The notes under the pieces are model-generated. The model was not told the DNA's origin and made no database searches. It saw only the letters and a list, made by a program, of their open reading frames with translations. This document shows positions 1-64,000 of a stretch of DNA of 64,000 bases, in pieces (position 1 is the stretch's first letter; each line of letters begins with the position of its first letter). Source of the DNA: Nocardiopsis flavescens (GTDB lineage Bacteria; Actinomycetota; Actinomycetes; Streptosporangiales; Streptosporangiaceae); assembly GCF_900141985.1 (NCBI RefSeq), contig NZ_FQZK01000001.1:186001-250000 (forward strand), written 5' to 3'. Both the position numbers and the translations under genes were made by a program.

Positions 1-498
1 CACGGCACCATCGTGCTCCTGGGCCCCTCCGGGGCGGGCAAGTCCACCCTGGGCAACCGGCTGCTGGGCCAGGACCGGCTGGCCACCGGCGCCGTGCGCG
101 AGGCGGACGGCAAGGGGCGCCACACCACCTCCAGCCGGGAACTGCTCCCGCTGCCCGGCGGAGGCGTCCTGCTGGACACCCCCGGCCTGCGGGCGATCGG
201 CCTGCACGACGCCCGGAACGGCCTGGAGCAGGTCTTCGCCGAGATCGAGCACCTCGCGCAGGACTGCCGGTTCACCGACTGCGCCCACGCGGGCGAACCC
301 GGCTGCGCGGTGCTGGCCGCCGTCGGGCAGGGGCGGCTGCCCCAGCGCAGGCTGGACGGCTACCGCCGGCTGCTCCGGGAGAACGACCACGCCGCCTCCC
401 GCACCGACGAGCGGCTGCGCGCCGACCGCGAGACCACCAGGAAGGACATCACACGGCACCTGCGTGCCACCTACCGGTTCCGGGGGCGTCAGCGGTGA
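1..498 (+). CDS. rsgA: Ribosome small-subunit-dependent GTPase A (3' part)
   Basis: The gene is cut by the left window edge; the C-terminal 165 residues are present. RsgA is a circularly permuted GTPase that helps late 30S subunit maturation in the cytoplasm. Visible are the P-loop (GPSGAGKST, residues 9-17 of the visible part), the G3 motif DTPGL and the zinc site C-x4-C-x-H-x5-C (CRFTDCAHAGEPGC) that follows the GTPase core in this family, then a basic helical tail. The OB-fold and G4/G5 motifs would lie upstream outside the window. The stop TGA is at 496-498. The following 200 bases to the next start show no clear promoter. Confidence 0.93.
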   Translation, partial: HGTIVLLGPSGAGKSTLGNRLLGQDRLATGAVREADGKGRHTTSSRELLPLPGGGVLLDTPGLRAIGLHDARNGLEQVFAEIEHLAQDCRFTDCAHAGEPGCAVLAAVGQGRLPQRRLDGYRRLLRENDHAASRTDERLRADRETTRKDITRHLRATYRFRGRQR

Positions 499-698
499 AG
501 GACACCGACACCACCCGCCCGGGTGCCGGCGAGGCCCCGGCGGACGCCACCGCGCGCCGCGGGCCCGGGGCCGCCGTCCCACGGCCCGAAAGCGACCGGC
601 GGGACGCGCACCGGCAGGAGAGCGGCGCGCGACGCCGAGACGGCGGGGACCACACCGCCCACCCGCCCCACCCCGACGACACCACCGAGAACGGAACC

Positions 699-1208
699 AT
701 GACCACCTGGAACGTCCGCACCGAGACCACCGACGACATCCCGGCCATCCGCGACATCCTCCTGGCCGCCTTCCCCACCGGAGCCGAGGCCGACATCGTC
801 GACGCCCTGCGCGCCGACCCCGGGGCGTGGATCGGGGACCTGTCGATGGTCGCCGCCACCCCGGAGGGCGACCCGGTCGGGTACGCGCTGCTCAGCCGCT
901 GCCGTGTCGACGGCGCGCCCGCACTGGCCCTGGCCCCGTGCGCGGTGCTGCCCTGCGCCCAGCGCACCGGGGCCGGTTCGGCCGCGATCCGCGCGGCGCT
1001 GGAGGCCGCACGGGCCCGGGGCGAGAACCTCGTCCTCGTCCTGGGCCACGCCGACTACTATCCGCGGTTCGGCTTCGTCCCGGCGTCCCGCTTCGGTATC
1101 CGACCGCCCTTCGACGTGCCCGACGAGGCCATGATGGCCCTGGCCCTGGACGGTGACCGCGCCGTTCCGACCGGCACCATCGGCTACCCCGCCGCGTTCG
1201 GAGTCTGA
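699..1208 (+). CDS. GNAT N-acetyltransferase, YhbS-like
   Basis: A 169-residue acetyl-CoA-dependent N-acetyltransferase of the COG3153 (YhbS) type; the acceptor is unknown. The acetyl-CoA loop region reads RTGAGSAAIRAALEAARARG and is followed by the family's characteristic HADYYPRFGFVPASRFGI stretch. The frame stays open back to an ATG at 495 overlapping the rsgA stop, but residues encoded there are disordered, Arg/Pro-rich and without homology, so I chose the ATG at 699, where MTTWNVRTET begins the fold and a purine-rich GAGAACGGAA sits upstream. Co-transcription with rsgA is possible but the 200-nt gap argues weakly against it. Confidence 0.88.
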   Translation: MTTWNVRTETTDDIPAIRDILLAAFPTGAEADIVDALRADPGAWIGDLSMVAATPEGDPVGYALLSRCRVDGAPALALAPCAVLPCAQRTGAGSAAIRAALEAARARGENLVLVLGHADYYPRFGFVPASRFGIRPPFDVPDEAMMALALDGDRAVPTGTIGYPAAFGV

Positions 1209-1290
1209 CCCCTCCCCCGTCCCCGGGGGGAGACCTCCGGGGACGGGGCCCGCTCCCCAGGCGGCGGCCGAGCGGTGGGAACCGTCGCGG

Positions 1291-2232
1291 TCAGGTGTCG
1301 GCCGGGGTGCGGGCGGGGCCGCTGGTGCGGGTGTGCCACCAGATGGCCACCGCGATGGCGGCGACGACCCCGGCGGGGAACAGCAGGAAATCCGCGCCGG
1401 TGACCTCGGCCCGGCCCTGGATGGCGCTGCCGAAGTCGATGTGCAGCAGGAAGGCCGCGGCGAAGTTGAAGGTGTTGAGGACCGCGTGCAGGACGATGGC
1501 GACCTCAAGGCCTCCGGTGCGCCAGGTGATGATGCCGAGCGAGGTCCACAGCGTCATGTACCAGACGATGATGTAGGGGTCCATGGATCCGTGCATGAAG
1601 GTGAAGCCGACGCTGGTGACCGCGATCGCGAGGACCAGCCCTGCCGTGGGGCTGCGGGTCCAGCTTCCGAGAACGCGGAACGCCAGGCCCCGGACGCCGT
1701 ACTCCTCCCCGGCCGCCTGCAGCGGGGTCAGCAGCAGGGTGGCCAGGAACATGGCCACCAGTTCGGCCTGGGACCACGGGACGCTCTCGACCGGGAGCAG
1801 GTAGGAGGCCGTGTTCGCGGCCAGGAACAGGGGGCCGAAGACGATCAGGGCCTTGCCCATGACGTCGAACCGGAAGAGCGAGACCACCGAGTGCAGCGAC
1901 GCGGCCGGAAGTCCGTAGAGGACCCGTTGGACGAGCATGCTCCACGGGGTGAGCAGCGCCAGGCCGACCATGGCGCCCGCGTGCCGCAGCGGGGTGTACG
2001 CGGTCGGGTCGTTGCCGAGCATCGCGTCGGCCCTCGCGCTGAGCGCGTTCATGGCGACCGAGAAGACCACCAGGCCCAGCAGGACCAGGAAGATGGCCAG
2101 GACCCCGCGGAGGATGCGCCGCCGGGGCCCGGCGAGCACGCGGTGGTACTCCACCCCCGCGGGGACCCGCGGGGGTCGGTGCGCGGTGTCCACGGGCCTG
2201 AGCAGCCAGGGGCGGGCGGGTGCGGTGGTCAC
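1291..2232 (-). CDS. CPBP-family intramembrane metalloprotease
   Basis: A 313-residue integral membrane protein with about eight hydrophobic segments. The three CPBP (Abi/Rce1-like, PF02517) active-site motifs are visible: EEYGVR (motif 1, EExxxR), FTFMHG (motif 2) and HAVLNTFNF (motif 3). These are glutamic-type intramembrane proteases; in bacteria many are tied to bacteriocin immunity or surface-protein processing, but the substrate here is unknown. Start: an in-frame ATG at 2238 directly abuts the AAGGAG ribosome site, so the GTG at 2232, six bases from it, is the better start. Two identical operator-like palindromes lie upstream at 2278 and 2318, so expression is probably repressor-controlled; no regulator gene adjoins. 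Confidence 0.9.
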   Translation of the reverse strand: MTTAPARPWLLRPVDTAHRPPRVPAGVEYHRVLAGPRRRILRGVLAIFLVLLGLVVFSVAMNALSARADAMLGNDPTAYTPLRHAGAMVGLALLTPWSMLVQRVLYGLPAASLHSVVSLFRFDVMGKALIVFGPLFLAANTASYLLPVESVPWSQAELVAMFLATLLLTPLQAAGEEYGVRGLAFRVLGSWTRSPTAGLVLAIAVTSVGFTFMHGSMDPYIIVWYMTLWTSLGIITWRTGGLEVAIVLHAVLNTFNFAAAFLLHIDFGSAIQGRAEVTGADFLLFPAGVVAAIAVAIWWHTRTSGPARTPADT

Positions 2233-2277
2233 GGGCATCTCCTTCAGTGTTCTCCGGACGGGCTTCCCGACACGCGG

Positions 2278-2292
2278 CAATACAGTGTGTTG
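2278..2292. promoter_or_regulatory. Operator-like palindrome, copy 1
   Basis: CAATACAGTGTGTTG reads CAAnACAnTGTnTTG, a dyad, and is extended outward by GGC/GCC. The same 15-mer recurs 43 bp upstream of the protease gene, at 2321. It lies 46 bp before the GTG start of the CPBP gene. The pattern fits a TetR- or GntR-type dimer site; which regulator binds is unknown. Confidence 0.7.
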
Positions 2293-2317
2293 CCGAGGTG
2301 GCCGACTGTAGCACGGG

Positions 2318-2338
2318 TTCCAATACAGTGTGTTGGAA
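2318..2338. promoter_or_regulatory. Operator-like palindrome, copy 2
   Basis: Identical CAATACAGTGTGTTG core at 2321-2335, here extended outward by TTC/GAA to a 21-bp dyad. The spacing to copy 1 is 43 bp, about four helical turns, which would place both dimers on one DNA face. TACAGT on the minus strand (2308-2303) between the copies could be part of a -10 element. Confidence 0.7.
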
Positions 2339-2372
2339 AGGGGGTGGTCGGTCGCCCGGATCGGTACAGGGC

Positions 2373-2405
2373 AGGTGACCGGGGGGTGTGCCGTGGTGGT
2401 TGTTC
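2373..2405. repeat. 33-bp inverted repeat, left copy
   Basis: A 33-bp segment starting AGGTGACCGGGG and ending GTGGTTGTTC is present as an exact reverse complement at 4946-4978. The pair brackets the ADP-ribosylglycohydrolase gene and all the repeat modules around it, 2.6 kb in total. No transposase lies inside, and no target-site duplication is obvious. Confidence 0.92.
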
Positions 2406-2535
2406 TCCGAACCGGAGCGCCCGGCCCCCGCCGGTCGGCGGACCGCGGCCTGTGCCACGTGGCTTTCCCCTGACCGGGGCGCTCAGCCCCAGCGGGAGGG
2501 TGTCGCTCCCAGTTCAGGTCGCGGGGATGAGAGCT

Positions 2536-2700
2536 CGACCGGAGTTTTCCAAAAGCCCGGCCGCTTGGAGAGGGCGGCCAGCGGAGCGTGGACCTGGCCC
2601 CGGCGCAGTCGGCGGGCGGCAGATTTTCAGTGCTGCGCGTTGGGCGCACGTCGTCAGTGGTGGGGGTGTGTTCCGGGGCTGGGTCGAGCGAGGCGATCCC
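2536..2700 (+). repeat. Diverged repeat module Z, copy 1
   Basis: Non-coding. It aligns in direct orientation with 4550-4716: shared blocks include CCGCTTGG, GCGTTGGG-C/T-GCACGTC and GTGGTGGGGGTGTG, followed by a GGGTC-x-GGCGAGGC-like block. Identity is visibly high in blocks with indels between. Preceded at 2480-2510 by one copy of the GCTCAGCCCCAGCGGGAGGG tail found in the hairpin units. The stretch 2341-3043 holds no credible gene. Confidence 0.75.
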
Positions 2701-2794
2701 AGCTCAGACCCAGCGGCGGGAGGAATGCCCCCTGCAAAGGGCGGTGGGCGCGAGGAGCGGCCCGTACGTAGAGCCCACCCATGCCCTCCCAATG

Positions 2795-3043
2795 CCGTAG
2801 GGGGTGAAGCGTGCGCTGTCTTGGGGCCCAAGGCACAGCCGGTCAGCGTTGATCCATACCCCGCCCCCAGGGGGTTGACGAGGGAGTACTCGGCTCCCCA
2901 GACACACGGGGGTGAAGCCCGCGCGTACCTACCCCGCCCAGCCAGTGGGGTTGTCCGCCCGCCCGGAGCCCCCGACCCCAACCGGAGGGTGTCGCGCCGC
3001 CCCGGGCCACAGCGGGGTAAGCCCACGCGCACCTACCCCGCCG
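2795..3043 (+). repeat. Tandem hairpin-unit array A (~38-nt period)
   Basis: The G-rich right arms of imperfect CCCC...GGGG stem-loops fall at 2800, 2838, 2870, 2908, 2946, 2985 and 3014, steps of 38, 32, 38, 38, 39 and 29 nt. Each arm ends in a variant of GGTGAAGC, GGTTGTCC, GGTTGACG or GGTGTCGC. The ~210 bp from 2795 aligns with 4175-4390. The array ends at the stop codon of the ADP-ribosylglycohydrolase gene on the opposite strand. Confidence 0.75.
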
Positions 3044-3949
3044 TCACCCCAGCGCCCACCCCGGCAGCGCCTCCGTGCGCCCCGCCCACTCCGGGTCCAC
3101 CGCTCCGGCGGACCCCGAGCCCAGGATTCCGCCCACGATCGCGGCCACGGTGTCCATGTCCCCGCCCGGCGCCACGGCGGCCCACAGCGCGGACTCCAGG
3201 GACCCCCGCAGGTGCTTGGCCACGACCCACAGGGCGAAGGGGACCGTGTCCAGGGCCCGCACCCGGGACCCGTTGCCGAGCCGGTGCGCCGCCCCCACCG
3301 GTTCCGGGACGATCAGCAGAGCACGGGCGGCGCGGAGCCCGTCGCGCAGCGCCCCCGGGGGCAGCCGGGCGGCCACCTCCTGAAGGAACGTCCCGGGCGC
3401 GACGGCTCCACCGCGCGCCACCAGGGCGGCGGCCACCGCCACCGCGACGGCTCCATCGACCGCTTCGGGGTGGACATGGGTGACACGCGCGCTCACCGCG
3501 GCCAGGCGGGTCACCGCGGCCATGTCGTCGGCGAAGAACGCGCCCAGCGGTGCCACGCGCATCGCCGCGCCGTTGCCCCACGACCCGGCCCCGTCGAACA
3601 GCTCCGCCGCCGCTCCCCGGTGGTCGGCCCCCTCGCGCACCAGCCGCAGCAGGCGCCCCGTGGACGGACCGTACCCGCGGTCGAAGTCGTGGTGGGCGGC
3701 GAAGGACGCCGCCAGCCGGTCCGGGTCCACGTCTGCGTGCAGGACGACCTCCCGGTACACCGACGCGGCCATCTCGGTGTCGTCGGTCCACTCCCACGGG
3801 CCCGGCGGCAGCTCCCGGGCACGGTGGCGGAAGCGGTTGTCGGGGACGAAGAACTGGGAGCCGAAGGCGTCGCCGACGGCGAGGGCGGACAGGCTGGACA
3901 GGGCGCGCCGGCCGGCGGCGGATGCGGGGTCGGGAGAGGAGGAAGTCAT
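3044..3949 (-). CDS. ADP-ribosylglycohydrolase family protein
   Basis: A 301-residue cytoplasmic protein of the DraG/ARH (PF03747) fold, predicted to remove ADP-ribose from protein or small-molecule acceptors. Family landmarks: GDAFG near residue 26, the metal-binding WTDDTEMA near 55, GNGAAMR near 128, THVHPEA near 157 and GGDMDTVAAIVGGILG near 265, which supplies the second metal-binding aspartates. Length is typical. ATG at 3949 is preceded by an AGGATGG ribosome site. The gene stands alone, flanked on both sides by repeat arrays and, further out, by a 33-bp inverted repeat, which could mean it travels with them. No ADP-ribosyltransferase partner is visible nearby. Confidence 0.93.
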   Translation of the reverse strand: MTSSSPDPASAAGRRALSSLSALAVGDAFGSQFFVPDNRFRHRARELPPGPWEWTDDTEMAASVYREVVLHADVDPDRLAASFAAHHDFDRGYGPSTGRLLRLVREGADHRGAAAELFDGAGSWGNGAAMRVAPLGAFFADDMAAVTRLAAVSARVTHVHPEAVDGAVAVAVAAALVARGGAVAPGTFLQEVAARLPPGALRDGLRAARALLIVPEPVGAAHRLGNGSRVRALDTVPFALWVVAKHLRGSLESALWAAVAPGGDMDTVAAIVGGILGSGSAGAVDPEWAGRTEALPGWALG

Positions 3950-4050
3950 CGTTCGCCATCCTGCCCCGGGTCGGGGGGTCCGGTCTACGGGGGCGCAGAT
4001 GCGGGCGGGTCACGGGCTTCGCCGCTGTGGGGCGCCCCGGGATTTCCGGA

Positions 4051-4490
4051 CTCACAGGGGTGAAGGCCGCGCGTACCTGCCCGCCGCGCCACGGGGGTTG
4101 TCCGCCCACTGGGAGCGCTCAGCCCCAGCCGGAGGGTGGCGCTCCTGCGCTGGGGCGCGTGGGGTTGTTCAGCCGCTTTAACGCCGTGGGTGGTGAAGCG
4201 TGCGCTGTCTCCGGGCCCCGGGCCCCGGGCACAGCCGGTGAGCATGGATCGGCACCCCGGCTCCAGGGATTCGGGGAGGGCGTACTCGGCTCCGCGGACC
4301 CACGGGGGTGAGGGCCGCGGTGTATCTGCCCGCCGCGCCGGTGGGGGGTGTCCACCCGCCTGGAGCCCTCAGCCGTAGCCGGAGGGCATCCCTTCCACGC
4401 CGGGTCGCGCGGGGTAGGGCCGCGGGTACTCGCCCGGTCCGCCGCAGGGGGTTTCGGGGCACGCTCCCGGAACCTCCACCCGAGGGGGTG
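4051..4490 (+). repeat. Tandem hairpin-unit array B (~38-nt period)
   Basis: The same unit type as array A: G-rich arms at about 4057, 4093, 4131, 4161, 4192, 4238, 4266, 4304, 4343, 4381, 4411, 4447 and 4484. Steps of 36-39 nt dominate, with recurrent 28-30-nt short units; the 46-nt step contains an extra GGGCCCCGGG-type insertion. The unit order matches array A between 4175 and 4420. Frames through the array are open only because of GC content. From 3950 to 5184 there is no credible gene. Confidence 0.75.
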
Positions 4491-4549
4491 AGGCGGACTT
4501 GGAGGTCTCCAGGACGGTCACCCCGTGGGAACGGCGGTCTGTGGTCGCG

Positions 4550-4716
4550 CCCGACCAGAACCTTTGGTTTCCAGGACGCCCGCCGCTTGGGAAGGTACAG
4601 ACCGGCGGAGCCGGATCCGCCCCCACGATGCAACGGACGGCAGACCACCAGGCAGAAGCGTTGGGTGCACGTCCCGGGTGGTGGGGGTGTGCTGTCCGGG
4701 GGCGGGTCCGGGCGAG
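4550..4716 (+). repeat. Diverged repeat module Z, copy 2
   Basis: Direct-orientation partner of 2536-2700. In the left flank the order is Z then hairpin array; in the right flank it is hairpin array then Z, so the two flanks are rearranged rather than simply duplicated. Bases 4720-4945 contain an inverted, more diverged hairpin unit (minus strand GGGGGTGAGGGCCGTGCG near 4893-4876). Confidence 0.7.
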
Positions 4717-4945
4717 GCCTGCCCCGCCCGACCACGCGGAAAGGGAGGAAAGGTCCGACCGGGGCCGCGCGGTCGCTCCCGACCTCGCTTGGAACACCAA
4801 CCCCAGACGCAGTAACCAGCACCCAAGCGCCCTCCCGCACCACGACGCACCGAGGCCGCGAGCACGCAGGCACGCACGGCCCTCACCCCCTGCCGCCAGG
4901 GTCGGCGTGACGCCCTCCGCCAGTGCCCGGGCACCCCGGCCGGGT

Positions 4946-4978
4946 GAACAACCACCACGGCACACCCCCCGGTCACCT
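4946..4978. repeat. 33-bp inverted repeat, right copy
   Basis: Exact reverse complement of 2373-2405. Bases 4979-5184 then lead into the DUF6194 gene with no further recognisable module apart from AT-richer TTTTC patches near 5062 and 5092. Confidence 0.92.
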
Positions 4979-5184
4979 CGACGACTGCGCCCCAGCGCCG
5001 CGGTCGGGTGGAGAACCCCGTGGCGGAGGTCGCGGCCCGCCTTGGTGTGCGTTTGGAGGGTTTTCGCTCTGCCGGTGGGTGTCACTCCGGGTTTTCCGGC
5101 ATCAGGGTTCCGAAAGGAGTTCAAGGCCACGATGGAAGGCAGGGCCCCGTGCGGGGCCCCGGAGCCGAAAGGGAGGCCCTGGTG

Positions 5185-5670
5185 ATGACGACCCAGGACG
5201 AGATCATCGAGTTCACCGCCGCGCTGCCGGAGGTCGGCGTGCTGCGGGCCGGACCGGAGAACGGGGCGCCCGAGGCGGCCTGGGGGGACGTGTTCTTTTT
5301 CCACGAGCCGGACGGCGACCCCGCGCGGCGCAGGTCCATGCCCTTCGCGACCGTGGTGGTCAAGGACTACCCCGGCTTCGACACCGACTCGCGGCTGGAC
5401 CGCCCCGGGGTGTTCCGGGTCAACGTCTGCGTGGGGAAGGAGCTGTTCGAGGAGCTGGTGGGCCACTCCCCCGCCGCCCATGCCGCCCATGCCGGCGGTG
5501 TGGACCCGGCGGAGGCGGACCGGATCATGGCCCACCCCCTCTACGCCGCCCAGGCCTGGGTGGCGGTGGTCTGCCCCGGCGAGGCGACCTCGGCCCGGCT
5601 GCGCGGGCTGCTGTCCGCGGCCCGGGACCGCGACGCGGCCCGCAGCGCCCGGCGGGCCGGCCGCGGCTGA
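5185..5670 (+). CDS. DUF6194 family protein
   Basis: A 161-residue protein matching, from memory, the DUF6194 family of actinomycetes: an N-terminal DEIIEFTAALPEVGVLRA helix, GDVFFFHEPDGDP, MPFATVVVKDYPGFDTDSRLDR and the HPLYAAQAWVAVVCPGEAT signature near residue 118. The family has no assigned function; the fold resembles small YjbR/MmcQ-like proteins, which I offer only as a resemblance. ATG at 5185 is 8 nt from GGGAGG; the GTG at 5182 is an equal alternative. The gene converges on the HxlR gene with a 3-nt gap and no room for a terminator. Confidence 0.82.
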   Translation: MTTQDEIIEFTAALPEVGVLRAGPENGAPEAAWGDVFFFHEPDGDPARRRSMPFATVVVKDYPGFDTDSRLDRPGVFRVNVCVGKELFEELVGHSPAAHAAHAGGVDPAEADRIMAHPLYAAQAWVAVVCPGEATSARLRGLLSAARDRDAARSARRAGRG

Positions 5671-5673
5671 GCC

Positions 5674-6075
5674 TCAGGTCCGGGCCTGCTCGCGGTCGTG
5701 GCGCTCACGGGCGCCACGGATGTCGTCGCGGTGCTCGACGGCCCACCGGTCCAGCGCGGTCAGCGGTTCGAGCAGGGTGCGGCCGAGCCCGGTGAGGGAG
5801 TACTCCACCCTCGGGGGGACGGTCGCGTGGGCGGTGCGCTCCACCAGGCCGTCGCGGACCAGGGCGCGCAGGGTGAGGGTGAGCATGCGCTGGCTGATGC
5901 CGTCGATGGTGCGGTGCAGTTCGCCGTAGCGGTGGGTGCGCCGCCCCAGCAGCACGATAACGAGCACGCTCCACTTGTCGCCGATGCGGTCCAGGACCTC
6001 GCGCACCGGGCAGTCCTCGGGGTTCACGGGGCCGGCCCCCAGGCCCGTGGGAACACGGGTGTGCGTTCCGGACAT
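5674..6075 (-). CDS. HxlR-family transcriptional regulator
   Basis: A 133-residue winged-helix regulator. CPVREVLDRIGDKWSVLVIVLL (residues about 21-42) is the HxlR signature with the conserved N-terminal cysteine used by redox-sensing members such as HypR and QsrR; RYGELHRTIDGISQRMLTLTLRALVRDGLV is the recognition helix and wing. ATG at 6075 has AAGGAGG 7 nt upstream. It is divergent from a small Cys-containing ORF and a DsbA-type thiol oxidoreductase, so a redox-responsive switch over that pair is a reasonable inference. An AT-rich dyad at 6123-6144 is the probable operator. Confidence 0.92.
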   Translation of the reverse strand: MSGTHTRVPTGLGAGPVNPEDCPVREVLDRIGDKWSVLVIVLLGRRTHRYGELHRTIDGISQRMLTLTLRALVRDGLVERTAHATVPPRVEYSLTGLGRTLLEPLTALDRWAVEHRDDIRGARERHDREQART

Positions 6076-6122
6076 CTCTGTGCCTCCTTGTCCCGCGGCC
6101 TGTGGCTCCTCCATACTCACTG

Positions 6123-6144
6123 ATAATGTGGTTACGCACAATAT
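6123..6144. promoter_or_regulatory. AT-rich dyad, probable HxlR operator
   Basis: ATAATGTG (6123-6130), six-base spacer, CACAATAT (6137-6144): arms match at 7 of 8 positions, in the 85-bp gap between the HxlR gene and the divergent small ORF. It is one of very few AT-rich islands in this part of the window and must overlap the promoters of both directions. Confidence 0.6.
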
Positions 6145-6161
6145 GTAAGTAAGGGGGCGTC

Positions 6162-6326
6162 GTGGGAGAGCAGACCGCGTCGCAGGAGGCCACCGGCACC
6201 GCCGACCAGCGCGAGGACACGTCCGCACCGGACCCGGCGCCGGCCGCACCCCTGGCCGCGGTCGCCGGCCTGGTGACCGTGGGGACCGGGGACGCGCCCG
6301 CGTGCTCGGACGGCGTGTGCTTGTGA
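6162..6326 (+). CDS. Small Cys-containing peptide upstream of DsbA-type gene
   Basis: A 54-residue ORF starting at GTG 6162 with AAGGGGG 4-5 nt upstream and ending 16 nt before the DsbA-family gene. Composition is Ala/Asp/Thr-rich with no membrane segment and a C-terminal ACSDGVCL, that is C-x4-C two residues from the end. I do not recognise the family. The good start context, tight spacing to a thiol oxidoreductase and placement under the HxlR operator suggest a translated redox-related peptide or a translational-coupling leader. Its codon use is consistent with coding, but a 54-codon frame can occur by chance at this GC content. Confidence 0.55.
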   Translation: MGEQTASQEATGTADQREDTSAPDPAPAAPLAAVAGLVTVGTGDAPACSDGVCL

Positions 6327-6342
6327 GTGGGGAGTTCGTTCC

Positions 6343-6984
6343 GTGCAGGTAGAGATCTGGTCCGACATCGTCTGCCCGTGGTGCTACATCGGCAAGCGCC
6401 GCTTCGAGAAGGCGCTGGAGTCGTTCGAGCACGCCGACGAGGTCGAGGTCACCTGGCGCAGCTTCCAGCTCGACCCGGGCTTCCCCCGGGGTGAGGGCGT
6501 CCCGGTCTACGACGCGCTGTCCGCCAAGATGGGCGCCCCGCGCGAGCAGGTGCGCGCCATGACCGAGCAGGTCACGCAGGTGGCCGCGCAGGAGGGCCTG
6601 GAGTACGACTTCGCCTCCGGCGTCATGGTCAACACCTTCGACGCCCACCGCCTGGTGCACCTGGCCCAGAGCCGCGGCCTGGGCGACGCCGCCCACGAGC
6701 GGTTCATGGACGCCCAGCTGGTGCAGGCCAGGGACCTGTCCGACCCCGAGAACCTGGTCGCCGTCGCGGTGGAGATCGGGCTGGAGGAGGGGGAGGTCCG
6801 CGAGGTGCTGGCCGGGGACGCGTTCACCGCCGAGGTCGAGGCCGACATCGACACGGCCCGGCAACTGGGTGCGACGGGGGTGCCGTTCTTCGTGATGGAC
6901 CGCGCCTTCGGGGTGTCCGGCGCGCAGCCGGTCGAGGTGTTCGCCTCCGCCCTGGAGAAGGCCCACCAGGCCGCCCGGGGCTGA
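6343..6984 (+). CDS. DsbA-family (FrnE-like) thiol oxidoreductase
   Basis: A 213-residue cytoplasmic DsbA-like protein of the FrnE group; no signal peptide. The CPWC redox motif is at residues 11-14 (DIVCPWCYIGKRRFEKAL), the helical insertion follows, and the cis-proline loop reads LGATGVPFFVMDRAFGVSGAQP near residue 175. FrnE members are disulfide isomerase/oxidoreductases linked to polyketide chemistry or oxidative stress. GTG at 6343 is 8 nt from GGGGAG. Lies directly after the small Cys peptide and divergent from HxlR, consistent with thiol-stress control. Confidence 0.94.
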   Translation: MQVEIWSDIVCPWCYIGKRRFEKALESFEHADEVEVTWRSFQLDPGFPRGEGVPVYDALSAKMGAPREQVRAMTEQVTQVAAQEGLEYDFASGVMVNTFDAHRLVHLAQSRGLGDAAHERFMDAQLVQARDLSDPENLVAVAVEIGLEEGEVREVLAGDAFTAEVEADIDTARQLGATGVPFFVMDRAFGVSGAQPVEVFASALEKAHQAARG

Positions 6985-6998
6985 GACCCCTCCCGGCA

Positions 6999-7043
6999 CC
7001 GTCGGCCCCGCGCCCGGGACTCCCCCGGGTGCGGGGCCGACGG
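6999..7043. terminator. Stem-loop terminator after DsbA-type gene
   Basis: CGTCGGCCCCGC (7000-7011) pairs perfectly with GCGGGGCCGACG (7031-7042); the loop contains a further CCCGG/CCGGG pairing. It starts 15 nt after the DsbA stop codon. No T-run follows, as is common in high-GC actinomycetes. Confidence 0.75.
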
Positions 7044-7050
7044 CGTTCCC

Positions 7051-7099
7051 GCCTCCCCCGGCCGGGGGAGGCGGTTCCCCCGCCGAGGTGAGGCGGGGG
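7051..7099. repeat. Two further palindromes before the membrane-protein gene
   Basis: GCCTCCCCCGG/CCGGGGGAGGC (7051-7072) is a perfect 22-bp palindrome without loop; CCCCCGCC (7077-7084) and GGCGGGGG (7092-7099) form a second stem with a 7-nt loop. Together with 6999-7043 they make three stem-loops in 100 bp. They may be extra terminators or an operator for the following gene. Confidence 0.5.
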
Positions 7100-7156
7100 C
7101 GGGCGCGCCGCGACAGGCTCGGAGAGAAGACACCGAGAGCCTGTGAGGAGCCCGCC

Positions 7157-8284
7157 GTGGACAGTCCGGCACCCCCCGAGATCCGCACGACAGAGGCCGC
7201 GGCACCGCCGCGGGCCGCACCGGTCGCCTGGGCGGTGCTGGCCTGGTCGGCGGTGGCCCTCGCCCTGGGCCTGGGCTGGGCCGCCGGCCTGCTGCCGCCC
7301 GGGGTCCCCGCCGACGACGGGTTCGGCTCCCTCTACCGGGCCTGGGGCACCGGGGCCGCCGCCTGGATCACGCTGGCCCTGGGCGCCGCCGGGGCGGTGT
7401 GCGCGGTGGTGATGATGCGTCCGGGCCGGGGCGGCCGTGCCACGGCCTGCGCCGCCTGGGGGCTGTCGGCGGCGGTGGTGGTCCTGTTCGTCACCGGGAG
7501 CCTGCTGGCGTTCCTGGGCTATTCGATGATCATGCCCGTGGTGGGCTGGTTCGTGCCGGGGCTGCCCGGGATGTGGGTGGAGCAGGTGCTCGACCCCGAG
7601 AACCTGGGCCTGTTCTTCTTCGCCGCGGGCGCCGGTCTGTGGGCGGTGGCCGGACTGTCGGCCCTGCGGGCGGCCCGCGGCGCCTGCCCGGACTGCGGCC
7701 GGGACCACGGCTGGACCCCGGGCGCCGAGCACGCGACCCGGGTGCGGGCGCTGCGGGTGGGCCGGATCGCGGTGGCGGTCGCCTGCCTGAGCTCGCTGGC
7801 GTACCCGGCGCTGCGCTTCCCCTGGCTGCTGGGCCTGACCCCCGGCATGGGCGACGACTTCGCCGGGGTGCTGCGGGCCGAGCCCGGGACCCTGCTCCTG
7901 GGGGTCGGCCTGGGCTCGGCGGCGGTGGCGGGCACCGTCCTGACGACGGGGCTGGTGCTGCGCTGGGGCGTGCGGTTCCCGTTCTGGGCGGTGGGCCTGG
8001 CGGGGCGCCGGGTGCCGGTGGCGCTGGCCGTGGTCCCGGCGACCGCGGTGGCGGTCGCGCTGGTGGCGATGGGGCGCAGCATCATCGTGCAGCTCGCCCT
8101 GGGCCAGCAGGGCATGACGTCCTCGTCGGACCTGCACACCTGGGTGTTCCTGGGCATGGCGGTGTGGGGTGCGGCGCTGGCGGTGGCGGTGGCGGCCTAC
8201 GCGGTGCGCCGCCGCGGCGCGTGCTCCGTGTGCGGCAGGGGCCTGCCCGAGGCCGAGCCGCACGACCTGCGCGCCGCCGCCTGA
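7157..8284 (+). CDS. Polytopic membrane protein with two CxxC pairs
   Basis: Unrecognised. About 375 residues with roughly eight hydrophobic segments. Two CxxC pairs lie in soluble parts: CPDCGRDHG after segment four and CSVCGRGL in the C-terminal tail, like zinc-ribbon halves. The C-terminus is otherwise charged and cytosolic by the positive-inside rule. GTG at 7157 has GAGGAG 7 nt upstream; the longer frame from 7088 adds only an arginine-rich N-terminus. The gene is preceded by three stem-loops and followed by a strong bidirectional terminator, so it is probably monocistronic. Function unknown; a metal-linked membrane sensor or transporter accessory is possible but unproven. Confidence 0.85.
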   Translation: MDSPAPPEIRTTEAAAPPRAAPVAWAVLAWSAVALALGLGWAAGLLPPGVPADDGFGSLYRAWGTGAAAWITLALGAAGAVCAVVMMRPGRGGRATACAAWGLSAAVVVLFVTGSLLAFLGYSMIMPVVGWFVPGLPGMWVEQVLDPENLGLFFFAAGAGLWAVAGLSALRAARGACPDCGRDHGWTPGAEHATRVRALRVGRIAVAVACLSSLAYPALRFPWLLGLTPGMGDDFAGVLRAEPGTLLLGVGLGSAAVAGTVLTTGLVLRWGVRFPFWAVGLAGRRVPVALAVVPATAVAVALVAMGRSIIVQLALGQQGMTSSSDLHTWVFLGMAVWGAALAVAVAAYAVRRRGACSVCGRGLPEAEPHDLRAAA

Positions 8285-8299
8285 GCGCGGGCGCCCGTG

Positions 8300-8344
8300 C
8301 CCCGCGGCCCCGGACCCCGTGGACGGGGGTCCGGGGCCGCGGGG
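8300..8344. terminator. Bidirectional terminator, 19-bp stem
   Basis: CCCCGCGGCCCCGGACCCC (8300-8318) and its exact complement (8326-8344) with a 7-nt loop sit between the converging genes 7157-8284 and 8348-8938; the stem ends 3 nt before the stop codon of the minus-strand gene. Confidence 0.88.
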
Positions 8345-8347
8345 TGT

Positions 8348-8938
8348 TCAGCTGAAGAAGCCCGCCACGCCCCGGCCGGCCGCGTCCGCGGCCCGGCACC
8401 AGTCCATGCACGACTCGGCGGCCCGCAGCACCCGGGGGTCGATCCCGGCCCTGTCGGCGTCGGAGACCGCGGCCCACTGCTCCAGCGCCGCGCGGCACTG
8501 GGCCGTGCTCCACTCCCCGTAGCCGGGCAGGAGGTCGGGGGCCGGGACCGGATCGGGCGCGCGGCCGAACTGGAAGTCGGCGACGCCCACCGCGGTCACG
8601 CCGAGCGCGCGCAGCCCCTCGTCGACCGTCTCCGGCCAGCCGGACCGCATCGGGGAAAACTCGTTGTTGTTCAGGTACCGCCCGTGGAACTCGCAGATCC
8701 ACTTGTAGGCGTAGCCGTACACGGCGCCGTGCCCCGCCTCGAAGGGCCCGCCCTCGACGACCGCGCGGATCGCGTCGCGGACGGAGGGCCCGCCGTCCCC
8801 GCCGACCTGGTCGTCGAAGTCCTCCAGCCGCCGCTTGAACCGGCCGCCGATCATGCGGCGCAGCTTGTCGTCCCGCGAGCCCACGGAGGCGCGCAGGACG
8901 TCGAGGTCGACCACGTAGGTCGTCAGCGAGTAACTCAT
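8348..8938 (-). CDS. DUF7691-like protein
   Basis: A 196-residue soluble protein. The opening MSYSLTTYVVDLDVLRASVGS, the GYAYKWICEFHGRYLNN segment and the LGVTAVGVADFQFGR block are what I remember of the DUF7691 family in streptomycetes; the number is recalled, not searched. The family has no known function. ATG at 8938; no operon partner on the same strand. The 3' end abuts a strong terminator shared with the converging membrane-protein gene. Confidence 0.8.
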   Translation of the reverse strand: MSYSLTTYVVDLDVLRASVGSRDDKLRRMIGGRFKRRLEDFDDQVGGDGGPSVRDAIRAVVEGGPFEAGHGAVYGYAYKWICEFHGRYLNNNEFSPMRSGWPETVDEGLRALGVTAVGVADFQFGRAPDPVPAPDLLPGYGEWSTAQCRAALEQWAAVSDADRAGIDPRVLRAAESCMDWCRAADAAGRGVAGFFS

Positions 8939-8977
8939 GCGTGCACGCTAGCGGGCGCCGGGGACACGGCGGGGAGG

Positions 8978-9958
8978 TCAGGCCCCGTGCTCGACGAGCG
9001 GGGCGAGGCCGTCGACCAGGCGCTCCAGGCCCCAGGCGAAGATCCCGTCGACGTGGGTGGGGGCGGTCACGCTGTACACCAGCGGGTAGTCGCCCTCGGC
9101 CTCGTACTCCAGGAGTTCGGGGACCCGGGCCTGCCACCAGTCCTCGACGCCCACGCCCAGCTCGTCCTCCTCCACCACCGCCTGTGTGGCCTGGAGCGCC
9201 ATGCCCGAGGTGTAGGCCGACAGGATCGCGATGATGTCCAGGGCGGCGTCGGGGGAACGGCCCTGGGCGACGAGGACCCGCATGCCCCACTCGACGCTGG
9301 CCAGGATCGCGGGGGCGAAGACCGGGCCGCCCACCGTGGTCAGTGGAACCGCCCACGGGTGCGCGCGGTACAGCGCCCACTCCCGGGTCGCGAACAGCTC
9401 CAGGGCGGCGCGCCAGGGCTCGGGGGCCGGGTCGGGCAGGTCCAGCCCCCGGTAGACCCGGTCGATCATGGCGGCCACGAGCTCCTTCTTGCTGGCGACG
9501 TGGCGGTACAGGGCCATGGTGCTCACGCCCAGGTCGGTGGCCACCCGGCGCATGGACAGGGCCTGGACGCCCTCGGCGTCGGCGACGGCGATCGCGGTGT
9601 CGACGATGGCCTCCCTGGTGAGCCCGGGGTCGGGGGGACGGCGGCGGACGGCGGGCAGTTGCGGGCGCCGTGCCCGTGGCCGGGGCGCGGCGGGGCGCGC
9701 GGGGGCGTCGGACGGTGCGGTGCCGGCGGGGTCGCGCACGACGGTGCCGATCCCGCGCACCGCCTCGACCAGCCCCTGGGCGCGCAGGGCGGTGAGCGCC
9801 TTGGTGGCGGTGGCCATGGCCACGCCCCACTCGCGGGTGATCTCGCGGGTGGAGGGGACGCGCTCGCCCGGGGCGAGCGCGCCGGAGTCGATGCGCGCCC
9901 GGATGTCGGCGACGACCCGTTCGTAGGGCGAGGGGTCGCGCTGCGGCTGCTCGGTCAT
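8978..9958 (-). CDS. Dual-domain GntR-TetR transcriptional regulator
   Basis: A 326-residue regulator with two DNA-binding domains. Residues about 8-76 are a GntR winged helix (YERVVADIRARI, ERVPSTREITREWGVAMATATKALTALRAQGLV). After a Pro/Arg-rich linker (about 80-110) comes a TetR HTH (TREAIVDTAIAVADAEG, LSMRRVATDLGVSTMALYRHVASKKEL, about 112-160) and a tetracycline-repressor-type C-terminal ligand/dimer domain. Such fusions occur in actinomycetes. ATG 9958 has GGGAG at suitable distance. Three ACTAGT-centred palindromes in the divergent intergenic region are likely binding sites, so it probably represses itself and the DUF418 membrane gene at 10284. Confidence 0.92.
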   Translation of the reverse strand: MTEQPQRDPSPYERVVADIRARIDSGALAPGERVPSTREITREWGVAMATATKALTALRAQGLVEAVRGIGTVVRDPAGTAPSDAPARPAAPRPRARRPQLPAVRRRPPDPGLTREAIVDTAIAVADAEGVQALSMRRVATDLGVSTMALYRHVASKKELVAAMIDRVYRGLDLPDPAPEPWRAALELFATREWALYRAHPWAVPLTTVGGPVFAPAILASVEWGMRVLVAQGRSPDAALDIIAILSAYTSGMALQATQAVVEEDELGVGVEDWWQARVPELLEYEAEGDYPLVYSVTAPTHVDGIFAWGLERLVDGLAPLVEHGA

Positions 9959-10015
9959 CGGCGGCTCCCGTGTCGGTTTCTTTTTTCTCCGGAGGGTCCG
10001 GACCCGCGCGGCCAG

Positions 10016-10028
10016 TGTACTAGTGCAC
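10016..10028. promoter_or_regulatory. ACTAGT-centred operator, site 1
   Basis: TGTACTAGTGCAC, a dyad around ACTAGT, 58 bp upstream of the ATG of the GntR-TetR gene. It matches the GTnCACTAGTGnAC style of GntR (YtrA-type) sites. Confidence 0.7.
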
Positions 10029-10092
10029 CGTGCCCCGCACTCCCCCGCTGCTCGGCGACGGGTCCCCGGTTGCCGGTACTCCGATCACGTCG

Positions 10093-10116
10093 GTGCACTA
10101 GTGGCGCACTAGTGCT
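10093..10116. promoter_or_regulatory. ACTAGT-centred operators, sites 2 and 3
   Basis: GTGCACTAGTG (10093-10103) and GCGCACTAGTGCT (10104-10116) follow each other with centres 12 bp apart. Site 3 holds the perfect palindrome GCACTAGTGC. They lie upstream of a possible promoter for the DUF418 gene (TATAGT at 10171-10176 with TTAACC 19 bp before it). A further GTGTAC half-site overlaps that hexamer. Confidence 0.7.
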
Positions 10117-10283
10117 CTGATCTCGAAAAACCCTACTGTTCAGGGTTAACCGATCCGCCGATCATGTGTTTATAGTGTACGCATCAGGTGTTCGGCCCTG
10201 GTGCCCCGCGAGGGGCCCGTGGGCGCGTACATCGTCTCGACACCACCGGCCCCGGCCGACGCCCGACCCTCCAGGAGACCGCC

Positions 10284-11483
10284 ATGACCGGCACGCCCGT
10301 CCACGACCCCGCCGCCCCGGGGCCCGCCGCCGCGGACGGGAGCGGGAGCGCGAGCCCTGTCCCGGTCTCGCGCCGCCTGCTCGCGCCCGACCTGGCGCGG
10401 GGGGTGATGCTCCTGTTCATCGCCCTGGCCCACGTGCACATCTTCAGCCTGTTCGTGGGCGGTGAGAACAGCGCCCGCGACACCGTCGCCGACCAGGTCG
10501 TCACGGCGGCCACGATCATGCTCGTGGACTTCCGCTCGTACCCGATGTTCGCCGCGCTGTTCGGCTACGGCCTGGCGCAGATCCACGCGCGCCGCACCGC
10601 CCAGGGCCTGCCCCGGCCCCGGGTGAGCGCGCTGGTGCGCCGCCGCGGGGCGTGGATGGTGGTGTTCGGCGTCGCGCACGCCGCCCTGCTGTTCCTCGGC
10701 GACATCCTGGCCGTCTACGGGACGATCGCGCTGGTCTTCGCCGGGGTGCTGTACTGGAGGGACCGCTCCCTGGTGACGCTGGCGGTGCTGTGGCTGCCGC
10801 TGCCGCTGGTGGCGAGCGCCCTGGAGGGGTACTCCCGGTTCACCTCCGGCGCCAGCTACCTGCCGCCCGCGGAGCCCGGGGTGCTGAACGAGATGGTCCA
10901 CCGCCTCATGGTGTTCCCGTTCATCTCGGTGCTGATGTTCGCGAGCACCGTGGTGCCCTTCGTGATCGGCGTCCTGGCCGCCCGGCACCGGCTGCTGGAC
11001 GAGCCGCACCGGCACCTGCGGCTGCTGCGGTCGGCCGCGTTCGCCGGCATCCCGCTGGCGGTACTGGGCGGCCTGCCCATGGCGCTGGCCAAGGTGGGGG
11101 TGTGGACGGACCCCACGGACCTCCAGGCGCTGCTGTCCGTCGGCGCGCACCAGGTGACCGGCTACGCGGGCGGCCTCGGGTACGCGGCGCTCATCGCCCT
11201 GTTCGCGGTGCGCGCGGCGGACCGGCGGGGGCCGGTGGTGACGGCGCTGTCGGCTCTGGGGCAGCGGTCGCTGACGTTCTACCTGGCGCAGTCGGTGGTG
11301 TGGACGGTGCTGTTCGCCTCCTACACGCTGCACCTGCACGTGTCCCCGCCGGAGGGCGTGGGGATCGCGGTGGCGGTGTGGGTGTGCAGCGCGGTGGCCG
11401 CCGACCTCATGCGCCGCCGCGGCACGCGGGGCCCGGCGGAGGTGGCGCTGCGCCGCCTCACCTACTCCCGGGCGTCCCGGTGA
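10284..11483 (+). CDS. DUF418 domain membrane protein
   Basis: A 399-residue protein with about ten hydrophobic segments and the DUF418 (YeiB-like) features: RRLLAPDLARGVMLLFIALAH near residue 32 and the C-terminal LGQRSLTFYLAQSVVW near residue 330. YeiB-type proteins are membrane acyltransferase-like or transport-linked proteins of unknown role. ATG 10284 has AGGAG 6 nt upstream. Divergent from the GntR-TetR regulator across three shared operators, so it is the likely regulated target. It ends in a 52-bp perfect palindrome. A related DUF418 gene is at 19275-20522. Confidence 0.9.
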   Translation: MTGTPVHDPAAPGPAAADGSGSASPVPVSRRLLAPDLARGVMLLFIALAHVHIFSLFVGGENSARDTVADQVVTAATIMLVDFRSYPMFAALFGYGLAQIHARRTAQGLPRPRVSALVRRRGAWMVVFGVAHAALLFLGDILAVYGTIALVFAGVLYWRDRSLVTLAVLWLPLPLVASALEGYSRFTSGASYLPPAEPGVLNEMVHRLMVFPFISVLMFASTVVPFVIGVLAARHRLLDEPHRHLRLLRSAAFAGIPLAVLGGLPMALAKVGVWTDPTDLQALLSVGAHQVTGYAGGLGYAALIALFAVRAADRRGPVVTALSALGQRSLTFYLAQSVVWTVLFASYTLHLHVSPPEGVGIAVAVWVCSAVAADLMRRRGTRGPAEVALRRLTYSRASR

Positions 11484-11503
11484 CCCGGGTGCCCTGAGTC
11501 ACT

Positions 11504-11555
11504 CCTGGAGGGGCCCGGTCCGCCGCCCGCGGGCGGCGGACCGGGCCCCTCCAGG
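11504..11555. terminator. 52-bp perfect palindrome terminator
   Basis: Bases 11504-11529 are followed immediately by their exact reverse complement (11530-11555), giving 26 pairs before allowing for the turn. It begins 20 nt after the DUF418 stop. The stretch 11556-11772 up to the TetR stop holds nothing recognisable. Confidence 0.88.
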
Positions 11556-11772
11556 ACCGCGTCGCAGACCAGGGCCGGACACCTCCGGCGCGGTCCCCGT
11601 TCCACGGCGCGACCAGGGGTCGGCGCACATGGTCCGCCTTCCGGGCGGGGCCGCGGCGTGCGCACGGGACGCCTCCGCCGCGGGAGGCCGCCGGCGCTCC
11701 GGAGCACGACCGCCCGGGACCGCGCGCCGGGCGGCGGCCCCGGGGCGCTCCGGTGTTCCCCCCGGGCCGGGC

Positions 11773-12336
11773 TCAGCGGGGGGCCAGCACCCCCTCCAGG
11801 GTCAGCCGCAGCAGCCGCCGCCCCTGTTCCGCGGGGTCGGGGCGGCCCTCGGTCGCCAGCGAGATGCCGGTGACCAGGGCCAGCAGGTCCTCCGTCGTCA
11901 CCCCCGGCGCCACCGCGCCGGCCCGCGCGGCGCGCTCCAGCAGCGGAGCGGCGGCGGCCGAGAGCCGGACCGTGCAGCCCTCGTCGTCGCCGTCCTCCAC
12001 GAGCCCCTCCGCGACCAGGGCCCCGGCCATCCCCCGCGAGGAGGTCCCGTAGTCGGTGAACGCCTCCAGCCACAGCACCAGGGCCCGGCGCGGGTCCGGG
12101 TCCGCGGCCAGTTCCACGGCGTACTCCGCCAGCGCCCCGATCCGCTGCGCGAACACCGCCTGGAGCAGTTCCCGGCGCCCGGGGAAGTGCCGGCGCACGG
12201 TGGCCGACCCCACCCCGGCCACCCGGGCGATCTTCTCCAGCGAGGCGTCGGCCCCGTGCGCCGCGACCTCCGCCTCGGCCACCTCCAGGATGCGCGCGTG
12301 GTTGCGCCGGGCGTCGGCCCGTTTGACCACCGCCAT
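11773..12336 (-). CDS. TetR-family regulator
   Basis: A 187-residue TetR repressor. The HTH is RADARRNHARILEVAEAEVA... ASLEKIARVAGVGSATVRRHFPGRRELL (residues about 5-55); the C-terminal ligand domain follows. ATG 12336 has AGGAGA upstream. Divergent from an NmrA-type reductase gene; two operator palindromes in the 131-bp gap overlap the reductase promoter, so repression of both genes is likely, with an aldehyde, quinone or other electrophile as a plausible inducer given the target. Confidence 0.92.
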   Translation of the reverse strand: MAVVKRADARRNHARILEVAEAEVAAHGADASLEKIARVAGVGSATVRRHFPGRRELLQAVFAQRIGALAEYAVELAADPDPRRALVLWLEAFTDYGTSSRGMAGALVAEGLVEDGDDEGCTVRLSAAAAPLLERAARAGAVAPGVTTEDLLALVTGISLATEGRPDPAEQGRRLLRLTLEGVLAPR

Positions 12337-12384
12337 GTCGTCTCCTCTCCGCTCCTCCGCCGGGCCCGGTGCGGTCCGTGCGCG

Positions 12385-12444
12385 TTGCCAAACGGCGGGG
12401 CCCTCCGTTATGTTAGCGACTCCAAACGGCGGGCCCCGCCGTTT
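12385..12444 (+). promoter_or_regulatory. Promoter with two TetR operators
   Basis: TTGCCA (12385-12390), 18 bp, TATGTT (12409-12414) form a sigma-70-like promoter for the NmrA-type gene. Operator O1, AAACGG...CCGTTA (12390-12410), fills the spacer. O2 at 12424-12444 is a perfect 21-bp palindrome with arms AAACGGCGGG/CCCGCCGTTT just downstream of the expected start site. Centres are 34 bp apart. Confidence 0.8.
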
Positions 12445-12467
12445 ATCGCTCCCACCCTGGAGGCACC

Positions 12468-13430
12468 ATGTCCGACACACCCGGGCCCCGTCCGGCCGAC
12501 GCCGCCGCCGACGGCCGCCCCGTCCTGGTCACCGGGGCGACCGGCCGCCAGGGCGGCGCCGCGGCCCGCGCCCTGCTCGCGGCGGGCACGCCCGTACGGG
12601 CCCTGGTCCGCGACCCCGGGACGGCGCGGGCGCGGGCGGTGGCGGCCCTGGGCGCCGAGACCGTCACCGGAGACCTCGCCGACCGCGGCTCCCTGGTACG
12701 GGCCGCCCGCGGCGCCCGGGCCGTGTTCTCGGTGCAGATGCCCGACCCGGCCACCGGCGGGTTCGAGGGCGAGCTGGAACAGGGCACCAACCTCATCGGG
12801 GCGGCGCTGGAGGCCGGCGTCCCGCAGTTCGTCTACACCTCGGTCTCCAGCGCCGGCTCCCACACCGGGGCCCCCGGGTGGGCCGAGGGGCGGTGGGCGG
12901 CGATGGAGCCGGTGTACTCCACCAAGGCGGCGCTCCAGGACCGGCTCCGCGCGGCGGGCTTCCCGCGGTGGACGATCATCCGCCCCGGCACCTTCATGGG
13001 GAACTTCCTGCCCGAGGAGGAGTTCATGTTCCCGCGCGGCGTCGGGGAGGGCCTCGTCTCCGTCATCAGGCCGGGCACCCGCCTGGCGCTCGTGGCGGTC
13101 GAGGACATCGGCGCGGCCGTGGCCGCCGCCGTCGCCGATCCGGAGCGGTTCCACGGCGTGGAGCTGGACCTGGCCGGCGACCACCTGTCGATGGCCGAGA
13201 TCGCGGCGACCCTGTCGCGGGTGCTGGGCCTGGACCTGCAGGCCCCGGACATGACGCTGGAGCAGGCGCTCGCCGCCGGGCTGCACCCGACGGCCGTCGG
13301 CCACGACTGGCTGAACGCGGTCCCCCAGCCGGGGCGCCCCGCCGACGCCCGGAGGCTGGGGCTGGACGTGACCCCGTTCGAGCGGTGGGTCCGCGAGCAC
13401 GCGGACGCCTTCGCCCCGCGGCGCGGCTGA
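12468..13430 (+). CDS. NmrA-like NAD(P)-binding oxidoreductase
   Basis: A 320-residue atypical short-chain dehydrogenase of the NmrA/HSCARG group. The Rossmann motif is VLVTGATGRQGGAAARALL (residues about 20-38), followed by VRALVRDP for the NADP ribose side and VPQFVYTSVSSAGSH in place of the usual catalytic Ser-Tyr-Lys arrangement. Members act as NADPH sensors or as quinone/azo reductases. ATG 12468 has GGAGG 5 nt upstream. It is the only gene on the target side of the divergent TetR gene. A hairpin shared with the HU gene ends it. Confidence 0.9.
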   Translation: MSDTPGPRPADAAADGRPVLVTGATGRQGGAAARALLAAGTPVRALVRDPGTARARAVAALGAETVTGDLADRGSLVRAARGARAVFSVQMPDPATGGFEGELEQGTNLIGAALEAGVPQFVYTSVSSAGSHTGAPGWAEGRWAAMEPVYSTKAALQDRLRAAGFPRWTIIRPGTFMGNFLPEEEFMFPRGVGEGLVSVIRPGTRLALVAVEDIGAAVAAAVADPERFHGVELDLAGDHLSMAEIAATLSRVLGLDLQAPDMTLEQALAAGLHPTAVGHDWLNAVPQPGRPADARRLGLDVTPFERWVREHADAFAPRRG

Positions 13431-13464
13431 GCGGGCGGGGTGCCGCCGGGGCCCGACACACGAA

Positions 13465-13492
13465 CGCCCCCGCGCACGGGTGCGCGGGGGCG
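13465..13492. terminator. Bidirectional terminator
   Basis: CGCCCCCGCGCA (13465-13476), CGGG loop, TGCGCGGGGGCG (13481-13492): a perfect 12-bp stem between the converging NmrA-like and HU genes. Confidence 0.88.
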
Positions 13493-13523
13493 GGTCACGG
13501 CCGGGCCGGGGCCCGGGAAGGGG

Positions 13524-13796
13524 TCAGTTCACCGCGTCCTTGAGGCCCTTGCCCGCCTTGAAGGCGGGCACCCGGGCGGCGGCGATCTTGATCTCCGCGC
13601 CGGTCTGGGGGTTGCGGCCCGTGCGCGCGGCCCGGTCCCGGACCTCGAAGGTGCCGAAACCGACCAGCGTGACGTCGTCGCCCTGCTTCAGGGCGCCGGT
13701 GATGGCCGCGATGGTGGCGTCCAGGGCCTTGGCCGCCTGCGCCTTGGGCAGGTCGGCGGTTTCCGCGATGGTGTCGATGAGTTCGCTCTTGTTCAT
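13524..13796 (-). CDS. hup: HU-family nucleoid protein
   Basis: A 90-residue HU protein: [51 protein letters not shown] and the closing [15 protein letters not shown]. It binds DNA as a dimer through beta arms whose tip carries the RNPQTG motif. There is no lysine-rich C-terminal extension, so it is the short HupA/Hbs type rather than the long HupS/Lsr2-like form. ATG 13796. Upstream 13797-13982 holds an AT-richer patch (TTCGGGTCACATTGCACTG near 13890) likely to be its promoter region; exact boxes are not clear. Confidence 0.96.
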
Positions 13797-13982
13797 GGTG
13801 TCCTGCCTATCGGCTGTGGTCCGCCGAGGCGAGTACGACACGCCACGGGTGCCGGGTTCGCGGGGGTTCGGGACCTGTGGCGCGGAGATTCGGGTCACAT
13901 TGCACTGTTTTCGGGGCTCATCCTCAGGTTTCAGCCGCCGTGGGGAGGCTGAACGGGCCGTGCGTTGCAGGGCCCGCCCGGC

Positions 13983-14849
13983 TCATGCGGTGACCGCGTC
14001 CCGCACGAACCCCCTCAGGTGGGCGCGCACCGCCTCCGGCCGCTCCAGCCAGGGCTCGTGCCCGGCGTCCCCCACCTGGACCAGGGGCAGCGAGAGCCGG
14101 CGCGCGAGCGCCTCCAGCGCGGACACCGGGCGGGGGTCCCGGGCGCCGGCCAGGATCGCGGCCCGTGCCGGCAGGCACCGTCCCAGTTCGTCCAGGCGGG
14201 CGTCGAGCGGGTCCCGGCGCGCCTGCTCCCCCAGCTCCGCGTTCATGGCCCAGTTGACCGGGCGGCGCAGCCGGGCGGCTCGCGCCGCACGGGACCTGCC
14301 CCGCTCCGGGTCGGCGTGGTCGGTGGACCAGGCCAGGGTGAGCAGTTCCACCTCCTGCTCCCCCGTGCGATGCATCCCCTCCAGGGCGACCAGGCGTTCC
14401 CGCTCCCGCGGGGACATGCGGCGGGCGCGCTCGGCCCGGTACCCGGCGCGCCAGTCCCCGGTGAAGGGGCCGCACACGAACTGCACCGCGGCGGCCCTGC
14501 CGGGGTGGCGCAGACAGAACCGGGCGGCCAGGTCGGCGCCGTAGGAGTGACCGACCAGGACCGCGGAGGGCGCGTCCCAGGCGTCGAGCAGCGCGGCGAG
14601 GTCGTCGGCGTGCCGGGCGAGGGTGTGGCGGCCCCGCCAGGGCGAGCGGCCGGTGCCGCGCTGGTCGTAGCGGTGCACCCGGGTGAGGTCGGCGACCATG
14701 GGGGCCAGGTCGCCCAGGTAGTCGGGCAGGCCTGGGCCGCCGTGCAGGAGCACCACGGGAGGGCGGCCGCGGGCGTGGCCGAGCGCCGTCCAGTGCAGCC
14801 GGGCGCCGTCGCCCACCGGAGTGAGGCCGTGCGTCCGCGGAAGGGTCAC
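13983..14849 (-). CDS. Alpha/beta hydrolase, prolyl aminopeptidase-like (S33)
   Basis: A 288-residue alpha/beta hydrolase. The oxyanion-hole segment is VVLLHGGPGLPDY (residues about 33-45), the nucleophile elbow GHSYGAD (about 101), the acid probably in GARDPRPV and the histidine in GDAGHEPWLE near residue 262. HGGPG is typical of proline iminopeptidases but the cap lacks further hallmarks I can identify, so the substrate is open. Start GTG 14849; the ribosome site (GGTAGG, about 9 nt) is weak. Downstream of the HU gene by direction but transcribed separately from it. Confidence 0.9.
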   Translation of the reverse strand: MTLPRTHGLTPVGDGARLHWTALGHARGRPPVVLLHGGPGLPDYLGDLAPMVADLTRVHRYDQRGTGRSPWRGRHTLARHADDLAALLDAWDAPSAVLVGHSYGADLAARFCLRHPGRAAAVQFVCGPFTGDWRAGYRAERARRMSPRERERLVALEGMHRTGEQEVELLTLAWSTDHADPERGRSRAARAARLRRPVNWAMNAELGEQARRDPLDARLDELGRCLPARAAILAGARDPRPVSALEALARRLSLPLVQVGDAGHEPWLERPEAVRAHLRGFVRDAVTA

Positions 14850-15002
14850 GGACGCGAACCTACCGGACCCGACACCGTGGACGGACGGCGGAACCGGGCG
14901 CCGGCCGGAAGGGCTTCGCCGGGCCGCGGGAAACCCGGGCGCCGACACCCGTGATCCGGCAGAGTGGGAGGGCCGGGACCACCGCCGAAAACGGGAGAAG
15001 AC

Positions 15003-15392
15003 ATGGCCGCCAAGTTCACCGAGCTCGCGTTCGACTGCGCGGACCCCTCCGCGCTCGCCCGCTTCTGGTGCGCGGTACTGGAGTACGAGGTGCAGAGCGA
15101 GGAGGACGACTTCATCTCCATCGGATCGCCCGCCGTGCCCGAGGGCCGGGAGCGGGTCGGGCCGGTGCCGCCGGCGCTGACGTTCGCGCGGGTGCCGCAG
15201 GGCAAGAGCGGCAAGAACCGGCTGCACGTCGACGTCAACCCCACCGACAGGGACCAGGCGGAGGAGGTGCGGCGCCTGCTCGACCTGGGCGCCCGCCGCG
15301 TCGACGTCGGCCAGGGCGAGGACGTCACCTGGGTCGTGCTGGCCGACCCGGAGGGCAACGAGTTCTGTGTCCTGGCGGGCCGCCACCCCTGA
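15003..15392 (+). CDS. VOC-family protein (glyoxalase/bleomycin-resistance fold)
   Basis: A 129-residue VOC protein: FTELAFDCADPSALARFWCAVLEYEV opens the first half and VDVGQGEDVTWVVLADPEGNEFCVL closes the second. Possible metal ligands are limited (a His in RLHVDV and a Glu in GNEF), as in the many actinomycete paralogues of unknown substrate. ATG 15003 has GGGAGAAG upstream. Divergent from the hydrolase gene across 153 bp. Confidence 0.88.
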   Translation: MAAKFTELAFDCADPSALARFWCAVLEYEVQSEEDDFISIGSPAVPEGRERVGPVPPALTFARVPQGKSGKNRLHVDVNPTDRDQAEEVRRLLDLGARRVDVGQGEDVTWVVLADPEGNEFCVLAGRHP

Positions 15393-15422
15393 CCCGGGCG
15401 GGGCGCGGGCGGGCTCCCGCCG

Positions 15423-15749
15423 TCAGCGGCCCAGGACGGCGTCCACGCACCCCTGGAGCCACCGGGGGGACCCCGTGCCCTCGCCGTCGTCGGCGCCGTG
15501 CTCGGCGCACTCCTGCTCCGCGGGGCCCACGTGGGCGGAGACGTCGCCCCCGGGGCGGTCGCCGTCGAAGACGTGCACCCGCAGGACGTCCCGCTCCGTG
15601 CCGTAGTCGTGTCCGGACGCGTACTGGTACCGGTCGTGGACGACGACCCCGCCGACGAGCAGCAGGGCCGCGGCCACGGCGGCGGTCAAGCGGGTGGGGG
15701 CGGGGATCCGGCGCGGCGGCGCCGCGGGGAACCTGTCCGTCTCCGTCAT
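15423..15749 (-). CDS. Small single-pass membrane or secreted protein
   Basis: A 108-residue unrecognised protein: a short Arg/Pro-rich cytosolic start, one hydrophobic segment (LTAAVAAALLLVGGVVVHD, residues about 21-39), then an acidic extracytoplasmic part with two cysteines (AEQECAEHG and LQGCVDAVLG) that could form a disulfide. The hydrophobic segment has no lipobox and no clear signal-peptidase site, so an N-in membrane anchor is likely. ATG 15749 with GGAAGG upstream. Bases 15750-16144 hold no gene; only the 26-bp palindrome at 15818-15843 stands out. Confidence 0.65.
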   Translation of the reverse strand: MTETDRFPAAPPRRIPAPTRLTAAVAAALLLVGGVVVHDRYQYASGHDYGTERDVLRVHVFDGDRPGGDVSAHVGPAEQECAEHGADDGEGTGSPRWLQGCVDAVLGR

Positions 15750-15817
15750 CGTGTCGCCTTCCTCTGTGTACGGGGCCCGGGGGCGGGCGTGCGGGCACCG
15801 CGCCCCCGGGGAGGGGC

Positions 15818-15843
15818 CGGCGGGGTCCGCGCGGACCCCGCCG
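15818..15843. terminator. 26-bp perfect palindrome
   Basis: CGGCGGGGTCCGC followed directly by its exact complement. It lies 300 nt beyond the stop of the minus-strand beta-propeller gene (16145) and 70 nt before the start of the small membrane protein gene; a terminator for the former is the simplest reading. Confidence 0.5.
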
Positions 15844-16144
15844 CGCCGTTGCGGTCGGGGCCGTCCTGCCGCCCGTCCGCGGTCCGACCTCATGGTTCTC
15901 GGGGGGGGGAGGGGCCGCGGGTGCGATCGGCGGCCAGCGTACCCGCGAACGCGCACTCCTCACGTCCGGTGCGACCCGTACCCGTCCGCACCCCCCGCGG
16001 GGGCGGGGAGGGCGGATTCCCCTCCCCGGCCCCCGGGCGGGGCCGCCGCGCACACACCTGGGCCGGATCGGCCTCCTCCAGGAGCCGAGCGGCCGTCCCC
16101 GCCGCCGTGCGCGCGGCCGGGGCGGACGGCGGACCGGGCCCTGC

Positions 16145-17200
16145 TCACCGGCCTGCGCGCCCCGCGGGCTCCAGCCGGGCACCGCCGGTGGCGAGGAAAT
16201 AGGGGGCCGGCACGGGCGGCCGGCGCAGGGCGGCGATCCGGGCCGCCGCCTCCCGCCACCAGCTCCGGGAGTCGTGGGTCCCGGTGAAGAAGACCAGCAG
16301 GCCCCCGTCCGCCGTGCGGGCGACGGAGGGCCCGCACACGCCGCGCCCCATCCAGCGGGGCGTGGCAGGGGCCCCGGTGTCCAGCACCCGCACCGGCGGC
16401 GACCAGTCGGCCCGGTCCGCCGAGGGGGTGTCGGCGCGCATCGCCCACAGCCCCTGCTCCGGGAAGGGCGAGGTGCCGTGCAGGTCGGTGCCCCGCGCCA
16501 GCAGCATCGTCCACCCGTCGGGGCCGTGGTACAGGGCGGTGTCGAAGAACCCCTCCCGGCGGGAGGCGAACGTCCGCGGCCGGGACCAGACGATCCCGTC
16601 CGGGCTGTCGGAGGCGCGCAGCTCGAAGTCGGGCTGTTCTCCCGGGCCGACCTCGTGGGGGGCGGACAGGAACCACATCCGGTAGCCGTCCGCGACGGGG
16701 ACGACGGCGGGCTCCAGGGCGCTGGGCCGGTCGGGGGTGCCGGTCGCCACCGGGTGCGCCGCGCGGGACCAGGAGCCGTCGGGGCGCTGTTCGAGCACGC
16801 CGACCGCGTAGGCGCTGCCGGGACCGTAGTGCCGCCTCCCGCGCCGTCCGGCGTAGTAGACGCGCGCGGGCGCCCCGCGGTGCGGCGGCACGTAGCAGGG
16901 GGTGTGCATGCCCCCGGCGTCCCAGGAGCCGCGCGGCGGGTCGGGCACCAGGGGTACGGGGCGTCCGCCCGCCGTGGTCCGCAGCCGCCATCCGGTGAGG
17001 CGCACGTCCTCGCCGGCGGGCAGGTCGGCCCGGTACAGGCGGTTGCGGAAGGAGGTGGAGAAGCCGCCGACGAACAGGGACCAGCGGTCGCCGACGCGGT
17101 GCACGTTCGGGTCGCTCAGGCCCAGCAGGCCGCGGGGGGCGGTGCCCTCCAGCATGTCCCACAGGGGCAGGGGGGCGGTCACCTTCGGGGAGGAGTGCAA
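16145..17200 (-). CDS. Five-bladed beta-propeller hydrolase-like protein (GH43-type fold)
   Basis: A 351-residue protein without a signal peptide, rich in repeated blade-like segments such as DRWSLFVGGFS, ARVYYAGRRG, YRMWFLSAPHEVG, DGWTMLLARGTD and GGLLVFFTGTHDS. Such repeats are typical of GH43/GH62/GH130-like five-bladed propellers. I cannot assign the catalytic acids or substrate. The frame begins at TTG 17200 with GGAAGG 8 nt upstream; the next start, GTG 17182, has no ribosome site, so TTG is preferred. No sugar transporter adjoins. Confidence 0.78.
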   Translation of the reverse strand: MHSSPKVTAPLPLWDMLEGTAPRGLLGLSDPNVHRVGDRWSLFVGGFSTSFRNRLYRADLPAGEDVRLTGWRLRTTAGGRPVPLVPDPPRGSWDAGGMHTPCYVPPHRGAPARVYYAGRRGRRHYGPGSAYAVGVLEQRPDGSWSRAAHPVATGTPDRPSALEPAVVPVADGYRMWFLSAPHEVGPGEQPDFELRASDSPDGIVWSRPRTFASRREGFFDTALYHGPDGWTMLLARGTDLHGTSPFPEQGLWAMRADTPSADRADWSPPVRVLDTGAPATPRWMGRGVCGPSVARTADGGLLVFFTGTHDSRSWWREAAARIAALRRPPVPAPYFLATGGARLEPAGRAGR

Positions 17201-17330
17201 CGGACCGGCCTTCCGGTTCAGGGCACGCCGCGGCGCGGCGCGGACTCCCCTGCGGATCAGGTAGGTCGTTGGGGCGAACCTACCACCGCCGGGTCCCGGC
17301 CGGGTCCCGGCCGGGACCCGGCGGGGCGGG

Positions 17331-17858
17331 TCACAGCAGCAGGAAGGAGAAGTCCCTCGCCCTCCTTCGTTCGAGCGGCAGGTCCGCCTCGACCCGGCGG
17401 GCGGTCTCGGCGCGGCTGATGCCCAGCGCGCGGGCGATGAGCCGTTCGGGCCGGACCGGCACGGGGTCCTCGAAGGCGACGTCGACCCGCACGGGCCGGG
17501 GGCCCTGGGGGACCGGGGGCGCGTCCAGCTCCCAGCACCCCTCCCAGTCGAGCGAGAACCGGTTGCGGCGCGCGGTCGCCGGGTCGAGCAGGACGGACGC
17601 GACCAGGGACGGCGCGTTGGCGGTGTACCCGGCCAGCAGGTCGGCCGGCAGCGAGCGGACCGGGACCCGCTCGTGGACGGTGAGCCTGCCGGTCCGGTCG
17701 CAGCCGGTGCAGCCGACCAGCAGCCAGACCTGGAGCAGTTTGCCGTTGGCGTTCACGCGGAACCTGCCGCGCCCGGTGGTGGCGCGCTCGCGGGCGCAGT
17801 CCGCGCACGGCAGGACGAGCAGGGGCAGGCGGGTGCGCCGCACGGCCCAGGACAGCAC
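17331..17858 (-). CDS. DUF1062 family protein
   Basis: A 175-residue protein matching the DUF1062 family: LSWAVRRTRLPLLVLPCADC, GRGRFRVNANGKLLQVWLLVGCTGC, then RNRFSLDWEGCWELD. The CADC and CTGC pairs form a likely zinc site. The C-terminus carries a basic helix (LGISRAETARRVEADLPLERRRARDF) like an S4-type RNA-binding element, suggesting nucleic-acid binding. Family function unknown. The frame opens to TTG at 17897; the conserved part begins at the GTG 17858, which lacks a good ribosome site, so the start is uncertain. Bases 17859-18181 hold no gene; GGGTAGGGGGCCG is repeated in tandem at 18015-18042. Confidence 0.85.
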   Translation of the reverse strand: MLSWAVRRTRLPLLVLPCADCARERATTGRGRFRVNANGKLLQVWLLVGCTGCDRTGRLTVHERVPVRSLPADLLAGYTANAPSLVASVLLDPATARRNRFSLDWEGCWELDAPPVPQGPRPVRVDVAFEDPVPVRPERLIARALGISRAETARRVEADLPLERRRARDFSFLLL

Positions 17859-18181
17859 GGTATGAGGATGTGAGGACAAGACCCGATCTCTCTTCAAGAC
17901 CTGACGGAGAGCACGCGGAAGGGGGCCGACGGCGTCCGTCGGCGTCCGGTGCCCGGGGATGTCGGGTCTAGAGAGCGGGGGGCGTCATGTGCGCCGGGTC
18001 CTCACTGTCGGGGAGGGGGTAGGGGGCCGAGGGTAGGGGGCCGCCCTGCGCCGGGTCCACCCCTTTTTCCGCGGGTCCGCCCGGCGGGGCGGGCGCGGTG
18101 CCGGCGCCCCCGGCATCGACGCCGCCTTCGAGGGTTCCAAGGGGCTTTGCGCGGAAAGCGCGGGGGCCGGGGCGCGGGCCC

Positions 18182-18955
18182 TCACGCCGGGGGCCGGGCC
18201 GCCTCCGCCCCGGGGCCGTCCGGGGTCCGGTCCGGGCCGGGATCGCGCGGTGCGGTGTACAGGACCTCGCGGGCCTGTTCGGCCGCGCGCACGATGCTCT
18301 CGGAGACGAACTCGACGAAGCGCGCGATGTTCTCCAGCCGGACGGCGGCCGGGGTCCCCGCGCCCAGGACGTGCACGCCCCGGCGCGCGGTCTCCACCAG
18401 GCGCGCCTCGGCCCGGGCGTTGGCCAGCATCGACTGGTACCAGACGTCGTCGTCGACGACGTAGCGGTCGCGGCGGCGCCCGTCGCGCTCGCGGCGGATG
18501 AGGCCCTGCTCCTCCAGGAAGGAGACCGCCTTGGAGACCGACGCCGGGCTGACCTGGAGCCGCCCGGCGAGTTCTGCGGCGGTGATGCTCCCGGCGTCGG
18601 TGGTGTACAGGCTCACCAGCACCCGGGAGGCGGTCCGGGGCAGGCCCTGGTGGGTGAAGACGGCGGCGAAGGCCTCCTCGTACTCGCGCACCCGCCCGGG
18701 GTCGCGCCCGTGCCCGGCCGGGGCCGGCTCCGCGGTCCGGGGCGCGGCCTTCCCGCGGCGGCGGGCGCGCTGCCCGGCGGCGCGGTGGGCGAGGTCGCCG
18801 CGGTAGGAGGAGGGGCCGCCGTTGCGCGTGACCTCGCGGGTGACCGTCGAGGTCGGGCGGTCCAGGCCCCGGGCGATCTCCGCGTAGGCCAGGCCCTCGG
18901 CCAGCCCCTGTTCGATCCGTCGGCGCTCCTGCTGGGTGAGCCTGCCACCGGGCAT
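18182..18955 (-). CDS. IS30-type HTH fused to a MarR/GbsR-type regulator
   Basis: A 257-residue regulator. Residues about 4-45 (GRLTQQERRRIEQGLAEGL, YAEIARGLDRPTSTVTREV) are the helix-turn-helix of IS30-family transposases. After a basic linker comes a winged helix of MarR/GbsR type (TASRVLVSLYTTDAGSITAAELAGRLQVSPASVSKAVSFLEEQGLIRRERDGRRRD) and a helical dimer tail. No transposase catalytic residues follow, so the transposon HTH is domesticated. Similar architectures are widespread in actinomycetes. ATG 18955. A perfect 10-bp inverted repeat 62 bp upstream is the likely operator. It follows a DUF418 gene on the same strand. Confidence 0.88.
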   Translation of the reverse strand: MPGGRLTQQERRRIEQGLAEGLAYAEIARGLDRPTSTVTREVTRNGGPSSYRGDLAHRAAGQRARRRGKAAPRTAEPAPAGHGRDPGRVREYEEAFAAVFTHQGLPRTASRVLVSLYTTDAGSITAAELAGRLQVSPASVSKAVSFLEEQGLIRRERDGRRRDRYVVDDDVWYQSMLANARAEARLVETARRGVHVLGAGTPAAVRLENIARFVEFVSESIVRAAEQAREVLYTAPRDPGPDRTPDGPGAEAARPPA

Positions 18956-19016
18956 CGCGTCCTCCTCGTGCGGTCGGGTCCGGGGCGGCCCAGCCTAGCG
19001 TTCGCACAAGGGCCAT

Positions 19017-19044
19017 TGCAACGGTGGTGGCGGGCACCGTTGCA
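19017..19044. promoter_or_regulatory. Inverted-repeat operator
   Basis: TGCAACGGTG (19017-19026) and CACCGTTGCA (19035-19044), perfect arms with an 8-bp spacer, upstream of the IS30-HTH/MarR gene. A second, imperfect palindrome AACGCAACGTAGCGTT lies at 19114-19129. Confidence 0.7.
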
Positions 19045-19209
19045 TCGTCGATCCCGGCTCACTTCCCCGATTCTGCTGTTATCGGGTGGGCATGAGTCGT
19101 TGTCGCACACGTGAACGCAACGTAGCGTTTCAGGGGTGGGAAACGGTGTGTCGGCGGGGGACCGGCCCGCTCCGGCCGAACCGCGGGGGGCGGGGCGCGC
19201 CGGGCACGC

Positions 19210-19244
19210 GGGAGGGGGACCCGGTCGGCCCGGGTCCCCCTCCC
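19210..19244. terminator. Terminator after DUF418 gene
   Basis: GGGAGGGGGACCCGG (19210-19224) pairs perfectly with CCGGGTCCCCCTCCC (19230-19244), 5-nt loop, 30 nt past the stop of the minus-strand DUF418 gene. Confidence 0.8.
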
Positions 19245-19274
19245 TCCCCGCGCGCCCCGGGGCGCGCGGGCCCC

Positions 19275-20522
19275 TCAGGCGTCCTCGCGGACGCGCGGGT
19301 AGGACAGCCTGCGCAGCACGGTCTCGGCCGGGCCGCGCACCCCGGCGCGGTCCATCAGGAACGCGATCGCCACGGTGGCCGCCCAGGTGCCCACGGCCAC
19401 GAGCACCGCCGACCAGCTGGACAGGTACAGCCCCAGGCCCAGGCCCCAGGCGGCGAGGAACGGTGCGAACACCAGCGACTGGGCGAGGTAGCCGCTCAGG
19501 GAGCGGCGGCCCAGGGCCACCAGGGCCCGCACCGGCAGCCGGTCCCGGGTTCCGCGGGCGGCGATGCGGTGGGCGATGAGGCCGAAGAGCGCGGCGTAGC
19601 CCACGCCCGTGAAGATCCCGGTGTAGAAGTGCACGCCGGAGGTCGCCGCCATGTAGCCCTGGCCGAGCACGCCCACGTGCTGGAGGGCGAGCACCGCGCC
19701 GGCGGTCCACCCGGCGGCGATGCCCCAGAACGCGACCCGGCGCAGCAGCGGCAGGTGGCGGGCGGGCTCCTCCAGGAGGCGGTTCCGGGAGGCGAGCAGG
19801 CCGAGCAGGAAGGCCGTGGGCAGGGCGAGGGTGAACACCCCGGAGAACAGCCCGAAGACCCAGGTCGGCAGGCGGACCGCGGCGGACAGGAGGTAGCCGG
19901 GCTCGGCGATGCTGATCCGCTGCATGTCGGCGGCGTTGAGGGTGGCGGCGTCCGGGTCGGCGAGCAGGGCGCCGGCCACGCTGAGCAGGCTGAACAGCGC
20001 GCCCAGGACCAGCAGCACGACCACCCAGACCTTGAGGGTGCGGTCGCTGCGGTGGAGGAACAGCGGGAGCATGACCAGGCCGATCAGGCCGTAGGTGCCC
20101 AGGATGTCGCCCTGCCACAGCAGGGCGGCGTGCACGGCGCCGAAGGCGAGCAGCCACAGGTGCCGCCGCCGCAGGATCGTGCGGGCCTCGCGGTCCCCCG
20201 TGCCGCGGGCGCGCTGGCGCGTGTACATCTGGCCGATGCCGTAGGCGAAGAGGAAGGCGAACATGGTGTGGGTCCGGGCGTCCACGACGATGATCGTGAG
20301 CGCCTGGGCGATGCGGTCCGCGAGGTTCCCCTCGGTGGGGTGCAGCAGCGCGGTGCCGCCGGGTGCGTCGTAGATGAACCACGGGACGTGGGCCAGGGCG
20401 ATGAGCAGCAGCATCATGCCGCGGGCGAGGTCGGGCGCGAGGATGCGTTCGGAGACCGGGGTGGAGCGGCCCGGGGCCGCGGTCTCGGGTGCGGCGGGCG
20501 GGCTCTCGGTGCTGGAGGACAT
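19275..20522 (-). CDS. DUF418 domain membrane protein
   Basis: A 415-residue paralogue of the protein at 10284: shared landmarks are SERILAPDLARGMMLLLIALAHVP, the DARTHTMFAFLFAYGIGQM segment and the C-terminal LGRRSLSGYLAQSLVFAPF, LRRLSYPR. About ten membrane segments. Function unknown (YeiB-like). ATG 20522. Upstream of the IS30-HTH/MarR regulator on the same strand but separated from it by a terminator and that regulator's operator, so not an operon; still, both DUF418 genes of the window sit beside an unusual two-domain regulator. Confidence 0.9.
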   Translation of the reverse strand: MSSSTESPPAAPETAAPGRSTPVSERILAPDLARGMMLLLIALAHVPWFIYDAPGGTALLHPTEGNLADRIAQALTIIVVDARTHTMFAFLFAYGIGQMYTRQRARGTGDREARTILRRRHLWLLAFGAVHAALLWQGDILGTYGLIGLVMLPLFLHRSDRTLKVWVVVLLVLGALFSLLSVAGALLADPDAATLNAADMQRISIAEPGYLLSAAVRLPTWVFGLFSGVFTLALPTAFLLGLLASRNRLLEEPARHLPLLRRVAFWGIAAGWTAGAVLALQHVGVLGQGYMAATSGVHFYTGIFTGVGYAALFGLIAHRIAARGTRDRLPVRALVALGRRSLSGYLAQSLVFAPFLAAWGLGLGLYLSSWSAVLVAVGTWAATVAIAFLMDRAGVRGPAETVLRRLSYPRVREDA

Positions 20523-20660
20523 GCCCCCACCGTCTCCCGCGGGCGGGGGGCCGGTGCAGTGCGGCGGTATCACCACTTCCCCGTGACGCGGTGTCACTGG
20601 TGCGCCGCCGGGCCGTGCCGGGTACCGGGGCGGGACGGGGGACCGTGCGAGGATCGTCCC

Positions 20661-21065
20661 ATGATCTCCGTTTCGCGGGTGATCGCCCGCACCTCCGAGG
20701 CGGGCGCCATGCCCCTGCTCACGCTCGCCGAGTTCTTCGACGGCAACGACGACGAGGAGTGCATCGCCCCCAACCGGTGGGGGTACGGCCGCCCGCCGCT
20801 GTCGGTGCTGGCCGGGCGGCTGCGCGGGATCGAGCGCCGCGCCGACGTGGCGTGGGTGCGGGTCCAGCCCCACCCCGAGACGGTCGAGGCGGAACGGCTC
20901 TCGGGGGAGGCCGTGGCCGTGTGCACCGCCGCCGGCGAGCGGGAGTGCGCCGCGTGGGTGGAGGGGCTGGAGTCGGACGGCGTGGTCGCCGGCCTGGTGG
21001 ACGACTACCGGGAGGTCCCTCCGGTGCCGGAGGGCATGGCGGTGTGGTCCGTGGTGTGGGACTGA
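20661..21065 (+). CDS. Conserved hypothetical protein
   Basis: A 134-residue soluble, acidic protein, unrecognised. MISVSRVIARTSEAGAMPLLTLAEFFDGNDDEECIAPN, then GRPPLSVLAGRLRGIERRADVAWVRVQPHP suggest a compact alpha/beta fold. GAGGA 7 nt before ATG 20661 can serve as ribosome site; the same bases, GAGGAT with a 6-nt gap to ATG, would also fit a leaderless -10 element. Convergent with the TetR gene, 16-nt gap. Confidence 0.78.
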   Translation: MISVSRVIARTSEAGAMPLLTLAEFFDGNDDEECIAPNRWGYGRPPLSVLAGRLRGIERRADVAWVRVQPHPETVEAERLSGEAVAVCTAAGERECAAWVEGLESDGVVAGLVDDYREVPPVPEGMAVWSVVWD

Positions 21066-21081
21066 CGCGGGCGCCGGGACC

Positions 21082-21672
21082 TCAGGGCCGGCCGGCCGTG
21101 GCGGCGCGGATGAGGGCGCCCAGCCGCGCCTCGACGGCGTCGAGGGCGTCCGTGGTGCGCCGGGCGCGGCACAGAGCGACGGCGCCCTCGGCCGCGGCCA
21201 CGGCCAGCGCGGCGACCTCGCCCGCCTCCCCGTCCGGGACACCGTGCTCGCGCAGCGACCCCTCCAGCAGGCCCTGCCAGGTGTCGAAGGCCTCGGCCGC
21301 GGCCTCCAGGGCCGGGGACGGCCCCTCCCGTCCCGGCTCCTGCACGGCGACGGCCAGGACGGGGCAGCCCGCCCGGAAGTCGCCCTCCACCAGGAGTGAG
21401 CGCCACAGGGCGAGGTAGGAGCGCAGGCCCTGCTCCGGCCCCTCGCGCAGGGCGCGGCGCAGCCCCGCGGCGACGGTGGCGCCCGCGTGGCGCACGGCCT
21501 CGGCGAGCAGCTCGTCCTTGCCGCCGGGGAAGTAGTGGTAGGTCGAGCCGAGCGGTGCGCCGGCGTGCCTGGCGGTCTCCCGGATGCTGGTGGCGCCCGG
21601 CCCGCGGCGGCCCAGCAGGTCGGCGGCCCCGGCCACGATGCGCCGCCGCGCGTCGTCCCCCTTGTCGCTCAC
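21082..21672 (-). CDS. TetR-family regulator (LmrA/YxaF-type)
   Basis: A 196-residue TetR protein: DARRRIVAGAADLLGRRG, ATSIRETARHAGAPLGSTYHYFPGGKDELL is the HTH with the YHYFPGGK signature of the LmrA/YxaF group, and the C-terminal domain contains the group-typical GCPVLAVAVQEP. GTG 21672. It follows the alcohol dehydrogenase gene by 60 nt on the same strand, so the two probably share a promoter and operator at 22997-23012; autoregulation with dehydrogenase control is the likely scheme. Confidence 0.92.
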   Translation of the reverse strand: MSDKGDDARRRIVAGAADLLGRRGPGATSIRETARHAGAPLGSTYHYFPGGKDELLAEAVRHAGATVAAGLRRALREGPEQGLRSYLALWRSLLVEGDFRAGCPVLAVAVQEPGREGPSPALEAAAEAFDTWQGLLEGSLREHGVPDGEAGEVAALAVAAAEGAVALCRARRTTDALDAVEARLGALIRAATAGRP

Positions 21673-21732
21673 ACCGGTCTCCCCCGCTCCGTGTTCGCCG
21701 CGGTCGCCCGTGTCGGCGGCGGTCGTCAGAGT

Positions 21733-22956
21733 CTAGGTCCGCCCCTGCTCCGGGGCCGCGGTGCCGTGTGCCGCGGGCACCGGGACGGCCGTGTCCCCCG
21801 CCGGTGCGGGCTCGGCGGCCAGGAGCGGGGCGCGCCGGAGCACGACCTTGGTGGCGCGCCGGGCGTAGGCCCGGGCGGCCTGCTCCCAGTCGGCGGTCAC
21901 CGTGGTGACGCGCTCGGCCTCGAACCCGGTGCGCGCCACGAAGGCCAGCAGCTTCTCCAGCACCGCGCGCGGGTGGGACACCCCCAGGCGCAGGGTGGCG
22001 TCGGTGGCGTACATGTGCATGAGCGGCACCCGGGTCGCGGGGGCCACGTAGTAGCCGACCGCGGTGCACACCCCGCCCGGGGCCAAGGCGCGCACCGCCC
22101 GATGGAGGCCGCGGGTGCCGGAGGTGGCCTCCACCGCCACGTCGTAGCCGCCGCGCCGGGGCCGGGCGCCCTCCATCGGCCGGGCGCGGGCGCCGAACGC
22201 CTCGGCGATCGCCCGCCGGGAGGGGGCGTCGTCGAAGTAGTCGACCTCGCGGGCGCCCAGGGCCACGGCGAGCCCGGCCGCGTACAGCCCGATGCTCCTG
22301 GCTCCCCCGCCCAGGACCAGCACGGTGCCCCCGGGCCGCTCGGCCAGGGGGCCGGCCACGGTGCGCCAGGCGTCGGCGAGGTTGTCGCTCGCGGCGGCCA
22401 CCCGCTCGGAGGGGACGCCGTCGGGGACGGGGACGAGCATGTGGTCGGCGAAGGGGACCCGCAGGGCGTCGGTCACCATGCCGCCCCAGTCGCCGCTGGC
22501 GGGCCCGAACCCGTAGGCGGCCAGGGTGGAGCGGGCGGTGGTGGAGCACTTGGAGGTCAGGCCGCGGCGGCAGCGCGCGCAGGTACCGCAGGAGACCGAC
22601 CAGGGGACCACGACGCGGTCGCCCGGGGCGAGCCCGCGCACGTCCGCGCCCACCCGCAGGACCTCGGCGACGCACTCGTGGCCGATCGCGAAGGGTCCCC
22701 GGAAGGGGACCCGGCCGCAGATGCTCCCCACCACCGGGTCCACCGCGCCCAGGGCCATCCCGGCCTGCATGGCGCGCGAGACGGGGCGGTGGATCGGCAG
22801 GGTGTCGCCGTCGCAGCGCCCGGCCAGGAAGGGGCGCACGATCGCGTCGGTCCCCTCCCGCAGTGCGGGGGCGGGGCGCTCGCCCCACTCCAGGAGTCCG
22901 GAGCGGCGAAAGAGCAGCTCCCGCACGGTGTCGTCGGGGGCGGGGGCAGGGGTCAC
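21733..22956 (-). CDS. Zinc-dependent alcohol dehydrogenase family protein
   Basis: A 407-residue MDR-superfamily dehydrogenase. GHECVAEV carries the catalytic-zinc residues, the structural zinc site is CGTCARCRRGLTSKC, and the NAD(P)-binding motif is VLVLGGGARSIGLYA (GGGARS rather than GxGxxG, unusual). Substrate unknown; the family includes glucose and threonine dehydrogenases. The GTG at 22956 has GAGG 5 nt upstream; the longer frame from 23004 would run through the operator, so the shorter start is chosen. Probably co-transcribed with the downstream TetR gene. Confidence 0.88.
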   Translation of the reverse strand: MTPAPAPDDTVRELLFRRSGLLEWGERPAPALREGTDAIVRPFLAGRCDGDTLPIHRPVSRAMQAGMALGAVDPVVGSICGRVPFRGPFAIGHECVAEVLRVGADVRGLAPGDRVVVPWSVSCGTCARCRRGLTSKCSTTARSTLAAYGFGPASGDWGGMVTDALRVPFADHMLVPVPDGVPSERVAAASDNLADAWRTVAGPLAERPGGTVLVLGGGARSIGLYAAGLAVALGAREVDYFDDAPSRRAIAEAFGARARPMEGARPRRGGYDVAVEATSGTRGLHRAVRALAPGGVCTAVGYYVAPATRVPLMHMYATDATLRLGVSHPRAVLEKLLAFVARTGFEAERVTTVTADWEQAARAYARRATKVVLRRAPLLAAEPAPAGDTAVPVPAAHGTAAPEQGRT

Positions 22957-22996
22957 GGCGGCCTCGTCAGGGGTGGGCGGGGAGGGACCGACCGAA

Positions 22997-23012
22997 TATA
23001 ACACTCGTTATA
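22997..23012. promoter_or_regulatory. TetR-type operator
   Basis: TATAACACTCGTTATA: perfect 6-bp arms, 4-bp spacer, AT-rich, 41 bp upstream of the dehydrogenase start. Resembles LmrA/TetR-group operators; it probably overlaps the -10 region. Confidence 0.75.
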
Positions 23013-23060
23013 AAAAGAAGGTGCGCGGCGTCCCCGCCTCCAGGGGGCGACAGCGCGGGG

Positions 23061-23576
23061 TCAGCGGTCCAGGGGCGGGCGGCCGTCCTCCAGGTAGACG
23101 GTCTCCCCCGCTGCGGCGGCGGCCAGTCCGGCCGCGACCCGGCGGGCGGTGCCGGGCGAGAGCAGGACGGCGGCGCGGGCGGGGGCCGCCCAGGTCCACC
23201 CCGACAGCTCCCCGGGGGGCAGGCGCGGCTCGGCGCCCGCGGGCAGGCCGGCGGTGAACAGCCAGTGCAGGGCGGTGGTGCGCACGCCCTCGCCCGGGAC
23301 CCAGTCGACGGCGACCAGCCGCCCCAGGCGGGCCTGGACCCCGAGCTCCTCCGCCAGTTCGCGGCGGCAGGCCGCCAGCGGGGACTCGTCGCGTTCGATG
23401 ATGCCGCCCGGCAGGCCCCAGGGGCTGTCGGGCCGGTAGGGGCGCTCCACCAGCAGCACCTCCCCGGCCGGGGACAGCACCAGTGCCCCGGCGGCGCCCC
23501 GGGTCGCGGGCAGGCCCGCGAAGAACCGCCGCTCCGCTTCCTCGTCCCCGCCCGGTCCGCTCACGGGACCGAGCAT
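23061..23576 (-). CDS. Nudix hydrolase
   Basis: A 171-residue Nudix protein with an intact box, Gx5Ex7REUxEExGU: G-IIERD-E-SPLAACR-RELAEELGV (residues about 59-81). Nudix enzymes cleave nucleoside diphosphates linked to another group; the specific substrate cannot be read. Starts at ATG 23576 or GTG 23564; neither has a good ribosome site. Its 5' flank (23577-23990) has no gene. Confidence 0.92.
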   Translation of the reverse strand: MLGPVSGPGGDEEAERRFFAGLPATRGAAGALVLSPAGEVLLVERPYRPDSPWGLPGGIIERDESPLAACRRELAEELGVQARLGRLVAVDWVPGEGVRTTALHWLFTAGLPAGAEPRLPPGELSGWTWAAPARAAVLLSPGTARRVAAGLAAAAAGETVYLEDGRPPLDR

Positions 23577-23670
23577 AGGGCGTGTCCGGCGGATGCCGCC
23601 GTGTGGTGCGGCGCCCGCGCCGCGGGTGGGTCAAGGAGGCCGGGCCGCCGGCCCGCCCCCGCACGCGGAA

Positions 23671-23703
23671 AGGCCCCCGCGCGGTGGTACCGCGCGGGGG
23701 CCT
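23671..23703. terminator. 15-bp perfect hairpin
   Basis: AGGCCCCCGCGCGGT, GGT loop, ACCGCGCGGGGGCCT. It lies 290 nt past the minus-strand VOC gene's stop and 95 nt upstream of the Nudix gene. The space 23704-23990 contains only GGACATC repeated at 23863 and 23902 and no gene I can support. Confidence 0.7.
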
Positions 23704-23990
23704 CCGCGATGTCGCCGGACCCCCGGATCCCCCGAAACGGAGGGTCGGCGCGGGCCGTGCCCTCCCCCGAAGGCTGCGACCCGGTACCCGTTCGACGCCG
23801 CCGCGGGCTCGGCGGCCGGGAAGGCCGCCCCCCGTGGCCCGCGTGGCTCGCGAGTACGTGTCAGGACATCTACCCGTTCATCCGTAGGTAAACATCCGGT
23901 CCGGACATCACTTTTCGCGGGGCCTCCTGAACTGCGCGGACGACCGGGGATCCGCTCCGGGCCCGGCGGTTTCGCACCCCGGGGGCCGGG

Positions 23991-24377
23991 TCAGGCGGCC
24001 CGCACGATCTGGATCAGGTTGCCGCAGGTGTCGTCCAGCACGGCGGTGGTGACCCCGCCCGTCTCCAGCGGCTCCTGGGTGAAGCGCACCCCCAGGGCGG
24101 TGAGCCTGTCGTGCTCGGCCCGGACGTCGTCCACGGCGAAGGAGGCGGCCGGGATGCCGTCCGCGACCAGCGCCCGCTTGTAGGGGCCCACCGCCGGGTG
24201 GCCGGAGGGCTCCAGGAGGAGTTCGATCCCCTCGGGCTCCTCCGCGGAGACCACGGTCAGCCACCGGGCCTCCCCCAGCGGGACGTCGTGCTTCTTCACG
24301 AAGCCCAGTGTCTCGGTGTAGAAGCGCAGGGCCTGCTCCTGGTCGTCGACGAAGACGCTGGTCACGTGGATCCTCAT
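23991..24377 (-). CDS. VOC-family protein
   Basis: A 128-residue glyoxalase-fold protein: MRIHVTSVFVDDQEQALRFYTETLGFV, ARWLTVVSAEEPEGIELLLEPSGH, VRFTQEPLETGGVTTAVLDDTCGNLIQI. Candidate metal ligands are His4, Glu in GIELLLEP and a Glu/Asp position near the end. Its ATG overlaps the ArsR stop codon by 4 bp (ATGA), so it is translationally coupled and controlled by that regulator. ArsR plus VOC pairs are common; a small-molecule detoxification role is an inference. Confidence 0.92.
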   Translation of the reverse strand: MRIHVTSVFVDDQEQALRFYTETLGFVKKHDVPLGEARWLTVVSAEEPEGIELLLEPSGHPAVGPYKRALVADGIPAASFAVDDVRAEHDRLTALGVRFTQEPLETGGVTTAVLDDTCGNLIQIVRAA

Positions 24378-24667
24378 GAGTCCTTCTCCGATGTCTGGGA
24401 CCCGGGCCAGCGCTCGTGGATGCGGCGCAGCGGCGTGGTGTCCAGGTCGTGGAATTTGTAGCGCCCCTCGCGGCGGGTCCTGACCAGACCCGCGGCCTCC
24501 AGCATGGCCAGGTGCTGGGAGACCGCCTGGCGCGACATGCCGATGCCGTGTTTCATGTTCAGCCGCGTGCAGATCTCGAAGAGGGTCTGCCCGGACCGCT
24601 CGGCGAGCTCGTCGAGGATGGTGCGGCGGGTCGGGTCGGCCAGGGCTTTGAACAGTTCGTCTCCCAC
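24374..24667 (-). CDS. ArsR-family regulator
   Basis: A 97-residue winged-helix regulator: FKALADPTRRTILDELAERSG, SRQAVSQHLAMLEAAGLVRTRREGRYKFHDLDTTPL. No metal-binding cysteines of the ArsR/SmtB type, as in the SdpR-like branch. GTG 24667 has no ribosome site; instead TATTGT ends 6 nt before it, so the mRNA is probably leaderless. A 20-bp palindrome occupies the promoter spacer and should be its own operator, giving autorepression of the ArsR-VOC operon. Confidence 0.93.
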   Translation of the reverse strand: MGDELFKALADPTRRTILDELAERSGQTLFEICTRLNMKHGIGMSRQAVSQHLAMLEAAGLVRTRREGRYKFHDLDTTPLRRIHERWPGSQTSEKDS

Positions 24668-24673
24668 ACCCGC

Positions 24674-24703
24674 ACAATAGGCAAGTATCTACTTGCCTGT
24701 CAA
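24674..24703 (-). promoter_or_regulatory. Leaderless promoter with operator in the spacer
   Basis: Minus strand: TTGACA (24703-24698), 18-bp spacer, TATTGT (24679-24674), then 6 nt to the GTG start, so transcription should begin at or next to the start codon. The palindrome AGGCAAGTATCTACTTGCCT (24679-24698) fills the spacer exactly. Confidence 0.85.
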
Positions 24704-24706
24704 TCC

Positions 24707-24758
24707 GGGTCCCGCGCGCCGGTCCGCGCCGTGGCGCGCGGACCGGCGCGCGGGACCC
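24707..24758. terminator. 23-bp perfect hairpin after SDR gene
   Basis: Bases 24707-24729 and 24736-24758 are exact reverse complements with loop CGTGGC. It begins 3 nt past the SDR stop codon and insulates the ArsR promoter, whose -35 starts 4 nt beyond. Confidence 0.88.
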
Positions 24759-24760
24759 GG

Positions 24761-25564
24761 TCACATCACCCCCGCGCCCCCGTCCACCGACAGCACCACC
24801 CCGCTCACGTAGGAGGCGCGGTCGCTGAGCAGCCAGGCGGCGGCCTGGGCGATCTCTCCGGGCGCGGCGGCCCGGCCCAGCGGGGTCCGCTCGTTGAGGA
24901 CGTCGATGATGCCGGGCACCGCCTCCTCCCAGGCGCCCACCATGTCGGTGAGGGTGGTACCGGGGGCGACGGCGTTGACCCGGATGCCCTCCGGGCCGTA
25001 AGTGACCGCCGCCGACTCGGTGAGGCTGTTGAGCGCCCGCTTCATCGCCCCGTAGGCGGGCAGGGTCGGGTTGCCCCGCAGGCTCCCGACGGAGGAGTTG
25101 TTGACGATGGCGCCCGTGCCCGCGGTCGCCCGGATCGCGGCGACCTGCGCGGCCAGGGCCACCCAGGTGCCCTTGAAGTTGACCGTGTAGACGTGGTCGA
25201 GGTCGGCCTCGGGGACCAGGTCCGCCGGCCCCGGCGGCACAATGGTCGCGCCGTTGTTGAAGGCTCCGTCGAGGCGGCCGTACACCTGGACGGTGCGCTC
25301 GACCGCGGCGCGGACGCCGTCCGGGTCGCCCAGGTCGCAGACCGTGTGGTCGGCGGTGCCGCCGGCCCCGCGGATCTCCTCGGCGACCTCCCTGAGCCGT
25401 TCCTCGGTGCGGGAGGCGAGCATCACGCGGGCGCCCTCCGCGGCGAACAGGCGCGCCGCGGCGGCACCGATGCCGCGGGCGGCCCCGGTGACCAGGACGG
25501 TCCTGCCCTCCAGCAGGCCCCGCGTGTCGGTGGTGGCGGTGAGGTTGCGTGCGGTGTCGTTCAT
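24761..25564 (-). CDS. Short-chain dehydrogenase/reductase
   Basis: A 267-residue classical SDR: cofactor motif TGAARGIGAAAA (residues about 26-37), a variant FNNGATIV in place of NNAG, catalytic NNSSVGS and YGAMK (Tyr-x-x-x-Lys) and the closing SGVVLSVDGGAGVM. Probably NAD(P)-dependent; substrate unknown. ATG 25564. Divergent from an XRE/MmyB-like regulator across 86 bp with a shared dyad; SDR plus MmyB-type regulator is a recurrent pairing in actinomycetes, and methylated or fatty ligands have been proposed for the regulator domain. Confidence 0.95.
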   Translation of the reverse strand: MNDTARNLTATTDTRGLLEGRTVLVTGAARGIGAAAARLFAAEGARVMLASRTEERLREVAEEIRGAGGTADHTVCDLGDPDGVRAAVERTVQVYGRLDGAFNNGATIVPPGPADLVPEADLDHVYTVNFKGTWVALAAQVAAIRATAGTGAIVNNSSVGSLRGNPTLPAYGAMKRALNSLTESAAVTYGPEGIRVNAVAPGTTLTDMVGAWEEAVPGIIDVLNERTPLGRAAAPGEIAQAAAWLLSDRASYVSGVVLSVDGGAGVM

Positions 25565-25595
25565 ACCGGTCAGCCTCCTGCCGTCGCCGGGACGT

Positions 25596-25620
25596 ATCCA
25601 GGCACCCGCGGTACCTGGAT
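25596..25620. promoter_or_regulatory. Dyad operator between SDR and XRE genes
   Basis: ATCCAGG (25596-25602) and CCTGGAT (25614-25620) with AC/GT matches inside the spacer, at the midpoint of the divergent gap. Probable binding site of the XRE regulator controlling both genes. Confidence 0.75.
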
Positions 25621-25650
25621 GGGCCGTGCGGCCCCGGGCACACTGGGGGC

Positions 25651-26499
25651 ATGGACAGAGGAGAGATGGCCGGCTTCCTGCGCGGCAGGCGCGAGCGCAT
25701 CGCCCCCGCCGACGTGGGGCTGCCCGCGGGGACGCGGCGCCGCACCCCGGGGCTGCGCCGCGAGGAGGTGGCGCAGCTGGCGTTCATCTCGACGGAGTAC
25801 TACACGCGGCTGGAGCAGGCCCGCGGTCCCCGCCCCTCGCGGGAGGTGCTCGCCGGGCTGGCACGGGCCCTGCGGCTGTCGGACGCCGAGCGCGACCACC
25901 TCCACCACCTGGCCGGCACACCGCCCGGCCCGCCGCCCGGGCCCTCCCGCGAGGTCCGGCCCAGCATCCTGCGGCTGCTGCGCAAGCTGCCCGGATCCGC
26001 CGGGGTCGTGCTGACGGCGACCTACGACGTGATCGCCTGGAACGACCTGGCGGCGGCCCTGCTGGGGGACTTCTCCGCCGTGCCCCCGCGCGAGCGCAAC
26101 TTCGTGCGCCAGGTCTTCCTGGCACCGCCGGGGGCGGAGCGGCGGTACCGGATGTCGGACATGGCGGCGTTCTCCCGGGCCGCGGTCCAGGACCTGCGGG
26201 CCGCCGCCGCCCGCTACCCCGACGATCCCGGGGTGGCGTCCCTGGTGGGCGACCTGCTCTCGGGCAGCGAGGAGTTCGTCCAGCTGTGGGCGGCCAACGA
26301 CGTGGACCCCGCGGCCGACCTGCGCAAAACCGTCCTGCACCCGCTGGTCGGGCCGGTCACCCTGGACTGCGACGTCCTGGACGTCGCCGACCGCGACCAG
26401 CGGGTGGTCATCTACACGCCCGAGCCCGGGTCCCCCGCCGAGAGCGCGCTGCGGCTGCTCTCGGTGGTGGGGACCCAGCGCATGGACGCGCCCGGCTGA
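25651..26499 (+). CDS. XRE-family regulator with MmyB-like ligand domain
   Basis: A 282-residue regulator: MAGFLRGRRERIAPADVGLP, RRTPGLRREEVAQLAFISTEYYTRLEQARG (HTH, residues about 6-60), then the MmyB-like PAS-fold region from about 105 (DVIAWNDLAAALLGDFSAVPPRERNFVRQVFL). MmyB members bind small, often lipidic ligands. ATG 25651. Divergent from the SDR gene. The stop codon lies inside a 44-bp perfect palindrome that also serves the converging hydrolase gene. Confidence 0.93.
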   Translation: MDRGEMAGFLRGRRERIAPADVGLPAGTRRRTPGLRREEVAQLAFISTEYYTRLEQARGPRPSREVLAGLARALRLSDAERDHLHHLAGTPPGPPPGPSREVRPSILRLLRKLPGSAGVVLTATYDVIAWNDLAAALLGDFSAVPPRERNFVRQVFLAPPGAERRYRMSDMAAFSRAAVQDLRAAAARYPDDPGVASLVGDLLSGSEEFVQLWAANDVDPAADLRKTVLHPLVGPVTLDCDVLDVADRDQRVVIYTPEPGSPAESALRLLSVVGTQRMDAPG

Positions 26500-26532
26500 G
26501 CCCGGCCCGCGCGGGCCGGGCTCAGCCGGGCG
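26489..26532. terminator. 44-bp perfect palindrome over the XRE stop codon
   Basis: Bases 26489-26510 are followed by their exact complement at 26511-26532. The left arm encodes the last residues and the TGA of the XRE gene, and the right arm ends 4 nt before the stop of the converging serine hydrolase gene. Confidence 0.85.
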
Positions 26533-26536
26533 GCCC

Positions 26537-27589
26537 TCAGAAGCGGGCCGCGAGCCGGGCCACCAGCTCGTGCACCAGGGAGCGCCGGACCATCTGGTTG
26601 ACGGTGGCGGACACGTACAGGTCCCGCTCCGGGACGTGGTACAGCGCGTTGCCGAAGGCGCCGGAGTGGCCGACCATGGCCGGGACCGGCGTGAACGGCG
26701 ACACCAGGCGCGGCACCCGGTAACGCATGACGCCCATCCCGTAGTCCATGGGCGCCAGGCGGGAGAAGACCCCGTTCCAGCGGGCCGTCATCTCCGCCAG
26801 GTAGTGCCCGGGGAACAGCTCCCCGGCGAAGAACGCCCGCAGGAACCGCACCTGGTCGGCGGCGGTCGAGACGATCGCGCCGTCGGGCGGGAAGGAGGCG
26901 ATGGCCCGGGGCAGGTGCAGGGCCCGCCGCCCGTGCAGGACGGGGGCGACCTCGCCGTAGCGGTCCAGCGAGTCCGGTGTGAGCATCCAGGTGTCGTGCA
27001 GGCCCAGCGGTCCGGTGATGCGGGTGCGCAGGGCGGCCTCCTGGCTCCCCCCGGTGACCGTCTCGACCACGCGCCCCACCAGCTGCCAGTTGGTGTCGCT
27101 GTAGAACGCCCGGCCCGGGGCGGAGGGGGCGAACGGGGCGGGCAGGCCCCGGGCCATGCCGATGAGCTCGTCGGAGGTCCAGGAGCCGTCGGCGCGGAGC
27201 ATGTCGTCCAGGAAGGTGCCGCCGCCGGGGCGCCGCTGCTCGAAGTAGTCGGGGATGCCGGAGGTCTGCGACAGGAGTTCGCGCACGGTGATCCGGGGGC
27301 CGTGGTCTCGGCCCCCGTGGGTGTTGAGCCCGCTCATCACCCGGGCGCCGACGATGTCGGCGGCGGGGGTGTCCAGGGTGAGCGCCCCCTCCGCGCGCAG
27401 CTGCATGACCACGGCGGCCGTGTACAGCTTGGTGATGCTGGCGATGAAGTAGGGGCGGTCGGTGTCGCCGTGGCTCCAGGAGAACCCGGTGGAGGGCTGC
27501 TCGATCGCGGCGCTGAACGCCGTGACGTCGGGCCGGGCGGCGTAGCGGGCGGCGGTCCGGTGCAGGTGGGCCGCGAGGGGCGTGCTCAT
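26537..27589 (-). CDS. Serine hydrolase, class C beta-lactamase/DD-peptidase family
   Basis: A 350-residue protein with the SxxK motif SITK (residues about 51-54), the YxN-equivalent YSDTN near 163 and a C-terminal HSGAFGN in the place of KTG. No signal peptide, so a cytoplasmic esterase or D-aminopeptidase of the EstB type is more likely than a beta-lactamase. The ATG overlaps the PadR stop by 4 bp (ATGA), so it is coupled to and probably regulated by that repressor. Confidence 0.9.
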   Translation of the reverse strand: MSTPLAAHLHRTAARYAARPDVTAFSAAIEQPSTGFSWSHGDTDRPYFIASITKLYTAAVVMQLRAEGALTLDTPAADIVGARVMSGLNTHGGRDHGPRITVRELLSQTSGIPDYFEQRRPGGGTFLDDMLRADGSWTSDELIGMARGLPAPFAPSAPGRAFYSDTNWQLVGRVVETVTGGSQEAALRTRITGPLGLHDTWMLTPDSLDRYGEVAPVLHGRRALHLPRAIASFPPDGAIVSTAADQVRFLRAFFAGELFPGHYLAEMTARWNGVFSRLAPMDYGMGVMRYRVPRLVSPFTPVPAMVGHSGAFGNALYHVPERDLYVSATVNQMVRRSLVHELVARLAARF

Positions 27590-28134
27590 GGGGTGATCCG
27601 TTCCAGGCGTCGTCGGGTGGCGTCGATCCAGGCGAGTTCGGCGCGGGCGTGGGCGAGGCCGTGGTCGCGGGCGGCCTCGCGCAGCGCGTAGCCGAGCTCG
27701 GTGACGCCTTCGGGGAGGGCATCGCGGGGCGGGAATTCGATCGCCTCCAGCTCGGCCAGCTCCTCGGCGACCTCCCGGTGGCGGGCGTCGAGGAGTGCGC
27801 GGACGCGCTCGGGCGGCAGGCGGTCGGCGAAGAACAGCCGGGCCAGGAAGGCGTCGCGGGTGGGCGGGGCCTGGAGGGGCGAGGCGAGCCAGCGGTCGAG
27901 TTCGGCCAGGCCGGCGTCGGTGACGGTGTGGGGGTGCAGGGTGGGGCGCCCCTCCTGCACGACGGTCCCGCGGGAGGCCAGGCCCTCCTCCACCAGGGCG
28001 GACAGGGTGCGGTAGATCTGCGACCGGTCGGCGGTCCAGAAGTGGCCGACGCTGCCGTCGACCACCTTCTTCAGCTCGTAGCCGCTCATGGGCTTGACGG
28101 ACAGGATCCCGAGGATGGCGTGCCGCAGAGACAT
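27586..28134 (-). CDS. PadR-family regulator
   Basis: A 182-residue PadR repressor with the C-terminal helical extension (PF10400-like): MSLRHAILGILSVKPMSGYELKKVVDGSVGHFW, QIYRTLSALVEEGLA (winged helix, residues 1-85), then DRLPPERVRALLDARHREVAEELAELEA. ATG 28134. First gene of the PadR-hydrolase operon. The palindrome GCACATATGTGC 15 bp upstream resembles PadR ATGT/ACAT sites and would give autorepression. Confidence 0.93.
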   Translation of the reverse strand: MSLRHAILGILSVKPMSGYELKKVVDGSVGHFWTADRSQIYRTLSALVEEGLASRGTVVQEGRPTLHPHTVTDAGLAELDRWLASPLQAPPTRDAFLARLFFADRLPPERVRALLDARHREVAEELAELEAIEFPPRDALPEGVTELGYALREAARDHGLAHARAELAWIDATRRRLERITP

Positions 28135-28148
28135 GGATAGATGCTAGC

Positions 28149-28160
28149 GCACATATGTGC
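28149..28160. promoter_or_regulatory. PadR-type operator
   Basis: GCACATATGTGC, a perfect 12-bp palindrome, with a second ATATGCAT element at 28171-28178. Both lie in the 118-bp gap between the divergent PadR and ArsR-SRPBCC genes. Confidence 0.7.
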
Positions 28161-28216
28161 ATGGTCCTCTATATGCATGGTCTCCTTCTGTTCCGAGAAC
28201 GATCCTCGAATATGCC

Positions 28217-28252
28217 TTGACTGGAATATTCCCATCGGGGAATACTCGGGTC
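28217..28252 (+). promoter_or_regulatory. Leaderless promoter of ArsR-SRPBCC gene with operator
   Basis: TTGACT (28217-28222), 18-bp spacer, AATACT (28241-28246), then 6 nt to ATG 28253. The dyad TATTCCC-ATCG-GGGAATA (28227-28244) fills the spacer and the start of the -10. Same layout as the ArsR promoter at 24674-24703. Confidence 0.8.
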
Positions 28253-29104
28253 ATGCACGAACGACTGGAGGCGCTGGGCGAACCCGCCCGGCTGCGCATC
28301 GCCCGGGCCCTGGCGGAGCGTCCGCTGTCGGTGGGGGTGGTCGCCGAGCGGACCGGCCTGCGCCAGCCGCAGGCCACCAAGCACCTGCAACGCCTGGAAC
28401 GGGTCGGCCTGGTGTCCTCGTACCGGGTCGGCAACCGGCGCATCTACGCGCTGGAGCCCGGGCCGCTGGGAGAGCTCGGCGGCCTGCTGGGCGGCCTCGC
28501 CGAGCGGGCGCGGGAGCACCGCGGCGCCTTCGACGCCCACGCCGCCGCGGTGGCCGCCGAGACGCGCGCCGCCGACCGCGAGCGCTGGGCCGACGAGCGG
28601 GCCTTCGCCTTCGAGCGGGTGCTGCCCGCGCCGCGCGCGGCCGTGTGGCGCCACCTCACCGAGCCGGTCCTGCTGGCCCGCTGGTGGGCGCCGGACGACC
28701 TGGCCGTCACCGAGGCCGCCCTGGAGCCCCGGCCCGGTGGCCGGGCGGTGCTGGCCTACCGCGACGCGGCCGACGCCACCGGGGCGGACGGCGTCGTGGG
28801 CCGCGCCGAGGGGACGGTGGACGCGGCGGCCGAGGGTGAGCGCCTCGACTTCCGCCTCTCCCCGCTGCTGCCCGGCGGCGGCGCCGCCTTCACCGGCCAC
28901 TACACGTTCGTGCTCGCCGACGCCGGCGGCGGGACCCGGCTCGGCGTGCGGCTGCGGATCACCGACACCACCGTGGCCTCCGCCGACTTCGTCGCGGGGA
29001 TCGGGGCGGGCTGGGAGCAGTCCCTGGACCGGTTCGCCGCGTCCCTGGCCGACGGCGCCCCGCACGGGGCGACACCGACCGACACCTCACGGAGCAGCAC
29101 ATGA
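28253..29104 (+). CDS. ArsR-family HTH fused to SRPBCC (AHSA1) domain
   Basis: A 283-residue fusion. Residues 1-85 are an ArsR winged helix (LEALGEPARLRIARALAERPLS, RQPQATKHLQRLERVGLV). Residues about 120-265 are an AHSA1-type SRPBCC domain (FERVLPAPRAAVWRHLTEPVLLARWWAPDD ... GAGWEQSLDRFAASL), a hydrophobic-ligand cavity. The fusion puts sensor and DNA binder in one chain. No ribosome site before ATG 28253; a promoter ending 6 nt upstream implies a leaderless mRNA. Its stop overlaps the next gene's start by 4 bp. Confidence 0.93.
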   Translation: MHERLEALGEPARLRIARALAERPLSVGVVAERTGLRQPQATKHLQRLERVGLVSSYRVGNRRIYALEPGPLGELGGLLGGLAERAREHRGAFDAHAAAVAAETRAADRERWADERAFAFERVLPAPRAAVWRHLTEPVLLARWWAPDDLAVTEAALEPRPGGRAVLAYRDAADATGADGVVGRAEGTVDAAAEGERLDFRLSPLLPGGGAAFTGHYTFVLADAGGGTRLGVRLRITDTTVASADFVAGIGAGWEQSLDRFAASLADGAPHGATPTDTSRSST

Positions 29105-29700
29105 GCGAGCACACCGGCCGCAGGGTCGTCGCCAACCTCAACCTCACCCTCGACGGGCGCTACTGCGGGCCCGCCGGCCCGCAGGACCACGCCTGGGTGG
29201 TGCCCTACGCCGTCACCGACCTGGCCCGCGACCACCTCACGGACCTGTGGCGGACCGCCACCACCGCGCTCATGGGGCGGGTCAACGCCGAGGGCTTCCT
29301 GGGGTACTGGCCGCCGGTCGCCCGCGACGAGGGGGCTGACCCCCGCGACCGGGGGTTCGGCGACTGGCTCGCCCGGACCGAGAAGGTGGTCCTGTCCCGC
29401 ACCCTGACCGCCTCCCCGTGGGAGGGCGTACGGGTCGAGAACGCGCCCGCCGCCGCGGTGGTCGACGCCCTGAGGGCGCGGGAGGGCGGGGACATCCTGG
29501 TGCCGTGCAGCGCCAGCCTCATCCGGCCGCTGCTCGCCGCCGACCGGGTCGACCGGCTGGCGCTGATGGTCGTCCCCGAGTTCGTCGGCGGCGGCCCGCG
29601 CCTGTTCGAGGACGGACTGCCCGCGCACCGGTGGTCCCTGGCCTCACACGCCGCGGGCGGGGACGGGGCGCTCGCCCTGGTCTACGACCGCCTGCGCTGA
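29101..29700 (+). CDS. RibD C-terminal/dihydrofolate-reductase-like protein
   Basis: A 199-residue protein: RRVVANLNLTLDGRYCGPAGPQDHAWVVPY, TALMGRVNAEGFLGYWP, VVLSRTLTASPWEGVRVE, GGDILVPCSASLIRPLLAADRVDRLALMVVPEFVGGGPRLFEDG. This is the YyaP/RibD-C NADPH-reductase fold; the folate-specific residues of true DHFR are not evident. Coupled by ATGA overlap to the ArsR-SRPBCC regulator, an arrangement repeated in many actinomycetes. A 16-bp perfect hairpin follows. Confidence 0.92.
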   Translation: MSEHTGRRVVANLNLTLDGRYCGPAGPQDHAWVVPYAVTDLARDHLTDLWRTATTALMGRVNAEGFLGYWPPVARDEGADPRDRGFGDWLARTEKVVLSRTLTASPWEGVRVENAPAAAVVDALRAREGGDILVPCSASLIRPLLAADRVDRLALMVVPEFVGGGPRLFEDGLPAHRWSLASHAAGGDGALALVYDRLR

Positions 29701-29703
29701 GGT

Positions 29704-29737
29704 CCCTCCCGGGCCCGCGTGCGCGGGCCCGGGAGGG
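29704..29737. terminator. Bidirectional terminator
   Basis: CCCTCCCGGGCCCGCG (29704-29719), TG, then its exact complement (29722-29737). It begins 4 nt past the RibD-like stop and ends 9 nt before the stop of the converging gene at 29747. Confidence 0.88.
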
Positions 29738-29746
29738 GCGCCCGGA

Positions 29747-30172
29747 TCAGACCCGGGTCATGGTGGACTCGTAGCCGCCCCCGCCGGGGTAGACCCAGGC
29801 GCCGGCCACGGTGGAGCCGTCCGCGGAGAAGACGCCCTCGAAGTAGGCCGGCCCGCCGCGCGCCCCCGCCCAGATGGTCAGGGTGTCGCCGACCAGCTCG
29901 TAGACGTAGTCGAAGGTGTTGCCCCGGGCGTCGTAGAAGCGGGACGCCACGTCCGTGCCGACCGGCTCGCCGAACGGGTGCAGGTTCCCGATGACCTCCA
30001 GGCCGGTGACCGGCGCGCCGAACTGCTCCAGCTCCACGTGCTGGAGCAGGAAGAACCCGCCCTCCATCCACTCGTACCGCACGGTGCCGGCGGCGCCGCC
30101 GGTCACCTCCCAGGTGCCGACCAGCCGTCCCAGGGCCGTGACCGCCGCACTCGGCCGGATGTCCTCGTCCAT
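29747..30172 (-). CDS. DUF1579-like small protein in the ECF42 regulon
   Basis: A 141-residue soluble protein: VTALGRLVGTWEVTGGAAGTVRYEWMEGGFFLLQHVELEQFG and FYDARGNTFDYVYELVGDTLTIWAG. This is a lipocalin/DUF1579-like beta-barrel pattern with the GTW signature; ligand unknown. ATG 30172 has GAGGAGGA upstream. Its promoter, read on the minus strand, is GGGTGTCGG, 17 nt, CGAGGTG, the mirror image of the promoter of the divergent ECF operon, so it is a predicted ECF42 target. Confidence 0.85.
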   Translation of the reverse strand: MDEDIRPSAAVTALGRLVGTWEVTGGAAGTVRYEWMEGGFFLLQHVELEQFGAPVTGLEVIGNLHPFGEPVGTDVASRFYDARGNTFDYVYELVGDTLTIWAGARGGPAYFEGVFSADGSTVAGAWVYPGGGGYESTMTRV

Positions 30173-30206
30173 GTCGTCCTCCTCGTTCGGGGGTTGCACG
30201 GACACC

Positions 30207-30292
30207 TCGGGGCCGGGGCCCGCATCCCGACACCCCGCCAATGTGGTACACGTCACATGTCCAGGGTGTCGGAATCCCGGCGGCGGCCCCGA
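30207..30292. promoter_or_regulatory. Two mirror-image ECF-type promoters
   Basis: Plus strand: TGTCGG (30267-30272), 17 nt, CGA (30290-30292) in the context GGCCCCGAGGTG. Minus strand: TGTCGG (30232-30227), 17 nt, CGA (30209-30207) in the same context GGCCCCGAGGTG. This fits the ECF42 consensus as I recall it (TGTCGA around -35, CGA/TC around -10). Between the two -35 elements is ATGTG (30241-30245), 8 bp, CACAT (30254-30258), centred on the same axis. Confidence 0.82.
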
Positions 30293-30323
30293 GGTGGCGG
30301 TGAGAACCCACCGAGGAGGCCCC

Positions 30324-30974
30324 GTGAGCACCACCGCCGATACCGACACCGCCCCCGCCGCCGGGCGCCGCACGTCCCGCCGCCTGCTGGCCGCCGGAGC
30401 CCTGGCCGGGCCGGTCTTCTTCACCTCGGCCCTGGCCCAGATGCTCACCCGCGAGGGCTTCGACATCACCCGGCACCCCATCAGCCAGCTGGCCACCGGA
30501 GACCTGGGCTGGATCCAGATCGCCACCTTCGTCACCGCGGGCCTGGGCGCCCTGGCCCTGGCGGCAGGCATCGCGCGCACCCTCACCGAGGGCCTCGGAC
30601 GGCGGGCGCTGCCGGTGCTGACCGCGGTTTTCGGGGCCGGCCTGGTCGCGGCCGGGGTGTTCACCATGGACCCCGAGCACGGCTTCCCGGCCGGCACCCC
30701 CGAAGGCCCCGTGGCGCAGATGTCCTGGCACGGCATCGCCCACTCGGCCTCCGCCGCCGTCGCCTTCACCGCGCTGGCCCTGGCCGCCGCGGTGCTGGCC
30801 GTGCGCCACGCCCGGCGGCGGGCGGTCCCGCCCGCCGTGCTGGGCGGGGCCGCGGCGCTCGTGCTGTTCCTGCCGATGTCGCCCGACCACATGAGCGTCC
30901 AGATCGCCGTCAACGGCCTGGTCGCCTTCACCTGGGCGACCGCCGTGGCGCTGTGGCTGCGCCGCGCCGCCTGA
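30324..30974 (+). CDS. DUF998 membrane protein
   Basis: A 216-residue protein with about six hydrophobic segments and the DUF998 signature GFDITRHPISQLATGDLGWIQ; the histidine in SWHGIAHSASA is also typical. Function unknown. GTG 30324 has GAGGAGG upstream and lies 31 nt after the predicted CGA element, making it the first gene of the DUF998-YCII-ECF42 operon. Confidence 0.9.
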   Translation: MSTTADTDTAPAAGRRTSRRLLAAGALAGPVFFTSALAQMLTREGFDITRHPISQLATGDLGWIQIATFVTAGLGALALAAGIARTLTEGLGRRALPVLTAVFGAGLVAAGVFTMDPEHGFPAGTPEGPVAQMSWHGIAHSASAAVAFTALALAAAVLAVRHARRRAVPPAVLGGAAALVLFLPMSPDHMSVQIAVNGLVAFTWATAVALWLRRAA

Positions 30975-31016
30975 CCGGCTACCGTGCCCACACCGCGACC
31001 GGAGAACGAGGACACC

Positions 31017-31388
31017 GTGAAATACCTGCTCCTGGGGTACACCCCGGCCCACGCCTGGGACCCCGAGACCGCCGACACCCCGTCCGAGGACGCGCTCGCC
31101 GCGTTCGCCGCCTACCGGAGGCTGGAGGAGGAGCTGCTCGACAGCGGCGAACTCGTCGCCACCGAGGGGCTGGGGCACCCCGCCGTCGGCACCACCCTGC
31201 GCCGCACCCCCGAGGGGGTGGTCGCCACGGACGGGCCCTTCGCCGAGCTCAAGGAGGTGCTGGCCAGCTTCGCCGTGCTCGACGTGTCCGGCCACGAGCG
31301 GGCGGTCGAGATCGCCGCGCGGATCGTGGAGGCGCTGGGCGAGCCCGTGGAGGTCCGGCCGATCATGGGCGAGGACTTCGCGGCGTGA
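31017..31388 (+). CDS. YCII-related (DGPF) protein
   Basis: A 123-residue YCII-fold protein carrying the DGPF motif (ATDGPFAELKE, residues about 70-80) that defines the partner proteins of ECF42 sigma factors. Its conserved His/Asp pair of the YCII pocket is not evident. GTG 31017, GAGGA upstream; its stop overlaps the sigma-factor start (GTGA). DGPF proteins are assumed to act with or be controlled by the sigma factor; biochemical role not known. Confidence 0.94.
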   Translation: MKYLLLGYTPAHAWDPETADTPSEDALAAFAAYRRLEEELLDSGELVATEGLGHPAVGTTLRRTPEGVVATDGPFAELKEVLASFAVLDVSGHERAVEIAARIVEALGEPVEVRPIMGEDFAA

Positions 31389-32626
31389 GCCCCGAGATCG
31401 AGGACCTGCTGCGCGCGGAGGCGCCGCAGGTCCTGGGCGCCCTGGTGCGGCGCCTGGGCCGCTTCGACCTCGCCGAGGACGCGGTGCAGGAGGCGCTGCT
31501 GGCCGCCGCGCGGTCCTGGCCGCGGGAGGGCGTGCCCCGGGAGCCGCGCTCCTGGCTCATCCGGGTGGGCTACCGCCGCATGGTCGACCTCCTGCGCTCG
31601 GACCGGTCCCGGCGCCTGCGCGAGGAGAGGGCCGGCGCGGCCGAGGCGGCCCTGCTCCACCCGGGCCGGTCGGCGCCCCCGGCCCCGGAGGCCGACGACA
31701 GCCTCACCCTGCTCCTGCTGTGCTGCCACCCGGCGCTGGGGCCCGCGTCCCGGGCGGCGTTGACCCTGCGGGCCGTGGGCGGCCTGACCACGGCCGAGAT
31801 CGCGCGCGCCTACGGCACCACCGAGGCCGCCATGGGAACGCGCATCGGCCGGGCCAAGAGGCGGTTGGCCAGCGCCGGGGCCCGGTTCACCCCGCCGGTC
31901 GGCGACGACCTGGAACAGCGGCTGGCGTCCGTGATGCAGGTGCTCTACCTGGTCTTCAACGAGGGGTACACCGCCACGTCCGGGGCGTCGCTGTCCCGCA
32001 CGGACCTGTCCGGCGAGGCGATCCGGCTGGCCCGCATGCTCGGGGAGCTGCGGCCCCACGACGGCGAGGCGGCCGGGCTCCTGGCCCTGATGCTGCTCAC
32101 CGAGGCGCGGGGGCCCGCCCGCACCGGGAGCGGCGACGAACTGCTGACGCTGGACCACCAGGACCGGAGCCGGTGGGACCGCGCCCTGATCCGCGAGGGG
32201 ACGGCGCTGCTCGACGCGGCCTGGGACCCGCGGGAGGCGGGGCCGTACCGGTTGCAGGCCGCGGTCGCGGCCGTGCACGCCGCGGCGCCGTCCCCGCGGG
32301 ACACCGACTGGACGCGGATCGCGGTCCTGTACCTGTGGCTGGAGCGGCTGTCGCCGAGCGCGCCGGTGCGGCTGGCCCGGGTGGCGGCGGTCTCCCGCGC
32401 GTACGGCGCCGGGCGCGGGCTGGCCCTGCTCGCCGACCTCGACCGGCGCCACGGCCTGGCACAGGACCCGCTGACGCGGCGCCGCCACCCCGCCGTCCTG
32501 GCCCACCTGCTGGAGGAGACCGGGGAGACGGGCGCGGCCGCCGCGGCCTACCGCCGGGCGGCGGCCCTGGCCGCCAACCCGGTCGAGGAGGGGTACCTGC
32601 TCGACCGGGCGGACCGCCTGGACTGA
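31385..32626 (+). CDS. ECF42-group RNA polymerase sigma factor
   Basis: A 413-residue SigJ/COG4941-type sigma factor: region 2 VRRLGRFDLAEDAVQEALLAAARSWP ... PRSWLIRVGYRRMVDLLRSD (residues about 20-75), region 4 LTLRAVGGLTTAEIARAYGTTEAAMGTRIGRAKRRL (about 125-160), then a long helical TPR-like C-terminal half (about 180-413) including VMQVLYLVFNEGYTAT. No anti-sigma gene is visible; in this group the C-terminal domain is thought to take over control. Coupled to the DGPF gene. Expected to recognise the TGTCGG-N17-CGA promoters at 30207-30292, giving autoregulation. Confidence 0.94.
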   Translation: MSPEIEDLLRAEAPQVLGALVRRLGRFDLAEDAVQEALLAAARSWPREGVPREPRSWLIRVGYRRMVDLLRSDRSRRLREERAGAAEAALLHPGRSAPPAPEADDSLTLLLLCCHPALGPASRAALTLRAVGGLTTAEIARAYGTTEAAMGTRIGRAKRRLASAGARFTPPVGDDLEQRLASVMQVLYLVFNEGYTATSGASLSRTDLSGEAIRLARMLGELRPHDGEAAGLLALMLLTEARGPARTGSGDELLTLDHQDRSRWDRALIREGTALLDAAWDPREAGPYRLQAAVAAVHAAAPSPRDTDWTRIAVLYLWLERLSPSAPVRLARVAAVSRAYGAGRGLALLADLDRRHGLAQDPLTRRRHPAVLAHLLEETGETGAAAAAYRRAAALAANPVEEGYLLDRADRLD

Positions 32627-32629
32627 GGC

Positions 32630-32646
32630 GCCCGCGCACCGCGGGC
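32630..32646. terminator. Short hairpin between converging genes
   Basis: GCCCGCG, CAC loop, CGCGGGC between the ECF42 stop (32626) and the RidA stop (32651). Confidence 0.5.
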
Positions 32647-32650
32647 CCCC

Positions 32651-33061
32651 TCAGTCCAGCAGGGCCGTGGCCTCGGCCTCCACGAGCACGTCGGGCTCGA
32701 AGAGGGAGGACACCCCGATGAGCGAGGCCGGGGGCAGCGGACGGGGCAGGTCCAGCTCGCCGGCCACCCGCTCCACGCCCTCCAGGAACGCCCCGATCTT
32801 CCCGGGCTCCCAGTCGGTGACGTAGAAGGTCAGCCGCAGGACGTCGGCGAAGGTCGCCCCGGCCCCGGCGAGCCCGGTGGCGGTGTTGCGCAGCACGTGC
32901 GCGACCTGCCCGGCGAGGTCGCCAGGCGCGAGCGGGGCGCCGTCGGCGGTGCGGGCGACCTGCCCGCTGACGTGCACGTGCCGGGTGCCGGTCCCGACGG
33001 CGACGTGGTGGTAGGGGGCGGGCTGCATCATGCCCTCGGGGGTGAAGCGGTGGACGGCCAC
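32651..33061 (-). CDS. RidA-family (YjgF/UK114) protein
   Basis: A 136-residue RidA-like protein: YHHVAVGTGTRHVHVSGQVART, LAGQVAHVLRNTATGLAGAGATFADVLRLTFYVTD, SLIGVSSLFEPDVLVEAEATA. The Arg that binds the carboxylate of imines in true RidA is replaced in this alignment (SSLFEPD, no R), so it may belong to an Rid subgroup without imine deaminase activity. GTG 33061 has GAGGAGA upstream. Divergent from an HxlR regulator. Confidence 0.92.
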   Translation of the reverse strand: MAVHRFTPEGMMQPAPYHHVAVGTGTRHVHVSGQVARTADGAPLAPGDLAGQVAHVLRNTATGLAGAGATFADVLRLTFYVTDWEPGKIGAFLEGVERVAGELDLPRPLPPASLIGVSSLFEPDVLVEAEATALLD

Positions 33062-33095
33062 GGAGATCTCCTCGGAAAGGGGCGGCGAACTGGTT

Positions 33096-33113
33096 TACCC
33101 TTGGTACCTGGTA
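33096..33113. promoter_or_regulatory. GGTACC-centred operator region
   Basis: TACCCTTGGTACCTGGTA, with two TACC/GGTA elements around the central GGTACC, in the 83-bp gap between RidA and HxlR genes. Probable HxlR site, as GGTACC-type dyads occur in front of other HxlR targets. Confidence 0.5.
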
Positions 33114-33144
33114 GCCGAAAGAAACTTCAACGAGACCAGGTGTC

Positions 33145-33522
33145 ATGCCGGATACCTCCCCCAGGGCCCACGACGCCCTGGAGATCACCGCACCCCACCG
33201 CGAACTCCTGGACCAGGTCCTGGACAAGTGGTCGCTGGACGTGCTGGCCGTACTGTGCGAGGGCCCCTCCCGGTTCAACGGGCTGCGCCGCGCGATCCCG
33301 GCGGTGACGCAGAAGTCGCTCACCGCCACCCTGCGCCGCCTGGAGCGCAACGGCATCGTGGAGCGGGAGGTGGTCGCCACCCGCCCCGTCGCCGTCGAGT
33401 ACCGGATCACCCCGCTGGGCAAGTCGATGCGCGCACCGGTCGACGCGCTGCTGGACTGGATCCGCGAGCACACGCCCGCCGTCGAGCGGGCCCGCGACCG
33501 CTTCGACGGGGCCGGGGGCTGA
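33145..33522 (+). CDS. HxlR-family regulator
   Basis: A 125-residue winged helix: LLDQVLDKWSLDVLAVLCEGPSRFNGLRRAIPAVTQKSLTATLRRLERNGIVEREVV. It lacks the N-terminal redox cysteine (EITAPHRELL instead of CP); a single Cys remains in LCEGP. ATG 33145, weak ribosome site (AGG). Divergent from RidA, the likely target. Confidence 0.92.
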   Translation: MPDTSPRAHDALEITAPHRELLDQVLDKWSLDVLAVLCEGPSRFNGLRRAIPAVTQKSLTATLRRLERNGIVEREVVATRPVAVEYRITPLGKSMRAPVDALLDWIREHTPAVERARDRFDGAGG

Positions 33523-33736
33523 ACCGGGACCCGAACGGCCGGACGGCCCCGCGGCGCCGGCACCCGCGGGCCTGGTGCGCGGCGGGCCTGCGCCACCGTC
33601 ACCGCATGCGCTACGGCACCGGTCCCGCACCGGCGGTCCCCGAACGCGGCCTCCCCGCCTTCGCGGCCACCCGCGCCGCCCCGGCCGCCGCGCTCCCCTC
33701 GCCCGGGGACGTCCCCGCGGGGCCCTTTCTCAGGGC

Positions 33737-33757
33737 GGTGACAGGGGGGTGACAGGG
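33737..33757 (+). repeat. 11-bp tandem direct repeat before CPBP gene
   Basis: GGTGACAGGG at 33737-33746 and again at 33748-33757. An 11-bp period is typical of OmpR/PhoB-type response-regulator sites. It lies 47 bp before the CPBP gene; the rest of 33523-33803 shows nothing else. Confidence 0.5.
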
Positions 33758-33803
33758 AGATCCCCGATGGCCGGGCGGGGTCCCCGGGTGCCAGGGTCGG
33801 GGT

Positions 33804-34667
33804 ATGGACGACCACACCCCCCTGCGCGCCCCCGTCCCCGACGCCGGGCGCCGCCCTCCCCTGGCCCTGCGGATCCTCGTCGTCGTGCTGGGCGCCACCG
33901 CGCTCTGGTGGCTCCTGCTGCCGTGGGTGTCCGGCCTGCTCCCCCAGGGCTCCCAGGTGGGCCCCTCCCGCTGGGCCACCGCCGTGATGGTGACCGCGCT
34001 GGCGGTGCCCCTGGTCTGGGCGGCGCGCCGCTACCTGGACCGCCGCCCCTGGCGCGGGCTGTGGACGGCGGGGCCGGGCGGGTCCGTGCGGCCCTTCCTG
34101 GTCGGCGCGCTGGCCTGGGCGCTGCCGGGATTCGCGGGGATCGCGGGGGCCTGGGCCCTGGGCCGGATGGAGATCGTGCCGCTGCTGCCGGCCGGCGAAC
34201 TCGTGGTCTCGGTGCTCATGCTGGCCTGCCTGGTGTTCCTGTTCGAGGCGCTGCCCGAGGAGCTGATCTTCCGCGGCCACCTGTTCCGCAACCTCAACGC
34301 CTCGATGTCCGCGCTGGCGGCGGTGCTGGTCCAGGCCGCGCTGTTCTGCCTCTGGGGGACCGCGCTGTGGGTGATCACCCACGGCTGGGAGGTGCTGGGC
34401 GAGCGGGCGCCGCTCTTCGCCGGAATGGGGATCGTGCTGGGCTGCCTGCGTGTGGTCACCGGGAGCCTGTGGGCGTGCGTGGGCTTCCACCTGGTCTTCC
34501 AGACCGCGGCCCAGGCGCTGATGGGCGGACAGCTGTTCGCCGTGGGCGGCGGCGCGGACGCGGCGCTGCTCCCCTTCGCCCTGCCGTTCGTGTTCGGGGT
34601 GCTGGTGGCGGTCCTGCTCACCCGGGAGGAGGCCTCCTGGCGGGCCCGGGTCCCCGACCCGCGCTGA
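33804..34667 (+). CDS. CPBP-family intramembrane metalloprotease
   Basis: A 287-residue polytopic protein, second CPBP homologue in the window. Motif 1 is EALPEELIFRGHLFR (EExxxR), motif 3 GFHLVFQ; motif 2 is less clear (TALWVITHGWE gives the His). About seven to eight membrane segments, no signal peptide. ATG 33804 with a poor ribosome site. Followed 25 nt later by the barstar fusion gene, but a functional link is not obvious. Confidence 0.9.
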   Translation: MDDHTPLRAPVPDAGRRPPLALRILVVVLGATALWWLLLPWVSGLLPQGSQVGPSRWATAVMVTALAVPLVWAARRYLDRRPWRGLWTAGPGGSVRPFLVGALAWALPGFAGIAGAWALGRMEIVPLLPAGELVVSVLMLACLVFLFEALPEELIFRGHLFRNLNASMSALAAVLVQAALFCLWGTALWVITHGWEVLGERAPLFAGMGIVLGCLRVVTGSLWACVGFHLVFQTAAQALMGGQLFAVGGGADAALLPFALPFVFGVLVAVLLTREEASWRARVPDPR

Positions 34668-34692
34668 CCGCGCCCCGGGTAGGGTGCGGCGC

Positions 34693-35826
34693 GTGAACGC
34701 GCACGAGGGCCCCGCGGGGCGGGACCTGCCGACCGGATACCTGCTGCTGCACGAGGGCCCCGACGGCGAGGAGGTGGTGTGGGCGCGGTGCGCGATGGCC
34801 CAGGGCCTGTTCGCGCCCCCGCGCACGCCGCGCGACCTGGTGCGGCTGCTGGGCTGCGATCCGCGCGGGCGGCTGCGCGAGGCCCTGGACCCCGCCGGCC
34901 CGCACCCGGTGGGCGACCTGTCGGTGGAGGTCGACGGCGGGTGGGGGGAGGACCCCCACTGGGTCCTGCTGGACGGTGTCCGACTGCTGGGACGCCGCCC
35001 CGACCCCGCCGAACCGCACCTGTGGGAGGTGTTCCTGGAGGCCGACGTGGTCGGCTGCGACCGGCCGCCGCGCCACCCGCCCGGCCCCGGCGCCCGGTTC
35101 GCGGTCCACCCCCGCCACGGGCGGGACGACGGGTCGCGGACCCCCTGCCGCCGGGTGGACGGCCTGTACACCTACGACCCCCCGCCGGCGCCCCCGCTGC
35201 GGCTGCTGGGCTGCGCGTCCACGGCGGAGCTGCGCGAAGCGCTGCGCCGGCCCCGGCGCATGCGCGGCTTCCGCGGGTGGCTGCGCGCCCTGGACCGGGA
35301 CGGCCGGGTCCTGCGCGACGTCGACCTGGAATCCGAGACCGTCCGGACGGGCCCCTCCGTCCTGGGCGGGACCCTCCTGGACATCGTCCTGGAGGACGGG
35401 GCCGACGACCGCCCCGACCCCTCGGCCCGGCCGGTGTGGGAGCTGTGGCACCGCGGGGTCCCGCGGGAGGCGGGCCTGTGGCGGGCGCTGCCCGCACCGG
35501 CCCGGCGGGAGTGGCTGCGCCTGGCCATGGCGAACCGGACGCCCCCTCCCGGCCGCCGTGCGGGCCCCTTCCGGGTGGACGGGCGCGCGGCCACCGACGA
35601 GCCCGGCCTGTACTGCGCCCTGTCCGAGGCCGTCGCGGGACCGGGGCGCTACTACGGGTGGAACCTGGACGCCCTGGACGACTGCCTGCGCGGCGGGTTC
35701 GGCCCCGCGCCCCCGTTCACCCTGGTCTGGGAGCACCTGGAGGAGTCCCGGCGCTCGCTCCCGGGCCTGGCGGACGCCGCCCTGGAGGTCCTGCGCGAGC
35801 GGGGCGCCGAGGTCCTGGAGCGCTGA
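34693..35826 (+). CDS. Duplicated unknown domain fused to C-terminal barstar
   Basis: A 377-residue protein. The last ~90 residues are a barstar (RNase inhibitor) domain: FRVDGRAATDEPGLYCALSEAVAGPGRYYGWNLDALDDCLRGGF, with the family's Tyr-Gly-x-Asn-x-Asp-Ala-Leu core. Residues 1-285 seem to hold a repeated unit: LVRLLGCDPRGRLREAL...LWEVFLEADVV resembles LRLLGCASTAELREAL...LLDIVLEDG. The function of the repeat is unknown. GTG 34693 with AGGG upstream; GTG 34684 is an alternative. Barstar proteins usually neutralise secreted or contact-delivered RNases; no barnase-like gene is next to it. Confidence 0.85.
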   Translation: MNAHEGPAGRDLPTGYLLLHEGPDGEEVVWARCAMAQGLFAPPRTPRDLVRLLGCDPRGRLREALDPAGPHPVGDLSVEVDGGWGEDPHWVLLDGVRLLGRRPDPAEPHLWEVFLEADVVGCDRPPRHPPGPGARFAVHPRHGRDDGSRTPCRRVDGLYTYDPPPAPPLRLLGCASTAELREALRRPRRMRGFRGWLRALDRDGRVLRDVDLESETVRTGPSVLGGTLLDIVLEDGADDRPDPSARPVWELWHRGVPREAGLWRALPAPARREWLRLAMANRTPPPGRRAGPFRVDGRAATDEPGLYCALSEAVAGPGRYYGWNLDALDDCLRGGFGPAPPFTLVWEHLEESRRSLPGLADAALEVLRERGAEVLER

Positions 35827-35839
35827 CGCGCACGTCCCC

Positions 35840-36484
35840 TCAGCGCCGGGCCGCCCGGCGGCGGGCCGCGTCGGCCAGGACCGCCAGCAGCTCCGCCAGC
35901 CCCAGGGCCCCCTCCGCGTCGTGGGCGTGGCGTTCCATCCTCCGCACCGGGCCGACCTGGTCCAGCGCCACGTCCTCCCGCGCCAGCAGGAACACCAGGG
36001 CCAGGAACGCCGCCCGCCCGTTGCCGTCCTCGAAGGGGTGCAGGAAGCACACGTCCAGGTAGGCCCGCGCCGCCCTGGCGTTGAGCGGCGGCCCCGGCCC
36101 GCCGGCCTGGGCCAGGAACGCCTCCAGCGTCCGGGCCAGGTCCGGCGGCCTCCCGTACCGCTCGCGGCCCGCCTTGGCGTGGGCGGTGCCGGTGCGCAGC
36201 GGCGCGGGGCCGCCCAGCACGTGCCGCTGCCACCCCTGGAGGAGGCCGAACGACAGCGGGAGCCCGGCCGCCGCGTCCGCGCGCACCCGCTCCAGGGCGG
36301 CGAGCATCCCCGCCGCCCGTGTGCGCGAGCGCTCCCGGTCGAAGCCGAGGACGTCGTGGACCGCCCCGTCCCGCACGGGGACCAGCGGCCCCCGCACCGG
36401 CCGCGCCGTGTCCCAGGGGACCGCCTCCCGCACCCCTGTCCAGGTGCGCAGGGCGTCAGACCCGCGGTCCACCGGACCCGTCAC
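35840..36484 (-). CDS. Fic-domain protein with altered motif
   Basis: A 214-residue Fic protein. The Fic motif reads HPFEDGNGRAAF (residues about 148-159): the catalytic His, the Asp/Glu metal ligand, the anion-hole Gly-Asn-Gly and first Arg are intact, but the second Arg of HPFx(D/E)GNGRxxR is Phe, which should weaken NTP gamma-phosphate binding or change the donor. I see no S/TxxxE(G/N) inhibitory helix. GTG 36484 lies 29 nt inside the upstream gene, so the two are coupled. Targets unknown; Fic enzymes AMPylate or otherwise modify proteins. Confidence 0.88.
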   Translation of the reverse strand: MTGPVDRGSDALRTWTGVREAVPWDTARPVRGPLVPVRDGAVHDVLGFDRERSRTRAAGMLAALERVRADAAAGLPLSFGLLQGWQRHVLGGPAPLRTGTAHAKAGRERYGRPPDLARTLEAFLAQAGGPGPPLNARAARAYLDVCFLHPFEDGNGRAAFLALVFLLAREDVALDQVGPVRRMERHAHDAEGALGLAELLAVLADAARRRAARR

Positions 36485-37172
36485 CGCCCCCGAGCCGCCG
36501 GGCGAGGTCGTCCACCTGCCCGGGGGCGGGCCCGATCCAGCTCTCGAACCGGCCGCCGATCGCCTCCCGCACCCGGACCGACGCGGTCCCGGGATCCTCC
36601 CCCCACCGGGTCAGGTACCAGGTGAGCACCACCGAGCAGTGCCCGTACCAGGCGTCGTCCGCCCCCGTGCGCTCCACCACGGCGTTCACCAGGTGCCCGA
36701 CGGCGCGCTCGCGCACGTGCCGCCGGTCCCGGGCGCGGGGCGCGTCCAGCGGGTACCGGTCGAACCGCTCCGCCAGCTCCTCCAGCCAGGCCCGCCACTC
36801 GCACAGCGCCGCCGCGGCCCGCTCCAGGGTCTGCGGCGGCGTGTGGACCGAGTCGGCCGGGCAGCACCAGGCCCGGACCGGGCCGCCGCCCACGTCCGCC
36901 TCGTCGGTGCCCCACCTCCACCCCGTCGCCCAGCGGCCGTACCGCTCCACCAGGGCCGCGGTCAGGTCGTCGATCCACACCCGGGCCACGTCGAAGGACC
37001 ACGCGGCGAAGGCCGGGTCCACGACCGGTCCCGGAGGCCGGGCGGGCGTGCGGGCGGCCGGTTCCAGCCCGCGCACCGCCGCCGGGGCCGCGGCCGGGTC
37101 GAAGGGGTGCCGGGCCGGGTCGACCTCCGCCCAGGACAGGTCGTAGGGCAGCAGGGCGCGGTTCGCGGTCAT
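36456..37172 (-). CDS. Unknown protein coupled to Fic gene
   Basis: A 238-residue soluble protein, unrecognised. Contains VARVWIDDLTAALVERYGRWATGWRWGTDEADVGGG and CPADSVHTPPQTLERAAAALCEWRAWLEELAERFDRYPLD, helical with conserved Trp residues. Overlaps the Fic start by 29 nt, so translation is coupled, and precedes it in the operon. A role as Fic partner or antitoxin is an inference from position only; antitoxins of Fic toxins are usually far smaller. ATG 37172, 10 nt after the OmpA-like gene's stop. Confidence 0.8.
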   Translation of the reverse strand: MTANRALLPYDLSWAEVDPARHPFDPAAAPAAVRGLEPAARTPARPPGPVVDPAFAAWSFDVARVWIDDLTAALVERYGRWATGWRWGTDEADVGGGPVRAWCCPADSVHTPPQTLERAAAALCEWRAWLEELAERFDRYPLDAPRARDRRHVRERAVGHLVNAVVERTGADDAWYGHCSVVLTWYLTRWGEDPGTASVRVREAIGGRFESWIGPAPGQVDDLARRLGGGDGSGGPRV

Positions 37173-37182
37173 CGGGTCTCCG

Positions 37183-38769
37183 TCATCGGATGGGGACGTC
37201 GGGGATCTCCCCGAACACTCCCGCGTGCAGGGTCATCGAGGAGACGTCCTCCCCCGGTGCCGGGAACACCGCCAGGGCCGGGTACTCGTCCCCCGGCGAC
37301 AGGACGGGGACCGCGTCGGTGAAGTCCTCGCGGCCCTGGCCGGTCAGCAGGCGCACCGCGTACCGGTCCGGCCCGTCCGGCCCCCGGAGCCGGAGGCCCG
37401 CCAGGGACCCCCCGCCCACCCGGTCCGGCAGGCCCGGCCCGCCCTCCCCGGCGCCCGTGCCGGGTTCCAGGTCGGCGAGGGTGGAGTTGGCGAAGCCCAG
37501 CGTCTGGAACAGGTACGCGCCGTCGCGCACCAGCGGGTACACGTGCAGCTCGGCGTCCCCGTGGGCGAGGGTCCCCACGGGTTCGGGGTCCCCGGAGAAC
37601 ACCGCCGGGCCGGCCGTGTGCCGGGCCGCGGAGTCCAGCCCCCCGGCCGGGGCGGCGGCGTCGGGGTCCGGCACGGTGCGCACCAGGTCCACCCGCCGGT
37701 TGCGCCCGCGCGCCTGTTCGTCGTCCGCGCCGCCCTGCTCGGCGACCGGCTCGCGGGAGCCGCGCCCCTCGGCGGTGAGGGCGAACCCCTCGCCCAGCTC
37801 CCCGGCCAGCGCGTCGCGGACGGCCTCGGCGCGGCGCAGCGACAGGTCGTCGTCGCCCGACGGAGCGCCGCTGTCGTCGGTGTGGCCGACCACGGCGACC
37901 TCCCTGGGGCCCTCCCGCAGGGTCAGGGCGGCGCGGCGCAGGGTCCGCAGCCCCTCCCGCGTGGGTTCGGCGGTCCGCCCCTCGAACATCGGGTCGGCGC
38001 TCAGGGAGATCGTCTCGGTGTCCCCGGAGCGGGCGGTGGACGACTCCGGGGTGTCCACGAAGCCCTCCAGGCCCTGGCGGAACGCGGACACGTCCAGCCC
38101 CGGCTCGGGGACCTGCTCGGGGTAGTGCAGCTCCTCGGGCAGCTCGTCGGCGGTCCGCTCGGCGTACTCGTTGAAGTAGTCGTGGACGTCGGGCTCGGGG
38201 GCCGGGGTGAACGCGTCCACGCGCTCCACCGGCAGGCCCGGCACGTGCCCCAGGCCGGCCCCGGTGAAGGTGAGCCGCTCGGCGCCGTGGGCGGGCGAGG
38301 GGAAGTACCGGCGGAAGGTGAGGGGCACGCCCGGGTGCAGGGGGGTGATGTCGGAGCCCTCGGTGAAGTAGGTGCCCAGGGACACCCCGCTCGCGGGGTC
38401 CTCGATGGCGCGCAGCACCTCGCCGGAGACCGGGTCGAGCAGGCGGACGGGGGCGGTGCGGTCGGTGACGGTGCCGCCGGTGCGCGGGGGCTCCAGGAGG
38501 TCGTGGTCGACCTCCAGCATGAGGTACTCGCCGTCGTCCTGGAGCCTGCGGAAGGTGACCTCCAGGAGGGGGTCGCCGCCGCCGTCGACGGACATGCGGC
38601 CCTGCCGGGTCAGCGGCAGCTCCCGGTGGGCCGGGGCGGCGCCGCCGGGCGAGGGGGACGGGTCGGGCCCGCCGCCGTCGCCGCCCGGGCCGGGGATGAT
38701 CCCGCAGGAGGTCAGCAGCAGGCTCAGCGCCGCGGCGGCACAGGTCGTCGCGGGCACGCGTGCGGTCAT
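37183..38769 (-). CDS. OmpA-domain lipoprotein
   Basis: A 528-residue predicted lipoprotein: signal segment with lipobox LLTSC (Cys at residue 22), then a Pro/Gly-rich linker. The peptidoglycan-binding OmpA-like domain lies at about residues 265-350 (ISLSADPMFEGRTAEPTREG, VVGHTDDSGAP, LSLRRAEAVRDALAGELGEG, AEGRGSREPVA, GRNRRVDL), with the NxxL-x2-RR core modified to DLSLRRAEAV. The flanking N- and C-terminal regions are beta-rich and unrecognised. In a Gram-positive actinomycete it would anchor to the membrane outer leaflet and bind cell wall. Stop is 10 nt before the Fic-partner gene: a three-gene operon is possible. Confidence 0.9.
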   Translation of the reverse strand: MTARVPATTCAAAALSLLLTSCGIIPGPGGDGGGPDPSPSPGGAAPAHRELPLTRQGRMSVDGGGDPLLEVTFRRLQDDGEYLMLEVDHDLLEPPRTGGTVTDRTAPVRLLDPVSGEVLRAIEDPASGVSLGTYFTEGSDITPLHPGVPLTFRRYFPSPAHGAERLTFTGAGLGHVPGLPVERVDAFTPAPEPDVHDYFNEYAERTADELPEELHYPEQVPEPGLDVSAFRQGLEGFVDTPESSTARSGDTETISLSADPMFEGRTAEPTREGLRTLRRAALTLREGPREVAVVGHTDDSGAPSGDDDLSLRRAEAVRDALAGELGEGFALTAEGRGSREPVAEQGGADDEQARGRNRRVDLVRTVPDPDAAAPAGGLDSAARHTAGPAVFSGDPEPVGTLAHGDAELHVYPLVRDGAYLFQTLGFANSTLADLEPGTGAGEGGPGLPDRVGGGSLAGLRLRGPDGPDRYAVRLLTGQGREDFTDAVPVLSPGDEYPALAVFPAPGEDVSSMTLHAGVFGEIPDVPIR

Positions 38770-38855
38770 CGGGCGCGGTCTCCTCGGGGGCGCGGCGCCG
38801 CCGCGCCCGGGGCGCGCGGTCCGGGGGCGGGAGGGCCGCGGGCGGTGCGGGGCGG

Positions 38856-41762
38856 TCAGTCGGGGGGAGGGGTCAGGTCGCGGCGCGAGCGGAGTCCGAG
38901 CTTGGACAGGGCGTTGGCCACGTGGGTCTCCACAGTACGCGGCGACAGGTGCAGCAGTTCGGCGATCTCCCGGTTGGTGCGCCCGCGCGCGGCCAGGTCG
39001 GTGATCTCCCCCTCGCGCGGGGAGAGCCTGCGGTCGCGGTGGGGCCGGCCGGGTACGGCGGCCGTGGAGACCCCGCGGGCCCGCAGCAGGCGGCGCACCC
39101 GGGCCGCGTCCCAGGTGGCGCCCAGTTCGCCGTACCCCTCCAGGGCGGCGCGCAGGGCGGTGACGCCGGCCCCGGCCCCCTCGCCGTGCGGGCGCGCGAA
39201 GTGGACGCGGGCGCAGGCCTCGCGGACCTGGGCGGCGTCGTAGGGGCGGGGCATGGCGCGGTAGGCGTCCTCGGCCTCGGCGTACAGCAGCAGGGCCCGG
39301 TCGTACCGCTCGTGGTGGCGGGCCAGGGCGGCCTCCAGGCGCAGCAGGGCGGTAGCGGCGGCCGGGGCGTCGGTGCCGCGCAGCCCCGCGCGCAGGCGGG
39401 TGCACAGGTCGCGGGCGACGGCGCCGCGCCCGCACTCCAGCAGCGCCTCCATCCCCGGGACCAGGTCGGCGGCCCACACCCAGATGCCCTTGGCGGCGAT
39501 GAGGGAGACCAGGTCCTCCACGTGCTCCCAGGCGCGGGCGGGCTCCCCCCGGGCGGTGGCGGCGCGGGCCAGCAGCCCGGCGGCGAAGGCCCGCACCGGC
39601 ACGGTGTGGTCGGGGCGGGGCTCCCCGTCCCGGTCCGCGGCGCCCCGGGGCCGGGGTCCGGGGTCGCCGTGCGGCGCGTCGGGGCACTCGGGGCGGATGC
39701 GGACCAGCAGGGCGCGGGCCAGCGCCGGGTCCCCCTGGGCCTGGGCCAGGGCGGCGCGCAGCAGCCCGAGTTCGGCGGTGACCGGGTGCAGGTGGGCCAG
39801 GCGGGGCGCCTCCCGCCGGCGGTCGGCCTCCTGCGCCAGGCCCTGCCAGCGCCCGCGCGCCCAGTCCAGGGTCAGGCGCAGGGCGCGCACGCTCTCGTGG
39901 ATGTAGGGGGTGTCGTCGGCGCCGGACCAGGCGGCCGCGGCATCCAGGTGGCGGTCGGCCCGCTCGTAGTGGCCGAGCATGACGGCGGCGTCGGCCAGGT
40001 TGAGCGAGCCGCGGGCGAACTCGCGGCGGTCGGCCAGGGAGTCGGGGCCGGTCCGGGTCCCCGGTGCGGGCGGCTGCGCCTCCCAGGCGGCCGGGTCGCC
40101 GATCTGGGCGAGCAGGGTGGCGTGGTTGACGGCGACCGTGCGGGCGACGGCGGCGTCGCGGCTGCGGTGGGCGGCGGCCAGGGCCTGCTCCATCCAGCGG
40201 CGGTGGGTGTCGACGGAGTCGGGGGTGCTGCGGGGCACGGCCAGCGCGCACATGGCGCGGGCGGCCAGGTCGGGGCGCTCGGCCAGCTCGGCCGCGGCGC
40301 GGACCAGCTCTCCGCGGGCGGTGCGGTTCTGGGAGGCCTGGTTGAGCAGGAGCAGGCCCAGTTCCATGCGCGGCTCGCCGCGTTCGGCGGCGGGCAGGCC
40401 GGGCGCGGACAGGACCTCGCGCAGGTGCGCGACGGCGTGTTCGGCGGAGACGCCGGTGAGGGCGGCCCGGCCCAGGGACAGTGCCAGGTCGCGGCGGCGC
40501 CGGGGGGCGAGGTCGGGGCGGGTCAGGGCGTCGCGCAGCAGGGCGACGGCGGCGGCGTCCTCGCCCTGTTCCAGGGCGCGGGCGGCGGCGCGCTCGGCGT
40601 GGTCGGTCCACTCCTGCGCCATCCCGGCCTCGCGTGCGTGGCGGGCGAGCCGGGCGTGGGGCGGGTCGGGCCGTGCGGCCAGGGCCTCCAGGGCGGCGCG
40701 GTTGAGGCGGCGGCGCTTGCCGTGGGGCAGCGCGGCGCGGCAGACGTGGGCGACGAGCGGGGTGGCGGGGGCCAGGTCGGCCGGGCCGGCGGGGGTGAGC
40801 AGCCCGCTGCGGCAGGCGCGGGACAGGGCCCTGTCGGTGCGTGCGGGGCCCAGGTCGGCGACGCGGGCGAGCAGGGCCTCGGGGGCGGGTCCGTCCAGGA
40901 CGCAGGCGGCGCGGACCAGGCGCCGGGTGTCGCGGTCCAGGCCGTGCAGGCGGTGCAGGATCCAGTCGCGCAGGGCCGGCGGGACGGGCGGCCGGTCGGG
41001 GACCGCGGGGACCGGGGCGGGGCCCCGGCTCCGGGCGGCCAGGTGGCGCAGGGTCTCGGCGGCGGCCAGGGGCAGGCCGCCGGTCCAGGCGTGCAGGCGG
41101 CGGGCGTCCTCCGCGGTGGGCGCGGCGCCGGGCAGGGCGTGCCGGGCCAGGTCCAGCAGGTCGTCGGGGTCCAGGGGGCCCAGGGTGAGGGCGCGGTGGC
41201 CGGTGCCGGGGGGCGTGCGGGCGGCCAGGGCGGCGACCGGGAAGGTGCGGGGCAGGTCCTCGGGCCGGTAGGTCAGGACCAGTGCCAGGCGGGCGGGCAG
41301 CCGGGGGGCGAGGTAGGCGAGCAGGCCCCGGGTGGCCGGGTCCGCCCAGTGCACGTCCTCCAGGACCAGCACGGCCGGGGGCAGGGCGTCGAGGAGTTCG
41401 GTGAGGGCGCGGTAGAGGCGGTGGTCAGCGACGGCCGGGTGGGCGGCCGTCTCGGGCGCCGCGGGCAGGCGGTCGGCGTGCTCGGGCAGCAGGGTGCGCA
41501 GGGCGCCGCACAGGGGGCTGAGCCCCGCGGGGACGGGGGCGCGGCGCAGGGCTTCGACCAGGGGCGCGAAGGGGAACGGTTCGGCGCCCGGCGGGCAGTG
41601 GCCGGTCAGGACCGTGGTCCGGGGCGGGTCGTGCAGCTCCCCGGCCAGGCGGGTCTTGCCGGTCCCGGCGGCCCCCGCCAGGAGGGTGAGGGTCCCGGGG
41701 GCGGCCGCCTCGCGCAGGAGCCTGCGTTCCCGCTCGCGCCCCACGAGCGGGGAGGAGCACAT
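38856..41762 (-). CDS. Large ATP-binding LuxR-type regulator (LAL family)
   Basis: A 968-residue LAL regulator. N-terminal AAA/STAND ATPase: LVGRERERRLLREAA, Walker A GAAGTGKTRL (residues about 31-40), Walker B AVLVLEDVHWAD (near 135). The middle 600 residues are TPR-like helical repeats. The C-terminal LuxR HTH is LSPREGEITDLAARGRTNREIAELLHLSPRTVETHVANALSKLGLRSRRDL (about 905-960). LAL proteins activate antibiotic or sugar genes; the target here is not evident. ATG 41762. Divergent from the DUF1772 gene across 217 bp, where TACAAT at 41924-41929 is a possible -10 for that gene. Confidence 0.94.
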   Translation of the reverse strand: MCSSPLVGRERERRLLREAAAPGTLTLLAGAAGTGKTRLAGELHDPPRTTVLTGHCPPGAEPFPFAPLVEALRRAPVPAGLSPLCGALRTLLPEHADRLPAAPETAAHPAVADHRLYRALTELLDALPPAVLVLEDVHWADPATRGLLAYLAPRLPARLALVLTYRPEDLPRTFPVAALAARTPPGTGHRALTLGPLDPDDLLDLARHALPGAAPTAEDARRLHAWTGGLPLAAAETLRHLAARSRGPAPVPAVPDRPPVPPALRDWILHRLHGLDRDTRRLVRAACVLDGPAPEALLARVADLGPARTDRALSRACRSGLLTPAGPADLAPATPLVAHVCRAALPHGKRRRLNRAALEALAARPDPPHARLARHAREAGMAQEWTDHAERAAARALEQGEDAAAVALLRDALTRPDLAPRRRRDLALSLGRAALTGVSAEHAVAHLREVLSAPGLPAAERGEPRMELGLLLLNQASQNRTARGELVRAAAELAERPDLAARAMCALAVPRSTPDSVDTHRRWMEQALAAAHRSRDAAVARTVAVNHATLLAQIGDPAAWEAQPPAPGTRTGPDSLADRREFARGSLNLADAAVMLGHYERADRHLDAAAAWSGADDTPYIHESVRALRLTLDWARGRWQGLAQEADRRREAPRLAHLHPVTAELGLLRAALAQAQGDPALARALLVRIRPECPDAPHGDPGPRPRGAADRDGEPRPDHTVPVRAFAAGLLARAATARGEPARAWEHVEDLVSLIAAKGIWVWAADLVPGMEALLECGRGAVARDLCTRLRAGLRGTDAPAAATALLRLEAALARHHERYDRALLLYAEAEDAYRAMPRPYDAAQVREACARVHFARPHGEGAGAGVTALRAALEGYGELGATWDAARVRRLLRARGVSTAAVPGRPHRDRRLSPREGEITDLAARGRTNREIAELLHLSPRTVETHVANALSKLGLRSRRDLTPPPD

Positions 41763-41979
41763 CACCCGAAGGTATAGCGGCCCGGCGTTCCGGAAAAGGG
41801 GGGAGGGCGGTGACATTCCGTGGTCGCATTCGCGTGAAAGCTGAGAAATGCGTACCTTTCTCGGAGGTATTTCGCGGATCCTCACCGGTCCTGAGGCCAT
41901 GGCCGGGGCGGTGGCCGCGGGCGTACAATCCGCCCAGGCGGTGCGGACCCACGGAAAAAGAGCATGAGGTGGCCGGTAG

Positions 41980-42468
41980 ATGGCGGACATGGTGTACGCG
42001 GTGGTGCCGGTGCTGTCCGTGGTGTTGACGGGATTGTTCGCCGGGCTGTTCTTCGCTTTCTCCATCGCGGTGATGCCGGGGCTGGGCCGGACCGGGGACC
42101 GGGTCATGATCGAGGCGATGCAGCGCATCAACGTCGCCATCCTCAACCCGTTCTTCGCGGTGGTGTTCATCGGCGCGCCGGTGGTGCTGCTGGGGCAGAC
42201 GCTGCTGCACTGGGCGGTGGGGCGCACGACGGCGGCCTGGTGGGCGGGCACGGGCCTGGTGCTGCTGGTCCTGGTGCTGGCCGTGACGTTCGCGGTCAAC
42301 GTGCCACGCAACAACACCCTGGACGGCGCCGGGACGGCGTCGCGGCTGGCGGACCCCGCGGCCGTGCGCGCGGGCTTCGAACCGGTGTGGGTGCGCTGGA
42401 ACCACCTGCGCACCCTGGCCTCGGCGGGCGCCCTGCTGTGCACCGCCCTGGCCGTGACCGCGGGCTGA
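41980..42468 (+). CDS. DUF1772 (anthrone oxygenase-like) membrane protein
   Basis: A 162-residue protein with four membrane segments: LSVVLTGLFAGLFFAFSIAVMPGL, MQRINVAILNPFFAVVFIG, and FAVNVPRNNTLD with the conserved Asn-Val-Pro-x-Asn motif, WVRWNHLRTLASAGALL. Families with this fold include anthrone oxygenases of polyketide pathways, but most members are uncharacterised. ATG 41980 lies about 50 nt from TACAAT. Possibly a target of the divergent LAL regulator. Confidence 0.9.
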   Translation: MADMVYAVVPVLSVVLTGLFAGLFFAFSIAVMPGLGRTGDRVMIEAMQRINVAILNPFFAVVFIGAPVVLLGQTLLHWAVGRTTAAWWAGTGLVLLVLVLAVTFAVNVPRNNTLDGAGTASRLADPAAVRAGFEPVWVRWNHLRTLASAGALLCTALAVTAG

Positions 42469-42622
42469 CCGGGAGCGCCCCCGCCCCCTTCCCGCCCTCC
42501 TCCGCCGGGCCCGCGCGCACCCCGCCCGGCGCGGCGGTCCGAAGGCCCGCACCGGGCCACCGCGCGGGCCGCCGGGCGGTCACCGCGGGCGGCGGTGCCG
42601 CGCCGGCCGGGGAACTCCGCAT

Positions 42623-42660
42623 GCCCGCCGCCCCGCCGCCCCGTCGGCGGGGCGGCGGGC
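42623..42660. terminator. 16-bp perfect hairpin
   Basis: GCCCGCCGCCCCGCCG (42623-42638), CCCCGT loop, CGGCGGGGCGGCGGGC (42645-42660), 6 nt before the stop of the FAD/[2Fe-2S] gene on the minus strand; ends both the DUF1772 and nitrate transcripts. Confidence 0.85.
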
Positions 42661-42666
42661 ACGGCC

Positions 42667-44118
42667 TCAGCCCACCGGGGAGCGGGTGTCCCACCCCGAC
42701 AGCAGCGCGTCGACGTCGCGCACGCACCCGCCGCAGCCGGTGGTCGCCCGGGTGGCGGCGGCGATCGACTCCCGCGAGCGCGCCCCGTCCAGCCACGCCT
42801 GCTCCAGCTCGTCGCGGCCCACCGCGTTGCACCGGCACACCAGCGGGGCCCGCTGCTCCCCCGCCCCGCCGGCGGGCGGCGCGGGGGCGGTGCCCTGGAG
42901 CAGGGCCAGCCGGTCGGCGGGCAGCGGGTCGCCCGAGTCGTGCAGCTGCGACAGCACCGCGGCGGCCTCGGGGAACCCCAGCAGCACCGACCCCACCAGC
43001 CGGTCGGCGCGCACCACCAGCTTGGCGTAGCGGCCCCCGTGCGGGTCGCTGACGGTGAGCGTCTCCGGGCCCCCGTCCTCCGGGGCGTCGTCGGTGTGCA
43101 CCTCCCCGAACGCGGTCAGCTCGATCCCCTCGGCCTTGAGCCGGGTCACCGGCCGCGACCCGGTGTAGCGGGCCTGCGGCTCGGCCCCGGTCAGCCGCCG
43201 GGCCAGCACCGCCGCCTGCTCCCACCCGGGCTGCACCAGGCCCGCCCCGCCGCCGGGGTGCTGGGCGCAGTCGCCCAGGGCGTGCACGCGCGCGTCGGAG
43301 GTGGCCAGGGTGTCGTCCACCAGGATGCCGTGCTCCACCTCGATCCCGGCGTCCCGGGCCAGCTCCACGTTGCCGCGCACCCCGGCCGTCACCACCAGGG
43401 CGTCGCCCGCCAGCACCCGCCCGTCGTCCAGCTCCAGGCCGGTCCCGGGGATCCACCGCGAGGCCACCCGCCAGGAGTGCACCCGCACCCCCAGGGCGTC
43501 GTAGCGCCGGCGCAGGATGTCGGCGGCGGCCCGGTCGATCTGGCGGCGCATGATCCACGGCGAGGACTCCACCACCGACACCCGGGCGCCGCGGCTCTGG
43601 AGGCCGCGCGCGGCCTCCAGGCCCAGGACCCCGCCGCCCAGCACCACCACCGGCGCTCCCGGGCGCACCAGCGCCAGCAGGCGGCGGCAGTCGTCCAGGT
43701 CGCGCAGCGCGCACACCCCCTCCCCCGGGGCGCCGTCGGCGGCCGAGACCCCCGTGACGGGCGGGAACGCGGCGCGGGCGCCGGTGGCCAGGACCAGCTC
43801 GTCGTAGTCCAGGCGGGTGCCGTCGTCCAGCGCCACGGTCCGCGCGGCGGTGTCCAGGGCCAGGGCGGCCACACCGGTGCGCACCACCACCCCCGGGGAG
43901 TCCGGGACGGGCAGCCGGATCTGCTCGGCGGTGTAGTCGCCCGCCACCAGGCCCGACAGCAGGACCCGGTTGTAGGCGGGGTGGTGCTCGGCGCCCACCA
44001 CGCTCACGCGGACGCGCTCGCCCGCCGGGTCCAGGCGGGCGGCCTCCTCGGCGAAGCGGGCGCCGACCATGCCGTTGCCCACGACCACGATCCGGCGCGC
44101 GCCGTGCACGGTGTTCAA
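42667..44118 (-). CDS. NAD(P)/FAD-dependent oxidoreductase with BFD-like [2Fe-2S] domain
   Basis: A 483-residue protein like the N-terminal part of NirB/NasB: FAD motif VVVGNGMVGARFAEE (residues about 11-25), pyridine-nucleotide motif VVVLGGGVLGLEAARGL (near 150), TSDARVHALGDCAQH for FAD, and a C-terminal BFD-like cluster domain with CRCN (428-431) and CGGC (462-465). It probably passes electrons from NAD(P)H to the adjacent nitrate reductase. It lacks the siroheme domain of true nitrite reductase. Start TTG 44118: AGGAGG lies 6 nt upstream and no ATG/GTG fits as well. Third gene of the nitrate operon, 67 nt after the reductase. Confidence 0.92.
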   Translation of the reverse strand: MNTVHGARRIVVVGNGMVGARFAEEAARLDPAGERVRVSVVGAEHHPAYNRVLLSGLVAGDYTAEQIRLPVPDSPGVVVRTGVAALALDTAARTVALDDGTRLDYDELVLATGARAAFPPVTGVSAADGAPGEGVCALRDLDDCRRLLALVRPGAPVVVLGGGVLGLEAARGLQSRGARVSVVESSPWIMRRQIDRAAADILRRRYDALGVRVHSWRVASRWIPGTGLELDDGRVLAGDALVVTAGVRGNVELARDAGIEVEHGILVDDTLATSDARVHALGDCAQHPGGGAGLVQPGWEQAAVLARRLTGAEPQARYTGSRPVTRLKAEGIELTAFGEVHTDDAPEDGGPETLTVSDPHGGRYAKLVVRADRLVGSVLLGFPEAAAVLSQLHDSGDPLPADRLALLQGTAPAPPAGGAGEQRAPLVCRCNAVGRDELEQAWLDGARSRESIAAATRATTGCGGCVRDVDALLSGWDTRSPVG

Positions 44119-44185
44119 CTGGTGCCTCCTGGGGATGGGGTGCGGGGCCGGACGGCACCGGACGGGCGGGTGCGGTGCGCGGGGG

Positions 44186-46269
<2,084 letters not shown>

Positions 46270-46273
<4 letters not shown>

Positions 46274-47670
46274 CGCTGGACGGGCTCCGCCGTGCCGGCG
46301 GCGCGGTCCGCGCCGCCGGGGGCCGCGGTGCGGGGGCGGCGCAGGTAGACGACCCGGGTGACGGCCGCGCACAGCAGGTAGAACACGCCGAACGCGGCGA
46401 ACGCGTGGGCGGTGGTGCCGAAGGCCGCGAACGACTCGCGGAAGGCGACGTTGATGCCCACCCCGCCCAGGGCGCCCACCGCCCCGATCAGGCCCAGCAT
46501 GGAGGAGGACACGCGCTTGGTGCGGGCCAGCGCCCGCTCGCGCGGCTCCCCAGCGGCGATGGCGTCCTCCGCCTTGGCCGCGTAGATGGAGGGGATCATC
46601 TTGTAGGTGGAGCCGTTGCCCAGGCCGGTGAGGGTGAACATCACCGCGAACGCGCCGATGAACAGGCCCAGCTGGGAGGCCTGCACGGCCAGCACCAGCA
46701 CCCCGGCGCACACCGCCATCGCGCAGAACACCCACAGGGTGACGCGCGCCCCGCCCAGGGTGTCGGCCAGGCGCCCGCCCACCGGGCGCACCAGCGAGCC
46801 CACGACCGGGCCCAGCACCGCCACGCCCGCGGCCTGCACCGGGGCCAGCCCGAACTGGGACTGCAGCAGCAGCCCGAACGCGAACCCGGTCCCGATGAAC
46901 GACCCGAACGTGCCGATGTACAGCAGCGACATGATCCAGAAGTGGCGGTCGCCGGTGGCGGCCAGCTGCGCCCGCACGTCGCTGCGCACGTGGGTGAGGT
47001 TGTTCATGGACCGCCACGACCACACCAGGGCCAGCAGGATCAGCGGCAGGTAGAACAGCGGCACCAGGTACCCGGCGGCGGTGGTGAACACCGCGATGAC
47101 GCCCAGGCCCACGAGCTGGACGGTGGCCACCCCGATGTTGCCGCCCCCGGCGTTGAGGCCCAGTGCCCACCCCTTCTCCTTCTCGGGGAAGTAGGCGTTG
47201 ATGTTGGCCATGGAGGAGGAGAAGTTGCCGCCGCCCAGGCCGGCGGTGGCGGCCAGCACCATGAGCAGCCAGAACGGGGTGTCGGGGTTCTGGATGAGGA
47301 AGAACGCCGCGCCGGTGGGCACCAGCAGCAGCGCGGTGGCGGCCAGGGTCCAGTTGCGCCCGCCCAGGAGGGGGACCGCCAGGGTGTAGGGCACCCGCAG
47401 GACGGCGCCGACCAGGGTCACCACCGACAGCAGCAGGAACTTCTGCTCCGGGGTGGAGGCGAACCCGTTCTCCGGGACCATGAAGAGCACGAGCACCGAC
47501 CAGATGCTCCAGACGGAGAACCCGATGTGCTCGGAGGCGATGGAGGCCCACAGGTTGCGGCGGGCGACGGCGCGCCCCCCGCCGTTCCAGAACGCGGGGT
47601 CCTCGGGGTCCCAGCGGGAGATCCAGCTCTTGCCCGTGCGCGGTGCGCGGCGGCCCGTATCGGAGGTCAC
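46270..47670 (-). CDS. narK: NarK-type nitrate/nitrite MFS transporter
   Basis: A 466-residue MFS protein with 12 membrane segments and both nitrate signatures: GLGGGNFSSSMANINAYFPEKEKGWALGLNAGGGN and, in the second half, GLGNGSTYKMIPSIYAAKAE. Imports nitrate for the reductase encoded by the next gene. GTG 47670 has GGAAGGG 7 nt upstream. First gene of the narK-reductase-FAD protein operon; a GlnR-like box lies 30-90 bp upstream. Confidence 0.95.
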
Positions 47671-47701
47671 GGCCGGCCCTTCCTATTCGGTGTCGGCTGA
47701 C

Positions 47702-47761
47702 GTTACCGAAGGTAGGAACGGGGCGTTGCCTGGAGGTGTCGGTCCGTAACACGGGGGAAAC
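47702..47761. promoter_or_regulatory. GlnR-like nitrogen-control box
   Basis: GTAAC-N6-GAAAC (47746-47761) is a good actinobacterial GlnR pair. GTTAC at 47702 is exactly 44 bp (two 22-bp repeats) away, with GGAAC at 47715 and a degenerate GTTGC at 47725 between. Position just upstream of narK fits nitrogen-starvation activation. Confidence 0.68.
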
Positions 47762-47881
47762 AGTGGCCTCACCCGGAGGCGGGGGCGGTGGTGAGAACAC
47801 CGTCGCAGCAGCTGGTCGCGGGGGTGCGCGGGGCCCGGCGGCGCCGGGTGTGGCCTTGGCCACTCCGGGGTCGCGGGGGTG

Positions 47882-48058
47882 CTATCCGGCGGATCCGCGG
47901 TCTGAGGAGGAGCCGCCGGTACCCGCGGCGGCGCCCATGGCCAGGCCCATGGCCACGCCGACGCCGATCCCCAGGGCGAGGTTGTCGAAGAGCATCCAGA
48001 ACACGATGGTGAAGACGATCGCCATCGGGATGGAGAAGGCGGCGCTCTTGCTTTTCAT
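47882..48058 (-). CDS. Small glycine-rich membrane protein
   Basis: A 58-residue protein: MKSKSAAFSIPMAIVFTIVFWMLFDN, then a glycine-zipper segment (LGIGVGVAMGLAMGAAAG) and a polar tail. Two short membrane helices are likely. Similar small proteins are scattered in actinomycetes; function unknown. GGGAG precedes ATG 48056-48058. Bases 47762-47881 between it and the GlnR box hold nothing recognisable. Confidence 0.7.
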   Translation of the reverse strand: MKSKSAAFSIPMAIVFTIVFWMLFDNLALGIGVGVAMGLAMGAAAGTGGSSSDRGSAG

Positions 48059-48201
48059 GCGGGCTCCCGGGGGTGCGGTGCTGTCCGGTCCTTGGACGTG
48101 CCCGGTCGCCGTGCGGTTCCCGCGCACCGGGCGCGCACGCCGTCGCGCCCGGCCCGGCCGTGTCCGGGACAGGAGCGGGACGGGTGTGAAACGGTGGACG
48201 G

Positions 48202-49188
48202 GTGAGTCCTGTGGTGGAGGTCTTCGATCCCCGCGCGGCCGCCCCCGCCGACCTGGCGGCCTGGAGCGCGGTCCACGCGGCGGGCAGGCGCGAGCTGTCC
48301 GGCGGCTCCCCGGAGGCCGGGGAGCTGGCCGAGCGCCTGCGGCGCGGATACGGCGGCCCCGGCTGGCGCTGGGCGGGCCGGGTGCACGAGGGGGGACCGG
48401 TCCTGGGCACCGCGGAGCTGCGGCGCCAGCCCCACGACGGGGGGATCGGGTTCCTGCGGCTGTTCGTGGACGCGCCCGCACGGCGCCGGGGCCTGGGCAC
48501 CCGGCTGCGCGCCGCCGCCGCGGACCGGGCGCGTGCCGAGGGCATGGCCCGCCTGCAGAGCACCGTCCTGGCCGGGCGGGCCGGGGAGTCCTTCGCCCGC
48601 ACCAGCCCCCACCTGCGCACCCTGCTGCACCTCGAACTCCAGGTGCAGTCCTTCGACGAGGAGACGCTGGGCCGCTGCTGGCGGCTGGCCTCCGCGCCCA
48701 AGCGCGGGTACCGGTTCACCCACTGGGTGGGGGCGGCGCCCGCACCGCTGCTGGCGTCGTTCGGGCGGGTGATGAACCACCTGCTGGACGCGCCCGGCGC
48801 CGCTTTCCAGGAGGAGCCGCGCCGCTGGGGGCCCGAGGACGTGCGCGGCTGGGAGCGCCGGATGACCGACGACGGCTCGCGGCTGCTGGTGGGGGCGGCG
48901 GTGGACCGCACCTCCGACGAGGTGGTGGCGGCGACGGTGTGCACCGTCACGCGCGGGCCGGTGGCCGACCAGCACGACACCGCCGTGCTCCCCGCCCACC
49001 GGCGCCGGGGGCTGGCCAGCCGGGTCAAGGCCACCCAGACCCTGCGGGTGCACGAGAACTTCCCGCACGTGGAGGCGGTGGCGGTCACCCTGAACCGGGA
49101 GAACACCGCGATGCTGGAGGTCAACCGGCTGCTGGGCTACCGCCGGACCGCCGAGCGGCTCCTGGTCGAGGACGACCTGCGCCCCTGA
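48202..49188 (+). CDS. Tandem GNAT N-acetyltransferase
   Basis: A 328-residue protein with two GNAT domains. The first (residues about 10-160) has FLRLFVDAPARRRGLGTRLRAAA; the second (about 175-325) has DTAVLPAHRRRGLASRVKATQTL and the closing NRENTAMLEVNRLLGYRRTAERL. Both acetyl-CoA loops look complete (RRGLGT, RRGLAS). This two-domain type resembles Eis/mycothiol-synthase-like arrangements, but the substrate is unknown. GTG 48202. A perfect 18-bp hairpin follows. Confidence 0.9.
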   Translation: MSPVVEVFDPRAAAPADLAAWSAVHAAGRRELSGGSPEAGELAERLRRGYGGPGWRWAGRVHEGGPVLGTAELRRQPHDGGIGFLRLFVDAPARRRGLGTRLRAAAADRARAEGMARLQSTVLAGRAGESFARTSPHLRTLLHLELQVQSFDEETLGRCWRLASAPKRGYRFTHWVGAAPAPLLASFGRVMNHLLDAPGAAFQEEPRRWGPEDVRGWERRMTDDGSRLLVGAAVDRTSDEVVAATVCTVTRGPVADQHDTAVLPAHRRRGLASRVKATQTLRVHENFPHVEAVAVTLNRENTAMLEVNRLLGYRRTAERLLVEDDLRP

Positions 49189-49238
49189 GCCCGCGGACCG
49201 GCCGGGCCCGCCGGGCGCGACCCGGGCCCCGAACGGCG

Positions 49239-49276
49239 GTGCGGTGCCGTCCGGCCGGGGCCGGACGGCACCGCAC
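49239..49276. terminator. 18-bp perfect hairpin
   Basis: GTGCGGTGCCGTCCGGCC (49239-49256), GG, and its exact complement (49259-49276), between the converging GNAT and CsbD genes. Confidence 0.88.
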
Positions 49277-49311
49277 GGGCACCGGAGCGGGATGCTCCCG
49301 GGGCGAGGCGC

Positions 49312-49500
49312 TCAGGGGCGCTCGCGGTCGGAGGTGAGGGCGTCCTTGACCTTCTCCCCCGCCTGCTTGACCTTCGCCTTCTTCTTCTCGGTCCGGCCCT
49401 CGGCCGCCTGCTCGCGGTTGCCGGTGGCCTCGCCCAGCCGCTCCTTGGCCTTGCCCCGGACCTCGTCGAACTTGTTCGGTCCCTTGTCGTCCTCGGCCAT
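49312..49500 (-). CDS. CsbD-family stress protein
   Basis: A 62-residue, highly charged CsbD-like protein: NKFDEVRGKAKERLGEATGNREQAAEGRTEKKKAKVKQAGEKVKDAL. CsbD proteins are small, helical and induced by general stress in bacilli and actinomycetes; molecular role not known. ATG 49500, GGAGGT upstream. Confidence 0.92.
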   Translation of the reverse strand: MAEDDKGPNKFDEVRGKAKERLGEATGNREQAAEGRTEKKKAKVKQAGEKVKDALTSDRERP

Positions 49501-49670
49501 CGTGACCTCCCGGTCGTCGCCGTCGTCGCGGTCCTGGTGCGGCCACTGACCGTTCCGCGGGTTTTCATGCACGGCGGCGGGTCCGGGCCGGTGGCCGGAG
49601 CGGGCGCCGGGCGCCGGAAGTCGGTAACCTGCCCTGGCGATCTTCTCTTCAGCAAAGCGAAGGACCCCCC

Positions 49671-50456
49671 ATGGAACCGCAGGCCGACCTCTCCGTCGCG
49701 CTGCCCCCGGGCAAGCCCGCCACCGCCCACGACGGCTCCCCCGTGCTGTGGATCAGCGACGGCCCCGCCCCGGAGGGGCTGTGGGCGCGGCTGCGCGCCG
49801 CCCACCCCGAGTCCGGCTGGTGGCCGCTGCTGCTGACCTCCATGGCCGGCGAGGACGGCGACCGCCCCTGGGAGAGCGGGGAACTCTCCCCACCCGCCCC
49901 GGAGGCGGCGCGCGACCACGACGTGGCGGAGGTCCTGGCCAAGGCCTGGCGCGACTCCACCCAGGTCGACGAGGAGTACCGCGACCTCGTCCCCGAGCAG
50001 CGGCTCGCCGTGACCGCCCCCCACGGCGTGGAGTGGCCCGGCCTGGCCCCGCGCACCCCTCTCACCGCCGACCCCGGCGAGGCCGCCGACCGCAGCGCCG
50101 CGTGGCTGGCCCGGCGGCCCAACCCGCGCCTGGGCCTGGTCCGGGCGGCCTCGGGCGCCGAGGCCCTGAGCGTGATCGGCTGGCAGGGGGCGGTCAACCA
50201 CGGCCTCGACGTCACGGTGCTCTCCGCGGTCCTGGCGGACTGGGAGGAGCGGTTCGGGACACGCCTGGTCATGGTCGGTTTCGACACCCTGGCGCTGAGC
50301 ACGGCCTCGGTCGTCGCCGACCGGGAGCAGGCGGCGCGGGTGGCCGCCGAGCACTTCGCGCTGTGCCCCGACAACGTCTGGCAGGGCACGGGCAGCCTGG
50401 ACTCCTACGCCGATTCGCTGGTCGGCGACGAGACCTGGTCCTTCTGGTGGGACTGA
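49671..50456 (+). CDS. DUF4253 domain protein
   Basis: A 261-residue protein. The C-terminal ~110 residues are DUF4253: RLGLVRAASGAEALSVIGWQGAVNH, VLADWEERFGTRLVMVGFDTLALS, AAEHFALCPDNVWQGTGSLDSYADSLVGDETWSFWWD. DUF4253 proteins are frequent beside polymorphic-toxin immunity genes, but none is evident here. ATG 49671 with AAGGA upstream. Between its stop and 50748 (290 bp) I see no gene or clear signal. Confidence 0.92.
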   Translation: MEPQADLSVALPPGKPATAHDGSPVLWISDGPAPEGLWARLRAAHPESGWWPLLLTSMAGEDGDRPWESGELSPPAPEAARDHDVAEVLAKAWRDSTQVDEEYRDLVPEQRLAVTAPHGVEWPGLAPRTPLTADPGEAADRSAAWLARRPNPRLGLVRAASGAEALSVIGWQGAVNHGLDVTVLSAVLADWEERFGTRLVMVGFDTLALSTASVVADREQAARVAAEHFALCPDNVWQGTGSLDSYADSLVGDETWSFWWD

Positions 50457-50747
50457 CCCCCGGACGCCGGGCAACGGGTACGGCGGGGCGCTGACGGCGG
50501 CGGTGTTCCCGCCGGCCGCGCCCCGGGCGATGAGGTGCCGGAACCGGCGCCGCACCTCCCGGCGCGGGGAGTGGTCCCCTCGGCGGCGGTGGAGGAGGCG
50601 AGGGGCCCGCCGGCCGTCCGGTCCGGCCGTGCGGCCCGCTCCCGGGCACCCGCGGAGCCGAGGAGGTGCGGCGACCGGTCGGACCCGCCCCGCGCGCCGC
50701 CGGTGCGCCCGCCGGGGTGCCCGGCCTCCCGGACGGCGCGGGGCTCC

Positions 50748-51386
50748 TCACCCCGGCGCCCGCCACACCAGGGAGTGCCGCCAGAACAGGTGGCGTCGCA
50801 GCCGCACCCCCGGCAGCACCCGCCCCGCCTCGCGGGCGATCTCCGGCAGCGTCATCGCCGCCGGGGCCGTGGGCGCCGTCATCGACTCCGGCCGCGCCCG
50901 GCGCCCGCGCGCCCAGCCCACGGCCAGGTTGGCCGGGACGGCGGCCGCATCCACCAGGTGGTCGGTGAACCGGGACGACCGGTGCACGCCCAGCACCAGC
51001 AGGGTCCCGCCCGGCGCGAGCCGGCCGCGCAGCCGCTCCAGGGTCGGCGCGAACGGCAGGTGGTGCAGCACCGCCACGCAGGCGATCACGTCGAAGGGGC
51101 CCGCGGGCAGCTCCCGGCCGGCGTCGCCCACCAGGAAGGAGACGCCCGGGCGCTCCCCCGTCGCCGCGCGGGCCAGGTCCACCACGCGCGGGTCGGCGTC
51201 GACGCCGACCACCTCCCCGGCCCGGTCGGCCAGGGCGCGCACCAGCTCGCCGGTGCCGCAGCCCACGTCCAGCGCGCGGCCGACCCGCGCGGGGACCCGG
51301 TCCAGGAGCAGGCGGTGGTAGTGGGCGTTGTGGTCCCAGGGGTGGGCGTCGTTGAACCGGTGGACGGCGGCCAGGGGTCCGGGCAT
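50748..51386 (-). CDS. Class I SAM-dependent methyltransferase
   Basis: A 212-residue methyltransferase: motif I ALDVGCGTGELVRAL (residues about 39-53), motif II VVGVDADPRVVDLA, motif III region VSFLVGDAGRELP, FDVIACVAVLHHLP. Substrate unknown. ATG 51386. Divergent from a quinone-reductase-type gene across 72 bp. Confidence 0.92.
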   Translation of the reverse strand: MPGPLAAVHRFNDAHPWDHNAHYHRLLLDRVPARVGRALDVGCGTGELVRALADRAGEVVGVDADPRVVDLARAATGERPGVSFLVGDAGRELPAGPFDVIACVAVLHHLPFAPTLERLRGRLAPGGTLLVLGVHRSSRFTDHLVDAAAVPANLAVGWARGRRARPESMTAPTAPAAMTLPEIAREAGRVLPGVRLRRHLFWRHSLVWRAPG

Positions 51387-51458
51387 GTCTCCTCGTTCGG
51401 GACGGGTCGGGTCGGGCAGATTAGGCTAGGCGACCCGTGGGACGAGAGGAACGACCTG

Positions 51459-52352
51459 ATGCACGCTGTCCGTTTCGCCGAGTACGGCCCCCCTTCCGTG
51501 CTGACCGTGGTGGAGGCCGACCGGCCCGAACCGGGCCCGGGGCAGGTGCGGGTGGCGGTCAAGGCGGCCGGGGTCAACCCGTTCGACCTCAAGGTGCGCT
51601 CTGGCGCGATGCGGTTCGGGACCCTGCCGCGCGTCCCGGGCGCGGAGGTGGCCGGAACGGTGGACGCCCTGGGTGAGGGCGTCTCGGACACCGCGGTGGG
51701 CGCGGCGGTGGCGGGCTGGGCGGCGACCGGCGGCTACGCCGAGTACGCGCTGCTGGAGACCTACGCGCCCAAGCCCGAGGAACTGGACTGGGCGCAGGCC
51801 GCGGCGCTGCCGGTGGCCGGGGAGGCCGCGCTGCGCGCGCTGGAGGAGCTGGCCCCGCACGCCGGGGAGACGCTGCTGGTGCACGGGGCGTCGGGGACGG
51901 TCGGCGCGGTGGCGGTGCAGTTCGCGGTGGCCGCGGGGGTGGGCGTCGTCGGCACCGCCGGGCCGGCGAACCTGGAGCGGGTGCGGGGGCTGGGCGCGGT
52001 CCCGGTCGCCTACGGCCCCGGGTGGGCCGACCGGGTGCGCGCAGCCGCCCCGAGGGGCGTGGACGCGGTGCTGGACGCCGCCGGGCACGGGATCCTGCCG
52101 CAGGCGGTCGAGCTGCGCGGCGGCACCGCCGAGCGGGTGCTGACCCTGGTGGACGGGGCCGCCCAGGAGTTGGGGGTGCGGTTCTCCTCCGGCGGCGGGC
52201 GGAGCACGCAGGTGCTGCGCACCCTGTTCCGGGCGCAGGCCGAGGGGCGGCTGGTCCTGCCCGACCCGCGGCTGATGAGCCTGGCCAACGCCGCGCAGGC
52301 GCACGCCGAGCTGGAGGCGCGGGGGTCGGGCAAGATCGTCCTCATCCCCTGA
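51459..52352 (+). CDS. Quinone oxidoreductase-like MDR protein
   Basis: A 297-residue zinc-free MDR reductase: RFAEYGPPSVLTVVEADRPEPGPGQVRV, AAGVNPFDLKVRSG, and the NADPH motif LLVHGASGTVGAVAVQFA (AxGxxG type, near residue 139). Lacks zinc ligands. Likely NADPH:quinone reductase or related enone reductase. ATG 51459 with AGAGGAA upstream. Ends in a 17-bp hairpin. Confidence 0.93.
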   Translation: MHAVRFAEYGPPSVLTVVEADRPEPGPGQVRVAVKAAGVNPFDLKVRSGAMRFGTLPRVPGAEVAGTVDALGEGVSDTAVGAAVAGWAATGGYAEYALLETYAPKPEELDWAQAAALPVAGEAALRALEELAPHAGETLLVHGASGTVGAVAVQFAVAAGVGVVGTAGPANLERVRGLGAVPVAYGPGWADRVRAAAPRGVDAVLDAAGHGILPQAVELRGGTAERVLTLVDGAAQELGVRFSSGGGRSTQVLRTLFRAQAEGRLVLPDPRLMSLANAAQAHAELEARGSGKIVLIP

Positions 52353-52380
52353 CCCCGGACCGGTGGGCCGGTGGCGCGGC

Positions 52381-52417
52381 CCGGGGCGGGGGCGCGGACG
52401 CCGCGCCCCCGCCCCGG
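52381..52417. terminator. 17-bp perfect hairpin
   Basis: CCGGGGCGGGGGCGCGG, ACG loop and its exact complement, between the converging quinone-reductase and TipA-like genes. Confidence 0.88.
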
Positions 52418-52422
52418 GGTCC

Positions 52423-53187
52423 TCAGCCGCGCTCGCGGCGGTCGGCGTTGGCGGCGAAGGCGTCGCGCAGGTAGGCGCTCAGCCCGCTGCCGTGGGAGTC
52501 GACGGTGGCGGTGAACCGCTCGTCGTCGACGTACAGGGCGCCCAGGCCGCGGTGGGCCTGTGTGGTGCAGTCGTAGAACCAGCGGGTGATGTGGTCGCGG
52601 TGGCGCTCGGCCAGGTCGGTGGCGCGCTCGCCGTCGGCGGGCGCGCCCTCGGCCATCGCCGCGGCCAGGGCCCGGTAGATCTCGGCGGCCTCGGCCTGGT
52701 TGCGCTTCCAGTCCTCCTTGGTGTAGTTCTTCACGTCGCGCTGGGCCTTGGGGTAGAAGTCGCAGGCGCCCCAGCGCTGCTCGGCCTCGGCGGCGTGGGC
52801 GTCCACGTCGAAGTCGCCGAAGAGTTCGAGGCGTTCCTCGGGGGTGAGGTTCAGTTGCATGGTGTCGGCCTCCAGAAGGCGTTCCAGGCCGTGCGCCAGA
52901 GTGCGCAGGCGTTCGATGCGTTCGGTCACCAGCCGGTGCTGGCGCAGCAGGTGGGCGCGGGTGTCGGAACCGGGGTCGTCGATGATCGCGGCGATCTCCT
53001 CCAGGCCGAAGCCCAGTTCCCGGTAGGTGAGGATGCGGCGCAGCCGCTCCAGGTCCCCGTCCGCGTAGCTGCGGTGGCCGGCGGGGGTGCGCTCCGCCGG
53101 GACGAGCAGTCCGATGTGGTCGTAGTGGTGCAGGGTGCGCACGGTCTGTCCGCTCAGGCGGGCGACCTCGCCCACGGTGCGGCCCAT
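52423..53187 (-). CDS. MerR-family regulator with TipAS antibiotic-recognition domain
   Basis: A 254-residue TipAL-like activator. MerR HTH at 1-70 (VGEVARLSGQTVRTLHHYDHIGLL, HRSYADGDLERLRRILTYRELGFGLEEIAAI), dimer helix about 78-110, then TipAS from about 115 (ADTMQLNLTPEERLELFGDFD, AEQRWGACDFYPKAQRDVKNYTKEDW ... DRFTATVDSHGSGLSAYLRDAF-type end). TipAS traps thiopeptide and related antibiotics; Cys in WGACDFY may be the covalent site. It should activate its own promoter, which has the MerR-type 19-bp spacer (53239-53269). Confidence 0.94.
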   Translation of the reverse strand: MGRTVGEVARLSGQTVRTLHHYDHIGLLVPAERTPAGHRSYADGDLERLRRILTYRELGFGLEEIAAIIDDPGSDTRAHLLRQHRLVTERIERLRTLAHGLERLLEADTMQLNLTPEERLELFGDFDVDAHAAEAEQRWGACDFYPKAQRDVKNYTKEDWKRNQAEAAEIYRALAAAMAEGAPADGERATDLAERHRDHITRWFYDCTTQAHRGLGALYVDDERFTATVDSHGSGLSAYLRDAFAANADRRERG

Positions 53188-53238
53188 CGGTCCTCCCCGT
53201 GTCCGTGCAGGTGGCGGGGGATCTCCCCGGTGTCTTCG

Positions 53239-53269
53239 ACGGTAGGGGCTCACGTCGCGTCAGGGTCAA
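53239..53269 (-). promoter_or_regulatory. MerR-type promoter with 19-bp spacer
   Basis: Minus strand TTGACC (53269-53264), 19 bp, TACCGT (53244-53239). Inside the spacer CTGACGCGACGTGAG is an imperfect dyad (CTnACG/CGTnAG). The over-long spacer is the hallmark of promoters untwisted by MerR-family activators. Confidence 0.82.
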
Positions 53270-53306
53270 GCCGGTTTTTCGCGTGTCCGTGCGGCGCACC
53301 CGAACC

Positions 53307-53328
53307 TACCGGCGGGTAACATCGGGGC
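53307..53328 (+). promoter_or_regulatory. Possible leaderless -10 with small dyad
   Basis: TAACAT (53317-53322) ends 6 nt before ATG 53329; TACC-GGCG-GGTA (53307-53318) overlaps it. No good -35 is visible, so this is weaker than the other leaderless candidates. Confidence 0.45.
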
Positions 53329-54144
53329 ATGAGTCCTGACCCCACGACCGAGCGGTACCGGTTCGACCGCGACACCCGCGTCGAGAAGCTGGCCGACGGC
53401 GAGTTCGCAGCCGCCCTGACCGACGCCTGGACCACCTTCACCTCGCACCCCAACGGCGGGTACGTCCTGGGCACCGCCCTCAACGCGCTGCGCCAGGGCC
53501 TGGGACAGCCCGACCCGCTTGCGGTCTCCGCGTTCTTCCTGCGCCCCGCCGCGCCGGGCCCGGTCACCGCCCGCACCGAGGTGGTCCGCGAGGGCCGGCG
53601 CACCGCCACCGGCCAGGTGGTCCTGGAGCAGAACGGCAAGGAGGTGCTGCGCGCCACCGCCACCTACGGCGACCTCGCCCCCGACCCGGCGGCCCGCGTG
53701 CTCACCCTGGACACCCCGCCCGACCTGCCCGCACCCGAGGACTGCCCCGTCCCCGCCGAGTTCGCCTCCGGCCCGCAGGGGCTGAGCATCGCCGACAGCG
53801 TCGAGTACCGCTACCCCGCCCGGCCCGGCTGGCTCGACGGGAAGAAGGACGGCAGCCCCCGCGCCGAGTTCTGGATGCGGTTCGCCGACGGCCGCGAACC
53901 CGACGTGCACGCCCTGCCCTCCATGGTCGACTTCGCCCCGCCCGCCGTCCTGGAGATCGGCGAGTTCACGACGATCACGGTCGAGCTGACCGTCCACGTG
54001 CGCGCCCGCCCCGCCCCCGGCTGGCTGGCCTGCCGGGTCTTCACCAAACACGTCGCGGGAGGCCTGCACGAGGAGGACATGGAGATCTGGGACTCCGCCG
54101 GCACCCTGGTCGCCCAGTGCCGCCAGCTCGCCATGCTCCTCTGA
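53329..54144 (+). CDS. Acyl-CoA thioesterase (TesB-like double hotdog)
   Basis: A 271-residue thioesterase-family protein: YRFDRDTRVEKLADGEFAAALTDAWTTF, HPNGGYVLGTALNALRQGLGQPDPLAVSAFFLRPA in the first hotdog, and PSMVDFAPPAVLEIGEFTTITVELTVHVRA with DMEIWDSAGTLVAQCRQLAML in the second. Expected to hydrolyse acyl-CoA; chain preference unknown. No ribosome site before ATG 53329. Divergent from the TipA-like gene. Confidence 0.92.
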   Translation: MSPDPTTERYRFDRDTRVEKLADGEFAAALTDAWTTFTSHPNGGYVLGTALNALRQGLGQPDPLAVSAFFLRPAAPGPVTARTEVVREGRRTATGQVVLEQNGKEVLRATATYGDLAPDPAARVLTLDTPPDLPAPEDCPVPAEFASGPQGLSIADSVEYRYPARPGWLDGKKDGSPRAEFWMRFADGREPDVHALPSMVDFAPPAVLEIGEFTTITVELTVHVRARPAPGWLACRVFTKHVAGGLHEEDMEIWDSAGTLVAQCRQLAMLL

Positions 54145-54190
54145 CCGGCGGCTTCGCCCGACCGGTCCCGGCGGGTCCCCCGGCTCGCCT

Positions 54191-54640
54191 AGAATCCCAA
54201 CGGGTCCGACGGCGCCCGGCCCGACCTGCGCGGGCCCGCCGGACCGGGAGGAGACCCGACCCGGCCGCGTCCGCGCGGCCACCGGTTCGGTCGGGGGCCT
54301 CCCGCTCACCGGGGCCGCCACCGACTCGTGGCGGCCCCGAGGTATGTCCCGGCCGGCGACCGCCCCCGGGCCCGCACCGGGTCCGCGGGGACGCACACCG
54401 GCCGCGGGGGCGCCGACCGCGCGATCGCGGCGGGTGGCCTGCCCGCCCGTGCCCGGCCACCGCGACCACACCGTCTCCGGCGGCCGGTGACGCGGGCCCC
54501 GTGCCCGGGCCCGTAGGAGGAACCACGCGTTCGCGGCAGCGCGCGGGCCCGTGCCCGGGCGGCTCGGCGGCACCCTCTTCGGTGTCCGGTACCGGGAGCC
54601 CCGCAGCCGGTACCGCTGTGGGAAACGCGCGTTCGCGCCG
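54191..54640 (+). other. Structured non-coding region, possible leader or ncRNA
   Basis: The 536-bp gap 54145-54680 has no credible gene. It contains TAGAAT (54191-54196, -10-like), a strong hairpin GGGGCCGCCAC/GTGGCGGCCCC (54311-54338), a repeated GGGCCC-GTGCCCGGGC element near 54496 and 54547, and CCGGTACC twice near 54586-54614. GTAGGAGGAACCACGCG near 54513 looks like a ribosome site without a following gene. It may be a transcribed, folded leader left without its gene; unproven. Confidence 0.35.
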
Positions 54641-54680
54641 CACGGGCACCGGCCGCCGGGACGGCGCCGGCCCCGCCCGC

Positions 54681-55442
54681 TCAGACCTCCGCGCCGGCGC
54701 GCATCACCGCGCGGAAGTGCGTGGTGAGCCGCTGGTGCTCGTCCAGGATGTGGAAGGCCACCCCCGGGGGCTGCTCGCGGTCGGCCACCGGCTCCCCCTC
54801 CCAGGGCATGCGCAGCGTCCACGTCACCCCCGGCGCCAGCAGCAGCGGCCGGCCCGCGAACGTGGTCGCCCCGCCGGTGTGCGCGTGGCCCACCAGGATC
54901 CCCGCCACCCCCGGGTGCGCGTGCAGCAGCCCCGCCAGGTCGTCGGAGTTGCCCAGCCGCATCGAGTCCGGCAGCGGGTGGTGCACCCGCACCGGCGGGT
55001 GGTGGAAGGCCAGCAGCGCCGGGGTGCCGGCGGGCAGGTCGTTGAGGGTGTCGTTGATCCACATCAGGGTGGAGGGCTCCAGCCGCCCGCCGTCCTCGCC
55101 CGGGATCGTGGAGTCGCAGGCCAGCACCGCCGCCCCCGCCACACGGTGGACCCGGTTGAACGGCTCCGCCGAGGCCGGCTCCCCCAGCAGGCGGGTGCGC
55201 AGTCCCTCGCGGTCGTCGTGGTTGCCCGGGCACACGATCACCGGGAACGGCAGGTCCAGCAGCCCGGCCGCCTCCTCGTACTCCTCGCGCGAGGGGGTGT
55301 CGGCGATGTCCCCGCTGACCAGCAGGGCGTCCGGGGCCTGCGGCAGGTCGCGCAGGTAGGCCACCGTGCGGCCGGCACGCTCGGTGGCGCGCTCCGAGCC
55401 GTCCAGGTGCAGGTCGCTGATGTGCGCGAGAAGAAGAGTCAT
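54681..55442 (-). CDS. Metallophosphoesterase (CpdA-like)
   Basis: A 253-residue calcineurin-like phosphoesterase with all five motifs: HISDLHLD, VSGDIAD, CPGNHDD, FHHPPV and VGHAHTGG. Closest in layout to class III cyclic-nucleotide phosphodiesterases (CpdA/Rv0805), so cAMP hydrolysis is a fair guess. ATG 55442 has GGAAGGG 7 nt upstream. Divergent from a CGNR regulator over a 35-bp dyad. Confidence 0.94.
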   Translation of the reverse strand: MTLLLAHISDLHLDGSERATERAGRTVAYLRDLPQAPDALLVSGDIADTPSREEYEEAAGLLDLPFPVIVCPGNHDDREGLRTRLLGEPASAEPFNRVHRVAGAAVLACDSTIPGEDGGRLEPSTLMWINDTLNDLPAGTPALLAFHHPPVRVHHPLPDSMRLGNSDDLAGLLHAHPGVAGILVGHAHTGGATTFAGRPLLLAPGVTWTLRMPWEGEPVADREQPPGVAFHILDEHQRLTTHFRAVMRAGAEV

Positions 55443-55473
55443 CGGGGTCCCTTCCGGATTCACCGGAGACGAG

Positions 55474-55508
55474 GTTCTAACGGATAAGTTACTGTTAACC
55501 GTTAGAAC
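55474..55508. promoter_or_regulatory. Dyad operator with divergent -10-like elements
   Basis: GTTCTAACGG (55474-55483) and CCGTTAGAAC (55499-55508), perfect 10-bp arms, 15-bp AT-rich spacer. Each arm carries TAGAAC or TTAGAA, a -10-like hexamer, pointing outward, so one dimer could control both divergent promoters. Confidence 0.78.
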
Positions 55509-55566
55509 GCTAGCCCGTGGGGAAGGATGCGGGCAAGTGGGGGAACCGGTGGACGAGCGGGGGATC

Positions 55567-56151
55567 ATGGACGGCCGACTGGCGCTCGAACTGGCCGGGA
55601 CGATCCGTCACGACGGCTCCGGCCGGGTCGCCGACGACCTCGACGGCGCCGGGGGCACCGCCCGCTGGCTGGCCTCCGTCGCCGCCCTGCTGCCGGACGG
55701 GGCGCCCGCACGGGTCGACGAGGAGATCCACGCCCAGGTGGTCACCCTGCGCGGGGCGGTGCGCGCGCTGTTCGCCCGCGCCGTCGCCCCCGGCCCGCCC
55801 AGCCCCGCCGACACCCACCTCCAGCCCCCCGCCGACGAGGCGCTGTCCCTGCTCAACGCGGCGGCGGCCCGCCAGCCGGTGGTCCCGCGGCTGCGCTGGG
55901 AGGGACCGGACGTGCCCAGCGTGGAGTACGCGCCCGGCGGCGGCTGCCCCGACGCGGTCGCGGCCCTGGCCCGCGCCGCCATCGTGTTCCTGGACGGCCC
56001 CGAGCGCGACCGCCTGCGCGCCTGTACCGCCCCGAGCTGCGCGCGCTACTTCGTCCAGGCGCACGGCCGCCAGCAGTGGTGCGGCACCGCCTGCGGCAAC
56101 CGGGCCAGGGCCGCTCGCCACTACCGCCGCCACGCCGCCGCCCGCACCTGA
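55567..56151 (+). CDS. CGNR zinc-finger (ABATE) regulator
   Basis: A 194-residue protein: N-terminal ABATE-like domain (GRLALELAGTIRHD, residues 3-16) and C-terminal CGNR zinc finger CTAPSCARYFVQAHGRQQWCGTACGNRARAARHYRR (about 150-187; Cys pairs C-x4-C and C-x3-C). CGNR proteins are stress-linked DNA-binding regulators. ATG 55567 or GTG 55549 in the same frame. Divergent from the phosphoesterase gene, probably its regulator. Confidence 0.92.
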   Translation: MDGRLALELAGTIRHDGSGRVADDLDGAGGTARWLASVAALLPDGAPARVDEEIHAQVVTLRGAVRALFARAVAPGPPSPADTHLQPPADEALSLLNAAAARQPVVPRLRWEGPDVPSVEYAPGGGCPDAVAALARAAIVFLDGPERDRLRACTAPSCARYFVQAHGRQQWCGTACGNRARAARHYRRHAAART

Positions 56152-56306
56152 GCGGCGCCCGGCCCCCGGGACACCGGGCCGCGGCGGCTCTGTGACGGCT
56201 CGGCGGACCGGCGCCGCGACCGCCCCGCCACGGGCGGCGTCCGGGGCGCCGTGCTCCCGCAGGAAGCCGGTCCCCGATGCGGCCGGGCCGACCGGGCCGT
56301 GCGGGG

Positions 56307-56359
56307 GCCGGGCGCGGGTCGCGCCCGGCGGCACCGCCCACCGGCCCCGACCGGTGGGC
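56307..56359. terminator. Two hairpins between converging genes
   Basis: GCCGGGCGCG/CGCGCCCGGC with GGT loop (56307-56329) and GCCCACCGG/CCGGTGGGC with CCCCGA loop (56336-56359). They lie in the 324-bp gap between the CGNR gene and the ABC permease; nothing else is visible there. Confidence 0.7.
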
Positions 56360-56475
56360 GGGGTGACTCCCCCGTCCACCGGTCGGCGATGCGGGGACCG
56401 GCCGCAGGCGCACCGCCGCACGGGCGCGGTCCGCCGCTCCGGGCGGTGCCACGGGCGGCGGCCGGGCCGCCGCCC

Positions 56476-57372
56476 CTACCCGCGCGGGGCGCCCCGGTCC
56501 GCGGCCGGGCGTGCCCGGCGCCGCCGGCGGCGCCGGCCCAGCACCCCGTGCAGCGGCGAGAACAGGTAGGCCAGCGTGAACGCCGACGCCTGCGCCAGCA
56601 CCACGCACCCGCCGGTCGACACGTTCAGGTGGTAGCTGGCGAACACCCCCGCCACCGCCGCCGCCACGGCGACCCCCACCGAGATCGCCAGCATCCGCTC
56701 GAACCGGTCGGTGAGCAGGTAGGCGGTCGCCCCCGGGATGATCACCATCGCCACCACCAGGATGATCCCCACCGCCTGGAGGGCCACCACCACGGTCACC
56801 GCGAGCAGCCCCAGCAGCAGCGTCTCCAGCAGGCGCGGGTCGATCCCGATCGCGTGGGCGTGCACCCGGTCGAACGCGTACAGGGTCAGGTCGCGGTGCT
56901 TGAACCACACCACCGCCAGCACCACCGCCGCCAGCACCAGGATCTGGACGATGTCGGCGTCGGACACCCCCAGCACGTTCCCGAACAGGATGTGCCCCAG
57001 GTCCGTCTGGCTGGGCACCGCGGACACCAGCACCAGCCCCAGCGCGAACATCGCGGTGAACACCACCCCGATGACCGCGTCCTCCTTGACCCGGGAGGTC
57101 CGGTTGACCACCCCGATCAGCGCCACCGACCCGGTGCCGAACACCAGGGCGCCCAGCGCGAACGGCAGCCCGAACATGTACGACAGCACCACACCGGGCA
57201 GCACCGCGTGGGACACGGCGTCGCCCATGAGCGACCAGCCCACCAGGGTCATCCAGCACGAGAGCACCGCGCACACCGCCCCGGCCGCCACGGCGACCAG
57301 CAGCGCCCGGCGGACGAAGTCGAACTGCATCGGCACGGCGAACCAGTCGACGGCCGCGGTCAGGAACTCCAC
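56476..57372 (-). CDS. Metal ABC transporter permease (ABC-3 type)
   Basis: A 298-residue permease with about eight to nine membrane segments; family marks are WSLMGDAVSHAVLPGVVLSYMFG and GIILVVAMVIIPGATAYLLTDRF. Moves Mn2+, Zn2+ or Fe2+ together with the ATPase and binding protein encoded upstream. GTG 57372 overlaps the ATPase stop by 13 bp. Last gene of the operon. An Arg-rich tail (GRRRRRRRARP) is cytoplasmic. Confidence 0.95.
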   Translation of the reverse strand: MEFLTAAVDWFAVPMQFDFVRRALLVAVAAGAVCAVLSCWMTLVGWSLMGDAVSHAVLPGVVLSYMFGLPFALGALVFGTGSVALIGVVNRTSRVKEDAVIGVVFTAMFALGLVLVSAVPSQTDLGHILFGNVLGVSDADIVQILVLAAVVLAVVWFKHRDLTLYAFDRVHAHAIGIDPRLLETLLLGLLAVTVVVALQAVGIILVVAMVIIPGATAYLLTDRFERMLAISVGVAVAAAVAGVFASYHLNVSTGGCVVLAQASAFTLAYLFSPLHGVLGRRRRRRRARPAADRGAPRG

Positions 57373-58127
57373 CGCTCCCCCTCCCCCCGCACCGGGACGC
57401 CGAAGGCCTCCAGGACGGTCTCCGGGCGCAGGACCTCCTCGGGCGCCCCCCGGGCGACCACGCGCCGCTGGAGCAGCACCGCCTCGTCGCACAGCTCCGG
57501 CACCCGGGCCAGGTCGTGCGTGGACAGCAGCAGGGTGCGGCCCTCCCCGCGCAGCCGGCGCAGCAGCGCCGTGATGGTGGCCTCCGACCCCTGGTCCACC
57601 CCCGCGAAGGGCTCGTCCAGCAGCAGCACGTCCGGCCCCTGGGCCAGCGCCCGGGCCACGAAGGCGCGCTTGCGCTGGCCGCCCGAGAGGGCGCCGATGC
57701 GGCGCCCGGCCAGTCCGGCCAGGTCGGTGCGCTCCAGCGCCCGCTCCACGGCCTCGCGGTCGGCGGCGCGGGGGCGCCGGCGCGGTCCCATGTGCCCGTA
57801 GCGGCCCATCATCACCACGTCGCGCACGCTCACCGGGAAGTCCCAGTCGACCTGCTCGGCCTGGGGCACGTACCCGACCAGCCCCCGGCGGCGGGCGGCG
57901 GCGCCCTCCAGGCCCAGCAGCCGCACCCGGCCCCGGTCGGTGCGCACCAGCCCCAGAATCGCCTTGAACAGGGTCGACTTGCCCGAGCCGTTGGTGCCCA
58001 GCAGCCCGCAGATGCGGCCCGGCTCCACGGACAGCGACACCCCGTCCAGGGCGAGCACGTCGCCGTAGTGGACCGTGGCGTCCACGACCTCGATGGCGGG
58101 CGCCCCCGGCGGCGCGGCGGCGCTCAC
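57360..58127 (-). CDS. Metal ABC transporter ATP-binding protein
   Basis: A 255-residue ABC ATPase: Walker A GTNGSGKST (residues about 45-53), Q-loop VPQAEQVDWDFPVSVRDVV, signature LSGGQRKRAFVARAL, Walker B VLLLDEPFAGVD, H-loop STHD. The QAEQVDWDFPVSV block is typical of the Mn/Zn/Fe (MntB/ZnuC/SitB) branch. Start GTG 58127 overlaps the binding-protein stop (GTGA). Confidence 0.96.
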   Translation of the reverse strand: MSAAAPPGAPAIEVVDATVHYGDVLALDGVSLSVEPGRICGLLGTNGSGKSTLFKAILGLVRTDRGRVRLLGLEGAAARRRGLVGYVPQAEQVDWDFPVSVRDVVMMGRYGHMGPRRRPRAADREAVERALERTDLAGLAGRRIGALSGGQRKRAFVARALAQGPDVLLLDEPFAGVDQGSEATITALLRRLRGEGRTLLLSTHDLARVPELCDEAVLLQRRVVARGAPEEVLRPETVLEAFGVPVRGEGERWSS

Positions 58128-59065
58128 GGCCGCGCCCCGGAGAGCCCGGCCACGATGGTCTCGGCGTCGTGGCGCAACAGGTCGAGGTAGGTGGGCACCG
58201 GCCCGTCCGCCTCCGACAGGGAGTCGACGTACAGGGGCCCGGCCAGCTCGGCGCCGGTGGAGCGGGCGACCGAGCGCTGGGTGCCGTCGTTGACGGTGCT
58301 CTCGCAGAACACGGCGGGCACCCCGTTGTCCTCGACGAACCGGGTGACCTCGGCGATGCGCCGCGGGGTGGCCTGGCTCTCGGCGTTGACCGGCCACAGG
58401 TACATCTCGGTGAGCCCGGCGTCGCGGGCCAGGTAGGAGAAGGCGCCCTCGCAGGTGACCAGGGCGCGGGCGGGCTCGGGGACGGCGGCCAGCTCCTCCT
58501 CCAGGTAGTCGCCGACCTCGGTGATCTCGGCCTTGTAGGCGTCGGCCGCGGCGGCGTAGTCGGCCTCGCCCGCGGGGTCCAGGCCGGTCAGGGCGTCGCG
58601 GATGTTGTCGACGTAGACCAGGGCGTTGTCGGGGGACATCCAGGCGTGGGGGTTGGGCTCGCCCTCGTAGTCGCCCGAGGAGATGGGCAGGGTCCGCACC
58701 CCCTCCGAGAGCACGGCGGTGGGGGCGTCCACGCGTTCGGTGAACTGCGCGAACCAGGCCTCCAGCCCCAGGCCGTTCTCCAGGATGAGGTCGGCGTCCT
58801 GCCCGCGGACGAGGTCGTCGGGGACGGGCTCGTAGCCGTGGATCTCGGCGCCGGCGCGGGTGAGGGAGGCGACCCGGACCCGGTCGCCGGCGACGTTGGC
58901 GACCATGTCGGCCAGGACGGTGAACGTGGTCAGGACCAGGGGGCGCCCGTCGTCCCCGTCGCCGGAGGGGTCCCCGGCGGGGGTGCAGGCGGCCAGGGCC
59001 AGGGCCAGGACGAGCGGGGCTGCGGACCAGCGGTGGAAAGGGGCCCGATCTTTGAAGTTCGGCAC
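58124..59065 (-). CDS. Metal ABC transporter substrate-binding lipoprotein
   Basis: A 313-residue cluster A-I binding protein: lipobox LAAC (Cys near residue 27), then VLTTFTVLADMVANVAGDRVRVASLTRAGAEIHGYEPVPDDL with the first His ligand, NPHAWMSPDNA with the second, and the C-terminal ESTVNDGTQRSVARSTGAEL. The lack of a His-rich loop favours Mn2+ or Fe2+ over Zn2+. GTG 59065 lies inside an operator arm and has no ribosome site, so a leaderless start is possible. Confidence 0.93.
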   Translation of the reverse strand: MPNFKDRAPFHRWSAAPLVLALALAACTPAGDPSGDGDDGRPLVLTTFTVLADMVANVAGDRVRVASLTRAGAEIHGYEPVPDDLVRGQDADLILENGLGLEAWFAQFTERVDAPTAVLSEGVRTLPISSGDYEGEPNPHAWMSPDNALVYVDNIRDALTGLDPAGEADYAAAADAYKAEITEVGDYLEEELAAVPEPARALVTCEGAFSYLARDAGLTEMYLWPVNAESQATPRRIAEVTRFVEDNGVPAVFCESTVNDGTQRSVARSTGAELAGPLYVDSLSEADGPVPTYLDLLRHDAETIVAGLSGARP

Positions 59066-59096
59066 ACCTAACTTTTTACCACGTACGTGCCGAACT
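59055..59096. promoter_or_regulatory. Metalloregulator operator pair
   Basis: AGTTCGGCAC (plus, 59056-59065) and GTGCCGAACT (59087-59096) are perfect inverted copies. The first is also half of an AGTT-x-GG-N4-CC-x-AACT dyad (59056-59073). On the minus strand TAAAAA (59078-59073) could be the -10. The pattern resembles DtxR/MntR-family sites and covers the GTG start. Confidence 0.65.
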
Positions 59097-59242
59097 ATGC
59101 GTGCCGGGAGTCGCCTCCCCACCGCCGCCGCCCCGCGCCCGGCCAGGGTCCGGGACGGGGCCGCGTCTCACTACAATCGTGGCCTGGCCGCCCCCCGCGC
59201 GTGCCGCCGCCCACAGCGGTCCGCACCTTGAGAAGGAGCCCC

Positions 59243-60913
59243 ATGGGGTCCGAAACCGAATCCGAGCGCCTGCTGCGCGAGCGCTACCGCCTCACCTCGG
59301 AGCTCGGGCGCGGCGGCATGGGGCGGGTCTGGAAGGCCCACGACGAGAACCTCAACCGCGCCGTCGCCATCAAGGAGATCCTGTTCGGCCCCGGCCTGGA
59401 CGAGGAGGGGCGGGTCCGCGCCGCCGCCCGGGCCCGGCGCGAGGCCCAGGCCGCCGCGATGGGCGCGCACCCCAACATCGTCACCGTCCACGACATCTTC
59501 GAGGAGGACGGCCGCCCCTGGATCGTCATGGAGTTCCTCACCGGGTGCTCCCTGTTCGACCTGGTCCGCACCCGGGGCGTGCGCCCGCCAGGGGAGGTCG
59601 CCCGCTGGGGCCTGGCCCTGGTCGACGCCCTGGACACCGCCCACCGCCAGGGCATCACCCACCGCGACGTCAAGCCCGAGAACGTCATGGTCACCGACGG
59701 CGGGCGGGTGGTGCTCACCGACTTCGGCATCGCCACCATCGCCGACACCTCCGCGGTCACCCAGACCGCCGCCATCATGGGCTCCCCCGCCTACCTGGCC
59801 CCCGAGCGGCTCTCCAACGGCCCGGCCACCCCCGCGGGCGACCTGTGGTCGCTGGGCGCGACCCTCTACCACGCGGCCACCGGGATCTCCCCCTTCCGCC
59901 GGGAGGGGGTCCCGGCCACCCTCAACGCCATCCTCAACCAGGAGCCGGCGGACCGGCTGGCCCCGGGGCCGCTGCGCGACGCGGTCCACGGGCTGCTGGC
60001 CAAGGACCCCGCGCGGCGCCTGGACGCCGGGCGCGGCCGGGCCCTGCTGGCGCGGGCCGCGGACCCCGCGGCGCCCGGTGCCCGGACCGCGGCGGCGCTC
60101 CCCCCGGGTCCGGCCACAGCCGCGCCCCCGGGCGGCACCGGGCCCGCCGGCACCGGCGCCACCCGGCGGGCGGTACCGACCGGCGCGTCGTTCCCGCCGC
60201 GCCCCGCCCCGGAGGGGCGGGAGGGACCGGGCGATCCCGCGCCGCGGCCCGCCCGGCGCGGCGGGCGCCCGTCCTGGCCGGTGGCGGTCCTGGCGCTGGG
60301 CCTGGCCCTGGCGGTGGCCGGGGTGGGGGCCGTGGTCGTGCTGGACCCCTGGGGCGAGGGCGCCGGGGCCCGCCCCTCCGACGCGGGGTCGGCCGCCCCC
60401 GAGGAGCCCGCGACCGGGGAGCCCGCCGAGGACGGCGCGCCGCAGGAGTCGCCCGGGCCGCAGCAGGCGCCCGAGCAGGCCGGCATGGTCTGGACGCAGG
60501 AGCCCGAGGGGTTCGCGATCCTGGTGCCGCAGGGGTGGATCCGGCGCGTCTCGCAGGCCAGCGTCTTCTACGACGCCCCCGACTCGGCCGCCTACCTCCA
60601 GGTCGACCGGACACCGCACCCCACCGACGACGAGTACGGCCACGTCCTGGGACAGGAGGAGGCGACCGCCGTGCGCCTGGAGGGGTACGAGCGGGTGCGG
60701 ATCGAGGACGTCACCGACGCCACCCCCTTCCTGTCGGCCGCGGACTGGGAGTTCACCTGGGGCGCCCCGGGGGAGGACCGCCGGATGCTGGCCCGCAACA
60801 TCGCGGTCTCCCCCGGCGAGTACTACACCGTGGCCTGGGCCTCCCCCGCGGGCCCCTGGGCCGGCCACGAGGACATGCGCAACGCCGCACTGGAGGGCTT
60901 CGCCCCCGCCTGA
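59243..60913 (+). CDS. Receptor-type Ser/Thr protein kinase
   Basis: A 556-residue kinase. Catalytic domain about residues 15-275: Gly loop LGRGGMGRV, VAIKE lysine, catalytic HRDVKPENV, DFGIA, SPAYLAPE, GDLWSLGATLYHAATG. A Pro/Ala-rich linker follows, one membrane segment (WPVAVLALGLALAVAGVGAVVVL, about 352-374), then an external ~180-residue domain (FAILVPQGWIRRVSQASVFYDAP ... MRNAALEGFAP) without PASTA repeats. Ligand unknown. ATG 59243 has GAAGGAG upstream; TACAAT at 59172-59177 is a possible -10. A hairpin with a T-rich tail follows. Confidence 0.95.
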   Translation: MGSETESERLLRERYRLTSELGRGGMGRVWKAHDENLNRAVAIKEILFGPGLDEEGRVRAAARARREAQAAAMGAHPNIVTVHDIFEEDGRPWIVMEFLTGCSLFDLVRTRGVRPPGEVARWGLALVDALDTAHRQGITHRDVKPENVMVTDGGRVVLTDFGIATIADTSAVTQTAAIMGSPAYLAPERLSNGPATPAGDLWSLGATLYHAATGISPFRREGVPATLNAILNQEPADRLAPGPLRDAVHGLLAKDPARRLDAGRGRALLARAADPAAPGARTAAALPPGPATAAPPGGTGPAGTGATRRAVPTGASFPPRPAPEGREGPGDPAPRPARRGGRPSWPVAVLALGLALAVAGVGAVVVLDPWGEGAGARPSDAGSAAPEEPATGEPAEDGAPQESPGPQQAPEQAGMVWTQEPEGFAILVPQGWIRRVSQASVFYDAPDSAAYLQVDRTPHPTDDEYGHVLGQEEATAVRLEGYERVRIEDVTDATPFLSAADWEFTWGAPGEDRRMLARNIAVSPGEYYTVAWASPAGPWAGHEDMRNAALEGFAPA

Positions 60914-60928
60914 GCGGCCCGTGTCCGA

Positions 60929-60972
60929 CCGCCCCGGGCGACCGCACCCGGGGCGGCCTTCATTCCTCTTGT
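60929..60972 (+). terminator. Intrinsic terminator after kinase
   Basis: CCGCCCCGGG (60929-60938), 8-nt loop, CCCGGGGCGG (60947-60956), followed by CCTTCATTCCTCTT, one of the few terminators here with a T-rich tail. It ends at the edge of the MarR operator. Confidence 0.85.
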
Positions 60973-61007
60973 TGCAGTCATGACTGCAACAAGGGTAACG
61001 TGGGGGC
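60968..61007 (+). promoter_or_regulatory. MarR operator and leaderless promoter
   Basis: A 26-bp perfect palindrome (60968-60993; half-site CTTGTTGCAGTCA). TTGCAG inside it (60972-60977) with an 18-bp spacer and TAACGT (60996-61001) forms the promoter; six bases later is ATG 61008. No ribosome site, so the mRNA is probably leaderless. Confidence 0.85.
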
Positions 61008-61487
61008 ATGAGCACACCCACCGACGACGAAGCGGCCTTCGTGGACCGGGTCGCGGAGTTCTTCGCCCGCGAGGGCCTGCCGCTGATCTCCGGACGGGTG
61101 GTCGGCTGGCTGCTGATCTGCGACCCGCCCGAGCAGAGCCCCGCCCAGATCGCCGAGGCCCTCCAGGTCAGCCGCAGCTCCCTGAGCACCGCCGCCCGCC
61201 TGCTCACCCCCAGCGGCCTGGTCGAGACCGTGCGCCGCCCCGGCGACCGCAACGCCTACCTGCGCATCTCCGCCGACGGGTGGAGCCGCATGCTAGAGCG
61301 CCGCTACGCCCACGCCGCGGGGTTCCGCGAGGTCACCGAACTGGGACTGCGCGTCCTGGGCGAGGCCTCCGACCAGCGCCGCGAGCGCCTGGCCAACGTC
61401 AACGACCTCTACCGCTTCCTGGAAGCGGAGCTGCCCGCCCTCTTCCAGCGCTGGCAGCGCACCCGGGGAAAGGACCCCTCACCATGA
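61008..61487 (+). CDS. MarR/GbsR-type regulator
   Basis: A 159-residue winged helix: FVDRVAEFFAREGLPLISGRVVGWLLICDPPEQSPAQIAEALQVSRSSLSTAARLLTPSGLVETVRRPGDRNAYLRIS. The GLPLISGRVVGWLLICDP stretch is the GbsR-like signature. Stop overlaps the hydrolase start by 4 bp. Predicted autorepressor of the two-gene operon through the 26-bp palindrome. Confidence 0.93.
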   Translation: MSTPTDDEAAFVDRVAEFFAREGLPLISGRVVGWLLICDPPEQSPAQIAEALQVSRSSLSTAARLLTPSGLVETVRRPGDRNAYLRISADGWSRMLERRYAHAAGFREVTELGLRVLGEASDQRRERLANVNDLYRFLEAELPALFQRWQRTRGKDPSP

Positions 61488-62335
61488 CCAACGACCCCTT
61501 CACCCGCACCGTCATCACCCGCCCCGAGGGCCCCTTGAGCGTCGCCGTCGCGGGCGACCGGGGCACCCCCGTCGTCCTGCTCAGCGGCGCCGGCCAGGAC
61601 AACGCCCTGCTGAGCTGGCGCCACCTGCTGCCCGCCCTGGCCCGGGACCACCGCGTGTTCGCCCCCGACTGGCCCAAGCAGGGGCGCAGCCGCCCCTGGA
61701 ACGGCACCGCCGACCACGCCGCCCTGCTCGGCGTCATCGACACCGTCCTGGACCACTTCTCCCTGGACCGGGTCCGCCTGGCCGGCCTCTCCCAGGGCGG
61801 CGCCATGACCCTGGCCTACGCCATCGAGCGCCCCGAGCGGGTGGAGCGCCTGGTCGCGATGTGCCCCGCGGGCACGATCTCCTTCCCGCCCGTGGTGCAC
61901 CAGGCGCTGTGGCTCACCGCGCGCAGCCGCTTCCTCAACTCGACCGTGCCGGGGATGATGATGCGCACCCGCGCGGGGGTGGAGAAGTTCGTGCGCGCGG
62001 CCCTGGTCCCCGGGCCGGTGGAGGACTTCGACTCCATCGTCGACGAGGTCTTCGCCGAGGCCCGGGACCACGGGGCCGGCTCCTCCGACTGGCAGAACGC
62101 CTCCATCGGCTTCACCCGCATGAACGTGGACCTGCGCCCGCGCCTGGGCGAGATCTCCTGCCCGGCGCTGTTCATCCAGGGCTCCGCCGACGTCGGCGTC
62201 AAGCCCGCGCACACCGCCGCGGCGGCGGCCGCCGTGCCGGACGCGCGGCTGGAGCTGATCGAGGGCGGCGGGCACTGGATCAGCCGCCACCGCCCCGAGC
62301 GGGTGGAGGCCCTGGTCAGCGGCTTCTTCGCCTGA
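61484..62335 (+). CDS. Alpha/beta hydrolase
   Basis: A 283-residue hydrolase: VVLLSGAGQDNALLSWRHLLPAL (oxyanion region), VFAPDWPKQGRS, nucleophile GLSQGGAM (Ser near residue 102), acid probably in QGSADVGVKP, His in EGGGHWISRHRPERV. Substrate unknown; a ligand shared with the MarR regulator is likely. ATG 61484 overlaps the MarR stop. A hairpin follows at 62339. Confidence 0.93.
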   Translation: MTNDPFTRTVITRPEGPLSVAVAGDRGTPVVLLSGAGQDNALLSWRHLLPALARDHRVFAPDWPKQGRSRPWNGTADHAALLGVIDTVLDHFSLDRVRLAGLSQGGAMTLAYAIERPERVERLVAMCPAGTISFPPVVHQALWLTARSRFLNSTVPGMMMRTRAGVEKFVRAALVPGPVEDFDSIVDEVFAEARDHGAGSSDWQNASIGFTRMNVDLRPRLGEISCPALFIQGSADVGVKPAHTAAAAAAVPDARLELIEGGGHWISRHRPERVEALVSGFFA

Positions 62336-62338
62336 GCC

Positions 62339-62367
62339 CCCGCCGCCCCGGCCCCCGGGGCGGCGGG
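62339..62367. terminator. Hairpin after hydrolase gene
   Basis: CCCGCCGCCCC (62339-62349), GGCCCCC loop, GGGGCGGCGGG (62357-62367), 4 nt past the stop codon. Confidence 0.8.
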
Positions 62368-62381
62368 ACCGCCCGGGCAGT

Positions 62382-62393
62382 GAAAGCGCTTTC
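62382..62393. promoter_or_regulatory. LacI-type operator, distal
   Basis: GAAAGCGCTTTC, perfect 12-bp palindrome with the central CG typical of LacI-family sites, 357 bp before the oxidoreductase gene. Between it and 62700 I see no gene. Confidence 0.82.
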
Positions 62394-62704
62394 CGAATCC
62401 GGTGGGCGACGGGGGGAAGCCGAGAGCGCACCCCCGCCCTCTCGGGGAACGGCCCCGCGCCCGCGTCCCGGGGGCGCCCCCGGCGGATGTCCGCGCAGCT
62501 CGGGGGCGCCGCGGGAAAACCGGGAAAGAAGGGCGGACCGCCCGCGCGCCACCCCCCGAAAAGCCCGCCCTTTCCCGCCGCGCCGCTCCCCCGGGCCGGC
62601 CCGGGGGAAGGCAGGCCCGGCCCCCCGCGACCGCGCCGCCCACCGCCCCCACCACCGGTGCCGCCGTCCGCCCCTGGTGCGTTCCCGTTCTTTGCTCTAA
62701 GGTG

Positions 62705-62716
62705 GAAAGCGCTTTC
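62705..62716. promoter_or_regulatory. LacI-type operator, proximal
   Basis: Identical GAAAGCGCTTTC, 22 bp before ATG 62739 and just downstream of an AT-richer TTCTTTGCTCTAAGG promoter-like stretch. Two identical sites 323 bp apart suggest repression by looping. Confidence 0.85.
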
Positions 62717-62738
62717 ACAAGAGAGGTGGTCACAACCG

Positions 62739-63893
62739 ATGAGCGAGCGCGTACTGGGTATCGCCATGAACGGCGTCACCGGACGCATGGGATACCGCCA
62801 GCACCTGACCAGGTCCATCCTGGCCATCCGCGACGACGGCGGCATCACCCTGCCCGACGGCACCCGGCTCCTGCCCGAACCGGTCCTGGTCGGCCGCTCC
62901 GAGCGCAAACTGCGCGAGATCGCCGACCGGCACGGCCTGACCCGGTGGTCCACCGACCTGGACGCCGTCCTGTCCGACCCCGAGATCTCCGTCTACTTCG
63001 ACGCCCAGATCACCCACGCCCGCGAGGCCGCCGTACGCTCGGCCATCGCCGCGGGCAAGCACGTCTACGTGGAGAAGCCCACGGCCGCCACCCTGGACGC
63101 CGCCCTGGAGCTGGCCAAGCTCGCCGAACGCGCCGGTGTGCGCAACGGCGTCGTCCAGGACAAGCTCTTCCTCCCCGGCCTGCTCAAACTCCGCCGCCTC
63201 GTGGACTCCGGCTTCTTCGGCCGCATCCTGTCCGTGCGCGGGGAGTTCGGCTACTGGGTCTTCGAGGGCGACTGGCAGGACGCCCAGCGCCCCAGCTGGA
63301 ACTACCGCGCCGAGGAGGGCGGCGGCATCGTCCTGGACATGTTCCCCCACTGGCACTACATCCTGGAGCACCTCTTCGGCCCGGTGCGCACCGTCACCGC
63401 CCGCACCGCCACCCACGTCCCCCGGCGCTGGGACGAGGACGGCGCCCCCTACGACGCCACCGCCGACGACGCCGCCTACGGCATCTTCGAACTGGACAAC
63501 GGCGCCGTCGCCCAGATCAACTCCTCCTGGGCCGTGCGCGTGGACCGCGACGAACTCGTGGAGTTCCAGGTCGACGGCACCCACGGCAGCGCCGTCGCGG
63601 GCCTGCGCTCCTGCCGCGTCCAGCACCGCACCGTCACCCCCCGCGCCGCCTGGGACCCCGACGCCGCCGACGCCGTCCCCTACCGCGACCAGTGGGAGAC
63701 CGTCCCCGACAACACCGACTTCCCCAACGGGTTCCGCTCCCAGTGGGAGGACTTCCTGCGCCACGTCGCCACCGGCTCCCCCTTCCCCCACGACCTGCTC
63801 TCGGGCGCCCGCGGACTCCAGATGGCCGAGGCCGGCCTGGAGTCGGCCCGCACCGGCCGCACCGTCGAACTCGGCGAGGTCTCCATCCGATGA
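62739..63893 (+). CDS. Gfo/Idh/MocA-family oxidoreductase
   Basis: A 384-residue NAD(P)-dependent sugar or cyclitol dehydrogenase family protein. Rossmann start LGIAMNGVTGRMGYRQHL (GVTGRMG), the EKP motif in KHVYVEKPTAAT (residues about 108-114) that holds the catalytic Lys, GGGIVLDMFPHWHYILEHLFG with the Asp/His pair. ATG 62739; ribosome site GAGAGG is rather distant. First gene of an operon controlled by a LacI-type repressor encoded elsewhere; coupled by ATGA overlap to the next gene. Confidence 0.95.
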   Translation: MSERVLGIAMNGVTGRMGYRQHLTRSILAIRDDGGITLPDGTRLLPEPVLVGRSERKLREIADRHGLTRWSTDLDAVLSDPEISVYFDAQITHAREAAVRSAIAAGKHVYVEKPTAATLDAALELAKLAERAGVRNGVVQDKLFLPGLLKLRRLVDSGFFGRILSVRGEFGYWVFEGDWQDAQRPSWNYRAEEGGGIVLDMFPHWHYILEHLFGPVRTVTARTATHVPRRWDEDGAPYDATADDAAYGIFELDNGAVAQINSSWAVRVDRDELVEFQVDGTHGSAVAGLRSCRVQHRTVTPRAAWDPDAADAVPYRDQWETVPDNTDFPNGFRSQWEDFLRHVATGSPFPHDLLSGARGLQMAEAGLESARTGRTVELGEVSIR

Positions 63894-64000
63894 ACACCCT
63901 GCTGCTGCCCGAGGGCGACGGCTCCCTCGCCCCCTTCACCCCCTCCGGCGCCCCCGCCGACGCCTCCCCCCTGCCCCCCGCCCGCACCCGCACCGCCTAC
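63890..64000 (+). CDS. Dihydrodipicolinate-synthase-like (DUF993) protein, 5' part
   Basis: Only the first 37 codons are in the window: MNTLLLPEGDGSLAPF, a Pro/Ala-rich stretch, then RTRTAY. From memory the opening LPxxDGxLxPF plus RTAY is how DUF993 (aldolase-fold, DapA-like) proteins of actinomycete sugar operons begin. They usually follow a Gfo/Idh/MocA gene, as here. The identification is tentative because the body lies beyond the edge; the ATGA overlap with the preceding stop makes the gene itself secure. Confidence 0.6.
   Translation, partial: MNTLLLPEGDGSLAPFTPSGAPADASPLPPARTRTAY

Follow-up and report, generated by a model that had tools for sequence, protein, structure and literature searches.

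What switches an ECF42 sigma factor on, and what restrains it? ECF42 sigma factors are widespread, but the literature names no signal that activates them (PMC8999054), and neither an anti-sigma factor nor an interaction partner has been identified for the group (PMC8999054, PMC6180224). The described systems (S. venezuelae SVEN_0747/4377/7131, P. putida ECF-10 and S. meliloti RpoE10) combine sigma2 and sigma4 with a long C-terminal extension, carry a YCII gene directly upstream of the sigma gene, and use promoters with TGTCG(A/G) at −35, a 17-bp spacer and CG(A/T) at −10; the mapped RpoE10 promoters of S. meliloti read TGTCGG-N17-CGTC and start 35 bases after the first T (PMC6180224). A second relevant system is the SigG1-RsfG pair of Streptomyces tsukubaensis, an ECF56 sigma and its anti-sigma factor, respectively; their binding was demonstrated by two-hybrid and co-purification analysis, and the sigG1 transcript rises when rsfG is deleted (PMC7730460). 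A third is the family of Crp/GlxR/Rv3676 sites at divergent actinobacterial gene pairs, where TGTGAN6TCACA lies between the genes, about 50-60 bp upstream of their starts; M. tuberculosis CRP sites cluster at −60 to −40, with upstream sites going with activation and sites near the start with repression (PMC4117774). The Nocardiopsis flavescens locus described here resembles all three. It differs from the known ECF42 systems in that its −10 is CGAGGT, in that a divergent RsfG-like gene lies under a second, identical promoter, and in that a Crp box occupies the promoter axis; it differs from the Crp/GlxR/Rv3676 pairs in that the box stands midway between two ECF-type promoters at a fixed helical phase.

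Within the window, by which we mean the whole 64-kb stretch of DNA analysed, Pfam searches agree with the gene content given by the first-pass annotation, DUF998-YCII-ECF42 reading rightward and one gene diverging from it. The DUF998 membrane protein gene (30324-30974, + strand; PF06197, E 2.8e-31) is followed by a YCII (DGPF-type) protein gene (31017-31388, +; PF03795, E 3.8e-8) and by the ECF42-type sigma gene (31385-32626, +), which overlaps the YCII stop codon and encodes 413 residues with sigma2, sigma4 and a DUF6596 extension (PF04542, PF08281, PF20239). Two traits of the group are evident: sigma2 and sigma4 are joined to a C-terminal extension of about 200 residues, and the YCII/DGPF gene sits beside the sigma gene, overlapping its start, an arrangement kept in the four-gene loci. 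DUF6596 spans residues 179-279, and no TPR family is among the Pfam matches of the extension at 1e-3. The ECF42 target promoter TGTCG(A/G)-N17-CG(A/T)C is found as to its −35, spacer and CGA, with GGT rather than C as the next letters; because the −10 of this branch is CGAGGT rather than CGWC, the ECF42 consensus invoked in the first-pass annotation agrees with the −35, the spacing and the opening letters of the −10 but no further. The locus departs from the group in having an anti-sigma-type gene nearby, an RsfG-family gene divergent from the operon. As the absence of such a gene is a remark of the literature and not a necessary feature, the assignment to ECF42 is supported on domain, neighbour and promoter grounds. 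Outside the conserved module, the window also contains a gene for an ArsR-type regulator with a fused AHSA1/SRPBCC domain, which overlaps a RibD_C reductase gene (28253-29700), and, upstream of a PadR gene (28135-28180), the repeated ATATGTGCATGG / ATATGCATGG, a possible PadR operator.

Both directions of transcription are headed by the same putative promoter. TGTCGG-N17-CGA had been seen back to back on the two strands, and the match extends to TGTCGG-N17-CGAGGTG, which occurs exactly at 30203-30232 (− strand), before the RsfG-like gene, and at 30267-30296 (+ strand), before the DUF998-YCII-ECF42 operon. Transferring the start from the mapped S. meliloti ECF42 promoters (PMC6180224 Table 1), with the first T of the −35 at −35, places the predicted +1 at 30197 (−) and 30302 (+), and downstream of both promoters a purine-rich ribosome-binding sequence, GAGGAGG, precedes a start codon 22-25 bases past the expected +1. 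These two copies, pointing away from each other, are the only ones in the window and form the only back-to-back pair found in the 7.17-Mb genome. The looser TGTCGG-N15..19-CGA occurs nine times in the window against 5.6 expected, near chance, so it is the long match, together with the pairing and the conservation, that makes the sites significant. The genome-wide scan suggested earlier was run as a pattern search with TGTCGN-N17-CGAGGT and gave five matches in 7.17 Mb against one for the control, the pattern read backwards; two of the five are the mirror pair, and the remaining three either fall within long open frames or lack a recognisable promoter setting. These pattern searches found no further convincing promoter of the same type elsewhere in the genome, and a wider regulon is rejected. 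The intergenic region has no Rfam match that would indicate an RNA element. The axis of the two promoters, (30232+30267)/2 = 30249.5, is also the centre of the ATGTG-N8-CACAT dyad (30241-30258), just as had been proposed for −35 elements facing each other around it.

Orthologous loci were collected with a DUF998 protein search, blind to DNA motifs, which yielded 60 loci, 35 of them with the full four-gene module; adding the window, two loci found by scanning the phylum for the pattern and six found by searching Micrococcales brings the set to 44 loci, which are orthologues and not 44 independent events. The 35 come from Nonomuraea, Streptosporangium, Nocardiopsis, Micromonospora, Lentzea, Amycolatopsis, Nocardia, Actinomadura, Streptomyces, Oerskovia, Agromyces and others; for one locus, L080, tblastn recovered YCII, ECF42 and the left gene but not DUF998. 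Both promoters are present with a 17-bp spacer in 44/44 loci, at scores of 19-22 of 22, and in shuffled regions the score of the weakest real pair, 19, was reached once in 2640. We encountered no orthologous locus in this set that kept the genes without the TGTCGG and CGA elements, and the view that the sigma serves its own operon and one further gene as a four-gene local regulon gains support from this comparison. It is very improbable that the mirror elements are operator half-sites of a DNA-binding protein instead of promoters. The whole region is indeed a long imperfect inverted repeat, but the spacer is invariant, the elements stand at the correct distance and in the correct orientation to both genes, and the architecture is that of mapped ECF42 promoters. 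Furthermore, in a Nocardia locus (L035) that has lost the left gene, decay is confined to the left −10; the left −35, the central box and the right promoter are kept.

What occupies the axis between the promoters? The dyad corresponds to a Crp-type box, TGTGGTACACGTCACA (30242-30257, centre 30249.5, no strand), which agrees with the consensus TGTGAN6TCACA at 9 of 10 letters (shuffle p 0.0005). The comparison with relatives that the first-pass annotation had called for shows the dyad retained in the same place in 36 of the 44 loci, each with a box of at least 8/10 letters (shuffle p ≤0.008 each). The box centre lies 17.5 bp from the first T of each −35, that is, at a predicted −52.5 at both promoters. 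To the right −35 this distance is 17.5 bp in 35/36 box loci; to the left −35, 31/36 show the same 17.5 bp and two differ from it by a single base. The remaining three, two from Micromonospora and one from a Micrococcales genome, have 27.5 bp, an insertion of one helical turn on this side in distinct lineages. When the phylum was scanned for the mirror pattern without reference to the dyad, three loci came up, the window and two others, and the box was central in each (control, 0). In a column profile of the 30 loci whose promoters are 35 bp apart, both −10s, both −35s and the box stand out as peaks, and the linkers from box to −35 are flat. The box is missing in 8/44 loci, all from one Micrococcales group, in which the promoters are 39-43 bp apart; a promoter spacing of 34-36 or 45 bp occurs only together with the box, which suggests that Crp sets the spacing. 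The strongest independent points, in our view, are that the linkers are not conserved, that +10-bp cases occur in two lineages, that the spacing changes on loss of the box and that the left −10 has decayed in L035. In the box-less Micrococcales loci (L146-L149, L151, L038, L040 and L042) a loose, different symmetric sequence, CGARRA...TYTCSG, lies between the −35s, and another regulator has possibly taken the central place there; as a second dyad this sequence was rejected, being significant in no single locus (p 0.49-1.0).

The N. flavescens genome encodes a canonical Crp (L071:1489-2175) that matches the structure of M. tuberculosis CRP, Rv3676 (3d0s), at E 5e-80, has a recognition helix identical to that of Rv3676, and is 97% identical to the Crp of Nocardiopsis sp. 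N85. Exact TGTGAN6TCACA occurs 10 times in the genome against 0 for the reversed-pattern control. The earlier idea that a second protein on the axis could gate both promoters is strengthened by the comparison and acquires a named candidate. It is improbable that the box is bound by another Crp/Fnr-type or an unrelated regulator: the genome encodes at least two other good HTH_Crp proteins and the Micrococcales carry a different centre, but the consensus is the Crp one, the canonical Crp shares its recognition helix with Rv3676, which binds TGTGAN6TCACA, and in the cyclase-linked paralogue (L070) the Glu of the recognition helix is missing. A canonical Crp (E<1e-77) is present in every tested genome with a box-bearing locus. 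Among the box-less Micrococcales, three (Agromyces) are without Crp and five have it; joint loss of Crp and box in the three Agromyces was considered as proof and set aside, since the other five make the correlation one-way, the box implying Crp and not the reverse. Two side observations concern these proteins. At L070 (83-1737) in the N. flavescens genome, a nucleotide-cyclase-like gene overlaps that of a Crp-like regulator with the recognition helix SRAAVNKAL (vs SRETVNKAL); the two may form a private cyclic-nucleotide circuit aimed at another target. In L068, a record titled Glycomyces fuscus, Crp is 96% identical to that of N. flavescens, and the label is probably wrong.

In which direction would Crp act? 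Since upstream CRP sites go with activation in M. tuberculosis (PMC4117774), activation is favoured, and by this analogy Crp is more likely an activator than a repressor here. Repression from the same box, with a dimer beside both −35s blocking both polymerases or alpha-CTD access whenever Crp is active and so keeping the positive-feedback loop off, seems to us unlikely, although it has points in its favour: judged from the box position, a single dimer would reach from about −64 to −41 at each promoter and border on sigma4, and loci without the box retain the promoters at a looser spacing of 39-43 bp, which implies that the promoters themselves do not need Crp. Against this, the box leaves −35 and −10 free, exact helical phasing is commoner in activation, and the M. 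tuberculosis sites that repress are those near the start. Activation is itself not certain, because −52.5 is not known as a standard class I or class II position of E. coli Crp.

The divergent gene (29747-30172, − strand) encodes a protein of 141 residues. The first-pass annotation had it as a DUF1579-like further target; its place under the mirror promoter stands, but the protein is not merely another target, for Foldseek and phmmer identify it as an RsfG homologue. AlphaFold models it as a ten-strand barrel (pLDDT 94.8), the best solved structure in Foldseek is RsfG of S. tsukubaensis (7QH3; TM 0.94, 68% identity), and phmmer gives E 9.6e-60 against 7QH3. The protein itself has no Pfam match, and a distant relative, L132, passes the DUF1579 cut-off. 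As in the SigG1-RsfG system, an RsfG-family gene thus lies beside the gene of an ECF sigma with a C-terminal extension; however, SigG1 is an ECF56 sigma with SnoaL_2 and the module sigma is ECF42, and sigG1 and rsfG are co-transcribed whereas the module genes diverge. By analogy with RsfG, the left protein is a candidate anti-sigma factor that most likely restrains the ECF42 sigma. A competing view, which we consider possible if somewhat doubtful, is that the protein is an output of the system, a ligand-binding barrel that handles a stress molecule. It would fit with lower-ranked Foldseek matches to lipocalin/FABP-like binding proteins, with the small conserved proteins and glyoxalase-like domains that are ECF42 targets elsewhere, and with RsfG homologues that are near no sigma gene (L130-L132). 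It sits less easily with the high identity to RsfG, for which both binding to an ECF sigma and antagonism of it have been shown, and with the synteny with ECF42, which holds in the 44 loci, where the left gene is divergent, and recurs in a rearranged genome. In the latter (G518, Microbacteriaceae; L129/L165, 2467-3820 of L165), an RsfG domain is fused to an alpha/beta-hydrolase directly downstream of YCII-ECF42, and the fusion gene has its own ECF42-type promoter, TGTCAA-N17-CGATGT. A Granulicoccus locus (L045) keeps the operon and its promoter and has neither the RsfG gene, the left promoter nor the Crp box, though Crp is present; neither RsfG nor the box is therefore indispensable.

Is the module sigma the one that reads these promoters? 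The N. flavescens genome contains two other sigmas with DUF6596, in each case encoded downstream of a YCII gene, and the promoters of these paralogous operons are single and without a Crp box (TGTCGA-N17-CGAC and TGTCGA-N17-CGTC). Recognition by ECF42 is supported by the same −35, spacer and CG(A/T) at these two operons and at the mapped S. meliloti RpoE10 promoters. The −10 letters are CGAC and CGTC in the operons of the same genome (L007 and L009) and CGAGGT in the module. The module sigma and its paralogues have fixed differences in residues 59-69 and 141-151, by position region 2.3/2.4 and region 4.2, respectively, and the three ECF42 sigmas of the genome are probably insulated from one another by −10 preference.

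We propose that the 90-bp region is a two-way switch: using its two copies of one promoter, ECF42-RNAP would transcribe leftward as well as rightward. The rightward transcript would supply DUF998, YCII and more ECF42 sigma, a positive feedback; the leftward one would supply the RsfG-family protein, the candidate brake, a negative feedback. If the sigma reads both promoters, as we infer, then it would amplify itself and make its candidate brake in fixed proportion. SigG1, unlike the autoregulation proposed here, has no peak at its own promoter (PMC7730460). One Crp dimer on the axis, adjoining and helically phased with both −35s, would tune the two promoters together and, at a predicted −52.5 on both sides, would couple the switch to the Crp state of the cell. 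Sequence comparison establishes the mirror promoters, the Crp box, its constant phase and the kinship with RsfG, whereas recognition by the ECF42 sigma, binding of Crp, the sign of its control and the antagonism are inferred. The best reading of the locus, which we hold with moderate confidence, is that polymerase carrying ECF42 transcribes the operon of this sigma and a candidate antagonist from the mirror promoters, with Crp gating both. Counting against it, the known RsfG acts on a co-transcribed ECF56 sigma and not on ECF42 (PMC7730460), the −10 is unlike the published ECF42 form, and the box is absent from eight Micrococcales loci, of which five belong to Crp-bearing genomes. Only tentatively do we extend it to a deeply conserved switch, in which one Crp dimer controls both mirror ECF promoters at once, one leading to the sigma and the other to its antagonist.

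Finally, the identity of the dyad as a Crp box and of the divergent gene as an RsfG-family member are new beyond the first-pass annotation and relative to the literature searched. Nothing in that literature describes Crp acting at ECF42 promoters. ECF promoters in general are not known to require an additional activator. If the proposed switch is correct, then ECF holoenzyme transcription would here depend on an extra activator touching both polymerases, and ECF42 sigmas would have a dedicated soluble anti-sigma factor and a cAMP/Crp input. With a Crp site phase-locked to two ECF promoters over many actinobacterial genera, the need for an activator is directly testable on a 130-bp fragment, and the lineage that has the promoters without the Crp box offers a natural control. 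The ECF42 group would thereby gain named candidates, an RsfG-family antagonist as partner and Crp as signal input: a switch found in many actinobacteria may give a poorly understood sigma group a candidate brake and a candidate nutrient-status input through the global regulator Crp.
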